Below, in pieces: positions 1 through 64,000 of a stretch of DNA of 64,000 nucleotides. The stretch's first letter is position 1. Each line of letters starts with the position of its first letter. Below the pieces are notes generated by a model. It saw only the letters and a program-made list of their open reading frames with translations, searched no databases and had not been told where the DNA came from. The DNA lies in NCBI GenBank assembly GCA_903826575.1, contig CAIKEU010000047.1:1-64000 (forward strand). Reading direction: 5' to 3'. This DNA is from an uncultured bacterium. GTDB taxonomy: Bacteria > Actinomycetota > Actinomycetes > S36-B12 > CAIYMF01. Both the position numbers and the translations under genes were made by a program.

Positions 1-1219
1 CGTAGTCAATGATCTCGCTGGGCGTGCGTAGTAACCATCGGATGAGTCGTTCTCGGTGTTCATGGTGTTGTTCGGGATCGGGTGGTGGGGGTTGGGTGAG
101 GATGACGCGTCGGATGTGTGCATCACACGTGATCTCTCGCGTGTGACTTATCGGTAGGGGTGCGAACCGGTGGGGATTACTCGTGCCGATGAGGGTGAGT
201 TCACCGTGACCGGTCTGATCAACGAGGTCTGTGAGGCTGATCGTGATGTCGATGTGGGGTCGTTCCCCACCAATCACTCCCGCGTGACCACCGTTGAGGA
301 GTTCATCAGCGATCTCGGCGAGCACGTGCGCGTTTTGTTCGTAGATGCGTCGAGCGGATTGTTCCTCCGGATAGATCCGATCACCCGCCTGATCACGCAC
401 GATCGACTCGTGGTCTTCCGCGTGGGTGTGAGCAGGGTTGTCGTTGTGTCCATCTGTGAGGTGGCCGGTGTGGTACTTGGTGTTGCGTCGGCCTTCCAGG
501 ATGGTGGCGAGTTTTGTGCCGGTGAGGTGGGTGAACCATCCGTTCGCGACGTACCCATCTCCCACGGGTGTGAGCTTGAAATATTCACGACTATCAAGTT
601 CTAACGCGCTGGCGCGTAACCCGTCGGGATCCACAGCGGCTCTGATTCGTTTCACCGCGGAGATCGTGTGATCAACTGAATAATCTTTCGCAACGGCGAT
701 GAGCGCGGCTTCTGATTGCTGGCGTGCATCAGCACGCAGTGATGGTTCCACGGCTTTCATTGCCGTGTGAACACCACGAACAAGAGTGGATGCGTGAGCG
801 GTGGTGATCTCACCTGTTAACCATGCTGAACGAGTCGCCTGATACGAATCCGATAACAACCGGGCGGTTCGGATCTGATCACGGCACGCACGTGCGTCTA
901 ACCGGGTCTGATCACGTAACCAGGACGCGGTCGACAGGTATCCCTGACCATGAGCAACCCCCGCACGATCCACTACCGCAAGAGCAACCGAGCGAACCGC
1001 CGACGCATCCTCCACCACCCGAGACAACTCAGCCACGTACTCGCCCACAACAACATCAGGCACCTGGGCGAACACGCCAGCCGATACCAACCCCGCCAGC
1101 TCAGCCATCACAGCCCGAGCCGTCGCCACCAACTCCGCACACCGCACAGCAGGCGACACGACCACAGTGATGGGATCACCATGGAACCGTCCCGCCCCAG
1201 ACCAATTGTTATCGAACAT
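1..1219 (-). CDS. DUF222 domain protein, HNH endonuclease family (13E12-repeat type), 3' end missing
   Basis: The frame stays open for 406 codons from an ATG at 1219 to the left edge, so the C-terminus is outside the window. The product has the helical DUF222 pattern, including a STASWLRDQTRLD stretch near residue 100 and CDAHIRRVI near residue 375. In this family that second motif lies just before the HNH nuclease domain, which must lie beyond base 1. Members are multicopy in actinomycetes (the 13E12 repeats of Mycobacterium); their role is unclear, though nuclease or mobile-element functions are suspected. The start is supported by a promoter whose predicted transcript begins at or next to the ATG (leaderless), overlapped by a LexA-like box. 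Family confident; function inferred. Confidence 0.85.
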   Translation of the reverse strand, partial: MFDNNWSGAGRFHGDPITVVVSPAVRCAELVATARAVMAELAGLVSAGVFAQVPDVVVGEYVAELSRVVEDASAVRSVALAVVDRAGVAHGQGYLSTASWLRDQTRLDARACRDQIRTARLLSDSYQATRSAWLTGEITTAHASTLVRGVHTAMKAVEPSLRADARQQSEAALIAVAKDYSVDHTISAVKRIRAAVDPDGLRASALELDSREYFKLTPVGDGYVANGWFTHLTGTKLATILEGRRNTKYHTGHLTDGHNDNPAHTHAEDHESIVRDQAGDRIYPEEQSARRIYEQNAHVLAEIADELLNGGHAGVIGGERPHIDITISLTDLVDQTGHGELTLIGTSNPHRFAPLPISHTREITCDAHIRRVILTQPPPPDPEQHHEHRERLIRWLLRTPSEIIDY

Positions 1220-1227
1220 GTGTACTA
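1212..1227 (-). promoter_or_regulatory. LexA (SOS) box-like operator
   Basis: On the plus strand the site reads TCGAAC-ATGT-GTACTA. The actinobacterial/Gram-positive SOS box is TCGAAC-N4-GTTCGA, so one half is perfect and the other has two mismatches. It touches the -10 element and covers the start codon, where a repressor would block initiation. Several 13E12/DUF222 genes of M. tuberculosis are known to be LexA-regulated, which fits. Binding is inferred. Confidence 0.5.
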
Positions 1228-1255
1228 TTCTGCACCATGATCGAAACCCTGTCAA
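1227..1255 (-). promoter_or_regulatory. Promoter of the DUF222 gene (leaderless)
   Basis: On the minus strand a perfect TTGACA (1255-1250) is followed after 17 bp by CAGAAT (1232-1227), a 4/6 match to TATAAT. Seven bases later comes the ATG at 1219, so transcription would begin at or beside the start codon. Leaderless transcripts are common in actinomycetes. Confidence 0.6.
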
Positions 1256-1370
1256 GCCCCAAACACGTTTATCCACAAACGATTACACGTGTCGCACCAC
1301 CTGTGGAAAACAAGCCATAACCAGGCGCTAAGAACTCCCACGTCAAAACTAGCGCGGACAGAAAAGGACG

Positions 1371-2198
1371 TTAGATCGTCACCAACACAACCGATGCAGC
1401 CGCCATCACCAAGCCGGCTGCCTGCACATGGCGCACCCGCTCGTGAAGGAACAGGAAGGCCAACAGCACAGTGAATGCTGGATAGAGGGAGGTGATCACC
1501 GATGAGATCGCCAGGCCACCAGCGGATGCGATTAAGAAGCCCGCGCTAGCTAACCCCGCCAATGCTCCGGAGACACTCACACCGAGGAACACTCGCGGGG
1601 TAAAGATCACTCCCTGATCACCGGGTAGTGCCCTAAGAGCAAGGGGAAGAAGAACAAACACCGCCACCAGGCTCAGCCATACGACTGGCCACAGACCGGC
1701 TGCATTTCCAGCACCATGAAGTCCTATAAACATGACGGAAAACGCGATTCCAGCGCCTAACCCCTCCAAGAATCCCGAGGGGCCAACATGCTCATCGCCG
1801 ACTCTGCCGATGAGAGCGGTCGCCGGGATGGCAAGAGCGATACCCAACCATGCAATCGTTGACGGTCGCTCACCAAGGAGAACACCTACCAGTGCCGGGA
1901 CCGACGCTGCCGTGACCGCCGACACAGGCGCGACGACGGAAATCCGCCCAATCGAAAACCCTCGATAAAGGCACAGCACTCCGAATGCACTACCCACACC
2001 AGCAAGGGCACCCCAAAGCATCGCGGACGTCGAGTTCGCCGATCCCGAGACGAGGGTGAGAATCAATACGACGATTCCGGCAGCACCTTGCGAGAACATC
2101 GAGACGAGCGTCGCATTGCTCCGTCGCGAACAAACACCGGCGATGAAGTCTGCGAATCCGTAGCCGCCAGCCGCGAGAAGCGCAAAGAGCACCGTCAT
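1371..2198 (-). CDS. EamA/DMT-family permease
   Basis: About 275 residues with ten hydrophobic segments in two repeated halves, as in EamA drug/metabolite transporters. The second half ends with the family-typical stretch SSVITSLYPAFTVLLAF followed by LHERV. The start chosen is the ATG at 2198, seven bases after the stop of the upstream gene; longer readings add a poor N-terminus that runs into that gene. The tight spacing suggests co-transcription with the TerB-COQ4 protein. Substrate unknown. Confidence 0.85.
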   Translation of the reverse strand: MTVLFALLAAGGYGFADFIAGVCSRRSNATLVSMFSQGAAGIVVLILTLVSGSANSTSAMLWGALAGVGSAFGVLCLYRGFSIGRISVVAPVSAVTAASVPALVGVLLGERPSTIAWLGIALAIPATALIGRVGDEHVGPSGFLEGLGAGIAFSVMFIGLHGAGNAAGLWPVVWLSLVAVFVLLPLALRALPGDQGVIFTPRVFLGVSVSGALAGLASAGFLIASAGGLAISSVITSLYPAFTVLLAFLFLHERVRHVQAAGLVMAAASVVLVTI

Positions 2199-2205
2199 TG
2201 GGCGG

Positions 2206-3174
2206 TCACCACCAGTGCTGCCCATCAGCCGGATTCTCAGGTGCCTGAACACCAAATTCGGCTCGTACGTCAGCGATGTGCATGGGTGCAAGTTCGAAAT
2301 GGTCGATCAGGGAGAAATCGCCACGACAAGCACTCCCCCTGCGAAGTTCAGTGGCCAGCAATCGCGCGTTGGCGGGATTTCCCAGCACCGATTCATTGGC
2401 TTTCGCCAGATGCGATGGATGGGCGAACCCTGCTTCATGCGCGACAAGTGATGCCAACAGGGCCGCACGATTCAGACGATCGTTGTTCATCGCAAATTGA
2501 AAAGCACTCAGAGCGATTTCGGCAGGCACGGTCGTCGACAGGCCCGCGATCGTGTGTGTCATGTCATGAGCGACGAAGAAGTGGTGATGAGTCGAACTGT
2601 CGAGGCCTGGCAACGTCAGGCCGAATCGTTCGTAGAAACCTAGGAAGGCGCGGCCCAAGGTTCCCGGCCCGTATTCAGCAAACGCCTCAAGCTTTTCTGC
2701 GAGTGCCGCCTCATGTAGATCTGCATCGGGCGATATCGCCATGAGTGACGGCTCAACTCGCTCATCAAGGTTTCGATCGAGAAACCGCAAGTAATCAGCC
2801 GAAGCTGCATCGACGCCATCGGAGACGAGATCGCGAAAGATCGCAAGATCGTCGCCGTCCACACCAAGCGCATCCGCATACGCCTGAACCAATTCCACTT
2901 GGCCATCCGTCACGGGGTGGCGACAGGTCTCGAGGGTCAGGTGTAGTTCGTGAAAGGCATTGCGATGGTCTTCATCGGTCACAAGATCTGCCAGCTCGTT
3001 CGGCTCGATACGACGAACCGTCATGAGATCAAGATCGGGTCGATTCCAGACGTGCGAGACGATCGCCTGCAGTACGCCGAGTTGTTCCTCGGTAGGCCCG
3101 CCGTCGACGTCGATTCCTGCCATCAGCCCCCCAGCGAATGGCTCAACCAGATCAGGCGACAGAAGCAATGACAT
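2206..3174 (-). CDS. TerB-like / COQ4-like two-domain protein
   Basis: This 322-residue soluble protein has an N-terminal TerB-like helical region (about 25-135) and a C-terminal half carrying the COQ4 signature HDxxH-x11-E: H203, D204, H207, E219. In COQ4 these residues are the metal ligands of a ubiquinone-biosynthesis protein recently assigned a role in C1 decarboxylation and hydroxylation. Ubiquinone is not expected in an actinomycete, which normally uses menaquinone, so the substrate must differ. It is followed at seven bases by an EamA permease and diverges from the small membrane protein / SDR pair. Domain assignments rest on motif reading; the function is open. Confidence 0.6.
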   Translation of the reverse strand: MSLLLSPDLVEPFAGGLMAGIDVDGGPTEEQLGVLQAIVSHVWNRPDLDLMTVRRIEPNELADLVTDEDHRNAFHELHLTLETCRHPVTDGQVELVQAYADALGVDGDDLAIFRDLVSDGVDAASADYLRFLDRNLDERVEPSLMAISPDADLHEAALAEKLEAFAEYGPGTLGRAFLGFYERFGLTLPGLDSSTHHHFFVAHDMTHTIAGLSTTVPAEIALSAFQFAMNNDRLNRAALLASLVAHEAGFAHPSHLAKANESVLGNPANARLLATELRRGSACRGDFSLIDHFELAPMHIADVRAEFGVQAPENPADGQHWW

Positions 3175-3311
3175 GAGACCTCATTCGAACGACGGATGTG
3201 AGGCCTACGATCGCACACAGGACGGTCAACCCAACAGTGCGAATCGCGATCGTCCGACCACACATCTGCGCGAACCGATCTCTCCGATCGCATCCGGATT
3301 AGTGTGGACAT

Positions 3312-3608
3312 ATGGACAGCCCCAAGCAGTCGTTCAACCAACGGTGGGAGCACATGAGCCCGCCTAAGCGGGCAGGCATCATCGTTCTCGCGGGTGTCGA
3401 GATCGTCGCGACTTCGATGGCGTTATTGGATTTGGCCAAACGTCCGCGCGAACTAGTGCGCGGGCCCAAATTCGCGTGGGCACTGGCGTGCGCGATACAA
3501 CCCGTGGGGCCGTTTACCTATCTCGCACTGGGTCGACGCAAGGTCGACCCCGTCAGTCAGCTTTCAGGCGGCGTCGTTGATGGCAATGGGTTAGCGGTCG
3601 CTGAGTAG
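3312..3608 (+). CDS. Small membrane protein, PLDc_N-like
   Basis: A 98-residue protein with two membrane segments (about 22-40 and 55-75) and an LGRRK end, the pattern of phospholipase-D N-terminal (PLDc_N) mini-proteins. A second ATG at 3354 would give an 84-residue form that keeps both helices. Its stop lies nine bases before the SDR gene start, so the two are probably one transcript. Role unknown. Confidence 0.6.
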   Translation: MDSPKQSFNQRWEHMSPPKRAGIIVLAGVEIVATSMALLDLAKRPRELVRGPKFAWALACAIQPVGPFTYLALGRRKVDPVSQLSGGVVDGNGLAVAE

Positions 3609-3617
3609 GATCACCGC

Positions 3618-4412
3618 GTGACCGCATCCTTCTCGCTCGCTAACCGCACTGCACTTGTGACCGGCGTCGGAGCACCCGACGGCATCGGATTCGCGGTGGC
3701 TCGTCAGCTACTCAAGCAAGGCGCACGAGTAGTCATTACTGCGACGTCGAATCGAGTGAACGACAGAGCTGCCGAACTGCGAGCATCCGACGATGTGAAT
3801 GCCGATGAGGTGACGTCGCTGATTGCCGATCTCACCGACGCAGACGCCGCAACCGAACTCGTGCAGCAAGCGAGCAGCCTGCTAGGCCGCATCGACATCC
3901 TCGTTAACAACGCAGGGATGATGCAGACCGGCCAGGCAGTCGCAGACGGCTCGCTATCTGAAGTCGCCGCCGACACGTGGTCTCGGCAGCTCGATATCAC
4001 CCTCATGACGGCAGTGAATGTGACGCGCTGCGCGATCCCGGTGATGCGCGAGCAACGTCACGGACGAATCATCATGATTTCCAGCGTCACCGGGCCGATC
4101 GTTGCGATGCCGAACGCAACCGCCTACGCAACGGCGAAGGCGGGAATGGATGGGCTGATGCGTGCAGTCGCAATCGACGAAGGACGTTTCGGCATCACAT
4201 GCTCGTCCGTGGCACCGGGGTGGATCGCAACCGGTTCGTCGGAACCGGCCGAACTTGCAGCCGGCCTACATACGCCAATCGGCAGGCCAGGTACTCCTGA
4301 TGAGATTGCTGCGATGGTCGGCTTCCTTGCCAGCGACGAAGCGTCGTATGTAACAGGGCAAACTTTCGTCGTTGACGGCGGCAACATCATTCAAGACATC
4401 AAAGGGTCCTAG
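3618..4412 (+). CDS. SDR-family oxidoreductase (3-oxoacyl-ACP reductase-like)
   Basis: A 264-residue classical short-chain dehydrogenase. It has a TGVGAPDGIGFA cofactor loop near residue 15, NNAG near residue 97, a serine in ISSVTG, the YATAK catalytic pair near 170, and a C-terminal YVTGQTFVVDGG. These belong to FabG-like NAD(P)H-dependent carbonyl reductases. The start is GTG. Its 3' end overlaps the convergent TMEM175-like gene by 14 bp. Substrate cannot be told from sequence. Confidence 0.85.
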   Translation: MTASFSLANRTALVTGVGAPDGIGFAVARQLLKQGARVVITATSNRVNDRAAELRASDDVNADEVTSLIADLTDADAATELVQQASSLLGRIDILVNNAGMMQTGQAVADGSLSEVAADTWSRQLDITLMTAVNVTRCAIPVMREQRHGRIIMISSVTGPIVAMPNATAYATAKAGMDGLMRAVAIDEGRFGITCSSVAPGWIATGSSEPAELAAGLHTPIGRPGTPDEIAAMVGFLASDEASYVTGQTFVVDGGNIIQDIKGS

Positions 4413-5109
4413 AAAAATTCCCGTCCGGCTCGTCCGGCATCGAGCGTCCGCTCGGAAGATGTTCGAAGCAGTAATAGAGCGCTACGCCGAAGGTTCCGGC
4501 GAGTGCAATCACCGGATTGATAAAGGCCAAAACAATCAGAACTGTGTAGACCGCGATACCAATACTGAATTGCGGAAACGCCTTGCGCGCAGCAGCGACA
4601 TCGACAGACGGCTCAAGTAACGCGGGCCGCCGAAGGACGTATGCCCAGAGAAACGTGATGCTCAGAGCGATTGCGAGTGCAAGTCCGTCATACGTTGCCA
4701 TCGCAACCTTGGAATTCCAGTTTCCTTCCAAGAGGTACTTCGACACCAACGAGGTGACGAAAGGAATCGCAACCACCAGCATGAGAAATGTGAGGTTGGC
4801 CAACATGAGCCCACGGGTCGCATATCTGATTTGTCAGAATAGCGAATGGTGGTTGATCCAGAGAATCCCGATAACCAAGAACGACGTGACGTAAGCCGCA
4901 TACGACGGCCAGTTCGCCGTCAACGCGTTCCATAGAGGTTGGTCGGGTGCAAGCTCTGGAACTCGCAGGTCCAAGACGAGCAGTGTGATAGCCACTGCAA
5001 TCACACCATCGCTTAGCGCCTCAAGCCGAACTGTGTCAGCGTGCGAGAGCAATCGCTGCGCGCCTTCGTCCGCTGCTTCAATCGTTCGATCCGACTCCCC
5101 CATTGTCAT
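4399..5109 (-). pseudogene. TMEM175 (DUF1211) family channel gene interrupted by an in-frame TGA
   Basis: The first 91 codons (5109-4837) carry the family signature ALSDGVIAVAITLLVLDLRV and end at INHHSLF. A TGA follows at 4836-4834. The same frame then continues without a shift (QIRYATRG, then MLANLTFLMLVVAIPF) to a stop at 4399, exactly as expected for this potassium-channel family. The whole is 237 codons, a normal length. One nonsense change (CGA or TGG to TGA), a sequencing error or readthrough (the context is TGA-C) would all explain it. The downstream ATG at 4806 cannot restore the first helices. Confidence 0.8.
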
Positions 5110-5169
5110 GTGGCGATTTTGTCACCGCTTAGCTGCCACTTGGTGAATTTAAGGGTTAGAGAAGGCGGG

Positions 5170-5421
5170 TTAGGTCGATGCGCCGTCGTCGCGAATCACA
5201 GCTCGGTGCTCGATGCCGCTGCCGTCGGTGTAATGCGTGAACCGGTATCCCTTCGGTGCCTGGGGTTCGCCGCGATTCGCCGCAGGCTCCATACTCGCGC
5301 GATACTCCGCAATCTCCGCGTCGGTGGCATACGGAGGCGGCCCCTGTTGCGCTGGTCCGAACAACCGAAACAGGCCACGATAGACGCGCTGGAGCCGAGT
5401 GTGTTGCGGTGTGGAGGACAC
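5170..5421 (-). CDS. Small hypothetical protein
   Basis: An 83-residue protein from a GTG at 5421, with a basic N-terminus, a FGPAQQGPPPYATDAEIAEY stretch and a C-terminal YRFTHYTDGSGIEHRAVIRD. Similar short proteins seem common in actinomycetes, but no function is known to me. A longer reading to 5532 adds a low-complexity N-terminus overlapping the toxin-antitoxin promoter, so the shorter start is preferred. Confidence 0.5.
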   Translation of the reverse strand: MSSTPQHTRLQRVYRGLFRLFGPAQQGPPPYATDAEIAEYRASMEPAANRGEPQAPKGYRFTHYTDGSGIEHRAVIRDDGAST

Positions 5422-5524
5422 ACTGTCACCGTACCCCGCTTCGACGCGGGCAGACGAGCCGGACGAGCCCGCCCCGGGGGACGTTGAGTGTTGCCTCTGT
5501 GGACAACAAGACGTTGCGCTTTTT

Positions 5525-5553
5525 CTGTACATTTATAATATCGAGATGTACAG
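5525..5553 (+). promoter_or_regulatory. Promoter and palindromic operator of the toxin-antitoxin operon
   Basis: Perfect 8-bp inverted repeats CTGTACAT (5525-5532) and ATGTACAG (5546-5553) flank a consensus TATAAT (5534-5539). The right arm starts on the antitoxin ATG. Transcription would begin about six bases after the -10, at or next to that ATG, giving a leaderless message. The layout fits autorepression by the antitoxin or the toxin-antitoxin complex. No good -35 element is seen. Confidence 0.65.
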
Positions 5554-5821
5554 TTCAAATATGGTCACCGAAATGCCCGTTACCGAGGCTCGTGAGCGCT
5601 TTAGCGAAGTTGTCGACACGTCAGCTCGCGAGCCGGTCTTCTTGACCAAGCGAGGTCAACGGCAGGCGGTCGTCATCAGCACCGCGGAATATGAACGACT
5701 GCTCGAAGCCGACGAGGACGCCGAAGACCTTGCCGCATCGGACGCTGTCATGAACGAAATCATGGCCGGCAACCCGACGATTCCATGGGCGAAGGTCAAG
5801 GCCGATCTCGGCCTGTCATGA
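5546..5821 (+). CDS. Type II antitoxin, Phd/YefM family
   Basis: A 91-residue protein with the Phd/YefM N-terminal DNA-binding fold (MPVTEARERFSEVVD, then VFLTKRGQRQAVVIS and AEYERLLEA) and an acidic tail that would wrap the toxin. Three in-frame ATGs occur at 5546, 5561 and 5573. The first is taken because the promoter geometry predicts a leaderless message there; 5561 or 5573 would remove only a few residues. The stop overlaps the toxin start (ATGA at 5818-5821), the usual coupling in such operons. Confidence 0.9.
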   Translation: MYSSNMVTEMPVTEARERFSEVVDTSAREPVFLTKRGQRQAVVISTAEYERLLEADEDAEDLAASDAVMNEIMAGNPTIPWAKVKADLGLS

Positions 5822-6081
5822 CCTACGCAATCGAAATCTCCGCCCCCGCCGCTAAAGCACTCGAGAAGATACCCAAATCGACTCGCCTTCGAATCGTTGG
5901 TGCGATTGAGTTGCTTAGCGTCGATCCACGACCACCCGGGGCAAAGATGCTGCGAGGTGGTGAGCACGGACGATGGCGAGTTCGAATTGGCGACTATCGC
6001 ATCGTGTATGCGATTGAGGACGGTCGCCTACTGGTTCTTGTATTGCGCATCGCGCATCGGCGCGAGGCCTACGACCGTTAA
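5818..6081 (+). CDS. Type II toxin, RelE/ParE superfamily
   Basis: An 87-residue basic protein starting YAIEISAPAAKALEKIP and ending with the RelE core WRVRIGDYRIVYAI and VLRIAHRREAYDR. The arginines and the terminal tyrosine/arginine region match RelE-type mRNA interferases, which cleave ribosome-bound mRNA. ParE-type gyrase poisons share the fold, but the RIAHRREAYDR end favours RelE. It is translationally coupled to the antitoxin. Whether it is active cannot be judged here. Confidence 0.9.
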   Translation: MTYAIEISAPAAKALEKIPKSTRLRIVGAIELLSVDPRPPGAKMLRGGEHGRWRVRIGDYRIVYAIEDGRLLVLVLRIAHRREAYDR

Positions 6082-6219
6082 GTCGATTGAAAACTAACGA
6101 AAGCACGCTCTGATCCGTTCGCTTCCACAGGCAGGGGCCGCCCAACGCATCGATCGTTTTGACACCTTGTCGGAAAGACTAACCGGTGTCGGATCGAGAA
6201 GCGCACAACGGCTAAGCCG

Positions 6220-7299
6220 TTAGTTTTCCAATGGGGGCAACGGATTTGCGTCGGATCCCTCGGTGATGATCAGAAGCACGATGCTGTTCGCGTCGATCCC
6301 CAGATGTGAACGACGTGCTGCAGACTCAGATCCGACGAGCACTGAACGGGCAGCAGCCAAGCCCGATCCGCCACACGGACCGGCATGCACGCCCAGCGAG
6401 GCAAGATCGTGTGCGGCTTGAACACCTGCACGGTCTGAGATCGAGATAGCTGCGTCGAGGCCGTTGAGCATGTACGGCCATGCAAGTGACGATGGAGTTC
6501 CGCAGTTGAGCCCAGACATCACGGTCTCGCCCGTTTCAACAGTGACGGGCCGACCGGCCTCAAGGCTTGGCGCCACACATGCTGCCGCCTCGGGCTCGAC
6601 GGAGGCGACGGCCGTTCCTCGCGCGGCACGGTCTCCGCGATAGTGCGCCAGTGCACCTTGGAGAAGCGACCCAACACCTACCGGCACCAAAACTAGATCG
6701 GGTTGATGAAGTCTGTGCGACATCAGCTGCGCATCCGCCTCGGCGAAAAGAGTCGTGTACCCCTCAACGATCCAGCTCGGGATTTCCTCGTAGCCCTCCC
6801 AGGCTGTGTCCTGAACGAGAACCCCGTCAATGTCGGCCGCTAGTTGCGCAGCCGCAGCAACTGCATCGTCATAACTGCCGTCGACGCGGGTTACCGCGGC
6901 ACCTTCGTCGACGATGGCCTGCACAGCCGTCGGGTGCACACCGGGTGGGATCACGATGTGCGCCGACCGACCAGCCAAGCGAGCAAAGCGAGCAACCGCC
7001 CGACCGTGGTTGCCATCCGTAGCCGTCACTACGGTGACGGACGCCGAAGAACCGAGCTGTTCAAGCGCTCGATGTACCGCCCACGACGCACCCAGTGCCT
7101 TAAACGCAGGTAGCCCCAGCCGCGACGACTCGTCTTTAGCAAACACATGCCCAACGCCAAGCTCAGCAGCAAGAGCCGGCAATTCAACTAATGGAGTCGG
7201 CGCATAACCGTCGAGGCTTCGGTGAAAGTCGATCGCAGCTTCCGATGGCGATGAACACGTCCACGATGTATCGCGGGCGTTCGCAAACCACACACTCAT
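6220..7299 (-). CDS. Diaminopropionate ammonia-lyase-like PLP enzyme
   Basis: A 359-residue fold-type II PLP enzyme. Early FHRSLDGYAPTPLVELPALA and KDESSRLGLPAFKALGASWA (with the Schiff-base lysine in FKALGA) are typical of 2,3-diaminopropionate ammonia-lyase, which makes pyruvate and ammonia. TATDGNHGRAVA (near residue 92) and GVGSLLQGALAHY (near 200) are the cofactor loops. The ATG at 7299 has an AGGAG about eight bases upstream. Threonine/serine dehydratases are the main alternative. It appears monocistronic. Confidence 0.8.
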   Translation of the reverse strand: MSVWFANARDTSWTCSSPSEAAIDFHRSLDGYAPTPLVELPALAAELGVGHVFAKDESSRLGLPAFKALGASWAVHRALEQLGSSASVTVVTATDGNHGRAVARFARLAGRSAHIVIPPGVHPTAVQAIVDEGAAVTRVDGSYDDAVAAAAQLAADIDGVLVQDTAWEGYEEIPSWIVEGYTTLFAEADAQLMSHRLHQPDLVLVPVGVGSLLQGALAHYRGDRAARGTAVASVEPEAAACVAPSLEAGRPVTVETGETVMSGLNCGTPSSLAWPYMLNGLDAAISISDRAGVQAAHDLASLGVHAGPCGGSGLAAARSVLVGSESAARRSHLGIDANSIVLLIITEGSDANPLPPLEN

Positions 7300-7495
7300 G
7301 GGACAACTCCTGCACCAAACGTCAACGGGATCCAGCGATCAAGCACGTACGACTCTGGCTCGATCTAACACTACGGCCGAGGTGAATCATGAGCGATACG
7401 TCTTTGGCAGATCCGTCGATCGCCATTCCTGCGTCCGGAAAAGACCGGATGCTCGCCCAATGGCGAAGCCGCCTCATCGATGCGAGGCTCATAAG

Positions 7496-7933
7496 GTGGA
7501 CATCAAATCTGAGGAAGCCCGGCTCACCGGAAGTCTCGGCGTCTGGGCCGGGGCAAGTATCGCTAGCGGAGCCGCGGCGTGGGCATTCGGCAAAACGACG
7601 GGAAGCACTGCGGCACAAGCCTTCGGACGCCAGACCCTCCTGTGGGGAGTCATAGACGGAGCCATCGCCGGAGTGGGGGCGATCAGGAGCCGAAGGCCAC
7701 GTGATCCGGGGACGGAGATCCGCGACGCCGAACGGCTGGGCAGGATTCTGCTGATCAACGCGGCCGCGGACGTAGCGTACGTCGCCGCCGGCGTATGGCT
7801 GATGAAACGCCCAGAACGCGATCAGTCGCGGCGACTGACCCGGGCAGATGGTGCAGCCATCGTCATCCAAGGCGGGTTCCTACTCGCGTTGGACACCACC
7901 TTTGCTGCACGGTTGCGCCAAGCCACTTCCTGA
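7496..7933 (+). CDS. Membrane protein, DUF6992-like
   Basis: A 145-residue protein with four hydrophobic segments: GVWAGASIASGAAAWAFG, a GVIDGAIAGVGAI turn, LLINAAADVAYVAAGVWLM and IVIQGGFLLALDTTFAARL. This resembles small DUF6992 membrane proteins. The GTG at 7496 has GAGG eight bases upstream; longer readings into 7298 look non-coding. No function known. The 196 bp before it, back to the lyase start, holds no gene I can support. Confidence 0.55.
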   Translation: MDIKSEEARLTGSLGVWAGASIASGAAAWAFGKTTGSTAAQAFGRQTLLWGVIDGAIAGVGAIRSRRPRDPGTEIRDAERLGRILLINAAADVAYVAAGVWLMKRPERDQSRRLTRADGAAIVIQGGFLLALDTTFAARLRQATS

Positions 7934-8035
7934 GAGGTTCACCTAGACACATTGCCTATTGCCCGTTCGTGGAGGTGGCGGGACCCGTCGCTTCGCTACC
8001 GAGGCGCGACGGATCCCGGCAACAATCTTTCGAAC

Positions 8036-8076
8036 AAAACAAAAACCCTGGGGGATCAACCCCGGGTTTTTGTTTT
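8036..8076 (-). terminator. Second terminator, duplicate of the tmRNA terminator
   Basis: Arms AAAACAAAAACCC (8036-8048) and GGGTTTTTGTTTT (8064-8076) extend into a GGGG/CCCC inner stem with one bulged T. The sequence is nearly identical to the terminator at 8153-8182, which fits the tandem duplication of the tmRNA 3' region. It may also serve the convergent membrane-protein gene ending at 7933. Confidence 0.85.
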
Positions 8077-8152
8077 GTGGAGGTGGCGGGACCCGTCGGG
8101 CCGCCACCGGCGGCCCTCCTCCCGATTCCCACAGCACTCCCTGACACAAAAC

Positions 8153-8182
8153 AAAAACCCGGGGGATCAACCCCGGGTTTTT
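8153..8182 (-). terminator. Intrinsic terminator of tmRNA
   Basis: A perfect 12-bp stem, AAAAACCCGGGG paired with CCCCGGGTTTTT around a six-base loop, ends in a T-run on the minus strand a few bases beyond the mature tmRNA 3' end. It is symmetrical and could also act on the plus strand. Confidence 0.9.
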
Positions 8183-8188
8183 CATTTG

Positions 8189-8551
8189 TGGAGGTGGCGG
8201 GAATCGAACCCGCGTCCTTCGTTGGCGATCAGGGACTTCTCCGGGCGCAGCCTGCTGTGATTTTCTCGGCCCCGACAGTCACACAGGCAAGCTGTCGACG
8301 GGCTCAGTTACTGTTTAGTGTCCCGCGATATCCCGTAACCGGATAGCGAAGTAAGTCCCCTAAATGACGCCAGGGTCCGGAGCGGGAACGCCCCCGGTCT
8401 GACGGACTTCAGGCTCGCTTAAGCAGCGAGGGCGAAGTCAGTGCGCTGAGAATTGGCACTTGTGATTTTTTGCTGGATCGTTAACGAGTTAACCAGCATC
8501 CTCGGCCCGCTTCTCCCGTCTCAACAGACGAAGTCGAAACCGATCACCCCC
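8189..8551 (-). ncRNA. ssrA: tmRNA (ssrA), tag ANSQRTDFALAA
   Basis: The 5' end GGGGGTG (8551-8545) pairs with CACCTCC (8196-8190), leaving discriminator A at 8189. The next bases are CAA, so CCA is not encoded. The tRNA-like T-arm GGGTTCGATTCCC is present. A reading frame at 8457-8419 encodes ANSQRTDFALAA followed by TAA; its -ALAA end and the RTDFALAA run match other actinobacterial tags. Resumption is at GCC, after ACAAGT. It tags products of stalled ribosomes with SmpB. smpB lies 6.7 kb upstream on the same strand, separated by three unrelated genes. Confidence 0.95.
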
Positions 8552-8781
8552 ATGTTCAGTTGTGGACAAAGCATATCCGATGATGCCCGCGGCGCTCACC
8601 TCGGTTACGGCCTGTGGTCGGCACATCATGCTCCGTCAGCACAATGGACCTAACAAGTGAATCCGAAACACCGTTCGACGATCCTTGTACGTATCTTGAT
8701 CTGACGATCAACTAGGCGTGAAGCACCGGACAAATCCGTCACGTACTGTCGAGACACAAGGAACAAACCGAGTCTCGCGAA

Positions 8782-11700
8782 ATGATCATGTTGACGTTCA
8801 ATCCGGCCAGTGGCCGCACCAAGCATGGCCCTAAGTTGGCTAGGGCCGTAGCGCTGTCCGCATGCCTGCTTGTCACCACGTCAGCTTTGAGCGCTCTCCC
8901 ATCGCCCTCGCAAGCAAGCCCGACAAGTAACAGCTCTGGGACAAATTCTTTCGACCCGATGCGTGATGGTTGGGACTCAAACGAGCCGCACCTCAAACCC
9001 ACCGATGTCAGTTCGTCGAGTTTTGGACAAATCTTTCAGACCCAACTTCAAGGACAGGTCTACGCGCAGCCGATCGTCGCCAACAATCATTTGATTGTCG
9101 CCACAGAAGATAACGTCATCTACGGTCTAGATCCTGCCACCGGGAACAAAACGTGGACGCGGGATCTGTCGAAGGACGACACCCTAAACACCGGCTTGCC
9201 TGCCCAGTACCCGTGGCCCGCTGGGAGCCAGACCGTGAGCTGTGGCGACCTACTGCCGAACATTGGCATCACGTCGACCCCGGTCTACAACCCGACGACC
9301 AACTCTGTTTACTTCGTCAACAAGTGGGACAACGGGGCTGATCACTCAAACGCTCACTACTTCATTCACGCAATCGACCCAGCCACCGGTGTTGAGAGGC
9401 CGAACTTTCCACACGAGATCAGTGGACGTCCGAGCAACGACTCAACAATCCAGTTCGACGCATTCACCCAGTTGCAGCGACCCGGCCTGCTCCTTCTCGA
9501 CGGAGCCATCTACATAGGCTTTGGTTCACACTGCGATTACGCAGCCGGCGGCAGCAGACCTTACCGCGGCTTCATAGTCGGCGTAGATGCATCGTCAGGC
9601 AGCCAAACTGCAATGTGGACGACGGAAACTTCCGTTGCTAGTGCGGGCGGCGCGGGCGTTTGGCAGTCGGGCACCGGCCTGATGTCAGACGGGCCCGGTC
9701 GCATCTTCTTCAGCACCGGTAACGGAGTCGCACCACCAGTTCCAACTGGCGCGACGTCATTGCTCGGCAGTGCCGCCTCGACGGTTCGCACATTCTCCGA
9801 GTCCATCGTTCGACTCCAAGTGCAGCCAGATAGATCGCTGGCTGCTGCGGATTTCTTCAGCCCATCAAATGCCGATGTGCTCGACCTTCAAGACCTCGAC
9901 ATTTCCTCCGGCGGGCCGGTCGCCCTGCCAGACTCTTTCAGCACCTCACCCCATCTTCTGACAGTGCAGGGGAAAGACGGACGTCTGTTCCTGCTCAACC
10001 GTGATTCCCTCGGTGGCCGGGTGGCGGCCACCGGAACAGACCGAGCCCTCGGTGTTACTTCTACCCTCGACGCTCAGTACGGACGTCAGGCCGTTTGGGG
10101 TGGCGACGGCGGGTACGTCTTCAACTCAACCTACGACCGAGGCTTGCGCGCCTACGTGTACGGCCTAACCACGAGCGGGCAGCCATCGCTTACCGACGTT
10201 GGCGGATCCCAAACGCGTTACTTCGGTTTCGGCTCTGGCTCCCCCATCGTTACGTCCGACGGAACTGCCTCCAACAGTGCCACCGTATGGGTCATTACTG
10301 AGGCCGGCAGCGATGGAAGTAACGGCACACTTCACGCATTCAATGCGGTTCCGAGTACCGGAATCATGGACGAGATCTACACTGCGCCCATCGGGTTCGC
10401 GACAAAGTTCTCAACGCCCATGGCGTACAACGGCCGCATCTACGTCGGAACGCGTTGCTCACCAAACAGCACCACAAGTGCGTCGGCTCCGTGCCACGAC
10501 GGCATGATTCAAGCTTTTGGTAGCCCAACCACAAATCTGCTCACCGGTAACGCGCTAGATCTTGGCTCCACACCGACCGGCCAGACGCTCAGCGGAACCA
10601 TCACCCTGACAGCTAGCGCGGCAGCAAAGGTGACAATCACCAACGCTTCAACCTCGTCACCGTTCAGCGTCGCGACCTCGGCAAACTGGACGCCAGCGCC
10701 CACGGCTCCCGGGTCGTCAGTCGTAGTCGCGGCCGGCCAATCCATAAAGATCCCCGTGAGCTTCACAGCTACGGCTCCCGGCGCCTTCAGCGGATTGCTT
10801 TCTGTGCAAACCGACGTCGGCAAGTTCGACTTTGGACTTCACGCTTCGGCAACGACACGAGAACTTCTCGTCACATCCCCGAAGTTGAACTCGAATGCTG
10901 TGCTGTTCCCTGTTCAACCAACAGGAATAACAAGGACAATCAACGTCCAAGTCAGCAATATGGGTCCAACCCCGGAAACCATCACCGATATCAGCGGAAT
11001 CAGCGCACCATTTTCGATCCGCGGTTCGTTGACACTCCCGATCAACCTCGCGCCGGCAGGTCAACCAGGATCTGCAGTCGTTATACCTGTTTCATTCAGG
11101 CCCACCACGGCGCCAAGCGATGGGTCAGCCGCACCCTTCACCGGTGAAATCGATGTCACCGGCACGGCCAGTCTGCCAACGAGCCCCCTGTGCGTGAATT
11201 CGAGTCCATGCATTCCGCTCAAAGGAACCGCTGTTATCGCTGCTCCGCACGTCACCTACACACCCGTGACCAATGCGTTCGGCATTGTGCGCGTCGGTAA
11301 GGCAGCCACTCATACGTTCCAAATTACCAACGATGGAAACCTGCCGATAACTATCGTGAAGGCCAAGCCGCCGGTGAGTGTTTTCACCGCAACGCGCCCG
11401 GTTGACGAGGGCACGACCATTCCCGTTGGTGAATCAGTGGCAGTCGACGTCCGTTTCGCCCCATCGACGGCGGGCGTCTGGTCGGACCACTACTCGATTA
11501 CGCCGAGCGCAGGGTCGTCAATGACGACAATTTCATTCACCGGCATTGGCGTCGATATACCAACGGCACCAAGGGCTATCAGTGTAACCCCTGGGGTGCG
11601 TTCGGTCGTGGCCACGTGGTCGCAAGCATTGAGCAATGGCGGTCTCAACCTGACTGGCTACACCGTTACCGCAACCCCTGGTGGTCGCAGTTGCAGCACC

Positions 11701-12123
11701 GGTCCATCGGTCCTGCGTTGCACCGTCACTGGTCTCACGGACGGCATCAGGTACAGATTGCAAGTTCGGGCTAGGAACGCGCTGGGGTCGAGTATCACGC
11801 CGGCCTCATCGGTTTCGTTCGTCGCGGGAGCTCCGTCCCCGCCACGCAACCTAGCTGTAGTTGCCAACGGCGCCGGCGCTTCACGAGTCACCTGGCTTGC
11901 GCCCGCCCTAAGCGGCAGCGCGCCCGTCACCCGCTACCTCGTCCGAGTGTCTGCTGACGGCGGGTCTACCTGGACGATGTGGACGGGCCGCACCATGGGT
12001 CCTGGGCTGAGGGCACAGCTATCGGGTCTTAGCAAGGGTCACCGCTACGAACTCCAACTTCACGCCGTGAACAAATTCGGCGATGGATTGAATGCGTCCA
12101 TGACTTTCGTGCAGCGCACCTAG
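8782..12123 (+). CDS. Secreted PQQ-type propeller protein with choice-of-anchor D and FN3 domains
   Basis: 1113 residues. A signal peptide occupies about 1-46 (basic start, ALSACLLVTTSALSAL core, SQASP cleavage region). A beta-propeller with PQQ-like repeats (VYAQPIVANNHLIVATEDN, IYGLDPATGNKTW) spans about 75-580. Two or three choice-of-anchor D / ASPM-SPD-2-Hydin modules follow (about 590-930), and two fibronectin type III domains end the protein (about 935-1110). No PQQ dehydrogenase catalytic set was evident, so it is more likely an exported binding or adhesion protein. There is no C-terminal membrane anchor. The ATG at 8788 is an alternative start. It sits inside an otherwise conserved smpB-ssrA interval. 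Confidence 0.85.
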   Translation: MIMLTFNPASGRTKHGPKLARAVALSACLLVTTSALSALPSPSQASPTSNSSGTNSFDPMRDGWDSNEPHLKPTDVSSSSFGQIFQTQLQGQVYAQPIVANNHLIVATEDNVIYGLDPATGNKTWTRDLSKDDTLNTGLPAQYPWPAGSQTVSCGDLLPNIGITSTPVYNPTTNSVYFVNKWDNGADHSNAHYFIHAIDPATGVERPNFPHEISGRPSNDSTIQFDAFTQLQRPGLLLLDGAIYIGFGSHCDYAAGGSRPYRGFIVGVDASSGSQTAMWTTETSVASAGGAGVWQSGTGLMSDGPGRIFFSTGNGVAPPVPTGATSLLGSAASTVRTFSESIVRLQVQPDRSLAAADFFSPSNADVLDLQDLDISSGGPVALPDSFSTSPHLLTVQGKDGRLFLLNRDSLGGRVAATGTDRALGVTSTLDAQYGRQAVWGGDGGYVFNSTYDRGLRAYVYGLTTSGQPSLTDVGGSQTRYFGFGSGSPIVTSDGTASNSATVWVITEAGSDGSNGTLHAFNAVPSTGIMDEIYTAPIGFATKFSTPMAYNGRIYVGTRCSPNSTTSASAPCHDGMIQAFGSPTTNLLTGNALDLGSTPTGQTLSGTITLTASAAAKVTITNASTSSPFSVATSANWTPAPTAPGSSVVVAAGQSIKIPVSFTATAPGAFSGLLSVQTDVGKFDFGLHASATTRELLVTSPKLNSNAVLFPVQPTGITRTINVQVSNMGPTPETITDISGISAPFSIRGSLTLPINLAPAGQPGSAVVIPVSFRPTTAPSDGSAAPFTGEIDVTGTASLPTSPLCVNSSPCIPLKGTAVIAAPHVTYTPVTNAFGIVRVGKAATHTFQITNDGNLPITIVKAKPPVSVFTATRPVDEGTTIPVGESVAVDVRFAPSTAGVWSDHYSITPSAGSSMTTISFTGIGVDIPTAPRAISVTPGVRSVVATWSQALSNGGLNLTGYTVTATPGGRSCSTGPSVLRCTVTGLTDGIRYRLQVRARNALGSSITPASSVSFVAGAPSPPRNLAVVANGAGASRVTWLAPALSGSAPVTRYLVRVSADGGSTWTMWTGRTMGPGLRAQLSGLSKGHRYELQLHAVNKFGDGLNASMTFVQRT

Positions 12124-12159
12124 TTCGAAAAGCCGCAGTCAGCATCCGCAGGGACCGGA

Positions 12160-13758
12160 CTAACCATTGAGTCGTCCGTACGTGTTTTTCAACGCTCCAT
12201 ACAGTTTTTCGAACTCGCAATAGCCCGCCTCATAGGATGCGGCGCCCGTCGGTTCGAAGGTTTGGGCGACCGGTACCAGGGATGGCACCTCATCAAGTGC
12301 CATCTCACCCAAGCTAATCCGGCACCACAGGGCAACGCCGCGCAGTTGCGCATGACGCGGATCGGCGACCTGCTCGACGGGTCGGTTCAGAACATCAGCG
12401 TGAATCTGACACCACAGATCGCTTTGTGCGCCGCCGCCAAGGATTCGCAATCGAGGCACTGGCCGCTTGAGGAACTTTTCGTACGAATCGAAAAGCCAGC
12501 GAGCGTTGTAAGCGACTCCTTCAAGAACTGACCGGATGAGCATGGCCCGATCGGTCCGCAACGACAGGTTGAGCCATCCGGCACGAATGTTCTTATCTTC
12601 GACAGGGCTTCGTTCCCCGTTGAGCCAAGGCATGAAGAGCAGACCTTCACTACCCGCCGGTGCGGATGCAGCGAGTCTCAGCAGATCATCGAACGTTGGC
12701 TCTGAATCATCTTTGGCCGCACCCTGGACGCCGATCCCACTACCTCCACCTAACAAGCCATCATTGGGCGCAATGATCTGTTCGCGCAGCCAGTGCAAAG
12801 CTGCGCCACCGGTCTCATGGTTGTTGGCCACGAGCGGAAAGGAGGGGTCAAGCCCAGGAACCGTGGCAATCGAATGCAAAACATCCGTTCGTTTGAACGG
12901 AACTCGAGCGCCAATCCACGCAGTCGTCGAAATCGTGATGTGCGATTCATACGGGGCAACTGCCCCCGAACCAACAACCGCCGCATGCAGATCCGGGATT
13001 CCGCACACCACCGGGGCACCAGCCGAGACTCCCAGCTCGTCCGCCACCTCGGGCAACAGTCCGCCGAGCACAGACCCCGTCGGCAGCAACTCCGGCAGAC
13101 GCTTGGGATCTCGACGTGACTTCGCCACCAGCGAATCGACATATCCAAACGGCGCATTCGGCCTGTTATCGGTGAGCCACGACAGGATCATCGACGCGGG
13201 AGTAGCCGCTGCTCGTCCCGTGAATCGAAGGCCGATGTAATCAACGGGTTCAAGGAGAACGGAGGTTCTTTCGTATACGTCGCGAAGCTCTCGTTGAAGG
13301 ACAAGCGAGTGGCCGGTCGGATCCGCCCCACTCGGACTCGGCGCTCCGCCAGTTATGCGCACGTAGGGCAGTGCCTTATGAGGAGCGATTCCCGACACAT
13401 TGACCGGACCGCCGATCACTTCACGGACATGTTTCTGGCCACGGGTATCCGCCCAAAGGAGCGCATCACCAACGGGACGTCCGTCAGCCCCGACCGGCAC
13501 TGTCGAACCCCACTGGCCGGTGATTCCAACCGAATGAAGCTGATCACCCGAAACACCAGCGGCCACAATGGCCTCGCGGCCCGCTGCAAGGATGCCGTCC
13601 CACCATCCGTTGGCATCTTGTGAGGCTTCGCCGTTAAGACCGACGTGCACAGATACTGGCCGATTAGCCGTTGCCAGCACGTCACCGGTGAGCGATACCA
13701 CGGCAACCTTGGGGCCCCCATTCCCCAAATCAACGGCCAGAATCCAACGTTCGCTCAT
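12160..13758 (-). CDS. FGGY-family carbohydrate kinase (xylulokinase-like)
   Basis: A 532-residue two-domain FGGY kinase. It has LAVDLGNGGPKVAVVSLTGD at the N-terminus (phosphate-1), GITGQWGSTVPV near 83, the substrate aspartate in GIPDLHAAVVGSGAV near 260, and the adenosine motif RILGGGAQSDLWCQI near 445. It phosphorylates a sugar or polyol; xylulose is only the default guess. Only two bases separate it from the upstream PLP lyase gene, so the pair is co-translated. It is convergent with the propeller gene. Confidence 0.8.
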   Translation of the reverse strand: MSERWILAVDLGNGGPKVAVVSLTGDVLATANRPVSVHVGLNGEASQDANGWWDGILAAGREAIVAAGVSGDQLHSVGITGQWGSTVPVGADGRPVGDALLWADTRGQKHVREVIGGPVNVSGIAPHKALPYVRITGGAPSPSGADPTGHSLVLQRELRDVYERTSVLLEPVDYIGLRFTGRAAATPASMILSWLTDNRPNAPFGYVDSLVAKSRRDPKRLPELLPTGSVLGGLLPEVADELGVSAGAPVVCGIPDLHAAVVGSGAVAPYESHITISTTAWIGARVPFKRTDVLHSIATVPGLDPSFPLVANNHETGGAALHWLREQIIAPNDGLLGGGSGIGVQGAAKDDSEPTFDDLLRLAASAPAGSEGLLFMPWLNGERSPVEDKNIRAGWLNLSLRTDRAMLIRSVLEGVAYNARWLFDSYEKFLKRPVPRLRILGGGAQSDLWCQIHADVLNRPVEQVADPRHAQLRGVALWCRISLGEMALDEVPSLVPVAQTFEPTGAASYEAGYCEFEKLYGALKNTYGRLNG

Positions 13759-13760
13759 GG

Positions 13761-15173
13761 CTACGCCGTAGGCATCTCGGGTGCCACTTCATGCATGGCG
13801 TCTAGGACGCCCGACATCGCCGCCATCAACGTCTGATTGCCCTGCGGTGTCCCGCCGAATCCATACATCGCACCGGATTCCGCCGGCTCGCCCTTGTGCT
13901 CGGTGGCGTAGTCAACAGCGGCGCGCAAAGCCTGCAAGAACTCAGCCGCCTTGCCATCGGACGTATTTGGACGAGTGACACAGAAGTGCAATGCAGCCGG
14001 CAACTGAAGGGCGTTCATTCGCCAGCCCTGCGCCTTGAGTGAGTCGTTGACGAGGTAGATATCGAGCTCGCCCGCAGACTTGAATGCGACCAAGAACGTC
14101 GGATCACCAATCACCTCAAGCTCTGGAACATCACTACGAATTCCAGCGGTGATTGCTGTGGCCGTGCGCATGATCGCATCGGCTGCATCGAGATACCCCG
14201 ACTCGCCTGTGGCCAGAATCGCGGCCCATGTGGACGCAATGATTCCGCCGCTGCGTGAGCCCGCAAGACCTGGGGACAAGTAGAGGCCGCCCGGCCAGTC
14301 TGGGTAGGCAAAGTACTGGCTCTTGCGCAAATCCTTGTCGCGATACAGCAACACGCTGGAGCCCTTGAGCGCGTATCCGTACTTATGGGTGTCTGCCGAG
14401 ATGGACGTCACGCCTGGGACGCGGAAGTCCCACAGCGGGACGTCATATCCGAGTCGCTCAACCCACGGAAGCAGCCAACCACCGAGGCAACCGTCAACAT
14501 GCATGCCGATACCGCGACTTTGCGCAAGGGTCGCAATTTCCTCAATCGGATCAATCAACCCATGCGCGTAGTTCGCGGCCGATCCCACCAACGCAATCGT
14601 CTGATCATCGATCAGATCAGCCATGGCGGCCACGTCAACGACATAACCATCGGTTAGCGGCGCATGTCGTACTTCAATGCCCATCCAATGTGCTCCCTTA
14701 TCGAGAGCAACATGTGCCGTAATTGGCATTACGACATTTGGCTTGGTGACGCCGCGAGTTTCCTGTGCGAATTCGCGGTAGGAGTACAGCGCCGTGATCA
14801 GGCTCTCCGAGCCACCACTGGTTACCACGCCGACATTGGTTCCATGCAACAGATCAGAGGTCATCGCGATGATCTCGGCTTCAAACTTCGTCGCACTCGG
14901 ATACATATCGCGCTGAAGTACATTGGCGTGCGAGAAGAGGGTGAAGATGTCACCGAGGAACGCGTAGTGGTCGTGATCTCCGCAGTAGAGGGACCCCGAA
15001 ACTGTGCCACGGTCACCCTGCTCATCTTCACGATGAGCCATATCGGCGATCTGGATCAGAATCTCGGTTCGACTGACGGGAGACGAAGGGATCTGTCGGT
15101 ACGTTGTGGTGGTTTTGCGATACGGCCAAAAGCCATCGAGCAAACGTTCCATTTCGGCTGCTTCGTCGCTCAC
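13761..15173 (-). CDS. Sphingosine-1-phosphate lyase-like PLP enzyme
   Basis: A 470-residue group II PLP decarboxylase fold. TSGGSESLITALYSYREF near 120 and HVDGCLGGWLLPWVERLGY near 220 precede SADTHKYGYALKGSSVLLYR near 260, where the lysine of HKYG forms the Schiff base. This motif set is that of sphingosine-1-phosphate lyase, which cleaves a C2-C3 bond to give phosphoethanolamine and a long-chain aldehyde. Unlike eukaryotic SPL there is no N-terminal membrane helix. The GTG start has GAGAGG eight bases upstream. It is the first gene of a pair with an FGGY kinase, so the true substrate may be a phosphorylated sugar or amino-polyol. Glutamate/tyrosine decarboxylase is a weaker alternative. 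Confidence 0.75.
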   Translation of the reverse strand: MSDEAAEMERLLDGFWPYRKTTTTYRQIPSSPVSRTEILIQIADMAHREDEQGDRGTVSGSLYCGDHDHYAFLGDIFTLFSHANVLQRDMYPSATKFEAEIIAMTSDLLHGTNVGVVTSGGSESLITALYSYREFAQETRGVTKPNVVMPITAHVALDKGAHWMGIEVRHAPLTDGYVVDVAAMADLIDDQTIALVGSAANYAHGLIDPIEEIATLAQSRGIGMHVDGCLGGWLLPWVERLGYDVPLWDFRVPGVTSISADTHKYGYALKGSSVLLYRDKDLRKSQYFAYPDWPGGLYLSPGLAGSRSGGIIASTWAAILATGESGYLDAADAIMRTATAITAGIRSDVPELEVIGDPTFLVAFKSAGELDIYLVNDSLKAQGWRMNALQLPAALHFCVTRPNTSDGKAAEFLQALRAAVDYATEHKGEPAESGAMYGFGGTPQGNQTLMAAMSGVLDAMHEVAPEMPTA

Positions 15174-15241
15174 GCCACAAACCTCTCATCACATATCAAG
15201 AGGGGCTATCCCTCAGGGCTAAGCCTATGACGAGATGGCGG

Positions 15242-15721
15242 TTACGTCCTATGACCCTTGAGATGCCGGCCAAGCTCACGTGCCATATCGCGCTTGGAAT
15301 CACGTTCGGCGATCGACGCGCGCTTGTCGTAATTCTTCTTACCGCGAGCCAATGCCAACTCAATCTTGGCGTACCCGTTATTGAAGTACAGCGACAGCGG
15401 GATCAGGGTGAGTCCGCCCTCTTTAGTCTTACCGATCAGTTTGCTGATCTCTTCCTTTCGCATCAAAAGTTTGCGCTTACGACGCGGTGCGTGGTTCGTC
15501 CAGGTGCCTTGCGAGTACTCGGGGATATGAACGCCGTGCAACCAAACTTCGCCATCTTCAATCATGGCGAAACCGTCGACAAGTGATGCACGTCCGGCGC
15601 GTAGTGCCTTGACTTCCGTACCCGTTAGAACAAGGCCAGCTTCATAGGTGGCTTCAATGAGGTAGTCATGGCGCGCCTTCTTATTTTGCGCAACCAGTTT
15701 CCTACCCTGCTCCCGGACCAT
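15242..15721 (-). CDS. smpB: SsrA-binding protein SmpB
   Basis: 159 residues. [30 protein letters not shown] opens the OB-fold typical of SmpB, with the [15 protein letters not shown] region in the middle and the basic tail [18 protein letters not shown] that enters the ribosomal mRNA channel. It delivers tmRNA to stalled ribosomes together with EF-Tu. It lies downstream of the M23 peptidase in the ftsE-ftsX cluster, as in many actinomycetes. Length is normal. Confidence 0.97.
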
Positions 15722-15776
15722 AAGTCAGCAGTCTAGGTGCTTACATCGTGCCGCGACGAACTGATTTCTTGCGCGA

Positions 15777-17027
15777 CTAGCCGTTCCAGCAGGAAACCGG
15801 CGCCTTCGTGCCACCGAACCAACCCATCGGGTCGTAGGGAACACCGTTGACGTGGACCTCGAAATGCAAGTGCGGCCCAGAGACCCAACCACTTGCACCG
15901 ACGTAGCCGATGACGTCTCCCTGATGAACGATCTCACCAACATGCACTGTTACACCGGACTGATGGGCATACATGGTGGCGAGTCCGCCACCGTGACTGA
16001 TGATGGTGTGCAGACCATACGCACCATGGTTGACCAAAAAGATCACAACGCCGGAAGCGGCGGCGTGAATGGGAGTGCCATAGGCCCCACGAATATCGTC
16101 GCCCGTGTGGCAAGACTTGTATCCGTACACGGGGTGAATCCGTGGGCCCACTCCCTGAACAAGTGATGCACCCGGAATGGGCCAACTCAATTCGCCTGAC
16201 GGTTGCCCCGCGTAGGCATGCGCGTGCTGCTGCTCCAAACGGCGAAGTCTGCGCTGCTCGGCTTTCAGCGCGGCATACTCACGAGCAACCGACCGCTTGT
16301 GCGCAGCAGCAACCCGAAGGGCACGGCTTGTTTGCGCAACGAGACCATCCACCTTGCTCTGCGCTGCCTTCGCCTGCTGCGCTGCAACATTGGCTGACGT
16401 CAATGCGCTGGCCGCCTTACGCTGCGCCGCGTCAGCCAGAGCCTTCGACTGCTCAGCCTGCGCTTTGGCCAGGGCCAGATCCGCCTTAGCAACAGTGAAC
16501 GCCGCCAACGTCTCATTCTGCGACTTTGCTACCGCTTGAAGTGAGGCGAGCCGCTCAGCAAACTCACTCGGAGTTGTTGACGTGAGGATGGCCGCCATTT
16601 CGGTGTACGGGCCTTGTGCATAAGCGTTGCGAATCAGGGCATCGATCTGACTGTTCGTCGTATCGATCTGATGCTGGGCCGCAACGACTTTACCGGCCGC
16701 AGCGACGGCAGCCGCAGTCGCACGATGTGCATCAGCAACAGCCTGATCATGCAGCGTATGCGCTCGCACAAGTTGATCACCAGCGGCCTGTGCTTTTGAG
16801 CGCGCGAGAGGTAACTGCTGACGAGCGGCACTCCATTGCGCCATCGCAGCGTTAACGGCCTTTGACGCGGTCACAAAGTCGTCGGATGCCTGGCTGACCT
16901 GGTGGTCGATGGAATTATCCGCGCGGGCCGGGCCAAGACCCATCAGCGCTAACGCGCCCACCAGAATCACGACGACAGGGGTCGCTATGTGCACGTGCAA
17001 ACTCGGGTGGACGGCACGATTGTGCAC
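15777..17027 (-). CDS. M23-family cell-wall endopeptidase with coiled coil (EnvC/NlpD-like)
   Basis: About 416 residues: a signal peptide (hydrophobic core near 12-35), a long alanine-rich coiled coil (about 45-285) and a C-terminal LytM/M23 domain. The zinc-site residues are visible in CHTGDD and PHLHFEVH, with MYAHQ between. The GTG at 17027 has GGGAGG five to six bases upstream; the earlier frame to 17054 lacks a site. The position directly downstream of ftsX and the coiled coil suggest a hydrolase activated by FtsEX for septal peptidoglycan splitting, as EnvC and RipC are. Four 9-bp repeats just upstream resemble MtrA sites. Confidence 0.88.
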   Translation of the reverse strand: MHNRAVHPSLHVHIATPVVVILVGALALMGLGPARADNSIDHQVSQASDDFVTASKAVNAAMAQWSAARQQLPLARSKAQAAGDQLVRAHTLHDQAVADAHRATAAAVAAAGKVVAAQHQIDTTNSQIDALIRNAYAQGPYTEMAAILTSTTPSEFAERLASLQAVAKSQNETLAAFTVAKADLALAKAQAEQSKALADAAQRKAASALTSANVAAQQAKAAQSKVDGLVAQTSRALRVAAAHKRSVAREYAALKAEQRRLRRLEQQHAHAYAGQPSGELSWPIPGASLVQGVGPRIHPVYGYKSCHTGDDIRGAYGTPIHAAASGVVIFLVNHGAYGLHTIISHGGGLATMYAHQSGVTVHVGEIVHQGDVIGYVGASGWVSGPHLHFEVHVNGVPYDPMGWFGGTKAPVSCWNG

Positions 17028-17052
17028 GGAATCCTCCCAAGACGGATCACAC

Positions 17053-17088
17053 ATGTGTTGCGCATGTTACGTATGTTGCCAATGTGAC
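17053..17088 (-). promoter_or_regulatory. Four 9-bp direct repeats, MtrA-site-like, before the M23 peptidase gene
   Basis: The minus strand reads GTCACATTG, GCAACATAC, GTAACATGC, GCAACACAT without gaps (consensus GYMACANNN), ending about 25 bp before the GTG start. MtrA of mycobacteria is known to bind 9-bp direct repeats of the GTCACAgcg type. mtrA is in this window and peptidoglycan hydrolases are classic MtrA targets. Regulation is inferred. Confidence 0.5.
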
Positions 17089-17233
17089 TAAGAATTAAGC
17101 GTAACTTGCCAGTTGGGATAAATCGATCATCGACTCGACAACCGAGTCGCAAGACGTCGCGCGGTCCGGTCGAAGCGCAATCACGTCGTCCTGATCGGGT
17201 ATGACGAACCGGCTGCGAACTTCGTTGCAATCG

Positions 17234-18142
17234 TCAAACGCGCAGGTATCGACGCAGTGTGAAAAAGGCCGTCACAACAGCCAACGTGATGCCCACGATG
17301 AGCAGTGTCAGGGACGCCTGCACGACGGCATCCCAGCCAAAGAACGGGGTAATGGTGAACTGTGGAGTGAGAATCTTGTCGATCAAGATGACCTTGACTG
17401 CCACCATGCTTAACGCAGCGATCCCCGCACCTACAGCCGCACCAATGGCAGCTTCGAGCAAGAACGGCATCTGGATATAGAAATCGCTTGCTCCTACCAA
17501 TCGCATGATGCCCGTCTCGCGGCGCCGGTTGAAGGCGGCAACGCGCATCGCGTTAGCGATCAACAAGATTGTGACGATGATCATCGCGGTAGCGATCGCG
17601 AGCGCCAGCTTTTGTAGACCACCAAGCACCTGGAAGAATTTATCGAGGAGCTGTCGCTGATCCACGACATTGTCGACACCGGGACGCCCTTGGAATGCAC
17701 TGGCAATGACGTCGTACTTAGTCGGGTCGGACAACTTCACGCGAAACGACTCGGGGAGCGCATCGGGGCTTGCGTTCTGGGCGATCGGCGAATTCTTGAA
17801 CTGTTCCTTGAAACGTGCGTAAGCCTCAGCGCTAGATTCGTAATAGACCTCTTGCACAAGGGGTTTCAAGCTTTCAAGGTCAGCTTTGATCTGCTCCTTT
17901 TGGGCCGTTGTGACAGCACCGCCGGAGCAACTGGCTGCATCAGAGTTCTTCGTGCACAGGAAGATCGAGACCTGCACCTTGTCGTACCAGTAGTCCTTCA
18001 TGACGCCGACCTGATCGCGCACGAGGAGCGCGCCGCCAAGGAGTCCTAGTGAAACTGCAAAGGTGATGATCAGCGCGATTGTCATCGTGAGGTTTCTGCG
18101 CAGGCCAATGCCCACCTCATCGAGGATGATTCCTGCGCGCAT
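17234..18142 (-). CDS. ftsX: Cell-division ABC transporter permease FtsX
   Basis: 302 residues from the ATG at 18142 (MRAGIILDEVGIGLRRNLTM, the usual actinobacterial FtsX start). There is one N-terminal membrane segment, an extracytoplasmic loop (about 50-170), then three C-terminal helices with RRRETGIMRLVGASDFYIQMPF, the FtsE-contact region. It works with FtsE to transmit ATP hydrolysis across the membrane to a peptidoglycan hydrolase. The earlier possible start at 18301 would overlap ftsE and is rejected. Confidence 0.93.
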   Translation of the reverse strand: MRAGIILDEVGIGLRRNLTMTIALIITFAVSLGLLGGALLVRDQVGVMKDYWYDKVQVSIFLCTKNSDAASCSGGAVTTAQKEQIKADLESLKPLVQEVYYESSAEAYARFKEQFKNSPIAQNASPDALPESFRVKLSDPTKYDVIASAFQGRPGVDNVVDQRQLLDKFFQVLGGLQKLALAIATAMIIVTILLIANAMRVAAFNRRRETGIMRLVGASDFYIQMPFLLEAAIGAAVGAGIAALSMVAVKVILIDKILTPQFTITPFFGWDAVVQASLTLLIVGITLAVVTAFFTLRRYLRV

Positions 18143-18200
18143 GATCTGTGTGGTCCTATCGTCGAATCGGCTGTGGATATTCAGCTGGGCAGAGCAGTGT

Positions 18201-18890
18201 TTAGCGGGCGTACCCGTAAACCCCGCGGCTTTGGTCGCGAACGAGGTGGCCGCCCTCAAGTTCAATAACGCGCTTACGCATCTGATCAACGATGGCCGCA
18301 TCGTGCGTGGCCATCACAACCGTGGTACCCGTGCGATTGATCCGATCAAGTAACTTCATAATTCCGACGCTGGTTGACGGATCAAGGTTCCCTGTCGGTT
18401 CATCGGCAATCAAAATCATCGGGCGATTCACAAAGGCTCGCGCCACCGCGACTCGCTGCTGCTCGCCGCCGGAGAGTTCATCTGGCATCCGGTCGTACTT
18501 GCCTTCAAGTCCCACGAGATCGAGAACCTCCGGCACCACCTTGTTGATGTGGCTCTGCGGGCGACCGATTACCTCGAGCGCAAAGGCAACGTTCTGCCGC
18601 ACGGTTTTGTTCGGAAGGAGTCGGAAATCCTGGAAGACCGTGCCAACCTGTCGACGAAGGGCTGGAACCTTCCAGCGCGTCAAATGGCTTAGATCCTTAC
18701 CCGCCACGTGAATCTGTCCGCTCGTCGGACGCTCCTCCTTCAGGCACAGCTTCAAGAAGGTGGACTTACCCGAACCGGAAGATCCCACTAGGAAGACGAA
18801 TTCGCCCTTCGCGATCTCAACGCTCAGGTTGTCCAACGCCGGCCGCGCCTGATTGGCGTACAACTTGGTGACGTTGTCGAACCGAATCAC
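18201..18890 (-). CDS. ftsE: Cell-division ATP-binding protein FtsE
   Basis: A 229-residue ABC ATPase. It has Walker [13 protein letters not shown] near 37, a Q-loop in [15 protein letters not shown], the signature [15 protein letters not shown] near 139, Walker [13 protein letters not shown] near 160 and an H-loop in ATHDAAIV. The GTG start has GGGAG six bases upstream. The gene precedes ftsX by 58 bp; the C-terminal tail [12 protein letters not shown] is typical of actinobacterial FtsE. Confidence 0.95.
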
Positions 18891-19262
18891 GGTTACTCCC
18901 TAACGTTGTGACATCGCAGAACCGTGGTTCCGTTATGTCATTGCTTATCCGGCATTGCATCGAGCGGTTGATGTCGTGCGACACATGTCGTTCGGCGAAC
19001 GTCGTGAACACATCTGCGGGCACCACATGAACCCAGCTTCGAGTCTACGTCGGGTTTGGCCGATACTCCGCGCGCGCGACGCGATAGGCAGTTCGCTAGC
19101 AATGAAATCCGCGAGTCTGTGGATTTTCGACACCCATTACCGCAGGTCAGAGAGTCAATGGTTATTTTGGGGTGAAATGCCTGATATTCGAGAACAGCAG
19201 GCCCCTTCTGTGGCCCCGAGCAGCCCATAACCAGATTGCGTCGAGAGCGCCGCAAGCCTTGA
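18891..19262. other. Intergenic region upstream of ftsE
   Basis: 372 bp without a supportable gene; short reading frames here lack family features. It should hold the ftsE promoter. A perfect palindrome GAACCGTGGTTC lies at 18919-18930, about 30 bp before the ftsE start, a plausible operator position. Confidence 0.5.
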
Positions 19263-19751
19263 TCAGGCGATTCGACGGCGGCCGAACCCGATCATGCCCG
19301 CGCCCGTAAGCACAAGCACTCCACCGGCAAGACCGTATCCAACCGTCTGGGCGACACCCGTATGCGCGAGCTGGGTCCCATTCGAGGTTCCGGTGGACGG
19401 CAGCGTGGTCGGCAGATTCGCAGACGAGTTCGTTGACGTTGTGGACGAGGTTGTTTGGGCTGATGTGCCGCCCGAACCACTCGATCCGCCGGAGGAGCTG
19501 GAACTGCCTGAGCCCGCTGAACTTCCGGTGCCGGTTGAACTTCCGGAGCCAGAGCTACCTGACTGACCAGATCCTTCCTGGCCACACCCTGTCGTCGACG
19601 AACCAGAACAGGTGGCTCCACCGCCTGTTTCCGGTGCAACAGATGGCGTTGGATCGGCGGCAAAGGCCGGTGACATCGCGAACGCAGGTCCACTCAGCAC
19701 GCAGAGTCCGACAAGGCAGCTCGCTAGACGATGCTTCACGGCCTCCCCCAA
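19263..19751 (-). CDS. Small secreted Gly/Ser-rich protein with sortase signal (LAHTG)
   Basis: 162 residues: a signal peptide ending near AFAAD (about 31), a Gly/Ser/Thr-rich low-complexity stalk (about 40-115), LPSTG at about 117-121, LAHTG at about 128-132, a hydrophobic segment and the basic tail GRRRIA. LAXTG is the substrate of class E sortases in high-GC actinomycetes, and its position directly before the helix makes it the likely processed motif. Two cysteines lie near the mature N-terminus. The start is TTG at 19751 or GTG at 19739 (with GGGGG upstream). No sortase gene is in the window. Confidence 0.75.
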   Translation of the reverse strand: MGEAVKHRLASCLVGLCVLSGPAFAMSPAFAADPTPSVAPETGGGATCSGSSTTGCGQEGSGQSGSSGSGSSTGTGSSAGSGSSSSSGGSSGSGGTSAQTTSSTTSTNSSANLPTTLPSTGTSNGTQLAHTGVAQTVGYGLAGGVLVLTGAGMIGFGRRRIA

Positions 19752-20014
19752 TCGTTCATAACTTTCGCCCCACCAGTCACACTGGCCTCACCGAAAGGAT
19801 AACCCGAGAACGTCGAGTTGGAAATCCCCCCGTAATAATCAACGGTGCTGTTCGGGTAACCCTCTTACAGACAGTAACGGCTCTCCTGCGCACAATATGC
19901 GCGGTTTTGCAGCCGTTCACCCATGTGGAGGAGCGCTGGGTCACGGGTATGTGGAGGGATCAGCACGCAGCCACAAACCAGCGCGCGATGACGTGTTCAA
20001 TAATAACCGGCCAC

Positions 20015-21115
20015 TTACGAGCCGGTGCGACGCCAGCGGATTCCCGCCTCAATAAAGTCGTCAATCTCACCATCGAGAACCGCAGCTGTATTCCCGGTTT
20101 CCACCTCGGTGCGCAGATCCTTCACCATTTGATACGGGTGTAGGACGTACGAACGCATTTGGTTACCCCACGAGCCGGCGGTTTCGCCCTTGAGAGCATC
20201 CATCTTGGCTTGTTCTTCCTGCCGCTTGCGTTCAAGTAACTTGGCCTGCAGAACCGCCATCGCCGAGGCCCGGTTCTGAATCTGAGAACGCTCGTTCTGA
20301 CACGAAACGACAATCCCCGTCGGCAGGTGGGTCAAACGCACAGCGGAGTCTGTGGTGTTAACACCCTGACCGCCTGGCCCACTCGATCGATACACATCCA
20401 CGCGCAGTTCGTCTTCGGGTATCTCGATGTGGTCGGTCTGCTCAACCACTGGGATAACTTCAATGCCCGCGAATGAGGTTTGGCGCCGGCCTTGGTTGTC
20501 GAACGGTGAGATGCGGACAAGCCGATGGGTTCCTTGCTCAACAGACATCGTTCCGTAGGCGTAAGGCGCCTTGACTGCGAAAGTCGCAGACTTGATACCC
20601 GCTTCTTCTGCGTACGACGTGTCGTAAACCTCGTACGGCCAACTGTGACGCTCGCAATAGCGGGTGTACATGCGCAGCAGCATTTCCGCCCAGTCAGCGG
20701 CGTCCACCCCACCGGCCTCGGCGCGAACGGTGATCAAGGCTTCGCGAGCGTCATATTCCCCAGACAGCAGGGTGCGAACTTCAAGTTCACCGATTGCTTT
20801 GGAGACGGATTCACGCTCGCGGTCGGCATCTGCTCGAGCCTCGTCGTCGCCCATTTCGTCAGCGAGTTCAAACATGACACCGACGTCGTCCAAACGTCGG
20901 CGCAGCGAGGTCAGTTTGTTGATCTCGCCCTGAGCAAATGACAATCGAGACGTCACCAACTGCGCCTTGACTTGGTCATCCCACAGATCCGGCGCACTGG
21001 CTTCGACCTCGAGTCGCTCAACCTCTAGACGCAGGGTCGGAACATCGAGCACTTTCTCGATACTCGTTAACGTTGCGTCGAGCTCGCGTAGATGCTCGGT
21101 CGGATCAATAGCCAC
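20015..21115 (-). CDS. prfB: Peptide chain release factor 2
   Basis: 366 residues. It carries the RF2 stop-recognition SPF motif in [17 protein letters not shown] and the catalytic GGQ in [20 protein letters not shown]. It terminates translation at UGA and UAA. There is no internal frameshift: the frame is continuous from the GTG at 21115, as in other actinomycetes. It begins the prfB, LAHTG-protein, ftsE, ftsX order. The 263 bp between it and the LAHTG gene hold nothing I can call. Confidence 0.96.
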
Positions 21116-21268
21116 GTGGTCAGACTAGTAGGCGCACAGGTTGGGATACCTCGTTGGGTCCATTCGACTCTGAAACCCGGACAACATGGCTGATATCGTG
21201 AGAAGTAAGGGCCCGCAGTTCGATCGATTGCGCGATATCCAGCCCGCGATAGGCGTCCAGGGGGACAC

Positions 21269-22489
21269 ATGAGCGAGCCACCCACCGAGTATCAGGTTGG
21301 GGATATCGCCAATGGCTACATCTGGACGGGCGTGGAATGGACGCGTTACTACTCCGTCGGCGATGTCGAAAACGGGTACATGTGGACGGGCGATGCATGG
21401 GTGCTAGTCGAAGATGGGCCAGCAATCTCAGCCGATGATCCGGTAAGCACTGAACCGGTAAGCACTGAGCCGGTAAGCACGGAGCCGGTAAGCACTGAGC
21501 CCGAGATCGAGACCGCTTCGGTTCCAGACGTCGAGACACCGTTAATCGTTGGCGCAACTGCGGCACAAGCATTGCCGACTGCTACCTCATCGGAATTCTT
21601 CACCGGGGCCCAACCCCCGACCGATGACTTGTCGTTCCTTGATGTGTCTAATGACCAGAGCAACGTCCAGACGCCGATTTACCAGCGTTGGTGGTTCTGG
21701 GCGGCTACAGGTGCGCTGGCACTATTAGCCCTCGGTGCCTTTGCGCTATCAAGCCGGAACAGCCACGAGCCAACAACAACCCCGTCGACGTCATCTACGT
21801 CAACAGCGTTGCCAACGTCGAGCACGTCAGGCAATCCCACCCCATCGAGTTCCGGCTCGGCTTCCCCATCGGTAGCGCCGACGGGCACATCGTCGTCCAC
21901 GCCTGAGCCGTCACCCTCGGGCACCGGAATCGCGCTGATTACTTCTCGCTACGGCACTTTCGCACCAGTAACAGTGGCCGGAACGGGCCCGAGCGTGGTT
22001 AATCTGCCCGCCGGGTCTGACTATGGAATGGTGACCGCAACGGCGACTGGAACGGGGATCTTCGCCATCACCGAACTGGCCGCGGACAACAACCCCAATG
22101 GCGACCTGATGGTTGACACGTCGGCCCCCTACAGCGGAACCACGGCCTACGGTTTGGTAAATGTAGGCGCCAAGGCCGCGAAGCTGAAGATTGATGCCTC
22201 AGGCCCCTGGCGGATCACCATTGCGCCACTGGACAAGGCACCGACTCTGACCCTTCCTGCTCAAGGCACGAGCAATTCGGTCTACATCTATCTTGGCGCT
22301 GCGAAGAATTGGAAGATCGTCCATACAGCGAAGGCGAGTTCCAACTTCTCGGTCGTCCAGTACGCGCAGATGCCCAACCTGCTGGTGAACGCCATCGGTA
22401 ACTTCGTCGGTACGGTGCCAGTAACGGCCGGCCCTACGGTTATCACTATCGACGCATCCGGTCCGTGGACAATTACGCCGGCTCCTTAG
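21269..22489 (+). CDS. Membrane-anchored repeat protein, function unknown
   Basis: 406 residues. The N-terminus has two copies of a GDxxNGYxWTGxxW unit (near 11-27 and 31-46). An acidic linker follows with four exact PVSTE repeats, then one membrane helix (about 140-160) and a Ser/Thr/Pro-rich stalk (about 165-220). A C-terminal all-beta domain contains DASGPWRITI and DASGPWTITP repeats. The arrangement suggests a cytoplasmic aromatic-repeat sensor or scaffold joined to an exterior beta domain. I do not recognise a named family. The gene is divergent from prfB. Confidence 0.75.
   Translation: MSEPPTEYQVGDIANGYIWTGVEWTRYYSVGDVENGYMWTGDAWVLVEDGPAISADDPVSTEPVSTEPVSTEPVSTEPEIETASVPDVETPLIVGATAAQALPTATSSEFFTGAQPPTDDLSFLDVSNDQSNVQTPIYQRWWFWAATGALALLALGAFALSSRNSHEPTTTPSTSSTSTALPTSSTSGNPTPSSSGSASPSVAPTGTSSSTPEPSPSGTGIALITSRYGTFAPVTVAGTGPSVVNLPAGSDYGMVTATATGTGIFAITELAADNNPNGDLMVDTSAPYSGTTAYGLVNVGAKAAKLKIDASGPWRITIAPLDKAPTLTLPAQGTSNSVYIYLGAAKNWKIVHTAKASSNFSVVQYAQMPNLLVNAIGNFVGTVPVTAGPTVITIDASGPWTITPAP
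21440..21499 (+). repeat. Four tandem 15-bp coding repeats
   Basis: Four head-to-tail copies of CCGGTAAGCACTGAR, one with a T-to-G change, encode PVSTE x4 inside the membrane-anchored repeat protein. Near identity at the DNA level suggests recent slippage expansion. Confidence 0.95.
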
Positions 22490-22540
22490 ATCGGCTCTAT
22501 GCACGTGCACGATGGCGGTTTAGCTAACCCGCTACATCCA

Positions 22541-22996
22541 TCAGCGCGTTATCGTCTCAGCCGACGCCTGGGCCGCAATGACTACATTGTGACTGCCTAG
22601 GAGAGACACAAATGGAGGGCGCACGACGGCCTCCGCTTGAACATGGATCGTCGCACCCATTATCTGAATCGTCGTTATCCGAAAGGCATTCAACTGGTGC
22701 GAGGAGGGGCTCGCCGCTAAGTAGTCGCGCACGGCCATATTCGCCTCAGAGGCATTGAGCCGTAGTGATCCACGCGATTGACCTGCGTAAATGGCAGCAA
22801 GGTCAACTGCTCTCGAACCAGCAAGTGCCGCCCCGTCGACCGTTGCCTGCAGTGAACGTCGGGCTAGCCACATGGTGGCCACATCCGTGACCACCGTGAT
22901 GAGCAAGGTTGTGATGGCAACCATGCCTAGGACGAGAGGGATCATCGAGCCAGCATCGGAGCTCAACTGCTTGTGTCGACCCACAGCACGCGTCAT
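22541..22996 (-). CDS. Tad locus pseudopilin-like protein (TadG/TadE-like)
   Basis: 151 residues from the ATG at 22996. After DAGSMIPLVLGMVAITTLLITVVTDVATMW (a single N-terminal helix preceded by a charged/glycine stretch) comes LARRSLQATVDGAALAGSRAV, typical of Rv3656c/TadG-like "helicase/secretion neighbourhood" proteins. It is the last gene of the Tad operon and overlaps its neighbour by ATGA. Probably a minor pilin or envelope component. Confidence 0.75.
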   Translation of the reverse strand: MTRAVGRHKQLSSDAGSMIPLVLGMVAITTLLITVVTDVATMWLARRSLQATVDGAALAGSRAVDLAAIYAGQSRGSLRLNASEANMAVRDYLAASPSSHQLNAFRITTIQIMGATIHVQAEAVVRPPFVSLLGSHNVVIAAQASAETITR

Positions 22997-23412
22997 GGCA
23001 CGTCTCGAAATCGATCGACCGGCATTGACTCGGTAGCCGAAACTGACAATGGTGAAAAACCCATGAGCGGAAGGGAAACCGGCAGGCGTACCGTCACATT
23101 CACGTGTGACAACGGAACGAGGCAACCGCCAACGCAGATGATCTGTGGTTGCACCGGCGCACGATGAGCATCGTGAAGAACCAGCCGGGCAGCCATCCGC
23201 GCGCTTGACCGAGCCTGCGAAACAGTCGGCGCGTGTACATACGCCCTAGCGGCTTCACGAGCAGCTGATGTTGCCGCAAAACGCGCAGCCTCAACATCCA
23301 TGATCGATATCGCACCGTAAAGCAACGGCACGAGAAGTCCCACGCCCAGCACCACGACTTCAAGCAATACCGAGCCCTCGTCCGAGCGCATCCGATGACG
23401 ACGCGCAGTCAC
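22993..23412 (-). CDS. TadE-like minor pilin
   Basis: 139 residues. A short basic start (RRHRMRSDEGS) is followed by the TadE-type hydrophobic segment VLLEVVVLGVGLLVPLLYGAI and a periplasmic helix rich in Ala/Arg (FAATSAAREAARAYV). The rest is a small beta-like domain with two cysteines (IICVGGCLVPL). Start and stop overlap the genes on both sides (ATGA), so it is co-translated within the Tad operon. Confidence 0.75.
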   Translation of the reverse strand: MTARRHRMRSDEGSVLLEVVVLGVGLLVPLLYGAISIMDVEAARFAATSAAREAARAYVHAPTVSQARSSARMAARLVLHDAHRAPVQPQIICVGGCLVPLSHVNVTVRLPVSLPLMGFSPLSVSATESMPVDRFRDVP

Positions 23413-23798
23413 GTCTCCTCCAACGCATGACCGTAGATGAATAGGTGCGAACTTCCGATCAATCCGACGATCGGGACATGAGCGGAAATTGTGGCCTCCA
23501 TGACTCGAGCGCCACTTACTGTCCGTGGATGGATCGTGATCGCATCCACGGCAGACAGCGCAATATCGCCAGACAGCGCAGACCTAATCCGCTGAACCCC
23601 GCGTGCCGGCGACGAGCCTGATAGTGCTGCCGCACGTGCCCCCTCGGCGGCGGCCGAGGTGAGAATCGCACGGATATGCAAAACAAGGACCATCTGAATC
23701 ACGGCCAACGAGATCAGCACGAGAATCGGTAATGCCACGACGAACTGAATCGGCGCCGATCCTGCCTCAGACTTGATGAGCGACCGGCCCATCGTCAT
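23409..23798 (-). CDS. TadE family minor pilin
   Basis: 129 residues from the ATG at 23798, which overlaps the pilin stop. EAGSAPIQFVVALPILVLISLAVIQMVLVLHIRAILTSAAAEGARAAAL is the classic TadE layout: Gly-Ser cleavage region, hydrophobic helix, then an amphipathic Ala/Arg segment. TadE proteins are minor pilins needed for Flp pilus assembly. The start is fixed by coupling; longer frames are out of character. Confidence 0.82.
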   Translation of the reverse strand: MTMGRSLIKSEAGSAPIQFVVALPILVLISLAVIQMVLVLHIRAILTSAAAEGARAAALSGSSPARGVQRIRSALSGDIALSAVDAITIHPRTVSGARVMEATISAHVPIVGLIGSSHLFIYGHALEET

Positions 23799-23983
23799 GG
23801 CTTCGAGACGCTCGTCAGGGCGCGTTGAAGAACGCTCTTGAGTTGAGTATCGGCAACCAGCCATAGTGCCGTAACCAAGCCTGCAGTCATGACAGCGACA
23901 AGCACCCATCCCGGGACGTCCCCGCGATCCTCGGAGAGCCGGATCCAGGCATTGGTGTAGAGGCGGTTCAAACGATTAATCAT
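23795..23983 (-). CDS. Flp-type pilin-like small protein
   Basis: 62 residues. The ATG at 23983 has GGGAG five bases upstream. A short polar leader (NRLNRLYTNAWIRLSEDRGD) precedes a helix VPGWVLVAVMTAGLVTALWLV and a short tail. The size and place between tadC and tadE match the pilin slot of actinobacterial Tad loci. A classic G/XXXXEY processing site is not evident, so cleavage is uncertain. Confidence 0.68.
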   Translation of the reverse strand: MINRLNRLYTNAWIRLSEDRGDVPGWVLVAVMTAGLVTALWLVADTQLKSVLQRALTSVSKP

Positions 23984-24096
23984 GATCACTCCCTGTTTTG
24001 ATTGGTGTACTTGGTTTTGCGGATTTGTGGTTCTTGCTCATCTGTACGTAGGTGTTCGTACAGTTCATTTGTCAGGTGCGACCCGCGGCGTCGCGG

Positions 24097-25032
24097 TCAT
24101 GGAGTGACCGACGTGAGCGCGGACATAGCTGGGAAGAGTGCCACCAGAACCACCGTTGGCAGGATCAGAAACACCAACGGAATAAGCATGAGCACTTCTT
24201 TGCGACCGGCAATCTCCAGCAGTGCGCGATGTCGGTCTGCACGTGCATCCGCCGCCTGCGCGCGCAGCACGTCGGCAAGTGGCGTACCGCGGGACACCGC
24301 AATAGCTATTCCGTCGACGAACCTGCGAACAGCCACTACGTCGAGTCGATCGGACATCCGTTCAAGCGATTCCAGAAATCCAATACCCGTTGCCGTTTCT
24401 GAACATGCGCGAGCACACTCTTCTGCCAGCGGTCCCTTCATGGTTCGCCCCACGCGCTCGAGTGCTGCCTGCGCCGACTCTCCCGAGGCGACCGCTAAAG
24501 CAAGCAGTTCGGCCACTCCGGGCAGATGGGCGCGCACTGATTCACCGCGGCGACGCACCGCCCTGGAAAGCGAGTAATCCTTCAGAAGCCAACCGATCCC
24601 AGCTGATGGCACGATGAGTACCAACGCCGGGAACAGCGCAAACTCTCGACCAGATGCGGCAAGGCCCAGACATGTCACTAGCCCAAATCCGGTGGAGACA
24701 CCTACCCACGTGAGCTGCTGAATCCGAAATTGTTCAACGCTGATCTGTGCACCTGCTCCAGCAAGGCGACGCTCCAACTGAAGTCGGCCAGAACCGTTGC
24801 GATCAATGAACGCAACGAGATCTCGAACCACAGGCAGGTAGATAGCACCAAGTGTTGACGCGTCGTCCTGTGTGAGCGGGCGCACAGACATGGTGGACCC
24901 ACCTCGCGCCTGACCGAGATACGGAGCGACTCGGCGCGCAATTGAAACGGGTCTGCGTGCGGCGAGACTCAATCCCGTAAGCAAAATCCCTGCGCTCAAA
25001 AGCAAACCGATGAAAGCACCGAAGATGTTCAT
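24097..25032 (-). CDS. tadC: Tad pilus inner-membrane protein TadC (GspF domain)
   Basis: 311 residues: an N-terminal helix (about 5-25), a cytoplasmic type II secretion F domain (about 165-290; RAHLPGVAELLALAVASGES is characteristic) and C-terminal helices ending in VFLILPTVVLVALFPAM. With TadB it forms the membrane platform on which the TadA ATPase acts. The start overlaps the tadB stop by ATGA. Confidence 0.88.
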   Translation of the reverse strand: MNIFGAFIGLLLSAGILLTGLSLAARRPVSIARRVAPYLGQARGGSTMSVRPLTQDDASTLGAIYLPVVRDLVAFIDRNGSGRLQLERRLAGAGAQISVEQFRIQQLTWVGVSTGFGLVTCLGLAASGREFALFPALVLIVPSAGIGWLLKDYSLSRAVRRRGESVRAHLPGVAELLALAVASGESAQAALERVGRTMKGPLAEECARACSETATGIGFLESLERMSDRLDVVAVRRFVDGIAIAVSRGTPLADVLRAQAADARADRHRALLEIAGRKEVLMLIPLVFLILPTVVLVALFPAMSALTSVTP

Positions 25033-25889
25033 GCGACACCGCCGCGCTGCTCATCGGGTAGCCGCCCAATACGACGCATGATTGCGTAGGCAATCCCGCT
25101 TAGCCCTGCTGCGACGGCCAAGACAACAGCCCCCGCGGTTGAGTCGTAGCAACTCAGCGCTCCCGGCCGAAGAGACAGCATCAGCAAAGTCACCCATGGC
25201 GCAGCGACAGCAAGGCGTGCGGCGTTAATCGACCAACTCTGTCGTGCGATCAATTCCGCGCGGGCACGTGCATCCTCACGCAGCACGTTGGACAGCGTGC
25301 GTAAGAGTCGCCCGAGTTCAGTACCTCCCACCTCACGGGCTAAGCGCAGCGCCTCAACAACTCGATCACCAGTCGGGTCATTGAGTTCGGCCCGCAGCAT
25401 TTCCAAACAACTGGTGAACGCCCCGCTTCGCTGGTATTCGAGTGCAAATGTCTGGAACGGCACTCGAAGTTCGACTGGACCACGTTCAGCCAACGCCGCA
25501 ACCGCATCCGGTAGTGACATTCCCGCTCGAACAGCCGACGCCAGATCATCAACCGCATCAGGCCATGACGCGATTCGGGCTTCACGCTGACGAACTCGCC
25601 GTCGCGAAACGATCGATAACGGCAAGGAACCGAGCACAATTCCAAACACAATGGACACCACGATCGAGGTCGTCACGATGAACATCACGACGGCTCCACA
25701 CAGACCAGTGGCTACCATCGCTAAGGCGATCCGTGCCGTGAGAAGTGACTGACGCGATAAGGCTAAGGTTTGCACTGCACTAGGCCCCACAGATTCAGCG
25801 ATTACCTGAACATCACGCGAGGGAAACCACAGTGCCTGCGCGATCACGAGGCAGCCCACGCCGAACATCAGCCCAAGGACCTCACCCAT
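25029..25889 (-). CDS. tadB: Tad pilus inner-membrane protein TadB (GspF domain)
   Basis: 286 residues. N-terminal membrane helices are followed by a GspF/type II secretion F domain with WPDAVDDLASAVRAGMSLPDAVAALAERGP, a hallmark of TadB. Two C-terminal helices follow. It overlaps tadA by 8 bp and tadC by 4 bp. Confidence 0.9.
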   Translation of the reverse strand: MGEVLGLMFGVGCLVIAQALWFPSRDVQVIAESVGPSAVQTLALSRQSLLTARIALAMVATGLCGAVVMFIVTTSIVVSIVFGIVLGSLPLSIVSRRRVRQREARIASWPDAVDDLASAVRAGMSLPDAVAALAERGPVELRVPFQTFALEYQRSGAFTSCLEMLRAELNDPTGDRVVEALRLAREVGGTELGRLLRTLSNVLREDARARAELIARQSWSINAARLAVAAPWVTLLMLSLRPGALSCYDSTAGAVVLAVAAGLSGIAYAIMRRIGRLPDEQRGGVA

Positions 25890-27156
25890 GGCGGCCTCCT
25901 AGCAATTCGGCTAGGTCAACACCGACTGACGCAAACCGCTCAAGATGAGGTGGGTATCCGGATCCGCGAACCAGTTCACCGTTCACTGTGGTGAAGATGT
26001 CCGCCGTCTCAATGACGTCACCTTCGATTCGGCCTGGCACGCCGACAATCTCGCGAATGCGACGATGGCCCGTCGATGTTGTTTGCGCGTGCACAACCAC
26101 GTCGACGCTCGATGCGATCGTTGGTACCACAAAACTGGCGGTGACATTTTCGCCCGCAAGCATAGGCAAAATACTGAGCTTGGTCAGTGCGTCTCGCGCA
26201 CTATTTGCATGCACGCTTGTCATGCCGGGCATTCCAGAGTTCAACGCAATCAGCAGATCTAGCGCTTCGGCCTGACGAACCTCTCCCACGACGAGTCGGT
26301 GCGGACGCATGCGCAACGCTTCGACGACTAGGCGGCGTAGCGAAATTTCGCCGGTACCTTCGAGCCCCGACTGCCGAGTTTGCATCGCCACCCAATCCGG
26401 ACGATCGAGCCGCAACTCAAAGACCTCTTCACACGTGATGATCCGCTCCGCAGCAGGGACCGCATTGAGTAGACACCCAAGTAGCGTCGTTTTCCCTGCC
26501 TGCGTGCCTCCGGCAACGACGATGTTCAATCCCGCTGCGACTGCCGCGTGCAAGAAGTCCGCAGCCGCATTCGTCATGGAGCCAAGCCGCACCAGGTCTT
26601 CAAGCCGTGAGGCGGGTGCAACATGTTTGCGAACATTGACAACCCAGTGCCGGCGAGTCACATCTGGAATCGCGACGTGAAGACGAGAGCCATCGGTCAA
26701 CACGGCATCAACAAATGGTGAGCTCACATCGACACGGCGACCACTTGATGCCAACATCCGCTCAACGAGATCACGCGCACCGGATTCGGTGAGAACGACC
26801 GTCGTTAGTTCGCTTCGACCCCGGCGAGTACACCAGACGCGCGACGGTTCATTCCACCAAATTTCTTCAACATCGCCATCGTCAAACAGGCTCTGCAACG
26901 GACCGAACCCTGAAATCTCACTTTCAACGTACTGCGCGATTCGGGCCACCTCACGCGGCCCGCCAAAGTTGGCATCGTGACTAATGTACGAATCCATGAC
27001 ATCGGCGATGGCGGCGCGGACATGTTGGGGATCCGTTGCTGTCCCACGATCGCGCATGGCCTCGCGGACGTCATCAAGAACGTCGGCAACCACCGACTGC
27101 GACCGCGCAGCAGGCCGCCCGTGTACGAGCAGATCGTGCTCTACGCCACCCGACAT
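25882..27156 (-). CDS. tadA: Tad pilus assembly ATPase TadA (CpaF-like)
   Basis: About 424 residues from the ATG at 27156, which has GGAGG nine bases upstream. Walker A is GGTQAGKTTLL and the Asp/Glu box is ITCEEVFELRL. VGEVRQAEALDLLIALNSGM (Walker B) and GMTSVHANS (His box) follow. It is a secretion-superfamily hexameric ATPase energising Flp pilus assembly or retraction, and the first gene of the operon. An upstream start at 27222 lacks a ribosome-binding site. Confidence 0.93.
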   Translation of the reverse strand: MSGGVEHDLLVHGRPAARSQSVVADVLDDVREAMRDRGTATDPQHVRAAIADVMDSYISHDANFGGPREVARIAQYVESEISGFGPLQSLFDDGDVEEIWWNEPSRVWCTRRGRSELTTVVLTESGARDLVERMLASSGRRVDVSSPFVDAVLTDGSRLHVAIPDVTRRHWVVNVRKHVAPASRLEDLVRLGSMTNAAADFLHAAVAAGLNIVVAGGTQAGKTTLLGCLLNAVPAAERIITCEEVFELRLDRPDWVAMQTRQSGLEGTGEISLRRLVVEALRMRPHRLVVGEVRQAEALDLLIALNSGMPGMTSVHANSARDALTKLSILPMLAGENVTASFVVPTIASSVDVVVHAQTTSTGHRRIREIVGVPGRIEGDVIETADIFTTVNGELVRGSGYPPHLERFASVGVDLAELLGGRHG

Positions 27157-27379
27157 TCGCAGATACCTCCACATCGCTAGCGGCACTACATGAGTGCGCC
27201 ATACTCCCCCGGCTTCGGACACTTTCGAGATGAAAAGTCCGAATAATGTGGAAATCTATATTTCGTCAGGGGTTGTGGATATTGCTGATCGTCCATGTGG
27301 GGGATGCCGAGACATCCCGCCGCCCATGGCATTAGCGCGTTTGTGCAGGTCGGACGCCCACTTCAGGACACGAAAGAAA

Positions 27380-30300
27380 TTAGCGAACGAGGGTCCGGAT
27401 CGTTCGAAGTGCTACCGACAAAGTCGCTACATCAAAAGTCTCCAGGGCAGCGATTTCATCAAGGGTGGCACGGGCGCGAGCCAAGCCTTCGGCCTGATGC
27501 GACTCCCATGATTCAACTCGCTGAACCGCATCGGTCATGCCCGGCGTGGCCTCAACGACCGTACGCGTAAGGCCCGATAGTGCTCCATAGAGATCCGAGC
27601 GAAGAGCCATCCGAGCCAGTGAACCCCAGCGATCGTCACGAGGCAATTGCGTGATGCGCGAGAGCATCACGTCCACTTCGTAACGCTCACTCAAAACGAA
27701 ATATAAGCGGGCCACGTCAAGCACATCAGCCCCTGTCACACGAGCAATCTCGACGACATCGAGCAACCCGTATGCGTCAAGCAGTGAAGCGGTTTCCAGC
27801 GCAAGTTCGTCAGGCGCACCGAGTGCAACCAATTCGTCCGTACGTCGAACCAATCGATCATGCTCGACACCGACAAGCAGGTCCTGAACCTGACTGGAAA
27901 TTCGCCTGAGGTCATCACCAATCCGGGCGATCTCACCACCGACATCAACCCGCCCACCACGGGCCATGATGAACCAACGAGTGGCTCGATCGAGCAAACG
28001 TCGCGATTCGAGATACATCGCAGCTTGAGCGACCGTTGGGATCTTGCTGTCGAGTTCGTTGATTTTGTTCCAGAAATCGCGCAATCCGAAAACCTCGCGG
28101 GACACGGTGTAGGCGCGCGCAATTTCGACAGCACCGGCACCCGTCTCTTCAACGGCCCGGAACACAAACGTGGATCCACCATCGTTAATCATGGCGTTCG
28201 CTATTTCGGTGGTGATGATCTCGCTGCGCAAGGGATGCGCATCCAAAATGTGTCCGTAGCGCTCGACGATCGGGGCCGGGAAATACTCACGCAGCACCGA
28301 GGCAAACCATGGTTCGTCGGCCAATGATGAAGCCGTCAACTCGGTGGTCAACGAAATCTTGGCATAGGCAAGTAGGACTGCGAGCTCCGGTGACGTCAGG
28401 CCATGACCAGTAGACATTCGAATGTCGATGTCAGCGTCGGTCGGCAGGAACTCCAGCCCGCGTTCAAGTTGACCGGAAACTTCCAGTGACCTGATGAACC
28501 TCTTCTGCACGCTCAACATCTGAACCGCAAGAGCGCGATCATTTCCGAGAGTGACGTTCTGCGCGTAATTGTCGTAGAGAACTAGCTCGGCAACTTCATC
28601 GGTCATCCCGGCAAGGAACGTGTCGCGCTCGGCGGTCGTCAGCTGACCATCACGAACCACCTGATCGAGCAAGATCTTGATGTTGACCTCGTGATCAGAG
28701 GTATCCACGCCCGCACTGTTGTCGATTGCGTCGGTATTTAGCTTCACGCCCGCACGGGCGGCCTCAATTCGGCCAAGTTGAGTGAAGCCGAGATTTCCAC
28801 CTTCGCCGACAACCCGCGCCCGAAGCTGCGAACCATTGAGGCGAATAGCGTCATTGGACTTATCGCCAACATCTGTCTGGCTCTCACTCGTTGCCTTGAC
28901 GTACGTTCCAATTCCACCGTTCCAAAGCAAATCTACGGGGGCGCACAGGATCGCTCGCATTAACTCCTGCGGCGTTACATGCTCAACGTCTTCACTGATA
29001 TCCAGCGCTTTGCGGATCTGCGGTGTCAGCGCAATCGCTTTTGCACTGCGGGAAAAGACGCCACCGCCGGGGCTGATCAGTGATGCGTCGTAATCCGCCC
29101 AACTTGACCGGGGAAGATCGAATAGTCGTTGCCGTTCAGCAAAGGAGCGGGCAGCGTTTGGCTCCGGATCAATGAAGATATGACGGTGGTCGAATGCTGA
29201 AACCAGTCTGATGTGCTCGGACAACAGCATGCCGTTACCAAACACGTCTCCGCTCATATCGCCAACGCCAACGACTGTGAAATCTTCAGACTGCGTGTCG
29301 ACTCCCAGCTCGCGGAAGTGTCGCTTCACCGATTCCCATGCGCCTCGAGCAGTGATGCCCATGGCTTTGTGGTCGTAGCCGGCCGATCCGCCCGATGCAA
29401 ACGCGTCACCAAGCCAGAACCCGTAGGACATCGCCACGTCATTGGCAATGTCGCTGAAGGTCGCAGTGCCCTTATCTGCTGCTACGACTAGATACGGATC
29501 GTCAGAGTCATAACGCACCACCTCGACAGGTGGCACGACGGCACCATTGACCAAGTTGTCGGTGATATCTAACAAGGCACTAATGAAGACCCGGTAGCAG
29601 GCGATTCCCTCTGCCAGCCACGCATCCCGGTCCACAGTCGGATCGGGTGATCGCTTGACGAAGAACCCACCCTTCGCACCCACCGGGATGATGACCGCGT
29701 TCTTCACCATTTGAGCCTTCACCAAACCAAGAACCTCAGTGCGGAAGTCCTCACGTCGATCACTCCAGCGAAGGCCGCCTCGAGCAACCGAACCGAATCG
29801 CAGATGAACGCCCTCAACCTTCGGGCTGTATACCCAGATTTCAAACTTTGGCTTTGGTAACGGCAGGTCCGGGATCTGCGCCGGATCGAGCTTGAAGCTC
29901 AGATAGTCGTGTCGTTGCCCATCGCGACCAGATTGGTAGAAGTTCGTTCGCAGCGTCGCAGAAATCAACGAAAGGAACGACCTCAGTATGCGGTCTTGAT
30001 CCAAACTCGCCACGTCGTCCAGCGCAGCCTGGATATCACCGTCAATGTCCTCGACGACCACGGCTCGATCACTTTCGCGCGCCGGGTCGAAGCGCGCCTC
30101 GAACAGCGCGACCAAAGACCGCGCGATCGCGACGTTAGAGATGTGAGTTTGCTCGATATACAACTGACTAAACGAGGTGCCAGCCTGCCGCAGATACCGG
30201 GTGTAGGCGCGAATGATCACAATCTGCCGCCACGTCAAACCAGCACTCACCACGAGTGAATTGAGGTTGTCGACCTCGGCTTGCGCTAACCAGATTGCTC

Positions 30301-32365
30301 GGAACGCATCCTCGAAACGCGACTTCAGCGTCGGTAGATCAAATGAGGGACCGCCCAGGATCCTGATGCCGAAGTCGTAAAGCCATAGCGAGGTTCCGTC
30401 GTCCAGTGACATGTCGTACGGCCGCTCATCGACGACGTCGACACCCAGGCTTTGCAGCACGGGAAGAACCGTTGACAGCGAGATCTCACTCCCCCGTCGA
30501 TAGATCTTGAAGCGACGCTCTCCCTGCTGCGCATCGGCAGGTTCGTAAAGATTTAGCGCTAGGGCACCATCATGTTCGAGGTCGTCAAGGACTAGAACAT
30601 CGGCGACACCTGTGTCGGCAGAAAAATCCTCTTTATATGCCTCGGGAAAAGCTCCTATGTACATTCGGCGGAGCCGGCCTGCCTCCTCCTCGTCGCAGGA
30701 TTCATTCAGTGCGTCGACAAACACGTCTTGCCAGAACCGAGTCGTCTGCGCGATCGCGAATTCGAGCTCGTTCTGGTCGACGATAGGTAGTGTCTGGCCT
30801 CGCGCACTGCGGACAACGAAGTGCAAGCGAACAAGCTGAGATTCCGAGACCCGCGCCGTGTAATCGATCGACGAGGCTTGAAATTCGCGACGCAGAATCT
30901 CCATCATTTCCAAGCGAACCGCGGTGGTGTACCGATCCCGGGGCAGGTACACCATGCAGGAAACAGACCGACCATATTGATCACGGCGCAGGAAAACGCG
31001 CACCTGGCGACGATCCTGCATGTGCAAGATGCCAAGCGCAGTCGCTTCCAACTCCTCATCTGAGATCTCGAAAAGTTCATCGCGCGGATACGTTTCAAGA
31101 ACTTGAACGAGATCTTTGTACGAATGCGAGTCAAAGCGAAGTTCAGATCCGTCGAGCACCCGCTGCACCTTGCTGCGCAAAAGCGGGATTGAGTCAATCG
31201 GCTGCATGTACGCCGATGACGTATAGAGACCAAGGAACCGCCGCTCACCTACGACGTTTCCCGCATCGTCAAACATCTTGACGCCGACATAGTCGAGATA
31301 ACTCGTGCGGTGAACAGTTGATCGAGTATTGGCCTTCGTCAAAACCAGAATGTGCGGCTCTCGAGCCAGCCGGGCAATATCAGGTGTTAAAGGTGTATGA
31401 GCGCGATCGGCTGGCCGATCCGAGCGCATGATGCCCAACCCGGTGCCGGGTACAGCATCGAGAAACTCACCGGATTCACTGAGGGAGTATTCGCGATAGC
31501 CGAGGAAGGTGAAGTTGTCGCGAATCAACCACCAGAGAAATTCGATTGACTCTTCGATCTCAGCCGGATCAACCGTCGAAGGACGATTGGTATCAATGTC
31601 ATCAGCGGCAGATTGTGCAGCTGCGGATAACTTCGGCCAATCCTCAACAGCTTCACGCACAGATCGCAGAACGGTCTGGATCTGTAACTCGATCTGAGTC
31701 AGATCACTCGGGCTCGTTTCACGCTCAACCTCAACATGCATCCATGATTCGATAATCGCATCGTCAGGAAGTGGCCCCATGTCTACGTCGAGAGTTCGTT
31801 GCAAGTTTCCGCTGAAGTCTCGAACGACGGGGATCTGCGGATGCACGATCAGATGGATCGGGCGATCCATCATCGCGAGTGCACCGGAAACCGAGTCGAC
31901 TAGGAACGGCATGTCATCGGTGACGATCTCGATCACTGAGTGATCGGACGTCCAACCATCGCGCTCGCGCGTCGGGGTGTAAGCGCGAACGACACTCGTT
32001 CCTTCGCGACGAATGCGCGCCGTCTCGCGATGCGAGGTGACCGCTCCGATCAGATCGCGCGGATTACGTTCGATGATGTCGTCTGGTGAGACATGGCGGT
32101 AGTACTCATGCACAAGTTCTTCAAGTTCAGGATCCGATCCGATGGGCAGCGCAACAATGGCGTTGTCGAGATGCTCATCCTTGGCCTCGTCCATTCGACG
32201 AGCCGAATCCACCGCGTCAATTACGACATCATCGGCGGACAGTCCGTCCCGCCCATCTCGGGCGTCGTCACTGTCCTCGGCCCCGGAACCATCACGGCCA
32301 TCGAGCGCGGCAATAGCGGACGGATCACTGTTGGGACTATCGACAGAATCGAGATCGTCGTGCAC
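27380..32365 (-). CDS. gdh: NAD-glutamate dehydrogenase (180-kDa class)
   Basis: About 1660 residues, the length of the L_180 class of NAD-dependent glutamate dehydrogenase. Long ACT-like regulatory regions (about 60-640) precede the catalytic core with GGLRWSDRREDFRTEVLGLV, VKNAVIIPVGAKGGFFVKR and VGVGDMSGDVFGNGMLLS. It oxidises glutamate to 2-oxoglutarate and ammonia. The start is uncertain within a poorly conserved acidic N-terminus: GTG at 32365 follows AAAAGG, while ATG at 32449 is 28 codons longer. P5C dehydrogenase, which makes glutamate from proline, is encoded 700 bp away. Confidence 0.93.
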   Translation of the reverse strand: MHDDLDSVDSPNSDPSAIAALDGRDGSGAEDSDDARDGRDGLSADDVVIDAVDSARRMDEAKDEHLDNAIVALPIGSDPELEELVHEYYRHVSPDDIIERNPRDLIGAVTSHRETARIRREGTSVVRAYTPTRERDGWTSDHSVIEIVTDDMPFLVDSVSGALAMMDRPIHLIVHPQIPVVRDFSGNLQRTLDVDMGPLPDDAIIESWMHVEVERETSPSDLTQIELQIQTVLRSVREAVEDWPKLSAAAQSAADDIDTNRPSTVDPAEIEESIEFLWWLIRDNFTFLGYREYSLSESGEFLDAVPGTGLGIMRSDRPADRAHTPLTPDIARLAREPHILVLTKANTRSTVHRTSYLDYVGVKMFDDAGNVVGERRFLGLYTSSAYMQPIDSIPLLRSKVQRVLDGSELRFDSHSYKDLVQVLETYPRDELFEISDEELEATALGILHMQDRRQVRVFLRRDQYGRSVSCMVYLPRDRYTTAVRLEMMEILRREFQASSIDYTARVSESQLVRLHFVVRSARGQTLPIVDQNELEFAIAQTTRFWQDVFVDALNESCDEEEAGRLRRMYIGAFPEAYKEDFSADTGVADVLVLDDLEHDGALALNLYEPADAQQGERRFKIYRRGSEISLSTVLPVLQSLGVDVVDERPYDMSLDDGTSLWLYDFGIRILGGPSFDLPTLKSRFEDAFRAIWLAQAEVDNLNSLVVSAGLTWRQIVIIRAYTRYLRQAGTSFSQLYIEQTHISNVAIARSLVALFEARFDPARESDRAVVVEDIDGDIQAALDDVASLDQDRILRSFLSLISATLRTNFYQSGRDGQRHDYLSFKLDPAQIPDLPLPKPKFEIWVYSPKVEGVHLRFGSVARGGLRWSDRREDFRTEVLGLVKAQMVKNAVIIPVGAKGGFFVKRSPDPTVDRDAWLAEGIACYRVFISALLDITDNLVNGAVVPPVEVVRYDSDDPYLVVAADKGTATFSDIANDVAMSYGFWLGDAFASGGSAGYDHKAMGITARGAWESVKRHFRELGVDTQSEDFTVVGVGDMSGDVFGNGMLLSEHIRLVSAFDHRHIFIDPEPNAARSFAERQRLFDLPRSSWADYDASLISPGGGVFSRSAKAIALTPQIRKALDISEDVEHVTPQELMRAILCAPVDLLWNGGIGTYVKATSESQTDVGDKSNDAIRLNGSQLRARVVGEGGNLGFTQLGRIEAARAGVKLNTDAIDNSAGVDTSDHEVNIKILLDQVVRDGQLTTAERDTFLAGMTDEVAELVLYDNYAQNVTLGNDRALAVQMLSVQKRFIRSLEVSGQLERGLEFLPTDADIDIRMSTGHGLTSPELAVLLAYAKISLTTELTASSLADEPWFASVLREYFPAPIVERYGHILDAHPLRSEIITTEIANAMINDGGSTFVFRAVEETGAGAVEIARAYTVSREVFGLRDFWNKINELDSKIPTVAQAAMYLESRRLLDRATRWFIMARGGRVDVGGEIARIGDDLRRISSQVQDLLVGVEHDRLVRRTDELVALGAPDELALETASLLDAYGLLDVVEIARVTGADVLDVARLYFVLSERYEVDVMLSRITQLPRDDRWGSLARMALRSDLYGALSGLTRTVVEATPGMTDAVQRVESWESHQAEGLARARATLDEIAALETFDVATLSVALRTIRTLVR

Positions 32366-32517
32366 GACTATTCGCCTTTTCTCACCGATGACACACGCCG
32401 TTGTGTATGGGTACACCCTAACTCGCCGGAGTGGCGTCATCCCGCACATGTGGGTTCAATGAGGCAGGCTGGTACTTCACCAACCAGCATGGCCTATACG
32501 TATCTCGGAGGATCCAC

Positions 32518-33015
32518 GTGTCAACCAATCTGTCGTCCAGCCTGTCTCTTCCGGCAGATCCCACGGCGGCATTTGAAATGGTGACCAACCGCGACTACCT
32601 ACTGCAGGTTGCGCAGGCAACCGGGGGCACCGATATCGAGATCACTGTCACCCCCACGCTTGACGGAGGGGTGACGATTGTGTCGCGCAGAGCACTACCC
32701 GCGGAGCTTCCGTCGTACGCCAAGGCCCTCGTCGGTGACTTTCTCAAGCTCACCGAGACTCGCACCTTCGGGCCAGCCGATGCGGACGGCTCGCGTCGCG
32801 GCACGGTTAGCGTCGCGATTGATGGGGCACCGGTTTCTATCGAGGGTCCGTTAAAACTCGAACCCACACCCGACGGTTCCATCGTCATGGTCAAGGCTGA
32901 GGTGAAGGCGTCGGTCCCGTTCGTCGGCGGCAAGTTGGAAAAGTTCGCCGCGGAAAACATTCAAGACTTCCTTCGCATCGAAGAGAAGGTAGCCACGAAG
33001 TTTCTCGAGCAATGA
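32518..33015 (+). CDS. DUF2505 domain protein
   Basis: 165 residues from a GTG with GGAGG six bases upstream. SLSLPADPTAAFEMVTNRDYLLQVAQATG and the C-terminal GGKLEKFAAENIQDFLRIEE are typical of DUF2505, an SRPBCC-like ligand-binding fold found in actinomycetes. No signal peptide. It lies between, and is divergent from, the NAD-GDH gene. Ligand unknown. Confidence 0.85.
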   Translation: MSTNLSSSLSLPADPTAAFEMVTNRDYLLQVAQATGGTDIEITVTPTLDGGVTIVSRRALPAELPSYAKALVGDFLKLTETRTFGPADADGSRRGTVSVAIDGAPVSIEGPLKLEPTPDGSIVMVKAEVKASVPFVGGKLEKFAAENIQDFLRIEEKVATKFLEQ

Positions 33016-33033
33016 CCCGCGCGCCAGAGGTAC

Positions 33034-34698
33034 TCAGGGTCGAGGTTGAGTATCGGCCGGGCCGTAGCCCCAGCCGACGTATTCTGATGGGGCGTTCACC
33101 TTCGGCGGCACAAAGTTCTCTTTGATCGAACGTGTTGATGTCCACCGCATGAGATTTTGCGGGGCACCAGCCTTGTCATTGGTTCCGGAAGCCCGCCCAC
33201 CACCAAATGGCTGCTGGCCGACGACAGCTCCGGTTGGCTTGTCGTTGATATAGAAATTGCCTGCAGCGAAACGCAGCTCACGAGATGCGAGCGCGACCGC
33301 TCCTCGATCCTGAGCAATGATCGATCCAGTCAATGCGTACGGAGCGACAGATTCCAATTGACTCAAGGTTTCGGCAAAGTCAGCATCCTCATAAACGTAT
33401 ACCGCAAGGAAGGGGCCAAAGTACTCCGTGGTGAAGTACTCCGACGTCGGATCGCTGCACTCAACCACCGTTGGCCGAATGAACCAACCCTCACTGTCGT
33501 CGTACGATCCACCCGCAATCACCTCAGCATGTGGATCTGCCGTCGCTCGATCGATAGCCCCCCGCACCCGGTCGTAGGCGCGCTGATCAATAACGGCGGA
33601 CATGAAGTTGTCGAAATCCATGACCGAGCCCTGACTCAGGGCGTTCACCGACTCGACGAGTTCCGGCTTTAGCTGTGTCCAGATCGATCGCGGAATGTAC
33701 GCACGTGAGGCCGCCGAACACTTTTGCCCCTGGTATTCGAAAGCACCTCGGATGAGTGCCGTTCGCAAGACATCAATGTCTGCTGACGGATGCGCTACGA
33801 CAAAATCTTTGCCACCCGTCTCGCCGACAATTCGCGGATACGAGCGATAGTTCGCAATATTCGCCCCGACCGACGACCACAAGTGTTGGAATACCGGGGT
33901 TGACCCGGTGAAGTGAATCCCGGCGAGATCGGGAGACGCCAGCAAAACATCACTTACCTGCTCGCCATGCCCCGTCACCATGTTGATCACACCCGGCGGA
34001 AGACCAGCCTCTTCAAGCAATCTCATCAGAAGGTGCGCAGCAAACTGCTGGGTCTGAGCTGGCTTCCAGACGACCACATTGCCCATTAGTGCCGGGGCAG
34101 TTGGAAGATTGCCGGCAATGGCAGTGAAATTGAAAGGCGTGATCGCATAGACAACACCTTCCAGCGGGCGGTGATCCGATCGATTCCAGACCCCGGCCGA
34201 CGACACCGGCTGCTCCCCCAAGATCTGGTGTCCGAACGCGACATTGAAGCGCCAAAAATCAATCAATTCACACGCCGCATCAACCTCGGCTTGAAAAGCT
34301 GTCTTGGATTGACCCAGCATCGTGGCCGCGTTGAGGGTGTCGCGCCACGGACCAGCCAAAAGGTCGGCAGCCTTCAAGAAAATCGCGGCCCGATCGTCGT
34401 AAGACATGTCCCGCCACTGCGGAGCAGCATTTCGGGCCGCGTCGAGCGCCGCCTGCGCATCCGAATGATCAGCCCCGCGTCCACGACCCAGCACCAGTGC
34501 CTTCTCATGTGGCGACACGGTCATAAATTCCGGTCCTGATCCCTGACGCTCGATGCCACCGATGGTGCACGTCAGATCAAGTTCGGTCATTCGCAGTGAC
34601 GCAAGAGCAGCCTCAAGCCTCGCTCGATCCGCGGTACCCGGACCGTAAGAACGAATCGGCTCATTCGCCGGCAGTGGTGGGTGAGTCGCCGCATCCAT
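33034..34698 (-). CDS. pruA: L-glutamate gamma-semialdehyde (P5C) dehydrogenase
   Basis: A 554-residue aldehyde dehydrogenase. ITPFNFTAIAGNLPTAPALM and GNVVVWKPAQTQQF lie near 190-215, the general-base glutamate is in IVGETGGKDFVVAHP, and the nucleophilic cysteine is in FEYQGQKCSAASRAYIP. The C-terminus includes PFGGGRASGTNDKAGAPQNL, characteristic of the P5CDH group. It oxidises glutamate semialdehyde from proline to glutamate with NAD+. Proline dehydrogenase is not in the window. Confidence 0.93.
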   Translation of the reverse strand: MDAATHPPLPANEPIRSYGPGTADRARLEAALASLRMTELDLTCTIGGIERQGSGPEFMTVSPHEKALVLGRGRGADHSDAQAALDAARNAAPQWRDMSYDDRAAIFLKAADLLAGPWRDTLNAATMLGQSKTAFQAEVDAACELIDFWRFNVAFGHQILGEQPVSSAGVWNRSDHRPLEGVVYAITPFNFTAIAGNLPTAPALMGNVVVWKPAQTQQFAAHLLMRLLEEAGLPPGVINMVTGHGEQVSDVLLASPDLAGIHFTGSTPVFQHLWSSVGANIANYRSYPRIVGETGGKDFVVAHPSADIDVLRTALIRGAFEYQGQKCSAASRAYIPRSIWTQLKPELVESVNALSQGSVMDFDNFMSAVIDQRAYDRVRGAIDRATADPHAEVIAGGSYDDSEGWFIRPTVVECSDPTSEYFTTEYFGPFLAVYVYEDADFAETLSQLESVAPYALTGSIIAQDRGAVALASRELRFAAGNFYINDKPTGAVVGQQPFGGGRASGTNDKAGAPQNLMRWTSTRSIKENFVPPKVNAPSEYVGWGYGPADTQPRP

Positions 34699-34805
34699 AA
34701 CGCACTCCTATTCATGACGTGACTACTTGCGATCCGACCCTGTCGCAGCGCATCTGCGGCACATAACCGCACAGTGCACCGATTTAACCAAATTCACTCA
34801 CGTCA

Positions 34806-35300
34806 TTAGGCGCATACGTCGGGAATTTCCTGCGTCGCGAACCATAGAAGATCAAACTCCGACATCGGATCTGAGTCCTCGTCCGTCGTGAGCACGCAAG
34901 CAGTCGCTGACCCCGATGCTTTGATTAGTGCGACCATCGCAGACACAGCCGCCTGCGCGCCTATCTCATCGACATGCACAGACGAACATTGACGCAGGGC
35001 GACCTCGCTGGAAATCACGACGGACGTCAAACCACCACCGCGCGGACATACCAGATGAGAATCAACGTCCGCTGAAACCACGATGCGCCGAGCTATGTCA
35101 CCTGATCGAGCAATCAGGTGGACCGACTCAGCCCCGGCCGCGATCAACGCACCGTACTCGCGCTCTTCCTCGTCGATGTCCGGGGTGGAATCTCGGTAAT
35201 CGTCAGTTACCGCATGGGCGATGAGCGGTGCGGGGGCAAGGCGAGCGTCCTGATTGAGGCCGCGCAATCCTTGCATGGTCAGTGGAAGGTAGATGCGCAC
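34806..35300 (-). CDS. DUF6912 family protein
   Basis: 164 residues starting MRIYLPLTMQGLRGL, with APAPLIAHAVTDDYRD and EEEREYGALIAAG. This matches the DUF6912 family conserved in actinomycetes. It is soluble with no known role. The GTG start lies 37 bases downstream of the WS/DGAT stop; it may share that transcript. Confidence 0.75.
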   Translation of the reverse strand: MRIYLPLTMQGLRGLNQDARLAPAPLIAHAVTDDYRDSTPDIDEEEREYGALIAAGAESVHLIARSGDIARRIVVSADVDSHLVCPRGGGLTSVVISSEVALRQCSSVHVDEIGAQAAVSAMVALIKASGSATACVLTTDEDSDPMSEFDLLWFATQEIPDVCA

Positions 35301-35337
35301 ATGAACAGCATGCCCTACCTGATCGCCGAACTCGTGA

Positions 35338-37356
35338 TTACGGCTCGAGCGATGAGCCGCGGATTACCGGATTGGTGCGCAGTTCTGTGCTGCCACGACC
35401 GACGAGCCCCCGCGAGGCAGCAGACTGAACTTGGCGAGGACGGACTGGAACCACTCCAGCCGGTGCCGCAGTGATCGAGTCACCATGATCTGCCGCGACG
35501 CCGAGCGGCTGCACCGCGTCAACGACTGGTGCGGGCGAATCAGACTTATTCGCCTTGGCCTTGTCTTTGGACTTGGTCTTCGACTTCTTCTTTTTCTTCT
35601 TCGTGGATGAGGATGGTGACGAATCGACCGAGGCGATGGTTTCCGCCGGCGCGAGTGTCCCGACAGGTGCTGCTGTCTCGACCAGATCTGCGACGGCCAA
35701 ATCTGAGTCGACTAGATCTGAGTCGATAGGAGCTACCTCGGCCACGCTTTCATGGGCCACGTCGTTAACGACAGGGTCGTCATGGCTGATGTGTGAATCG
35801 TCGGACAGGTCGAGAATGTCGACCGACTCGTCGAGCTCGGCAAGCTCAATGGCTTCAACCGGATCAGGCACGTGTGCAGGCTCGGTGGTAGTTTCCGGTG
35901 AAACTAGTACCGCCAACTCCGCCCGCTGTTCGGTGGAACGTGACGTCGCCCCAACCGCGGCACGAACGTCATCTGGAACGGTGTCGAGCAACTCATCGAT
36001 TGCGGTATTGATGCACTCAGCCAGCACATCAACGTCGGCCATTCCATCACGGTCGGCGTTGAGGCCAAAGAACATTCCGCCGTTGTAAGACGTCACGCCT
36101 ATTGATAAAGCCTGCCCCTTGGCCAGAGGCACCACCGGGTGGGCTGCGAGCATCAGAGCACCATCGGCATAGAGCGGAAGCTGCGGGCCTGGCACGTTGG
36201 TCACGACGAGGTTGAACATTCGTCGCGACAGATCGCTCGCCGCCCGAGCACCGAGTGAATGCAACGTCGGCGGCGCGAAACCCGCAACCCCCACAAGTGC
36301 CTGTGCCCCAACCATTTGACCAGTTGACTTGAGTTGGTCCATTTCGAAACTCACGCGATGTAGTCGCACAACCGCTCGAGGCTCACCGACGGGCAAGTCC
36401 ACCAAAAACGCTGCGATGTGATTGCCTGATCCCTCATCGCCGTCACGCACACTCGTCGGAACAAGTGCACGCACCTGCGTCATCGCCGTAACGGACTCAC
36501 CGCGCGTTTGCATCCATTCGCGCAGCGCTCCAGCCACCACGGTGAGGACAACATCATTGATAGTGCCACCATGTGTTTTCCGGATCGCTTTGAGATCAGC
36601 AAGTCTCGCGTCGGCCATACCGTAACGGCGGGCCTCACCGATTGGACGATTCAACGGATTGTGCGACGGTGGGCGAGCCATCGTGAGTGCAGCCGCGGCC
36701 AGGCCTGCGGCTCGGCGTCCGAAGCGTTCAGCTGTCTCACGCATATCGTCAGCCCCGGTGCGAACCGCATCAAAAGCCACAGCCGGACTCCGGACCATCT
36801 CGCTGAGCGCATCACTGACAAGATCTGCGTCACTCGGCTCTGGTCTCGGATTCCATGGCTGAGCTTCGACGACGCGCGGCTGCGGGGTCAGATCCAAAAT
36901 CACCTGACCGATATCGAGCGCTCCGGCACCATCCACCATCGCGTGATGGGTCTTAGACAGGATGGCAAAACGACCATCAGATAGACCCTCAACCAGATAC
37001 ATCTCCCAGAGCGGACGATTACGGTCAAGTGGGCGCGACATGATTCGAGCGACGAGCTCTTTGAGCTGGTCGTCTGAGCCAGGTTTGGGCAGTGCTGAAC
37101 GTCGGACGTGAAAGTGGACGTCGAAATCTTCATCGTCGATCCAGACGGGATTGGCGATACGCCCTGGGACCCACTTCACCTTCTGGCGATAACGCGGAAC
37201 CAAGCCAATTCGTGTTTCAATCAACCGCGTCAAGCGGTCGAGATCAAAGCCCGATTCCGGTGCCTGAAACAGTACGACACCGCCGACATGCATGGGGGTG
37301 GTCGGCTCTTCGAGATACAGAAATGACACGTCGAGCGGACTCAGTCGATCCACCAT
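35338..37356 (-). CDS. Wax ester synthase / diacylglycerol acyltransferase (WS/DGAT) with long C-terminal tail
   Basis: About 672 residues from the ATG at 37356 (MVDRLSPLDVSFLYLE, preceded by GGAGG). The catalytic HHxxxDG is in KTHHAMVDGAGALD near 135; the C-terminal subdomain includes NLVVTNVPGPQLPLYADG and SIGVTSYNGGMFFGLNAD. It esterifies acyl-CoA to fatty alcohols or diacylglycerol for storage lipid. The family is usually 450-480 residues. Here about 200 more follow: an acidic stretch, a lysine-rich run (KKKKKKSKTKSKDKAK) and a Pro/Val-rich end. Confidence 0.9.
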   Translation of the reverse strand: MVDRLSPLDVSFLYLEEPTTPMHVGGVVLFQAPESGFDLDRLTRLIETRIGLVPRYRQKVKWVPGRIANPVWIDDEDFDVHFHVRRSALPKPGSDDQLKELVARIMSRPLDRNRPLWEMYLVEGLSDGRFAILSKTHHAMVDGAGALDIGQVILDLTPQPRVVEAQPWNPRPEPSDADLVSDALSEMVRSPAVAFDAVRTGADDMRETAERFGRRAAGLAAAALTMARPPSHNPLNRPIGEARRYGMADARLADLKAIRKTHGGTINDVVLTVVAGALREWMQTRGESVTAMTQVRALVPTSVRDGDEGSGNHIAAFLVDLPVGEPRAVVRLHRVSFEMDQLKSTGQMVGAQALVGVAGFAPPTLHSLGARAASDLSRRMFNLVVTNVPGPQLPLYADGALMLAAHPVVPLAKGQALSIGVTSYNGGMFFGLNADRDGMADVDVLAECINTAIDELLDTVPDDVRAAVGATSRSTEQRAELAVLVSPETTTEPAHVPDPVEAIELAELDESVDILDLSDDSHISHDDPVVNDVAHESVAEVAPIDSDLVDSDLAVADLVETAAPVGTLAPAETIASVDSSPSSSTKKKKKKSKTKSKDKAKANKSDSPAPVVDAVQPLGVAADHGDSITAAPAGVVPVRPRQVQSAASRGLVGRGSTELRTNPVIRGSSLEP

Positions 37357-37464
37357 GAGCGTCATCACCTCCACCCGCACCGCCAAGAACCACTGCTGAT
37401 CTTGGGTATCTTTCGTCCCATCGTGTCATGGCATTCATGAGATCGTCACCTTGGCGGTATTCAC

Positions 37465-38118
37465 CTACGACAAGTCAACGTCGAAAAGGGCCTGCAATTC
37501 GGTCAGCGTGCTGTCATAACTAACGTGCCGGACGCCAACCATGCCGACGTTGACGGCCGCTGCAACGTTATGCGCAAGGTCATCGACGAATGCACATTCC
37601 GACGCCGCCATTCCCAACAGTTCGAGGGTGTGTTCAAAGATGCGCGCCTCAGGTTTACGCATCCCCACCTCACCGGAAATCACCACGACGTCGAACATGT
37701 CGTCCCATCCGTCTCGCGGATAGTCATTGCCCCACGAGTTCGACAACAGCGCAGTGCGAATTCCACGCTCACGCGCGCGACGGACCAGCCCATTCATGTC
37801 CTGCGCATGTTCGAAGTGGTCAAACATCCTGGTTAGCAGCCCATTCGCCTCATAGTGACGACCTGAACGGCGAGACATATCTTCGGCAAGCATGACCTCA
37901 AAGTCAGGAAGCGCGAGCTCCCCTCGTTCAAGAGCGTGAATGGGATTAAGTAGCGCCTCCTGCCCAACCGGTTCACCAAACCAGTTGGCCATTGACGCTG
38001 AGTAGGTATCAAGGTCGATGCCGTCACTGTGCGCCCATGACTCGACCACAGCGCGCATCGGTCCAGTGAGTACCCCACCCCAATCGACGATCAATCCACT
38101 CAACACGTTTTCAGACAC
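37465..38118 (-). CDS. HAD-family hydrolase (HAD-IA, ACAD10 N-domain-like)
   Basis: 217 residues. Motif I is IVDWGGVLTGP (nucleophile D; the second acidic residue is replaced by G), motif II is LLSNSWG, motif III's lysine is in GMRKPEARIF and motif IV is FVDDLAHNV. It overlaps the kinase-like gene by 8 bp and sits in a set with an acyl-CoA dehydrogenase, so it probably serves acyl-phosphate chemistry in that pathway. Confidence 0.83.
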   Translation of the reverse strand: MSENVLSGLIVDWGGVLTGPMRAVVESWAHSDGIDLDTYSASMANWFGEPVGQEALLNPIHALERGELALPDFEVMLAEDMSRRSGRHYEANGLLTRMFDHFEHAQDMNGLVRRARERGIRTALLSNSWGNDYPRDGWDDMFDVVVISGEVGMRKPEARIFEHTLELLGMAASECAFVDDLAHNVAAAVNVGMVGVRHVSYDSTLTELQALFDVDLS

Positions 38119-39175
38119 CTGCTACCTCTCGGGCTCGTTGCAGCAAAGCGGGCACTCCATCGTCGAGTTTGGCGAAGAACGGATCGTCGGCCGTACCGGC
38201 AAGGAATCGGTAATAACTGGCCTCGAGAAGTATGGCCAACTTCCAGACTGCCAGTGTCACAAACCAGCGAGTGTCCCCGGCCTCACGTCCAGTCGTGGCT
38301 TCCCACGCGGTCACCATCTCGACGCGCGATGGGAACCCCGAGGCCTGAGTAACCAATTCGGTGAGCGGAACCGACTCGCCCACTTCAGGCCAGAACGACA
38401 GCAGGTAGCCGAGGTCCGCGCGAGGATCGCCGACGGTGGCCATCTCCCAATCGATCACCGCACTGACCCGTGCCGGTTCATCCTGATTCGGTGGCACGAT
38501 CAGAACGTTGTCCAACTTGTAGTCACCATGTACCAGTGCGGGCTCGACAGGGGTCGGCATAGTCGAGACCAGCCAATCGCGAAGGACGTCGTAATCCGGT
38601 AGTTCGCGGGCGGTACCGCCAGCTCGTGCAACCGCGGCCTGAACCCCTTCGCGCTGTCCGACCCAGCGTCGGACTTGACGTTCCAGGTAGCCAGAAGGTC
38701 GTCCAATCCCGGCATCGACGAGTGGCTGCCACGGCGCTGTGTGAATCTTGCCAAGTACTCGTGCGAGGTCGAGCCCGACCGAGCGTCGCTGATCGGCCCC
38801 CGACGACCCGTCAAGAAAATCTGGTAACGAATCGCGAACCACCACTCCAGGCGTTCGCTCCATTACGTAGAACGGTGCGCCGATCACCGAGTCGTCGTCA
38901 CATGTGCCGAACACCTCAGGGACCGGGACGTGCGCGCGAACCAATTCCATGATTCTGGCCTCGCGAACAACATCGTGTGCCGTCGGCAGTAACGGCCCCC
39001 GCGGCGGTCGACGCAAAACCGCGATGTCGGAATTCCGCTCAAGTAGGAAGGTCAGATTGCTATGACCTTCACCTAGCGGACGCACGATCAGCGATCCATC
39101 GCCCGACACGATTCCATGATCATTCAGCCACGGTTCGAGTCGAGTTACGGCAACAAGGTCGTCTGGTACGTGCAC
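38111..39175 (-). CDS. Phosphotransferase of the APH family (ACAD10/11 kinase-like)
   Basis: 354 residues with an APH/choline-kinase fold. GEGHSNLTFLLER is the nucleotide loop, AVLRRPP holds the lysine, LVHGDYKLDNVL near 225 is the catalytic loop and VIDWEMATVGDPRADLGYL carries the metal-binding aspartate. The last two motifs are characteristic of the ACAD10/11 group, which phosphorylates 4-hydroxyacyl-CoA. The GTG start is 52 bp from the divergent acyl-CoA dehydrogenase start. Confidence 0.88.
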   Translation of the reverse strand: MHVPDDLVAVTRLEPWLNDHGIVSGDGSLIVRPLGEGHSNLTFLLERNSDIAVLRRPPRGPLLPTAHDVVREARIMELVRAHVPVPEVFGTCDDDSVIGAPFYVMERTPGVVVRDSLPDFLDGSSGADQRRSVGLDLARVLGKIHTAPWQPLVDAGIGRPSGYLERQVRRWVGQREGVQAAVARAGGTARELPDYDVLRDWLVSTMPTPVEPALVHGDYKLDNVLIVPPNQDEPARVSAVIDWEMATVGDPRADLGYLLSFWPEVGESVPLTELVTQASGFPSRVEMVTAWEATTGREAGDTRWFVTLAVWKLAILLEASYYRFLAGTADDPFFAKLDDGVPALLQRAREVAGV

Positions 39176-39227
39176 GACTCGACCCTAGCGCTACCCACAT
39201 TGCCCCGCGACGTGATGGGATCACCTC

Positions 39228-40451
39228 ATGGACCTCACCCCGTCGCCGCGTGCCGTCGAAGTTACCGCCAACCTGCGCGAGTTCATGAGCGAATTCGTCA
39301 TGCCAGCAGAGCCCATCTACGCAGCACAGCGACACGAATTGATCGCCGCCGGCCGAACGCACGAACTGCCGGGAATTGTCGAGGAACTTAAGGTCACCGC
39401 TCGCTCGCGCGGGTTATGGAACCTGTTTCTACCAGAGGAATCGGGGCTGTCGGTTCTCGATTACGCAGGCCTGGCCGAGATCACTGGCTGGTCTTTGGAC
39501 ATCGCGCCGGAGGCACTCAACTGCTCGGCCCCCGACACCGGAAACATGGAAGTACTGCACATGTTCGGTACCCCCGAGCAGAAACACCAGTGGCTCGAGC
39601 CACTTCTCGATGGTCGCATTCGTTCGGGATTTTCCATGACTGAGCCTGACGTCGCAAGTAGCGATGCGATGAATATCCGTCTATCCATAGTTCGCGATGG
39701 CGACGAGTACGTCATTAACGGACGTAAATGGTGGACGACGGGTGCTCTCGATCCTCGCTGCGCCGTTCTGATTGTCATGGGCAAGACCGATCCGACGGCG
39801 GAAAAGTATCGGCAGCAATCCATGGTGTTGGTGCCCATGGACACTCCTGGCGTGACGATCGTTCGAGATCTCACCGTTTTCGGTAATCACGATCAGCACG
39901 GCCACGGTGAGATCGACTTCAGCAACGTCCGAGTACCCGTGAGCAACGTCATTGCCAACGAGGGCGACGGATTCATGATCGCCCAAGCTCGTCTTGGTCC
40001 GGGACGAGTTCATCACTGCATGCGCGCACTGGGAATGGCTGAACGCGCCCTGGATCTGGCGTGTTCTCGCGCGTGGTCGCGATCAACCTTTGGAAAGCAG
40101 CTCGCTGAGCACGGCGCCCTGCAAACAAACATCGCTGAAGCCCGACTAGCCATCGACCAAGCTCGACTCCTGGTGTTGCAAGCAGCCTGGCTCATCGACA
40201 ACAGGGGCATCGCGGATTCGCAAACACGCCAACAGGTAAGCGCCATCAAAGTGATTGCACCGCGCGTAGCGTGTTCCGTCATCGACATGGCCATTCAGGC
40301 ACATGGCGGCGCAGGGGTTAGCGTCGATACACCGTTAGCAGCCATGTACGCGCACGCACGAACCTTGCGCATTGTTGACGGTCCTGACGACGTACATATC
40401 CGCACTATCGCCCGAGAAGTACTGCGCCCTTACCGACCATCAGGCAGGTAA
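39228..40451 (+). CDS. Acyl-CoA dehydrogenase family protein (ACAD10/11-like)
   Basis: A 407-residue FAD flavoprotein. EALNCSAPDTGNMEVLHMFG near 100, FSMTEPDVASSDAMNI near 140, NGRKWWTTGALDPRC near 165 and RIVDGPDDVHIRTIAREVL at the C-terminus are found in the ACAD10/11 clade. In that clade an aspartate (DGPDDVH) replaces the usual YEGT glutamate region. Predicted to act on 4-phosphoacyl-CoA made by the adjacent kinase, or as an ordinary dehydrogenase. It overlaps the convergent CpaE-like gene by 12 bp. Confidence 0.88.
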   Translation: MDLTPSPRAVEVTANLREFMSEFVMPAEPIYAAQRHELIAAGRTHELPGIVEELKVTARSRGLWNLFLPEESGLSVLDYAGLAEITGWSLDIAPEALNCSAPDTGNMEVLHMFGTPEQKHQWLEPLLDGRIRSGFSMTEPDVASSDAMNIRLSIVRDGDEYVINGRKWWTTGALDPRCAVLIVMGKTDPTAEKYRQQSMVLVPMDTPGVTIVRDLTVFGNHDQHGHGEIDFSNVRVPVSNVIANEGDGFMIAQARLGPGRVHHCMRALGMAERALDLACSRAWSRSTFGKQLAEHGALQTNIAEARLAIDQARLLVLQAAWLIDNRGIADSQTRQQVSAIKVIAPRVACSVIDMAIQAHGGAGVSVDTPLAAMYAHARTLRIVDGPDDVHIRTIAREVLRPYRPSGR

Positions 40452-41699
40452 CTGCAATGCCCGCTCGGGAACCGAGAGTGCGTCAGCCATCGACCTGATC
40501 GCTGACCGCGCGGGTGAATCTGGCGCAATCTCGGCCAAGGTGCACCCTTCTCGGATGGCTTTGTCATACCCCGGCGAATCATCAGGAATGCACCAGACGG
40601 AGGAGAGCCCTGCATGACGATGAAGAACGTCCGCAACAGCATCGTTCGGTCTACGTCCCAGCATCGATTCGCGAACTCGATTCGCTACAACGTGACGTCG
40701 ACCCTCAAGTTCCAGCTCGCCGAGATCAGACAATCCGTTGACCAAACGCACCAAGCCGATCGGGTCGGCTAACCCGACGACGACGATATCGGTCGCTTGT
40801 TCAAGCGAAACGAACGTCGACGCATTACGACGTGGTGCGGCGGTATCGAAGACCAGTTCCTCATCTGACTCAAGTGAAAAGCCGCAGTCGATAACGACCG
40901 CATCACAGATTGCACGTGCCCGAGCGATCACCGCGAGCATCGCTGAACGACGAACCTCAGTCCAGCGACCGGAGCGGCCAATCCCAGTGAGCACCCGAAG
41001 GCGATCGTTAAGTGGACGAAGGATGCTTTCGAAGCTTCGCTCGTCCAGCGATCCCGATAGAGCACGACGACAGGCCGAGGCCAGGCCGGCCCCATCTTCG
41101 GCCAAGCCCAATGCCAACGCCAACGAGGGCGCCCACGTGTCGGCATCTATCAAGACGGTGTCACGGCCCGCCCGTGACATTTCATCGGCAAGTCCGATTG
41201 CCACCGACGATCGACCCGGTGAACCGGCTGGACCCCACACGACGAACACCGAAGCCGCATCCTGACTCGATGACGTTCCATTGCGCGGAGTCGAATCGAG
41301 GTCCTGAACAGCTGCCGTCGACGTACGGAGTGTAAGTCGGTGAACGGCTGCTATGGCTGCGGTCACGGTCTGACCCAGATCGCGATCGTTGACTGCAACG
41401 ACGTCTTCGGCGCCCCACGCAACCATTCGGTCGACGGCAGATTCATCATCTCGACTCGTCACCGCGATAACGCTCACCCCGCTGTCGATGACTCGCGCAA
41501 GTACGTCGCCATCGAGTCTGGGTGCATCCACGCCGACGATCGCCACGCTGGCTACGCCCGTATCGGCCGCAGCCAGCAGATCCGCCGTGTCAACGCATCG
41601 ACGTACAACGTCCACGCGGCTTGCCGGGTGCGCGAGGCCGGCCACGAATGAGCCTTCCCACGAGGTTGGACCGAGCAACACCAGTACCGGAATACTCAC
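40440..41699 (-). CDS. CpaE/TadZ-like (Ssd-type) MinD-family protein
   Basis: 419 residues. An N-terminal receiver-like region (about 1-125) precedes a MinD/ParA ATPase fold. The P-loop VWGPAGSPGRSSVAIGLADE is deviant: the signature lysine is missing and arginine stands at the Walker lysine position. DTVLIDADTW and AVVIDCGFSLE follow. Proteins of this type localise Tad pilus machinery or act as septum-site regulators (Ssd, Rv3660c). It overlaps the SAF-domain gene by ATGA; the remaining tad genes are about 13 kb away. Confidence 0.82.
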   Translation of the reverse strand: MSIPVLVLLGPTSWEGSFVAGLAHPASRVDVVRRCVDTADLLAAADTGVASVAIVGVDAPRLDGDVLARVIDSGVSVIAVTSRDDESAVDRMVAWGAEDVVAVNDRDLGQTVTAAIAAVHRLTLRTSTAAVQDLDSTPRNGTSSSQDAASVFVVWGPAGSPGRSSVAIGLADEMSRAGRDTVLIDADTWAPSLALALGLAEDGAGLASACRRALSGSLDERSFESILRPLNDRLRVLTGIGRSGRWTEVRRSAMLAVIARARAICDAVVIDCGFSLESDEELVFDTAAPRRNASTFVSLEQATDIVVVGLADPIGLVRLVNGLSDLGELELEGRRHVVANRVRESMLGRRPNDAVADVLHRHAGLSSVWCIPDDSPGYDKAIREGCTLAEIAPDSPARSAIRSMADALSVPERALQLPA

Positions 41700-42373
41700 T
41701 GACCCTCACCCACTCGAACGACATCAACTTGCCCTCCCCGAGCCGCCTCAACAGCTTTCGCGGCATCACCCGTCGACACATCTACCACCACACCGAGTTG
41801 CCCAGATCCCGAAGCGTCAGTGGTGCCGGGATCGGCAACAAGTGCACCGCTGAGCATCAGCGTCGGTGGCAGCGGACCGGAGGCCGAATCTGCGGGTGTC
41901 ACGTACACATCAACGCGTTCACCACGCGTCAGGCCGGGCGGGGAATGCAGTGGGTCGACGGCGATCGTCACGAGCCGATGCTTTGCCGGTATGGCATCGC
42001 CAATAGCCGTGGAACCGATGAGCTCACCTGCACCGACAGGTCGTTGCAAGACCTTGCCAACCAGACTGGTAGACGATTCGACGTATGACGACGGATCATC
42101 AACGCCAACAGCGACTGCGTGCAGATCGTCAGCGCGCAAGGTAATGCCAGCGGCTAAGTCGGACTGCGCAGTCCATAACTGGGCGCGATTATCGGAGGAG
42201 GCGATCACTCTTGCTCCAAGCAACATCGAGGCGAGGACAAGTGCCAGGCCGACGTAGAGTCGAAAATCTTTACCGTGTGCGGTGAACCGGCTCGGTGTCC
42301 GCGCTGCTACGGCCGCTGACGTCTGCGGCGTCGGAGATGACGGTGGCTTACGAAGTGTCAGTAATGGGCTCAT
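41696..42373 (-). CDS. SAF-domain protein, CpaB/RcpC-like pilus assembly factor
   Basis: 225 residues from the ATG at 42373 (GTGAGG about eight bases upstream). One membrane helix (about 45-65, RLYVGLALVLASMLLGARVIA) is followed by a SAF domain: SDLAAGITLRADDLHAVAVG, then LVGKVLQRPVGAGELI and GERVDVYVTPAD. CpaB proteins stabilise the outer part of Tad pilus systems. It is coupled to the CpaE-like gene. Confidence 0.8.
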   Translation of the reverse strand: MSPLLTLRKPPSSPTPQTSAAVAARTPSRFTAHGKDFRLYVGLALVLASMLLGARVIASSDNRAQLWTAQSDLAAGITLRADDLHAVAVGVDDPSSYVESSTSLVGKVLQRPVGAGELIGSTAIGDAIPAKHRLVTIAVDPLHSPPGLTRGERVDVYVTPADSASGPLPPTLMLSGALVADPGTTDASGSGQLGVVVDVSTGDAAKAVEAARGGQVDVVRVGEGQ

Positions 42374-42454
42374 GAGGCCAGCCTCACCCGAATCCCCGTC
42401 CACATGCGCGTCATGAATCCTCCGTGTGGGTGTCGCAGATGCAAAGATGACCCT

Positions 42455-42700
42455 GTGAGTTCACGATTTCTTACTCTGGCCGATGTTGCTGAGACCTTAA
42501 ACATCAGCGCATCTCAGACCTATGCACTCGTGCGCAGTGGTGAGTTGCCAGCGATCAAAATTGGTGGACGCGGCCAGTGGCGCGTTGAGGCAAGTGAACT
42601 TGAGGCTTACATTGCCCGCATGTACGCGGAGACGGCCGTCTTCGTCAAAGAACACCCACTGACGCGGGACGATCTGATGCCCGAGGCCATCGTCGACTAG
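42455..42700 (+). CDS. Helix-turn-helix DNA-binding protein (excisionase/BldC-like)
   Basis: 81 residues from a GTG at 42455. RFLTLADVAETLNISASQTYALVRSGELPAIKIGGRGQWRVEASELEAYI is a MerR-like winged helix of the excisionase/BldC type, followed by a short acidic tail. A longer reading from 42404 adds a Cys-rich stretch absent from relatives I recall. AAAGAT lies six bases upstream of the GTG, so the transcript may be leaderless. It overlaps the convergent gene by 4 bp. Targets unknown. Confidence 0.85.
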   Translation: MSSRFLTLADVAETLNISASQTYALVRSGELPAIKIGGRGQWRVEASELEAYIARMYAETAVFVKEHPLTRDDLMPEAIVD

Positions 42701-43233
42701 TCAAAGGTTCGGGTCAGAACCTCGAGCGCAGCGTACGTAATCGCGTACGGCTCAGCAGATATCGACACAACATCGACGTGATCAGAGTAGGCCGCACTCA
42801 TACGTCCGGTGATCATTGACCCGCCACGAAGTTCGGCCTGAATCTCGGCGCGATCCCTCGCCCACCGCCGGCAAACTGAAGCCACACTTCTAGTGCGTAG
42901 GACGCCACTTTGGCGAGTACCGGGTCGCAGGCCGGTAACCCACACGATGGCTTGACCAAGCACGAGTGAGTGGGTGATCGGCGAATTACCCGTCTCGATA
43001 ACGAGCCACTCCTGGGCGCCGTCGCGGACAACACCCCGCAGGCGACGTCCGGAGGAGACGTGGACTTCTACTGGGCTACTCGTGGCATTAACCCGATCCA
43101 GCAACCCCACGCCAGCTCGCTCGATCCGGATTCTTTCAGCCACCTCGGCATCGCGGTCCAAATCGATATCCGCGTACGCCATCGCCTGGAGGTCAGCCTC
43201 TAAGGCACCGATCCAACCGTTGTCCGCGTCCAT
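42697..43233 (-). CDS. Conserved actinobacterial hypothetical protein
   Basis: 178 residues from the ATG at 43233, preceded by GGGAGG seven bases upstream. The first 45 residues are acidic and helical. A strand-rich part with VEVHVSSGRRLRGVVRDGAQEWLVIE follows, reminiscent of small Sm-like barrels, then a basic helix (TRSVASVCRRWARDRAEIQ) and a final strand region. I do not recognise a named family. It is convergent with the HTH gene and divergent from the Rv3235-family gene. Confidence 0.7.
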   Translation of the reverse strand: MDADNGWIGALEADLQAMAYADIDLDRDAEVAERIRIERAGVGLLDRVNATSSPVEVHVSSGRRLRGVVRDGAQEWLVIETGNSPITHSLVLGQAIVWVTGLRPGTRQSGVLRTRSVASVCRRWARDRAEIQAELRGGSMITGRMSAAYSDHVDVVSISAEPYAITYAALEVLTRTFD

Positions 43234-43409
43234 CACGCACCTCCCTCGAGGCAAGCCTGCCTAGTGATCGACGTCCGCGCATGGCGTTATCCCCAGATCG
43301 GACTAACGGGTCTTGACTCAAGTGAAAATGAACGTTGTTATAGGCAAACGTATGTAAATGACAGTAAAACGAGTCAATTCGAAGGAACAAACGATCGGAT
43401 GGTGACGTA

Positions 43410-43973
43410 ATGACCGCTCAACTAGCTCTTGTAACAACCCTCCCTCGGGGATCTGTCTCCGTGCCCGTTCGCTATCGCACGGATCCCACCGCTATTCAGG
43501 GAACCCTCGCCCTGGACTGGTCACCGACGTTCCCGGTCGTACCCGAACTCGACTGCGTCCCAGATGCCGGATCTCGGCTACCGATCTGCGATCTGAACAC
43601 CGATCCGGCAGTTGCCGTCGTCGCCACATCGCGAACCGAACTGCCCGATCCTCGTCGGTGGACACAGCAACTTGTTCAAGCCGTGATCGAAGTACTAGCA
43701 AATGAACGACCGCGGCAGCAGTTAGTACGCTGGCTTACGCCATCGCTCTACGCAGAAATCAGCACCGCTGTCCTTGCCCGGGCGCAGCCCAAGCGAGGAG
43801 CCCCGACTGCGCGAGCCCGTCGAACGGTAAGCAGTGTGCACATCTTCGAGCCGGCCGACGGAATAATCGAAGCAAACGCCGTCATCATCGGAGGTGCACG
43901 TGCCCGCGCTGTAGCGCTGCGGCTCGAGGGCTGGGATGGACGTTGGCGTTGCACCCGGCTCGCGATCCTGTGA
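43410..43973 (+). CDS. Rv3235 family protein
   Basis: 187 residues. The core [34 protein letters not shown] and the end [24 protein letters not shown] match the Rv3235 family, which lies beside secA (Rv3240c) in mycobacteria. Function unknown. The convergent secA frame as read here runs 89 bp into its 3' end. Confidence 0.85.
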
Positions 43974-46893
43974 TGACATTAGGCACCAGCACGAACCGGC
44001 GGGCACCCGCCTCAGAGGGGACCAGCAAAGCGGCGGTCACAGATCTAGGATCCGCGCCGCCGCTTACTGAGTGATCTATCGCTTTTTGTCGTCCCGCTTG
44101 CGCATTGCACGTTCTGCACGACGACGTTCTGCGCGACTTGCATCGGGCCCAAGCTCTGGGATCTCGTCGAATGCTTCTTCCGTGCGCACGACCCCCAGCT
44201 TCACCATCGATCGACGGCGCGCTGTACTCGAGCTTGGTTGGACGAGCAGGGCCAAGTCCCTTGGCCGTGATTGCGGGCGCCGACTCAAGTTCAGGTGCGC
44301 CCTGAACTGCATCAAGTTCAGCCTGCGATCCGTCCTCGTCAACTCGAACGATCTCACCATCAACGGACTGGCTCTGGTCGACGTGTACATCAACGTGGAA
44401 CAGATAGCCGACAGACTCTTCCTTGATCCCATCCATCATCGCGTTGAAAAGCTCATATCCTTCACGCTGATATTCCACGAGAGGATCCTTCTGCGAGTAC
44501 GCGCGAAGCCCAATTCCCTCCTGCAAGTAATCCATCTCATAGAGATGCTCACGCCACTTGCGATCAAGTACCGACAGCACGACGCGTCGCTCAAGTTCGC
44601 GCGTTACATCTTCTCCAAGCTCCCGCTCACGCTGGTCATAAGCGAGCTGCGCATCCGATTGCAGCTCTGCCACAAGGAATTCCTGTGACAAGCCGGATTT
44701 GCCACCACCGGAAGCTGCCGCAACCTGATCTGCGGAAACACTGACCGGGTACAGCGTGTTCAGCGCCGTCCAGAGCCGGTCGTAATCCCAATCTTCCGGA
44801 TAGCCCTCGCTAGTCTCCGCGACGACGTAACCCTCGACCGTATCGTCAAGGAACTCGCGAATCTGCTCATGCAAGTCTTCACCCTCGAGAACTCGACGTC
44901 GTTCGTCGTAAATCACCACGCGCTGACGGTTCATAACCTCGTCGTACTTCAAGACGTTCTTGCGAATCTCGAAGTTCTGTCCCTCAACCTGAGTCTGCGC
45001 AGATCGGATCGCATTACTGACCATCTTGGCCTCGATCGGCACATCGTCCGGCACGTTGAACCTGCGAAGGAACGAATCGACGATGTCCGCCTTGAATAGA
45101 CGCATCAAATCGTCTTCGAGTGACAGGTAGAAGCGCGTCTCACCCGGGTCGCCCTGACGTCCTGAACGACCTCGCAACTGATTGTCGATACGGCGTGATT
45201 CGTGACGCTCGGTGCCGAGCACATACAGACCGCCAAGGCTGACGACCTCGTCATGCTCTGCAGCGACAGCCTTCTTCGCACGTTCAAGTGCCAGCGGCCA
45301 TTCCTTCTCGTACTCCTCTGGCGTATCTACCGGACTCAGCTCGCGCTGAGCAAGCTCGGCGGCAGCCATGTACTCAGAGTTTCCGCCGAGCATGATGTCG
45401 GTGCCACGGCCGGCCATGTTCGTGGCAACGGTTACCGCACCCTTGCGGCCGGCTTGGGCGACGATAGCCGCTTCACGCTCGTGGAACTTCGCATTCAAAA
45501 CCTCGTGCGGAATCCCACGCTTACGCAGCAGGTTGGACAAATGCTCGGACTTCTCAACACTCGTCGTACCAACTAGAACAGGCTGACCCTTTGCATAGCG
45601 CTCAGCGAGGTCGTCAATGACCGCGTTGTACTTGGACGCTTCCGTCCGATAAACCAAGTCAGGTTCGTCGAGTCGCTGGATCCCACGGTTCGTCGGGATA
45701 GGAATGACGCCGAGCTTATAAATCTGATCGAACTCAGCGGCCTCAGTCATGGCCGTACCGGTCATTCCGGACAGCTTGGAGTAAAGCCGGAAGTAATTCT
45801 GCAGGGTGATGGTGGCGAGAGTCTGGTTCTCTTGCTTAATCTCCACACCTTCCTTGGCTTCAATCGCCTGGTGCATTCCCTCGTTGTAACGACGCCCCGC
45901 CAAGATACGACCAGTGTGCTCATCCACGATGAGGACTTCGCCGTTCATAACGACGTAATCCTTGTCGCGCTTGAAAAGTTCCTTTGCCTTCAACGCATTG
46001 TTGAGATAGCCGACGAGCGGCGTGTTCACCGATTCGTATAGGTTATCGATACCTAGCCAGTCTTCGACCTTGGCAACACCCGACTCAAGAATTCCGACGG
46101 TGCGCTTCTTTTCATCCGCCTCGTAGTCACCTGGGATTCCCTTGTCCTCGTCACCCTTAACCAGACGGGGCACGAGCCGGGCAAATTCGTTGTACCACTT
46201 CTGCGGCGCATCAGCCGGACCACTAATAATCAATGGCGTACGCGCTTCATCGATCAAGATGGAGTCCGTCTCATCGACCACGGCGAAGTTATGACCGCGT
46301 TGAACACGTTCCTCAATCGACCACGCCATGTTGTCGCGTAGGTAGTCGAACCCGAACTCATTGTTCGTGCCGTATGTGATGTCGGCTTCATAGGCCAGGC
46401 GGCGCTCGGCCGGATCCATATTCGCCAGAATTACGCCAACGGATAGACCCAGGAAGCGGTGTACTCGCCCCATCCACTCGGAGTCACGCTCGGCGAGATA
46501 GTCATTGACAGTGACGACGTGGACGCCATCACCGGAAAGTGCGTTCAAATAAGCGGGAAGAGTAGACACCAGGGTCTTACCCTCACCGGTCTTCATCTCC
46601 GCAATATTGCCCAAGTGGAGCGCTGCACCACCCATGATCTGCACGTCGTAATGACGCTGACCGAGGGTGCGCTTGGCAGCCTCGCGCACAGTGGCGAACG
46701 CTTCCGGCAGCAACGAGTCCAGTGACTCGCCTTCTGCATAGCGGGCCTGATACTCGGCGGTCTTGGCGCGGAGCTCATCGTCGGTGAGGCCTACGAAATC
46801 CTCTTCGAGGGCGTTCACTTGCCGTGAGATCGCCTCAAGTTTCTTGAGGAGACGACCCTCTCCAGCACGAAGAATCTTGTCGAGAATCGACAC
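43885..46893 (-). CDS. secA: Preprotein translocase subunit SecA, with a probable frameshift near the C-terminus
   Basis: The ATPase motor of Sec export. DEAD-type NBD1 with [14 protein letters not shown] near 100 and the [16 protein letters not shown] box; NBD2 with [24 protein letters not shown] and [16 protein letters not shown]. The GTG at 46893 is preceded by AAGGAC. As read, the frame gives 1002 residues with an Arg/Cys-rich end unlike SecA. Removing one G from the G5 run at 44196-44192 switches to a frame reading [17 protein letters not shown] and [19 protein letters not shown], ending at 44076 (938 residues, a normal length). No C-terminal zinc-binding Cys motif in either version. Confidence 0.95.
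44028..44065. terminator. Hairpin between the Rv3235-family gene and secA
   Basis: A perfect 9-bp inverted repeat, AAGCGGCGG (44028-44036) and CCGCCGCTT (44057-44065), with a 20-base loop between the convergent genes. It has no T-run, so it is only terminator-like. It lies just past 44076, where the likely native secA frame ends. Confidence 0.5.
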
Positions 46894-47112
46894 CGTGTAC
46901 GTCCTTGTCAGCCCAGTCAAGAGTCAATGACCGCTTCCGGACATGACCCAGCCAACGGATTCACCGCTGCTACTACTGATGGTAACAATCAGGTCACGAG
47001 TGCGGGTAGTCGGAGGTTCCGCTGTGCGCGCAACGGCTCGCCGGCCCGCAGACACCCAGATCCAGAAGAAACCCTGTCGACACCACGACAGAGATTGCGA
47101 TCTGATGGGCTT

Positions 47113-47688
47113 GTGAACGTGCCGGCCCCGCTACCACCCCGCCCAGATCTGACCGACGGGGTCGTTCTACTGCGCCAACCAGAGATAGCCGACATTCCAG
47201 CGATCACCCGCGGCGCTAGCGAACCGTCTGTCGCGCGCTACACCACCGTGCCCTCGCCCTACAGCGAATCCGATGCGCAGTGGTTCGTCGACGAAGTCCA
47301 CGCAACGTGGCAAGCCGGCACAGCCGCGACTTTCGCTGTCTGCGACGCCCAGCAGCCCGCCGCCCTGCTGGGCATGGTCGGACTTCACAACATCGACCGG
47401 GCCGGCGATCCTGGCGGTACCGCAGAGATTGGCTATTGGCTGAGCACACCCGCCCGTGGACGGGGCCTTATGCGGCGGTCGGTTCGGGTCCTGAGTACGT
47501 GGGCCATCGACGAATTGGGTCTGGCCCGCATTGATTGGATTGCCGCCGCTGGAAACACGTCCTCGCGCAACGTTGTGGCGCATAGCGGCTATCAATATGA
47601 AGGATTCATTCGGCTCGGCATGATGCAGCGGGGCCAACGCATTGACGCCTGGGTTGGCGGACTGATCGCCGAGGAGCTCATTCGCTAG
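47113..47688 (+). CDS. GNAT-family N-acetyltransferase (RimJ/RimL-like)
   Basis: About 191 residues from a GTG at 47113. It starts with DLTDGVVLLRQPEIADIPAI, has TAEIGYWLSTPARGRGLMRRSVRVL (acetyl-CoA loop RGRG) and ends GYQYEGFIRLGMMQRGQRIDAWV, typical of RimJ/RimL-type ribosomal-protein or small-molecule acetyltransferases. A longer frame from 46927 adds a low-quality N-terminus and is not preferred. Divergent from secA. Confidence 0.85.
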   Translation: MNVPAPLPPRPDLTDGVVLLRQPEIADIPAITRGASEPSVARYTTVPSPYSESDAQWFVDEVHATWQAGTAATFAVCDAQQPAALLGMVGLHNIDRAGDPGGTAEIGYWLSTPARGRGLMRRSVRVLSTWAIDELGLARIDWIAAAGNTSSRNVVAHSGYQYEGFIRLGMMQRGQRIDAWVGGLIAEELIR

Positions 47689-47707
47689 ATATGTGCGAAC
47701 ACGCCAG

Positions 47708-49006
47708 CTAGTCCCGCGCGATGGCACCCAGTAATGCAGCCTGAGCATCGGCGGGGATGACGCGATCGACAGCCACCGTCGAACAACCCACCCATGCAGC
47801 CGCCTCGCGCAAAGCTGAAGCAGTGCCGTTAATGCTCGCCGCCGGGACGGCACCGCGAGCGTTCACTTCGAATGTCACTTGACGCGCGTGCAACGTGTCC
47901 TTGACGCGTTTGGGATCGACGCGAGCAACAAGTTTTCCGCCGTGAAGAACGGGCATCGTGAAGTAACCGTGAACGCGTTTCGGGGCCGGAACATAGGCCT
48001 CGAGTTGGTAATCGAAATCGAAAAGCCGGGACGTGCGACCGCGATGCCACACCAGAGAATCAAATGGTGAAAGCAACGTCGTTCGCGAACGTGGACGCTC
48101 GGAAACCGCCGCGAGCAATCCCGAGTCCGCATATGCCAGCGCGGACCAACCCTGAACTCGCACAGGAACAATCACCCCCTGCTCGACGAGATCCTCGAGC
48201 CCCCGTGCAATCAGTTCCCTCGAGTGATGTTTGGTGGCTAACCGATGCACGTCGAGGACGTCCGCATGAGTGCCAACCCCAACGATTCGCACCGATCGCG
48301 CCAACAGTTCGCGAATACATTCGCGATCAGGCGGACCAAACACCCCATCCTCATCCACCCAGGACGCAGCAGGGGTTCGGTGCTGATCGGGAATCGCTCG
48401 ATCCGCTAAGTCGTAAACGCGACGCCAACCAACCCGGCGGACACACACAACCTCGCCGATATCCAGCAACCACTCAACAGCGATTTTAGTGTCCGACCAG
48501 TCCCACCATTCGCCGCCTTTCTTCGCACCGCCCAAGTCAGTGCTGGTTTGCGGCCCGCCCACCTCCAACTGGTGACGAACCCCATCCAAGGCGTCGCGCG
48601 GCACATCATGCCAACGGATACCTCGTCGATTAAACGATCTGCGGCGCATGGAAAACCATGGCCACAGATCTATGGGCAATATGCATGCCGCATGTGACCA
48701 GTATTCGAACGTACGTGGTTCATCTGGATGGTCATTGCCAACACCACCACCCCAGTACGCCACCTCAATCGCGTCACGACCGACCGCACCAAGTCGTGCA
48801 TAGGGGATCAACTCGTGACTTCGCGCAAGAACGCCGATCGTGTCGAGTTGGACCGCACCAAGCTGTTCAAGCACATCACCGACAGCCGTCGTGCGTCGGG
48901 GCAACGTCGCTCGCGCACTAACCGTCGGAGCACCCTTATCGAGTAACTGAGCCGTGATCGCCAGACCACGTGCCTGCGCCAGGCTGATCTCGCTCACCGA
49001 GGTCAT
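47708..49006 (-). CDS. Winged-helix DNA glycosylase, YcaQ/AlkX family
   Basis: 432 residues from the ATG at 49006. QLGAVQLDTIGVLARSHELIPYARLG carries the QLD motif of the HTH_42/YcaQ family, with FEYWSHAACILPIDLWPWF after it. The C-terminal half includes LLSPFDSLVWHRGRTSRLFDFDYQLEAYVP. YcaQ unhooks DNA interstrand crosslinks; actinomycete paralogues (AlkX/AZL-type) act on related lesions. Which lesion is not determined. Confidence 0.85.
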   Translation of the reverse strand: MTSVSEISLAQARGLAITAQLLDKGAPTVSARATLPRRTTAVGDVLEQLGAVQLDTIGVLARSHELIPYARLGAVGRDAIEVAYWGGGVGNDHPDEPRTFEYWSHAACILPIDLWPWFSMRRRSFNRRGIRWHDVPRDALDGVRHQLEVGGPQTSTDLGGAKKGGEWWDWSDTKIAVEWLLDIGEVVCVRRVGWRRVYDLADRAIPDQHRTPAASWVDEDGVFGPPDRECIRELLARSVRIVGVGTHADVLDVHRLATKHHSRELIARGLEDLVEQGVIVPVRVQGWSALAYADSGLLAAVSERPRSRTTLLSPFDSLVWHRGRTSRLFDFDYQLEAYVPAPKRVHGYFTMPVLHGGKLVARVDPKRVKDTLHARQVTFEVNARGAVPAASINGTASALREAAAWVGCSTVAVDRVIPADAQAALLGAIARD

Positions 49007-49021
49007 CGTCGTCAACCAATC

Positions 49022-49690
49022 TCACCCAACCTGAATCAGTCCATCGCGGACAGCGCGAACGACCGCTTCCATCCGCGAGTGCACCTGCAACTTCTCATGA
49101 ATCGAACGCACATGATTCTTAACAGTGTTCTCACTGATGTAGAGCGCATGTGCAATCGCCTTGTTGTTCATCCCCTGCGCAATGTGACGCAGTACGTCCA
49201 ACTCACGTCTAGATAGCGGACTTGCCCCCTCGTGCAGGCCCTCTGATCGACGAGTTGCCGCGGCGAATTCCTCCAAAAGGCGACCACTGATAACCGGGGA
49301 AATAAGCGAAGAACCCGACGCGACAGTTCGGATGGCAGCAACAAGTTCTTCGGCGGTGAGATCCTTACGCACGTATCCACGCGCACCCGCACGAACTGCG
49401 CCCGCCAGCTCCGTGTCGTCCTCTTCTTGCACCATAACAATGACGCGGGTAGTTGGGCTCACCTCACTGACCAGTTCACATACGCGAGTGCACCCACCCG
49501 GAAGTCCGCTGTCCAACAAGATGATGTCTATGGCGCTGTCCGGCAAAATAGCCGCGAGTTCAACGTCGGAACCCAACGACGCGATTACGTCCACGTCGGC
49601 AACTGTCGCCAATGAGTGCGTGACGCCCGCGCCGAACAGAGGCGCTCGATCGGCGACGAGTACGCGAACAACTGAGGTGAACTCACTCAC
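49022..49690 (-). CDS. NarL/FixJ-type response regulator (LuxR HTH)
   Basis: 222 residues. The receiver domain (about 8-125) has the phospho-acceptor aspartate in IDIILLDSGLPGG, but the acidic pair is reduced (VADRAP). A LuxR HTH follows (SRRELDVLRHIAQGMNNKAIAHALYISENTVKNHV). No kinase gene is adjacent. A 16-bp inverted repeat brackets its promoter/start, suggesting autoregulation. GTG start. Confidence 0.88.
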   Translation of the reverse strand: MSEFTSVVRVLVADRAPLFGAGVTHSLATVADVDVIASLGSDVELAAILPDSAIDIILLDSGLPGGCTRVCELVSEVSPTTRVIVMVQEEDDTELAGAVRAGARGYVRKDLTAEELVAAIRTVASGSSLISPVISGRLLEEFAAATRRSEGLHEGASPLSRRELDVLRHIAQGMNNKAIAHALYISENTVKNHVRSIHEKLQVHSRMEAVVRAVRDGLIQVG

Positions 49691-49738
49691 GCAGGCATCA
49701 TGTCACGACACGACAGCTGCGAAGTGAGTTCACCTCAG
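49672..49738. promoter_or_regulatory. 16-bp inverted repeat around the response-regulator start
   Basis: CTGAGGTGAACTCACT (49672-49687) and AGTGAGTTCACCTCAG (49723-49738) are perfect inverted copies 35 bp apart. Each arm also contains a smaller dyad GTGA-N2-TCAC. One arm is in the first codons, the other 33-48 bp upstream of the start. This fits a two-site operator for a dimeric regulator, perhaps the gene's own product. Confidence 0.6.
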
Positions 49739-49756
49739 ATAGGTCAAGAACCTTCG

Positions 49757-50431
49757 CTACGAGGCGACGTCCGACTGTGCCGTTTCCACCTCTAAACGCA
49801 ACAGGCCGTAGTCATATCCGCGACGCTTGTATACAACTGTCGGCTGATGTGTCTGAGCATCCAAGAAGAGGAAGAAGTCATGACCAACCAGTTCCATTGA
49901 ATGTAGGGCGTCTGCAACGGTCATCGGTGCACTTGGATGGGTCTTGTCACGGACCACGATAGGCCCGTCTTCGTACACCACATCCGAGTCATCAAAGTCC
50001 AACACTGTCGCAGTCGCCGGTAGCGCGTCGATCTTTGAGTAAGAGTCCAACCCACCGAGGGTTGGCGCGGTTGTCATCAGCGGAATCGGCTTGCCATGCT
50101 TGTCATGCTTGCTGTGTTTACGATCCGCCGCTCGACGAAGTCGTTCCTCGAGCCGGGTGTACGCCAGGTCAAACGCGGTGAACTTGTCGGGGGCATTGGC
50201 CTCCGCACGAATCACCGGACCCTTAGCCGCAATCGTGAGTTCAACTTCGAACGCATGATCCGCCTGACGCGGATTCGTTTCCTTTGAGACCTCTACGTCG
50301 ATGCGAGTGACGTGAATTCCAAATTTTTCTATTCGACCGATCTTGTGCAGGACATGCTCCCGAAACTTCTGAGACACCTCGATGTGGCGTCCGTGGATGA
50401 CAACTTCGGCGGGTGCGTGCATGGTGCTCAT
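49757..50431 (-). CDS. hpf: Long-form ribosome hibernation promoting factor
   Basis: 224 residues. The N-terminal S30AE domain (about 5-110; VVIHGRHIEVSQKFREHVLHKIGRIEKF, then EVELTIAAKGPVIRAEA) binds the 30S A/P region, and the C-terminal dimerisation domain (about 165-224; ADALHSMELVGHDFFLFLDAQT, YKRRGYDYGLLRL) makes 100S ribosomes. The long, basic linker is Asp/His/Lys-rich. ATG start with GGAAGG about seven bases upstream. Confidence 0.95.
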   Translation of the reverse strand: MSTMHAPAEVVIHGRHIEVSQKFREHVLHKIGRIEKFGIHVTRIDVEVSKETNPRQADHAFEVELTIAAKGPVIRAEANAPDKFTAFDLAYTRLEERLRRAADRKHSKHDKHGKPIPLMTTAPTLGGLDSYSKIDALPATATVLDFDDSDVVYEDGPIVVRDKTHPSAPMTVADALHSMELVGHDFFLFLDAQTHQPTVVYKRRGYDYGLLRLEVETAQSDVAS

Positions 50432-50945
50432 TAAGCATCACCTTCCTGCATCTTGTTCGGTGTATATGAGCGTCGTTAGCCGACGTTCATATGTGACTCT
50501 CCTTCTTGCCCCGTGCGATCCTCGTTCGCACGAAAATTTTGCGCATCTTCTTGCATCGTGTGAATTGCGTCGGACATTAGTGAATTGCGTGACACCCGAT
50601 CGGCCGACCTGGTTTTCGACCCCACATTCGCCTGCTGAGGGTCTCGCCGCACCCGGGCGGGTATCACGCGACTACTCCCCTTCTCTCGAAGTTCCGCGCA
50701 GATGTACGCAGAGTCAAGGCAGGACTTACTTCTAAACCGCACCGTGATCGAGCGACAAAGAGTCGCCTTACGTGGACCGCTTTGCCTGCGGCTGGCATCG
50801 GCTTGCTCCCGAGCGGCTCCGTCAACCGGAACCGCTTCGGGGGCGCAACCACGGACCCGAGCGGGTGTCACGAGACCAACGTATCCCCGCGGACGCCGGT
50901 TTGCTGGTTACTAGGCAAACCTCTCTCACCCATTTGCGTCCGGAG
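50432..50945. other. 514-bp intergenic region upstream of hpf with a thrice-repeated motif
   Basis: No credible gene is found; reading frames here are low-complexity. The motif CGTGAYACCCGNNCGG occurs three times: plus orientation at 50587-50603, minus orientation at 50669-50653 and 50873-50857. The two minus copies contain ACCCG/CGGGT hairpins. The long leader may hold an unrecognised regulatory RNA or operators controlling hpf. Confidence 0.5.
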
Positions 50946-51647
50946 TCACCTAATTCCCCCTTTCGCTGCCGCGATAACACCGGCACCGAGGACCTCAAAG
51001 CCTGCGCCAGCCAATACTCTCTGCGCCGATGCAAGCGTTGCTCCAGTCGTGACCACGTCGTCGACGAGTACGACTGGAGCGCCCACGGGCGCACGTCCGC
51101 GCAAGGTGAAGGCATCGTGCATGTTTGCGATGCGTTCACCGCGACTCAAACCGACGTGATCGCGATGACCACGACGCATACTCAGCAGCCGCTGTGAGCG
51201 GATCTCCATTCCCGAGCGACGTAGAAGCGCCGCGGCAGTGTGAGCCAGATCAGCGACCGGATCAGCATCACGCAAGCGGATCGAATCGACTGTTGCGGCG
51301 ATCGGTGCAAGTAGTAAGGGGCTGCGCAAGAGTACAGGCGACCCTTCCTCGATGCTCAAGAGCAGATGCGCAATCGAACGAGCCAGAAGTTGGCCCAAGA
51401 GCGGACGTAAACTCCATTCCCCCCGATCCTTGAATGCGATGACTAGCTGGGAAATGGGAGGTTCATACGTGACCGCTTGGGCCACTTGGATGCCGTGGTA
51501 CGTGCCAATCGTCACGCGCGGCTCTATCTGGGCGACGCACCGCACACACACCGGACCGCGACCCGCTGAACATCCGGCACAAACCCCCGCGAGGAATTGC
51601 TCAGCCAAGAACTCTCTAGCTCGCACGACCAACGGATCAATCACCAC
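50946..51647 (-). CDS. comF: ComF-family phosphoribosyltransferase-like protein
   Basis: 233 residues. An N-terminal CxxC pair region (GVCAGCSAGRGPVCVRC, near 20-37) precedes a PRT type I domain with the PRPP loop VVLVDDVVTTGATLASAQRVL near 187. ComF proteins serve DNA uptake and recombination. It sits in the actinobacterial lpqB-comF-hpf order. GTG start. Confidence 0.88.
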   Translation of the reverse strand: MVIDPLVVRAREFLAEQFLAGVCAGCSAGRGPVCVRCVAQIEPRVTIGTYHGIQVAQAVTYEPPISQLVIAFKDRGEWSLRPLLGQLLARSIAHLLLSIEEGSPVLLRSPLLLAPIAATVDSIRLRDADPVADLAHTAAALLRRSGMEIRSQRLLSMRRGHRDHVGLSRGERIANMHDAFTLRGRAPVGAPVVLVDDVVTTGATLASAQRVLAGAGFEVLGAGVIAAAKGGIR

Positions 51648-51762
51648 GAGATAACGACATCAGGTTTACGCCCACATAAGTGGTGTAGACCAACACATGT
51701 GGACGACTCTTAGCGATAAACTCTGTGCATGGCGCTGGCGCATGTTCAGTGCGGCTGCATCA

Positions 51763-53439
51763 CTAGCCCGGATAAGCCGGATCAATGGCGGTGCCAACAC
51801 TTGTCCAGGTATTGCCGACACTTCGATAGAGCGATCCCCCAGCACCGATCAAGGTACTCATCGATGGCGCAGTGGCGATGCTCACCGCCCCGTCGGGGAC
51901 CGAGACACTGCTCACCCGAGCGGTGCCGACCGCGATGTAGGCCACTTGCAGGGACGCGGCACCCGTTGTTCCAAGAACGGCCAAAGTTCCGCTATCGCTC
52001 CACGCCAAATCGATCGCATCGGTGAGCACAGATTCAATTCTGATTGGGTCCGAGACGCCAATCGCATCAGCCGACCGCTCAACGCGAGCGACCATGGGCT
52101 CCACTCGAGTACCTCGTCGGATCAGTAACCCAGCGCGCGTACCGTCCCGAGATATCGACACCGCGAGCAGATCGGCGTCGCGAACACCCGCTGGCAGTCC
52201 GCTCACGGCAATATGTCCCGCGACACCAGACTTAATCAACTCCAGCCCGCTACCGCGGTCGACCACCCATATTTCCCCTGCGGAATCCCACGACGGACGG
52301 GAAAGTTCGGCACCTGAATAGCGCTTAACTGCTCGTTGGGCCCCACCATATTTGGCTGTCCACAACGTTCGGCGATCAAGGCTGAGGCCAGCAATTTGGG
52401 TTGCTCCAAAATCGATCGCGGGTGACACAATCGGCGGCTTAACTTGTCCGAGCGCTTGGAGTTTGTCATCGGCGGTAACTGAGACGAGCCCACGATCGTT
52501 GACGGCGATTGCACCCTTGCCAGCTTGGTCGGGGTCGTAGGCATTCCAACTCGATACGGATTGGATGGCGGACTGACCCGGAACCGCAACAGGTTGACCC
52601 CCGACAGTAATCCGGAACGAGCCAATCGACGGCACTTGACGAAGAGTCCAAGCCAGTTGGGCTGACAGCACCTTGCGGGTGGCATCATCTGCCTCAAGCA
52701 CTTCACTGCTAAGCGCCACCTGAGCAACGCCATCGACGACTGGGACCGAATCCAGGGCTAGACGCGTCCCTTCAGGGAACCCCGTCCGCACTGAGGGAGC
52801 GATCCACGACGTAGGGCCCGCTAGAAGTGCACGCACCAGTTGAGTTGCCATTCCGGCTCCCGATACCGGGATGGTGATCGCAGCCGGGACGAGAGCACCG
52901 AAGTCACGGGTGAAGTAGTAGAGGTCGAACGCCCGGAATCCCCGATCGATATCGCCAGGACCTAGCACCAGACCTGTCGGTACTGATGACAGACGCCATT
53001 CTCCATCGACTTTGGTCACCTCATAGACGTCGTCTAGTTTCGTCCCGGGATTCGCGACGGTGTACTGACCGGTGGCATCGATTGAGCCCAAAAGATTGCC
53101 CTGAACCTCAACGGCGCTTCCCTTCGCCGCGTAGGTCAGACCGCCATTGTCATAAACGGCCACACCCGATCCCGGATCCCACAGCGCCGCTGCCTTACCG
53201 GTCAAGTACTGCCGGGCAACCGCGTATGCACCATCAGCAGAAGCCGACGCTTCCTGGAACCCTCGAACCAGATCTTCCTGAGACATCCCGGGGGCCGGCG
53301 GCCGAGCAATCACTCGAATGAATTGATCCTGACCCGCCACCGCAACTGCCGGTCCCTGTTCGATAGGACCGGATGTCGGGACACTGCTGCAGGCGGCTAG
53401 TGCCATGCCCGCAACAACAAGGAGGCAAAGACGTTTCAT
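51763..53439 (-). CDS. lpqB: Lipoprotein LpqB, MtrAB accessory factor
   Basis: 558 residues with a lipobox (LAACSS; Cys17). An N-terminal domain is followed by a GerMN-like module (about 180-300) with ALDSVPVVDGVAQVALSSE, and a C-terminal beta-propeller-like region. LpqB binds the extracellular part of MtrB and modulates MtrA phosphorylation. It overlaps mtrB by ATGA. Confidence 0.93.
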   Translation of the reverse strand: MKRLCLLVVAGMALAACSSVPTSGPIEQGPAVAVAGQDQFIRVIARPPAPGMSQEDLVRGFQEASASADGAYAVARQYLTGKAAALWDPGSGVAVYDNGGLTYAAKGSAVEVQGNLLGSIDATGQYTVANPGTKLDDVYEVTKVDGEWRLSSVPTGLVLGPGDIDRGFRAFDLYYFTRDFGALVPAAITIPVSGAGMATQLVRALLAGPTSWIAPSVRTGFPEGTRLALDSVPVVDGVAQVALSSEVLEADDATRKVLSAQLAWTLRQVPSIGSFRITVGGQPVAVPGQSAIQSVSSWNAYDPDQAGKGAIAVNDRGLVSVTADDKLQALGQVKPPIVSPAIDFGATQIAGLSLDRRTLWTAKYGGAQRAVKRYSGAELSRPSWDSAGEIWVVDRGSGLELIKSGVAGHIAVSGLPAGVRDADLLAVSISRDGTRAGLLIRRGTRVEPMVARVERSADAIGVSDPIRIESVLTDAIDLAWSDSGTLAVLGTTGAASLQVAYIAVGTARVSSVSVPDGAVSIATAPSMSTLIGAGGSLYRSVGNTWTSVGTAIDPAYPG

Positions 53440-55088
53440 GTTGCGATCCCCTCACGCCGCGGAGACCGATACGGCGTTGCAAGAGAGGCGTGCACTCGTG
53501 GACCTGCGTCCGCAGGGACGAGCGGTAGCGGTGATTCTGTGAATGCGGCACCTGACTTCATCGGCAACGTCATACGGAAGGCAGCCCCGTCTCCGGGCTC
53601 GCCCCACGCTTCCAGCCAACCTCCGTGAAGGCGAACATCTTCAAGTGCGATGGATAAGCCAAGCCCAGTTCCGCCCACCGTGCGAGCTCGAGATGGATCG
53701 GCCCGCCAGAAACGGTTGAAAACTAGGGATGACTCACCAGGGCGAAGCCCTACCCCATGGTCTCGAACAGTAACAGCCATTGCCGTTCCGTCCGATCCAA
53801 GGGTGACGTCGATAGGTCGCCCCTCACCATGTTCAACGGCATTGAGAACAAGATTTCGCAGCACCCGATCGATTCGACGAGAGTCCAATTCAACAAAGAT
53901 TGATTCGTCAGGGCTTACCACTCGAATTTTGGTTCCCTTCGCCGCCGCGAAAGGTTCAGCAGATTCAACCGCACGATTGACCAGTGACCGAGCGTCAATA
54001 CCTTCGGGATCTAGGGTTGCCGCACCCGCATCAAAGCGGCTGATCTCGAGAAGATCTGCAAGCAGTTCCTCAAACCGGTCGAGTTGTGTCTGGAGCAGCT
54101 CGGAACTTCTGGCCATGGCCGGCTCGAACTCGTCACGGTTTTCGTACATGACGTCTGCGGCCATCCGGACGGTCGTGAGTGGAGTGCGAAGCTCATGCGA
54201 GACATCTGACACGAATCGCTGCTGGACACGCGACAGGTCTTCAAGACGGGTGATCTTGTCCTGCAGATTGCTGGCCATCGTATTGAACGAGGTCGCTAAC
54301 AGCGCGAGGTCATCCTCGCCGCGAACACTCATGCGTTCGCTTAGCTGCCCAGACGAGAACTTCTCAGCGGTGCGTGCGGCCATTCGCACCGGTGAAACCA
54401 CTTGGCGAGTAACGACATATGCGATTCCACCAAGCGTTAAAACAAGAAGCGCTCCCACAAGAAACACCGCGCGCTTCACCAAATCCAACGTTGCCTGCTC
54501 TTGACTGAGCGGAAACAGGTAGTACAGCTCGTACTTGCCAACACCGGGGATCGCCAACGGTGCACCCACAGCAAGTCCAGGTGACGAGTGGTTATCGAGG
54601 TAGCGAATATCTGTGTATGTCCATGCCTGTCGCTGATGATCTTGGACACTGATCCGCAAATCAGGGGGAACACTGATCTCACTAATCAGATTTGTACCGC
54701 GCTCGGGTTCGTCACCAGTTTTGGGTGGCGACGCGAGAAGTAGGACGTCATAAAGTCCCGGCGAACCTGCGCGTTGAGCAAGAGCAGCCGTAACCGTGTC
54801 CACCAGTCGACTCGCTGTCGGAGTTGTCGGACCGGTGTCGGCTGCGTCGAGCAGCCGCTGCGACTCCGCCGCGCCGCTACCCGCCTCAACCACCGAGGCA
54901 CGCACCTTTGCATCCAACACACCCGAACAGATGCGTTGGAGCAACAGCGCACCTACCAGCCCAACAACGATCAGCGAGAGAGCAAGCGTGGTTGCAACGA
55001 CCCGAAGCGAAACCGAGGTGCGCCACGCCTGTCGCAGTGGTCGCACTACGTGATCAGCGGCGTCGACGAACTGAGACCAAACGCTCAT
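53436..55088 (-). CDS. mtrB: Sensor histidine kinase MtrB
   Basis: 550 residues: a membrane helix (about 30-50), an extracellular sensor domain, a second helix (about 210-230) and a HAMP domain. The DHp helix has SDVSHELRTPLTTVRMAADV (phospho-His near 305), and the ATP-binding domain has NLVLNAVEHGEG, DHGVGL and GGTGLGLSIALEDV. With MtrA it controls cell-wall and division genes. It is 8 bp downstream of mtrA. Confidence 0.95.
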   Translation of the reverse strand: MSVWSQFVDAADHVVRPLRQAWRTSVSLRVVATTLALSLIVVGLVGALLLQRICSGVLDAKVRASVVEAGSGAAESQRLLDAADTGPTTPTASRLVDTVTAALAQRAGSPGLYDVLLLASPPKTGDEPERGTNLISEISVPPDLRISVQDHQRQAWTYTDIRYLDNHSSPGLAVGAPLAIPGVGKYELYYLFPLSQEQATLDLVKRAVFLVGALLVLTLGGIAYVVTRQVVSPVRMAARTAEKFSSGQLSERMSVRGEDDLALLATSFNTMASNLQDKITRLEDLSRVQQRFVSDVSHELRTPLTTVRMAADVMYENRDEFEPAMARSSELLQTQLDRFEELLADLLEISRFDAGAATLDPEGIDARSLVNRAVESAEPFAAAKGTKIRVVSPDESIFVELDSRRIDRVLRNLVLNAVEHGEGRPIDVTLGSDGTAMAVTVRDHGVGLRPGESSLVFNRFWRADPSRARTVGGTGLGLSIALEDVRLHGGWLEAWGEPGDGAAFRMTLPMKSGAAFTESPLPLVPADAGPRVHASLATPYRSPRREGIAT

Positions 55089-55096
55089 GGGCAGGA

Positions 55097-55783
55097 CTAC
55101 GCAGAGCCAGCTTTGTAGCCAACACCGCGCACGGTGGTGACGATCTGCGGGTTCTCAGGATCGTGTTCGATCTTTGAGCGCAACCGTTGAACGTGCACGT
55201 TGACCAGGCGAGTGTCGGCCGCGTGCCGGTAACCCCAGACATCTTGAAGCAACACTTCACGGGAAATGACTTGCTTTGGCTTACGGGCCAGCGCGACAAG
55301 CAAATCGAACTCGAGCGGGGTCAGCAGGATCTGCTCATCACCTCGACGAACGGCGTGGCCCGATACGTCAATCTCCAGATCGCCGATGCGCAGATTCTCG
55401 TCCGCCGGCTCATCGATGCGGCGCAGTCGAGTACGCACGCGCGCAACCAATTCCTTCGGCTTGAACGGCTTGACGACATAGTCATCAGCTCCGCTTTCCA
55501 AGCCGAGCACAACATCAATCGTGTCGGTCTTTGCAGTAAGCATGACAATCGGCACACCGCTCTCGGCCCGGATCGAACGACACACGTCGATCCCATCACG
55601 GCCCGGCAGCATCAGATCAAGCAGCACGAGATCTGGGCGCGTCTCTCGAAAGACAGCAAGTGCGCGTGCTCCATCACCACAGAAGACCGGCTCGAAGCCT
55701 TCCGTCCGAAGGACAATGCCAAGCATTTCGGACAGCGCTGTGTCGTCATCCACAACAAGTACTCGACCCTTCACACCGTACAT
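55097..55783 (-). CDS. mtrA: DNA-binding response regulator MtrA
   Basis: A 228-residue OmpR/PhoB-type regulator. The receiver has the acidic DDD, phospho-acceptor D in LVLLDLMLPGRDG and the lysine in VKPFKPKELVARV. The C-terminal winged helix has PLEFDLLVALARKPKQVISREVL and VNVHVQRLRSKIEHDPENP. Very close to mycobacterial MtrA. It probably binds the 9-bp repeats at 17053-17088. The start is ATG, with a possible in-frame GTG at 55774. Confidence 0.97.
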   Translation of the reverse strand: MYGVKGRVLVVDDDTALSEMLGIVLRTEGFEPVFCGDGARALAVFRETRPDLVLLDLMLPGRDGIDVCRSIRAESGVPIVMLTAKTDTIDVVLGLESGADDYVVKPFKPKELVARVRTRLRRIDEPADENLRIGDLEIDVSGHAVRRGDEQILLTPLEFDLLVALARKPKQVISREVLLQDVWGYRHAADTRLVNVHVQRLRSKIEHDPENPQIVTTVRGVGYKAGSA

Positions 55784-55925
55784 ATTCCCACCGTCTCGGC
55801 TTTACGTCTGCTCAGTGCGCGATTCCATCGCAGCTTTCGATGCCGGAAGTTCTTTCCCGCACGCAGTGAACGACGAATTAGTCGCCCGGAACGTTCCCGG
55901 TGAGGCATGGAGGCAGAACGGGAGA

Positions 55926-57827
55926 TCACGGCCCGTTGATCGCCGAACGCAACATGTCTACATAGTGCGGAAAGCCCACCGGCTTGCAGTGAATTCCATC
56001 TAGGTAAAACCAGTTTCGGTGCCCAACGGCAATCGAAGCCCAATCCGCCACCCTGACATTCCCATGTGCAAACTTCGCTGCTGCGGTCTCAATCGCCGAG
56101 TTCGACTCATCAACCCAACGTCGTTGCGCGTGAATCGTCACAAGGACCACCCGCGCACGATCTTTAAGCAGTTTCAGGATTTCGACGAGATGCCCCGAAT
56201 CAACAGTGCCGTTCGTACCGGTGTGGATGACCACAACCTGGCCGAGCCGGCCGGCGGCAATCCGCGCTTTGATTCGGCTAAAGACCGTTTCAGATTGTCG
56301 ACTGACACGGGCATCAACAACCGCGTGGGGGAACGCCGCCTTAACCGCATCGGCGTTACCTAACAACACCGAATCACCGATCAATGTCATGGATAACGAT
56401 GTTCTATCTACCGGCTTACCGGTCGGCGAGTTCGATGCAGATGGAGTGTGCGATGACGCAGGCGAGTCACTCGCGCTAGGGGATGACGGCTGCAACCCAC
56501 TCGGCGATGGCGACGCCAAAGGCGTCAGAGATTCGTCACCCATCTCCGTCACACCACCAAGAGCCTGTTCAAAGGTGGGTGTGCTCGCTCGACCCAGTCC
56601 AACACCAAGGGTGAGGACCACCGCAACAGCAGCCGTGCTTGCGACCGCACCGCGAACGAGCATCGTATTCGAACCCTGTTCGCGCCAGCTGTGCCACGTG
56701 CGTTCCACAATGCCGTTGCGAATGGGCATTTCGAGGAACCTATACGAGGCTTCAGCCACCACGAAGGTCAGCGCGAAGCGAGCACATTGAACGGGCCAAC
56801 CTGTCGCGTCGACATCGATACCGGGGCGCAAAATCATGAAGATCGGCCAGTGCCACAGATACAGACCGTACGACCGTTCACCTATGTACTTCAACGGTTG
56901 ACGGCCCATGGCAGTTGCGAACCAGGTGCCGTTGATTGCCGCTGCAGCGATTACTCCGGCGCAGACCAATCCAAGGATAAGAAAGCCGCCACGGAAGAGG
57001 AATACCGAATCAGGTCCGACGAAGAAAAGAATCCCGAGCAGCACAAGCAAGCACACCGATCCGGTCGCACTGACGACCTGACGTCCACGATCGGTCAGAA
57101 CTCGCGACACCTGACCTGGCACCCACACGGTCGCTAACGCAGCGCCGACGAGCAGTGTCATGCAATGCGAATCTGAACCAAAGTAGACCCGACTGGTGTC
57201 TGTGGTTTGCGGAATGTCTTGGGCTATCGAAATCGCGGCCATCGCGATCGTGGACGCGATCGCGCCGCCGATTGCACCCCAACGAACCCCGCGTACCTTC
57301 CACAGCCGCCATAGGGCGTACATAAGCACCGGCCAGATGAAATAAAACTGCTCCTCAACCGCGAGCGACCACAGGTGCTGGAGCAGTGGTGGACGACCGG
57401 TCTCATCGAAGTACGAGGTTCCCCGGAAGATGTACCACCAGTTTGTTACGTAGAAGAAGGCTGCAACAGCGTCCTGGCGTACCCGCTCGGCGGCATCTTG
57501 TGCGAACAGCATCGCGAGTGTGGCCGTGACCGCCAACGTTGCCAGCAACGCTGGCATCAGTCGACGCGCGCGCCGAATATAGAAGCGTTTGAAATTGATG
57601 CCCCCGCTCCTGCCGAGCTCGGCCAGTAACAGCGAGGTGATCAGGTAGCCGGAGAGAGTAAAGAAGACATCGACACCTAAGAATCCACCGGCTAACCACG
57701 TGTTGTCCGCGTGAAAGAGCAGAACACCTAAGACTGCGATAGCCCTGACTCCATCGAGACCGGGCAAATGCACCCAAGAATGACTTCGGGGACGCGCTGC
57801 GGAAGATACGTCAGCAACCGCAGACAT
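55926..57827 (-). CDS. Acyltransferase 3 family O-acyltransferase with SGNH domain
   Basis: 633 residues. The OafA-type acyltransferase-3 domain (about 15-380; LPGLDGVRAIAVLGVLLFHA, the conserved FFTLSGYLITSLLL and RRARRLMPALL) with about ten helices is followed by a Ser/Pro-rich linker. A C-terminal SGNH-like domain follows, with a GDS serine and a GIHCKPVG end supplying the D/H pair. It O-acetylates cell-wall polymer or exopolysaccharide. A 9-bp inverted repeat lies upstream. Confidence 0.9.
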   Translation of the reverse strand: MSAVADVSSAARPRSHSWVHLPGLDGVRAIAVLGVLLFHADNTWLAGGFLGVDVFFTLSGYLITSLLLAELGRSGGINFKRFYIRRARRLMPALLATLAVTATLAMLFAQDAAERVRQDAVAAFFYVTNWWYIFRGTSYFDETGRPPLLQHLWSLAVEEQFYFIWPVLMYALWRLWKVRGVRWGAIGGAIASTIAMAAISIAQDIPQTTDTSRVYFGSDSHCMTLLVGAALATVWVPGQVSRVLTDRGRQVVSATGSVCLLVLLGILFFVGPDSVFLFRGGFLILGLVCAGVIAAAAINGTWFATAMGRQPLKYIGERSYGLYLWHWPIFMILRPGIDVDATGWPVQCARFALTFVVAEASYRFLEMPIRNGIVERTWHSWREQGSNTMLVRGAVASTAAVAVVLTLGVGLGRASTPTFEQALGGVTEMGDESLTPLASPSPSGLQPSSPSASDSPASSHTPSASNSPTGKPVDRTSLSMTLIGDSVLLGNADAVKAAFPHAVVDARVSRQSETVFSRIKARIAAGRLGQVVVIHTGTNGTVDSGHLVEILKLLKDRARVVLVTIHAQRRWVDESNSAIETAAAKFAHGNVRVADWASIAVGHRNWFYLDGIHCKPVGFPHYVDMLRSAINGP

Positions 57828-57853
57828 CGCTCACCCCCGCTTTCGTGCACGTC

Positions 57854-57883
57854 GCAACCTGCACACCTCGTTGCGCAGGTTGC
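57854..57883. promoter_or_regulatory. Inverted repeat upstream of the O-acyltransferase gene
   Basis: Perfect 9-bp arms GCAACCTGC (57854-57862) and GCAGGTTGC (57875-57883) with a 12-base spacer, 27-56 bp before the start. Could be an operator or a leader hairpin. Confidence 0.5.
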
Positions 57884-57970
57884 AAACAGCCCACTCGCAG
57901 GGCCGATGTGCTAGGTCAAGAGTACGACGTGCCTGGCATCAAAGCCGTTCCCGGTCAGTGCACCAGCCGT

Positions 57971-58783
57971 TCAACTCAACCACACGGTTCCGGTCACAAG
58001 GCCGATTATGGGAATCAGGTTGTTGATTGCGTGGGCGATCATCGACGCGCCCAGACGCCCGGTCCTGGCGCGAACGACTGCCAAAACCAGACCAATGGTG
58101 AACAGCAGCGGGAAGCGGATCGGTTCGAGATGAATAGCAGCAAATAGCGCTGCCGACACCACGCTCGCAACCGGAACTGGCGCCCAGCCCCGTCCCTGAC
58201 TGAACTTAGCCAGGGACGCGAACGCCAGCCCGCGAAAGCACAACTCCTCCATAAGGGGTGCCCCGACAACGGCCAGAACGGCGAACAGGTAGACAACCCA
58301 GTGCGGGACGTTCGCTGAAGTAATCGCCTGACCAGCGGCCGAATCAAAAGGTCCGGTGAACTGCTCAGTAATGAGAGCAACCAACGAACCAAGAGTTAGT
58401 GCGGCAGCTCCGCCTAGGATCCCCCACCGAAAGTCTTCACGGGCAAACGTGAAACCCAGGTCAAGCCTCGGGCCATTGCCGCGACGCTCCGTCGCAATCC
58501 ACGGCCACAAGCCGAACCCAACCCACGGAGTGATCAGGCTGCTCAAGATGACCACGGAGCCGTTCTTTGGCGCCCCTGCGGCTAACTCAAGGCCCACAAT
58601 CAGGCTGGGGACGATAATGCTCAACGCAACAGCAATTACGACGTCCAGCAGTCCCCAGTGCTGTTCCCGAAGTTCAGCACCGTCTTGAACTGCTTGGACA
58701 AAGGGCGCTGCCGCCCCGCGGTAGAGGCCCGGACAGTCCCGTTCCCCTACCGCGGCAGAGTCAGACTCCCCCGCCTGACTCAC
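57971..58783 (-). CDS. CPBP-family intramembrane glutamic protease
   Basis: 270 residues with about seven to eight helices. The CPBP motifs are present: EELCFRGLAFASL (EExxxR), AALFAAIHLEPIRF (FxxxH-like) and SMIAHAINNLIP (HxxxN). Related to type II CAAX proteases, though no prenylated substrate is expected here. GTG start. It lies downstream of ahcY. Confidence 0.88.
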   Translation of the reverse strand: MSQAGESDSAAVGERDCPGLYRGAAAPFVQAVQDGAELREQHWGLLDVVIAVALSIIVPSLIVGLELAAGAPKNGSVVILSSLITPWVGFGLWPWIATERRGNGPRLDLGFTFAREDFRWGILGGAAALTLGSLVALITEQFTGPFDSAAGQAITSANVPHWVVYLFAVLAVVGAPLMEELCFRGLAFASLAKFSQGRGWAPVPVASVVSAALFAAIHLEPIRFPLLFTIGLVLAVVRARTGRLGASMIAHAINNLIPIIGLVTGTVWLS

Positions 58784-58821
58784 AGCACAACCGTCATCTC
58801 AGAAGCTCAGTACCGAGATAC

Positions 58822-60258
58822 CTAGTAGCGGTACTGATCTGATTTGTACGGACCAGCGACATCCACGCCGAGGTATTCAGCCTGCTTCTTACTGAGTTCG
58901 GTCAGTCGAACACCGAGTGCATCAAGATGCAGTCGGGCCACCATTTCATCGAGGTGCTTGGGAAGTACGTGCACACCAAGCGGGTATTCGTCCAACTTGG
59001 TAAACAACTCGATCTGGGCCAAGACCTGATTGGTGAATGAGTTACTCATGACGAACGACGGGTGACCCGTTGCGTTGCCCAGGTTGAGCAAACGACCCTC
59101 TGACAAGACGATGATTGAGTGACCGTCAGGGAAAACCCACTCATCTACCTGCGGCTTAATCGTCGTGCGCTTAATGCCCGGAAAATGTGCAAGACCCGCC
59201 ATGTCGATCTCATTGTCGAAGTGACCGATGTTGCCCAGGATCGCCTGATGCTTCATCGACTGCATGTGCTCGACAGTGACCACGTCGTAGCAACCAGTTG
59301 CGGTGATGACCATGTCAGCGCGGCCAATCACGTCTTCCAGCAGCGCGACCTCGTATCCGTCCATCGCCGCCTGAAGTGCACAGATCGGGTCGATCTCGGT
59401 GATCACAACTCGAGCACCTTGTCCACGAAGTGACTCCGCCGAACCCTTGCCGACATCACCATAGCCACAAACAACAGCCACCTTGCCACCGACGAGGACA
59501 TCGGTTGCCCGGTTAATGCCGTCTACAAGTGAATGGCGACAGCCGTACTTGTTATCGAACTTGCTCTTGGTGACCGAGTCGTTCACGTTGATGGCGGGGA
59601 ACAGCAGTGCACCGGCGCGGTGCATCTCGTAAAGACGGTGCACGCCAGTCGTCGTTTCTTCCGTGACACCCTTGATACCGGCGGCAATGTTTGTCCAACG
59701 CTCTGCATCCTGTTTTAGCGAGCGAGCCAGGACGCCGAGGATCACCGCGTACTCTTCCGAGTCGGTGGCATCTGGGGTCGGCACAACGCCAGCGAGTTCG
59801 AACTCGCGACCCTTGTGCACCAAAAGCGTCGCGTCGCCACCATCATCAAGAATCATGTTGGGGCCACCACCGTCTGGCCACATCAAAATCTGCTCGGTGC
59901 ACCACCAGTACTCCTCGAGCGTCTCACCCTTCCACGCATAAACGGGCACTCCCGCGGGCGCATCAACCGACCCGGTCGGTCCAACCACGACGGCCGCGGC
60001 GGCATGATCTTGGGTGGAGAAAATATTGCATGACGCCCAACGAACTTCAGCACCCAGAGCAGTCAGAGTCTCAATCAGAACTGCCGTCTGGACTGTCATG
60101 TGTAGTGAGCCGGTGATGCGCGCACCAGTGAGCGGCTTTGACTCACCGTGCTGTGCACGCATCGCCATAAGGCCGGGCATTTCATGCTCAGCGAGGCGGA
60201 TTTCGTTACGACCAAACTCGGCAAGCGAAAGGTCGGCAACCTTGTAATCGATGGACAT
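58822..60258 (-). CDS. ahcY: S-adenosylhomocysteine hydrolase
   Basis: 478 residues. It starts [20 protein letters not shown] (ATG at 60258, GGAG six bases upstream). NAD-binding [18 protein letters not shown], the catalytic region [21 protein letters not shown] and the C-terminal [23 protein letters not shown] are diagnostic. It cleaves S-adenosylhomocysteine to adenosine and homocysteine with bound NAD+. A longer frame to 60465 overlaps the CDF gene and is rejected. The 145 bp upstream holds no recognised riboswitch. Confidence 0.97.
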
Positions 60259-60403
60259 CGAACTCCGATCTAATCGCCGGAAACCCGGCTGCATCGCTAA
60301 TCCACGCGAGGCCTCGGTGGCTAACGACCTGACAATGCGGGCGAACTCACCGCAGGGCACCCTCAGTGTTTCATCTCTGGGCGATTTCGGCGAATGCTCG
60401 GCC

Positions 60404-61318
60404 TTACACGCTGCGGTCGATATCCGGTTCAATAAAGATGTAGGTCGCCTCGGGCACAGCGGCACGGATGCTCACCTCAGCCTCATTGATCGCATCAGCC
60501 AGATCCGCGGCAGTCTGGTGCGGATCGGTTGCGATCTTGGCGGCCACCAAAATCTCGTCCGGACCCACGTGCAACGTACGCAGGTGAATGACCCGATTCA
60601 CCATTGCTTGAGACGCAAGAGCCTGCCGAATCGCCTCCGTCTGCTCCGGAACTGCGCTCTCACCAACGAGCATCGACGACATTTCAATGGCTAAGAAGAT
60701 GGCGATAATGAGCAGGAGCAGGCCAATTGCGAGCGCGCCGATACCGTCCCATCGGCCATCGCCGGTAATGACGGCCATCGCGACACCAAAGAGGGCAAAT
60801 AGCAGGCCGACCAATGCTCCAGCATCCTCGAGCAGGACCACTGGAAGCTCAGGTTGACGAGCATCCCGGACAAATCTGAAGAGAGTCTTGCCGCCACGCG
60901 AGCGATTTGCCTCTCTAACCGCCGTTCGGAAAGAGAACGACTCTAGAACGATCGCGATGCCTAGAACGACGAAGGCAACCGTCGGATCACTCAAGGGTTC
61001 GGGGGCATGAATTTTATGCCAGCCCTCATAAGCACTGAATAGCCCGCCGAGCAGGAACAAAACGATGGAAACAACAAACGCATACACGTAGCGCGTTCGA
61101 CCGTAACCAAACTGATGTTCCTCATCTGCGATCCGCTTCGAGCGCTTCCCACCGATGAGCAGGAGTAACTGATTACCCGAGTCGGCGACCGAGTGGATCG
61201 CCTCGGACAGCACCGACGAGGAGCCGGTCATTCCCCACGCGATGAACTTGGTGATTGCTATACCCGTGTTGGCCGCGAGTGCGGCAATGATCGCCTTGGT
61301 GCCACCTTCAGTACTCAA
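60404..61318 (-). CDS. Cation diffusion facilitator (CDF) metal transporter
   Basis: 304 residues, six helices. Helix 2 has the metal motif [13 protein letters not shown] (HxxxD) and helix 5 [39 protein letters not shown] is conserved after helix 2. The C-terminal cytoplasmic domain includes [18 protein letters not shown]. Likely exports Zn2+, Mn2+ or similar. The TTG start overlaps the SIS gene stop (TTGA). Confidence 0.9.
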
Positions 61319-62448
61319 GAAATGCGGTCCTTCAGTTCGGTGATGGGCGAGATCGGAGTCGGATCGACTCCCGCCACTATCGCTGTGTACACGGACACCC
61401 AGTCAATGACACCGATGACCGATGCAAAGCGCAGCACCTGATGGCCCTCGATACTTCGGATGATATCCACGGGGATACCCCTGCTGCGCGCAAGTCCAGC
61501 TGAGATATCGGCACGACGTCCATCTTGGGAATGCTCACCTGAATCACGAATCACAATCAACCGCAGCGAGGTGGGCGCAGCCCCATCAAGTTCGGGATCG
61601 TGAAAAATGTCAGTACGAGGCGTCGCGAACTCGCCGTCAAAGGTGACGACTTGATTGTGGTTGACCTCCGGAAAACCGCCACTGACAACGGGCAACTTCG
61701 CATTCTCATTGAGCTGGCAGGCCATGCGGTAGGCCGCTACCGCACCGACGCCACCTGTTCCCCAGACCATCGGCAGGCTCGATGCCACTGATTGTGCGAG
61801 CAGCTTGGCACGGTTGTCATCTGTCGGGGAGGCAGGACCACACTCAACAGCAACTTCATCCAGGTGATCGGCGGCTTGGGCCAACACAGACGACGGAAAG
61901 TTCCCTAACCCCAGAGCATCTGCAATCAGGAGAAGCGGCGTCAGCATCAGCCAGAGGGCCGCTCGGGGCATCAGTCCGCCGGGTACCACCGGAATGTAAC
62001 AGGTGCCCGGCGCAGAGGTGATCAAAGCATGCAGCGGTGAGTTTGCCGACCCGATACCAATCACTCGGGCACCGCGAGCTATCGCCTGCGCCGCGACTCC
62101 CAGCGTCTCCTCCGTGCCACCTGAGCAGGAAACCGCAATAACGAGATCAAGCGGGCCAACCCAGCCGGGCAATGTGTAACCGCGCAACGTCGTCAGTGGA
62201 ACTGGGCACCCTGTCCCGCACAAGGCCGAGAGAGCATCGCCACTGATACCAGATCCACCCATGCCGACCACGACAACAGAGCGTGGTCGACCGTCGGCGA
62301 CAGCAGAACTGATCCACGACGGGTCCCATAAACCAACAGACCGACGAATCTGGGCACCCGCATCCGCAGTCGACCTCAGCATGTGACCCGGATCTGCGAC
62401 CTGAAGCGAGGTTTCGTCGTCAAGAGAGATTTCATTTAGAAAACTCAT
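61315..62448 (-). CDS. SIS-domain phosphoglucose/phosphomannose isomerase-like protein
   Basis: 377 residues from the ATG at 62448. The SIS domain (about 40-180) has VVVGMGGSGISGDALSAL and VSCSGGTEETLGVA, with a C-terminal PMI-type region (PEVNHNQVVTFDG). Archaeal/actinobacterial bifunctional PGI/PMI enzymes have this layout. Next to manB, it likely supplies mannose-6-phosphate for cell-wall mannan. Overlaps the Trm112-like gene by ATGA. Confidence 0.85.
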   Translation of the reverse strand: MSFLNEISLDDETSLQVADPGHMLRSTADAGAQIRRSVGLWDPSWISSAVADGRPRSVVVVGMGGSGISGDALSALCGTGCPVPLTTLRGYTLPGWVGPLDLVIAVSCSGGTEETLGVAAQAIARGARVIGIGSANSPLHALITSAPGTCYIPVVPGGLMPRAALWLMLTPLLLIADALGLGNFPSSVLAQAADHLDEVAVECGPASPTDDNRAKLLAQSVASSLPMVWGTGGVGAVAAYRMACQLNENAKLPVVSGGFPEVNHNQVVTFDGEFATPRTDIFHDPELDGAAPTSLRLIVIRDSGEHSQDGRRADISAGLARSRGIPVDIIRSIEGHQVLRFASVIGVIDWVSVYTAIVAGVDPTPISPITELKDRIS

Positions 62449-62645
62449 GTACGCCCACCTACCATTGCGCCGATCCCGTACGGCCCCGCCGTTGCATCGT
62501 CGATCAACATGACGGGGATTCCGTCGCGGATAGGAAAGGTCGTCGAACACTGGACACATTCAACGCATGTTTCGAGAACTCGAACTGGTGAATGACTCGC
62601 ACATGGACACGCGACTACATCAACGAGGAATGAGTCTAAAGTCAT
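62445..62645 (-). CDS. Trm112-like zinc-ribbon protein
   Basis: 66 residues with VDVVACPCASHSPVRV and VECVQCSTTFPIRDGIPVML, the four-Cys zinc ribbon and IRDGIPVML end of the Trm112/UPF0434 family. A small partner for methyltransferases or LPS/PMM pathway proteins. It sits between manB and the SIS isomerase, overlapping both (TGATG and ATGA). Confidence 0.9.
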   Translation of the reverse strand: MTLDSFLVDVVACPCASHSPVRVLETCVECVQCSTTFPIRDGIPVMLIDDATAGPYGIGAMVGGRT

Positions 62646-64000
62646 CAGATTCCACCTCGGATGATGGCCAACGCTTCATCGCGCACCTTCGTCATAGTTT
62701 CGACGTCGGGGCCTTCAGCGTTCAGACGCAAAAGCGGCTCAGTGTTGCTCGGACGTACGTTGAACCACCAAACGCGGCCAGATGCAGTGCGACCAGTCAC
62801 GGTTAATCCGTCGAGCTCGTCAAGCTCAATATCTGGACGGTCAGAGTAGGTTCGCTTGATCTCGGCGACAACACCGGCCTGATCCTTGACCGTTGTGTTG
62901 ATTTCACCAGACGGCACATAGCGGATGAACTCAGCAAGCAGACCCGACAGCGCGGTACCCGGCTCGGTTTCGCCAAGAGCGGCAAGGGTATGCAGCGCCG
63001 CGAGCATGCCCGAATCAGCGCGCCAGAAGTCGCGGAAGTAGAAATGCCCGGAGTGCTCGCCTCCGAAGATGGCCCCGGTTTCGGCCATTCTGGCTTTGAT
63101 AAATGAATGACCTACTCTCGTCCGAACAGGAATTCCGCCGTGTTCACGGACGATTTCCGGAACTGAAGCACTGGTAATCAAGTTGTGGATGATCGTTGAA
63201 CCAGGCTCCCGAGCAAGTTCGCGAACGGCAATCAACCCGGTAATGGTTGATGGGTCGACGATGTCGCCTTTCTCATCCACGACGAAGCAACGGTCCGCAT
63301 CTCCGTCGAAGGCAAGACCGATGTCGGCTCTATGTTCGAGAACCGCCCGTTGAAGATCCCGCATGTTCTCCGGGTCGATCGGATTGGCTTCGTGATTGGG
63401 AAAATTGCCGTCGAGTTCGAAGAACAGCGGATGTATCGTCAGCGGAAGCCCGGAAAGAACTGCCGGAACGGTGAAGCCACCCATCCCATTACCCGCATCG
63501 ACCACCACGGTTAGCGGACGGATCGAGCGCAGGTCTACCAGTCCGTGAAGGAACGCAGCGTAATCCGCGAGGATGTCTCGCTCGGACACGATCCCGGAGG
63601 GACCTACGGCCGTTGGTAATCCCTCGGCAGCCCATTGCTCGACACGAGATCTAATCTCGCGTAACCCCGACTCTTGGCCAACGGGGGATGCTCCGACGCG
63701 ACACAACTTGATGCCGTTGTACTTTGCTGGGTTGTGACTGGCGGTGAACATCGCGCCCGGCAGACCGAGTGATCCTGCCGCGTAGTACAGCTCATCGGTA
63801 GAAGCTAGGCCAATATCAATGACATCAACGCCACATCGTGTGACACCTTCAGCAAAAGCAGCCACCAACTCCGGGCCCGATGGGCGCATGTCCCTGCCAA
63901 CCACGACAGCCCCTGGCCCACCTGCGGACGTCGCAGCACCCACGACCTCGACGAACGCTGCCCCAACAAGTCGGGCTACTTCTGTATCTAAGTCATCAGG
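62645..64000 (-). CDS. manB: Phosphomannomutase/phosphoglucomutase, 5' end missing
   Basis: At least 452 codons, open to the right edge. The visible frame starts PDDLDTEVARLVGAAFVEVV, so only a short N-terminus (with the usual AYDIRG region) is outside. The phosphoserine loop is TASHNPAKYNG, the Mg2+ loop FDGDADRCFVVD and the sugar loop GGEHSGHFYFRD; the phosphate-binding end is RPSNTEPLLRLNAE. It interconverts mannose-6-P and mannose-1-P for GDP-mannose. First visible gene of the manB-Trm112-SIS-CDF string. Confidence 0.93.
   Translation of the reverse strand, partial: PDDLDTEVARLVGAAFVEVVGAATSAGGPGAVVVGRDMRPSGPELVAAFAEGVTRCGVDVIDIGLASTDELYYAAGSLGLPGAMFTASHNPAKYNGIKLCRVGASPVGQESGLREIRSRVEQWAAEGLPTAVGPSGIVSERDILADYAAFLHGLVDLRSIRPLTVVVDAGNGMGGFTVPAVLSGLPLTIHPLFFELDGNFPNHEANPIDPENMRDLQRAVLEHRADIGLAFDGDADRCFVVDEKGDIVDPSTITGLIAVRELAREPGSTIIHNLITSASVPEIVREHGGIPVRTRVGHSFIKARMAETGAIFGGEHSGHFYFRDFWRADSGMLAALHTLAALGETEPGTALSGLLAEFIRYVPSGEINTTVKDQAGVVAEIKRTYSDRPDIELDELDGLTVTGRTASGRVWWFNVRPSNTEPLLRLNAEGPDVETMTKVRDEALAIIRGGI

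Follow-up and report, generated by a model that had tools for sequence, protein, structure and literature searches.

A TerB-like/COQ4 fusion protein in a freshwater actinobacterium with a menaquinone gene cluster

The COQ4 family (PF05019) is represented by human COQ4 and by the cyanobacterial homologues Alr8543 (6e12) and Npun (3msq). The 6e12 structure holds Mg at the metal motif and bound oleate, and an obsolete entry for a COQ4 homologue holds geranylgeranyl monophosphate (PMC9774615). An ancestral COQ4 was shown in vitro to be a Zn-dependent C1 decarboxylase, with no product formed by motif double mutants, and the C1 step was described as a plain decarboxylation that is followed by COQ6 (PMC7615680). 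A single-step oxidative decarboxylation at C1 is reported for human COQ4 in a review (PMC11495197). COQ4-like paralogs of plants are expanded and faster-evolving, and a role for them in naphthoquinone synthesis is at the stage of a proposal (PMC8969065). In our literature search, no function turned up that had been assigned to the COQ4 homologues of ubiquinone-free bacteria.

The protein described here has the COQ4 fold, the GxLGr and HDxxH-x11-E motifs and the C-terminal G280 region, and it aligns over most of the COQ4 domain. It differs from the family in carrying an extra N-terminal TerB-like domain of about 120 aa, in scoring under the Pfam cut-off, and in being multi-copy and patchy where ubiquinone markers are lacking. 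The N-terminal domain resembles the COG3793 TerB-like protein of Nostoc (2ou3) and PG1108 (2h5n) in helical fold over its whole length, but it gives no Pfam TerB match, and the sequence profile of the fusion family does not reach these two chains. The shikonin-linked plant paralogs offer a parallel, as an expanded COQ4 set proposed for a non-ubiquinone quinone pathway; they differ in being placed in a naphthoquinone pathway, and PMC8969065 mentions no TerB domain. The fusion shows a known enzyme family in a new domain arrangement, and in hosts where it was not expected: no description of a TerB-COQ4 fusion was found in a literature search that lay largely outside subscription journals.

Architecture and fold of the fusion protein

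The window, meaning the whole 64,000-nucleotide stretch of DNA that was analysed, encodes the fusion protein near one end. The gene, its mapped parts and the adjoining gene are as follows.

2206..3174, minus strand: TerB-like/COQ4 fusion gene, 322 aa (ATG at 3174, TGA at 2206-2208; open reading frame)
2815..3174, minus strand: N-terminal TerB-like helical domain, residues about 1-120, boundary approximate (AF2 and VIA-align)
2242..2844, minus strand: COQ4-like domain, residues about 111-311 (AF2, Foldseek, VIA-align and profile match)
2518..2568, minus strand: putative metal-site motif HDMTH-x11-E, residues H203, D204, H207 and E219 (sequence)
2209..2226, minus strand: C-terminal tail DGQHWW, of the form DGxHxW (alignment A1)
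1371..2198, minus strand: EamA-family permease gene (PF00892, E 8.2e-17)

A preliminary description of this DNA had reported an exact COQ4 metal motif joined to a TerB-like N-terminal domain, and had proposed structure prediction as a check. The motif is indeed exact (H203-D204-x2-H207-x11-E219, within HHHFFVAHDMTHTIAGLSTTVPAEIALSAFQ). Taken from this one sequence, a COQ4 annotation would be doubtful, since the Pfam Coq4 model scored 20.1 bits (E 4.4e-4), under its gathering cut-off of 22.9, and phmmer matched 6e12 with an E of 0.024. A profile built from 30 relatives matched the two cyanobacterial homologues, 3msq (E 1.5e-11) and 6e12 (E 2e-10), and the aligned region of 3msq began with the GxLG motif, took in the metal site and reached as far as the C-terminal EvRe.fGV segment. 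PF05019 was matched by 28 of the 30 family members at E up to 0.1.

Fold prediction depended on how the protein was divided. The AF2 model of the whole protein, made with 13 close relatives, was poor in its C-terminal half (pLDDT mostly <50), and a PDB search with it did not find COQ4, which was found once residues 106-322 were folded alone. That second model, for which one more divergent paralog was used, had a mean pLDDT of 72.8 and a pTM of 0.73; pLDDT fell below 50 at residues 147-155 and in most of the first 35 residues of the model. Foldseek matched it to 6e12 of Nostoc (E 1.3e-5) and 3msq (E 3.8e-5). VIA-align gave a Z of 12.7 over 171 residues for 6e12 (rmsd 6.9) and 11.2 over 162 residues for 3msq (rmsd 5.6), the best unrelated chain after these having a Z of 3.0. 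The predicted fold is thus COQ4-like, and membership in PF05019 is supported jointly by the metal motif, by profile similarity over the domain and by tertiary structure. The fusion protein is a real finding and more than a motif coincidence.

The N-terminal half was well predicted in the full-length model (pLDDT block means 67-95). The top two VIA-align rows for it were both TerB-like chains, 2ou3 (Z 9.8 over 137 residues, rmsd 7.2) and 2h5n (Z 8.7 over 114 residues, rmsd 3.6), and the third row had a Z of 4.3. Pfam scans showed no TerB match in the fusion protein at E up to 1 or in 30 family members at E up to 0.1, and neither 2ou3 nor 2h5n was among the PDB chains matched by the family sequence profile. 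TerB was therefore unseen by every sequence method, so that this half is assigned by fold, where the COQ4 half is assigned by sequence profile and fold. The models point to a TerB helical fold, with some doubt left by Z values <13 in a helical domain; to that extent the TerB-COQ4 fusion of the preliminary description was borne out. The domain contains DVDGGPT..Q31 and the subfamily motif C84-R85-H86-P87.

At the other end of the protein, D317, G318, H320 and W322 of the tail are invariant in alignment A1, and most other paralogs lack the tail. Its DGxHxW form at the extreme C-terminus is limited to the closest subfamily (loci L002-L013 and L015). It could possibly serve as a tag or an interaction site.

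Distribution and conservation of the family

A scan with one genome per species returned 12 clear relatives (48-99% identity), all in records titled Actinomycetota or a subgroup thereof, and the orthologs in 12 loci were of about equal length. One record, that of L011, is titled Bifidobacterium breve, a title that is probably wrong: the locus contains mycofactocin genes, and its matches are to uncultured actinobacteria of freshwater. In the profile search that had been suggested for the same fusion, the family profile detected it in 14 of 396 sampled Actinomycetota genomes. The Pfam COQ4 model detected only three of the same genomes, so standard annotation overlooks the fusion. Within the order of the host, 23 of 166 genomes carry the family. 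No relative was found in the viral contigs or the plasmids searched.

Of the four fusion genes in the host genome, one is the window copy, two form a tandem pair at C101:62.4-64.5 kb, and one is split by a contig break. The pieces of the last lie at the starts of C36 and C49, are 97% identical in their overlap, and are 96-98% identical to a single intact gene in genome G410. In a 59-sequence family tree, the host's copies fell into separate clades, and the window copy grouped with sequences from other families of the order as well as with records titled Ilumatobacter. The scattered copies are explained by old paralogs that were lost patchily, by transfer, or by the two together.

Eight positions were invariant in the 30-sequence alignment: R130, G174, H203, D204, H207, E219, R279 and G280. 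The four putative ligands were kept in all 61 motif-covering sequences of a set of 63, down to about 20% identity, and R130, G174 and R279-G280 were also nearly invariant in the family. Both halves (profile start <=24, end >=310) were spanned by 48 of 65 distinct sequences. Another nine had a diverged N-terminus, with sequence preceding the profile match, and the remaining eight were partial, several of them at contig ends; L123 (genome G134) may be a stand-alone COQ4 domain. A dN/dS of 0.11 in each of three pairs (window-L002, L005-L006 and L009-L011) indicates that the fusion gene is under purifying selection.

Taken alone, the conservation of the metal motif is also compatible with a non-catalytic role, as a lipid carrier would conserve much the same residues. 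The protein could in that case be a lipid-binding scaffold, in which a lipid or isoprenoid sits in the COQ4 fold, the metal is structural, and membrane enzymes are organised around it, the role that yeast Coq4 was long believed to have. COQ4 homologue structures with a bound fatty acid or geranylgeranyl monophosphate (PMC9774615) fit such a role, as do the view that COQ4 organises the CoQ complex (PMC11495197) and a second, all-helical domain suited to docking. Catalysis, however, better fits four ligands that are absolutely conserved despite drift to about 20% identity, and the COQ4 motif was required for decarboxylation in vitro (PMC7615680). We therefore consider a scaffold unlikely, although it is the alternative to be taken most seriously.

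Quinone genes of the host and the proposed function

The host had been presumed to be a menaquinone organism, and a survey of its quinone genes had been proposed; both were followed up by single-family searches and one 14-kb stretch of a genome that is 98% complete. A complete classical menaquinone cluster was found at C101:138-152 kb, with menA, menE, menB, menC, menD and isochorismate synthase. For menE, the best match was the o-succinylbenzoate-CoA ligase model, whose cut-off is 345 bits and which scored 300 bits here. The futalosine route was not indicated, as the host genome had no PF02621 match. The ubiquinone markers covered were COQ7, UbiH/COQ6 and UbiA-proteo. COQ7 was not found in the host genome, and neither a UbiH/COQ6-type hydroxylase nor a 4-HB-type UbiA (UbiA-proteo) scored over cut-off; two sub-threshold UbiA-family matches were seen, one protein scoring 67.6 bits. 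The men gene cluster gives support to what had been a presumption. Judged by gene content, the host, a freshwater actinobacterium, is a menaquinone organism and very probably lacks ubiquinone.

These results bear directly on the possibility of an ordinary COQ4 working in a cryptic ubiquinone pathway. The COQ4 fold and motif are present, and the two sub-threshold UbiA-family matches could be read in the same direction. With no COQ7 and no UbiH/COQ6 over cut-off in a nearly complete genome, four divergent copies of the gene and a complete menaquinone pathway, this possibility is scarcely credible.

The protein might instead tailor or salvage menaquinone or a precursor, its target being, for example, a naphthoate acid or a modified tail. 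The host makes menaquinone by its gene content, COQ4 acts on prenylated aromatic acids, and in a plant, co-expression links a COQ4 paralog to the pathway for the naphthoquinone shikonin (PMC8969065). Against this, the gene was undetected in 143 of the 166 genomes of the order, and no fusion copy adjoins the men cluster: on C101 the tandem pair lies at 62-64 kb and the men cluster at 143-151 kb. MenA itself decarboxylates DHNA, so no menaquinone step is missing. We regard menaquinone tailoring as quite improbable.

Given that motif and fold are kept, the protein most likely carries out a metal-dependent reaction akin to that of COQ4, with a lipophilic acid as substrate. We propose an accessory COQ4-type enzyme, probably metal-dependent and decarboxylase-like, whose hydrophobic substrate is not a ubiquinone precursor and lies outside respiratory quinone synthesis, and we give this proposal about an even chance of being right. 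The C-terminal COQ4 fold would hold a divalent metal through H203, D204, H207 and E219, beside a hydrophobic pocket. There, an aromatic acid that is prenylated, or lipophilic in some other way, would most likely have its carboxyl group removed or replaced, in parallel to the reaction of COQ4 on the coenzyme Q precursor, and the TerB-like helical domain would most likely dock the enzyme to a membrane or to a partner protein. A patchy, multi-copy distribution is expected of an accessory step and not of a core one, and since the gene is also untied to quinone genes, its product probably acts on some accessory metabolite or lipid. The earlier suggestion of a metalloenzyme with a different substrate fits the fold, quinone and fusion results, with metal binding, activity and substrate as its conjectural part. 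Of the two outcomes that the preliminary description had named as refuting it, a fold unlike COQ4 and a complete ubiquinone pathway in this genome, neither was observed with the models and markers used. COQ4-type chemistry is probably used in this host on a molecule other than the coenzyme Q precursor.

A wider form of this proposal, which we put forward more tentatively, is that the TerB-docked, multi-copy branch of COQ4 carries out metal-dependent, possibly oxidative, decarboxylation of non-ubiquinone lipids in ubiquinone-free bacteria. If true, COQ4 chemistry would be a general lipid-tailoring activity and not specific to ubiquinone. A bacterial family with an intact metal site that is untied to ubiquinone would also allow reaction and substrate range to be tested apart from ubiquinone.

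Gene neighbourhoods and other elements of the window

The likely ATG of the EamA gene (2198-2196) lies 7 nt downstream of the fusion stop codon (2208-2206), a gap that makes co-transcription as an operon likely at the window locus. The coupling to an EamA permease noted in the preliminary description therefore stands as to a real, adjacent gene. The adjacency recurs only in the near-identical L002/L092 (L002 has 97% DNA identity to the window over this stretch and 99% protein identity), and such a link is poor evidence for function; EamA was rejected as a general functional partner, the adjacency not being kept beyond the near-identical relative. An SDR gene (3618-4412) was likewise rejected as a partner because it is missing from L002, where the whole stretch 3538-4437 is lacking. 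L002, elsewhere 95-97% identical, also lacks the stretch 5446-6216, which holds most of a Phd/RelE-like toxin-antitoxin pair (5399-6081), and these differences beside the fusion gene are recent gains or losses.

Among 38 loci searched for conserved neighbours, flanking genes were unrelated except in close relatives and in a mycofactocin-linked group. The unrelated neighbours include HSP70, a 5'-3' exonuclease, glycerate kinase, DNA alkylation repair, PIN and PIG-L genes. Other neighbours vary as well, among them an AMP-binding ligase (L019), a cytochrome P450 (L099), a phosphodiesterase (L044) and numerous housekeeping genes, and no pathway can be read from such a context. No family of the PADLOC models was matched at E 0.01, and an anti-phage defence role was rejected. 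An MFS transporter and a GMC oxidoreductase flank the fusion gene in L020/L045. In L045 (about 5870-10309) the three lie close together on one strand, with a GMC oxidoreductase that is weakly MftG/pyranose-oxidase-like; of the contexts seen, this one looks the most metabolic.

In the mycofactocin-linked group (L009, L011 and L016/L046), the fusion gene shares a strand with mftD and precedes it by 68-127 bp, with mftC close by and, in L009, mftB also beside it.

L009:2279-4545: mycofactocin-linked locus, TerB-COQ4 directly upstream of mftD
L011:5998-9424: mycofactocin-linked locus, TerB-COQ4 directly upstream of mftD
L046:8054-11421: mycofactocin-linked locus, TerB-COQ4 directly upstream of mftD

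The fusion could accordingly belong to the mycofactocin redox-cofactor network, as a biosynthesis helper or a mycofactocin-dependent enzyme. Besides this adjacency, mftC was enriched in fusion-carrying genomes (7/14 vs 45/382 others; Fisher p 8e-4, uncorrected for kinship). The three linked loci are, however, close relatives, with MftD 97-98% identical, and at E 1e-60 the maturase MftC had no match in the 98% complete host genome or in six of the other 13 carriers. An obligate mycofactocin role is thereby contradicted, unless the 2% that the assembly lacks should contain MftC, and we consider any mycofactocin role very improbable. No paper linking COQ4 with mycofactocin was found in the literature search. 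Between L011 and L016/L046, the fusion gene is only 53% identical and the flanking genes 84-97%, which suggests that another paralog has taken its place or that it has changed unusually fast.

Several further elements of the window were observed. A TMEM175-like membrane protein gene (4399-5109, minus strand) is split into two open reading frames of 135 and 91 aa, and its L002 counterpart is a single 226-aa frame. A tmRNA gene lies at 8186-8551 (minus strand) and 8040-8185, with the tag ANSQRTDFALAA; right next to it, a hairpin-like element (CCC GGGGGATCAACCCC GGGTTTTT) occurs twice, and a GTGGAGGTGGCGGGA repeat follows each copy. A raiA RNA at 50595-50865 on the minus strand matched RF03072 over its full length with 151.6 bits.
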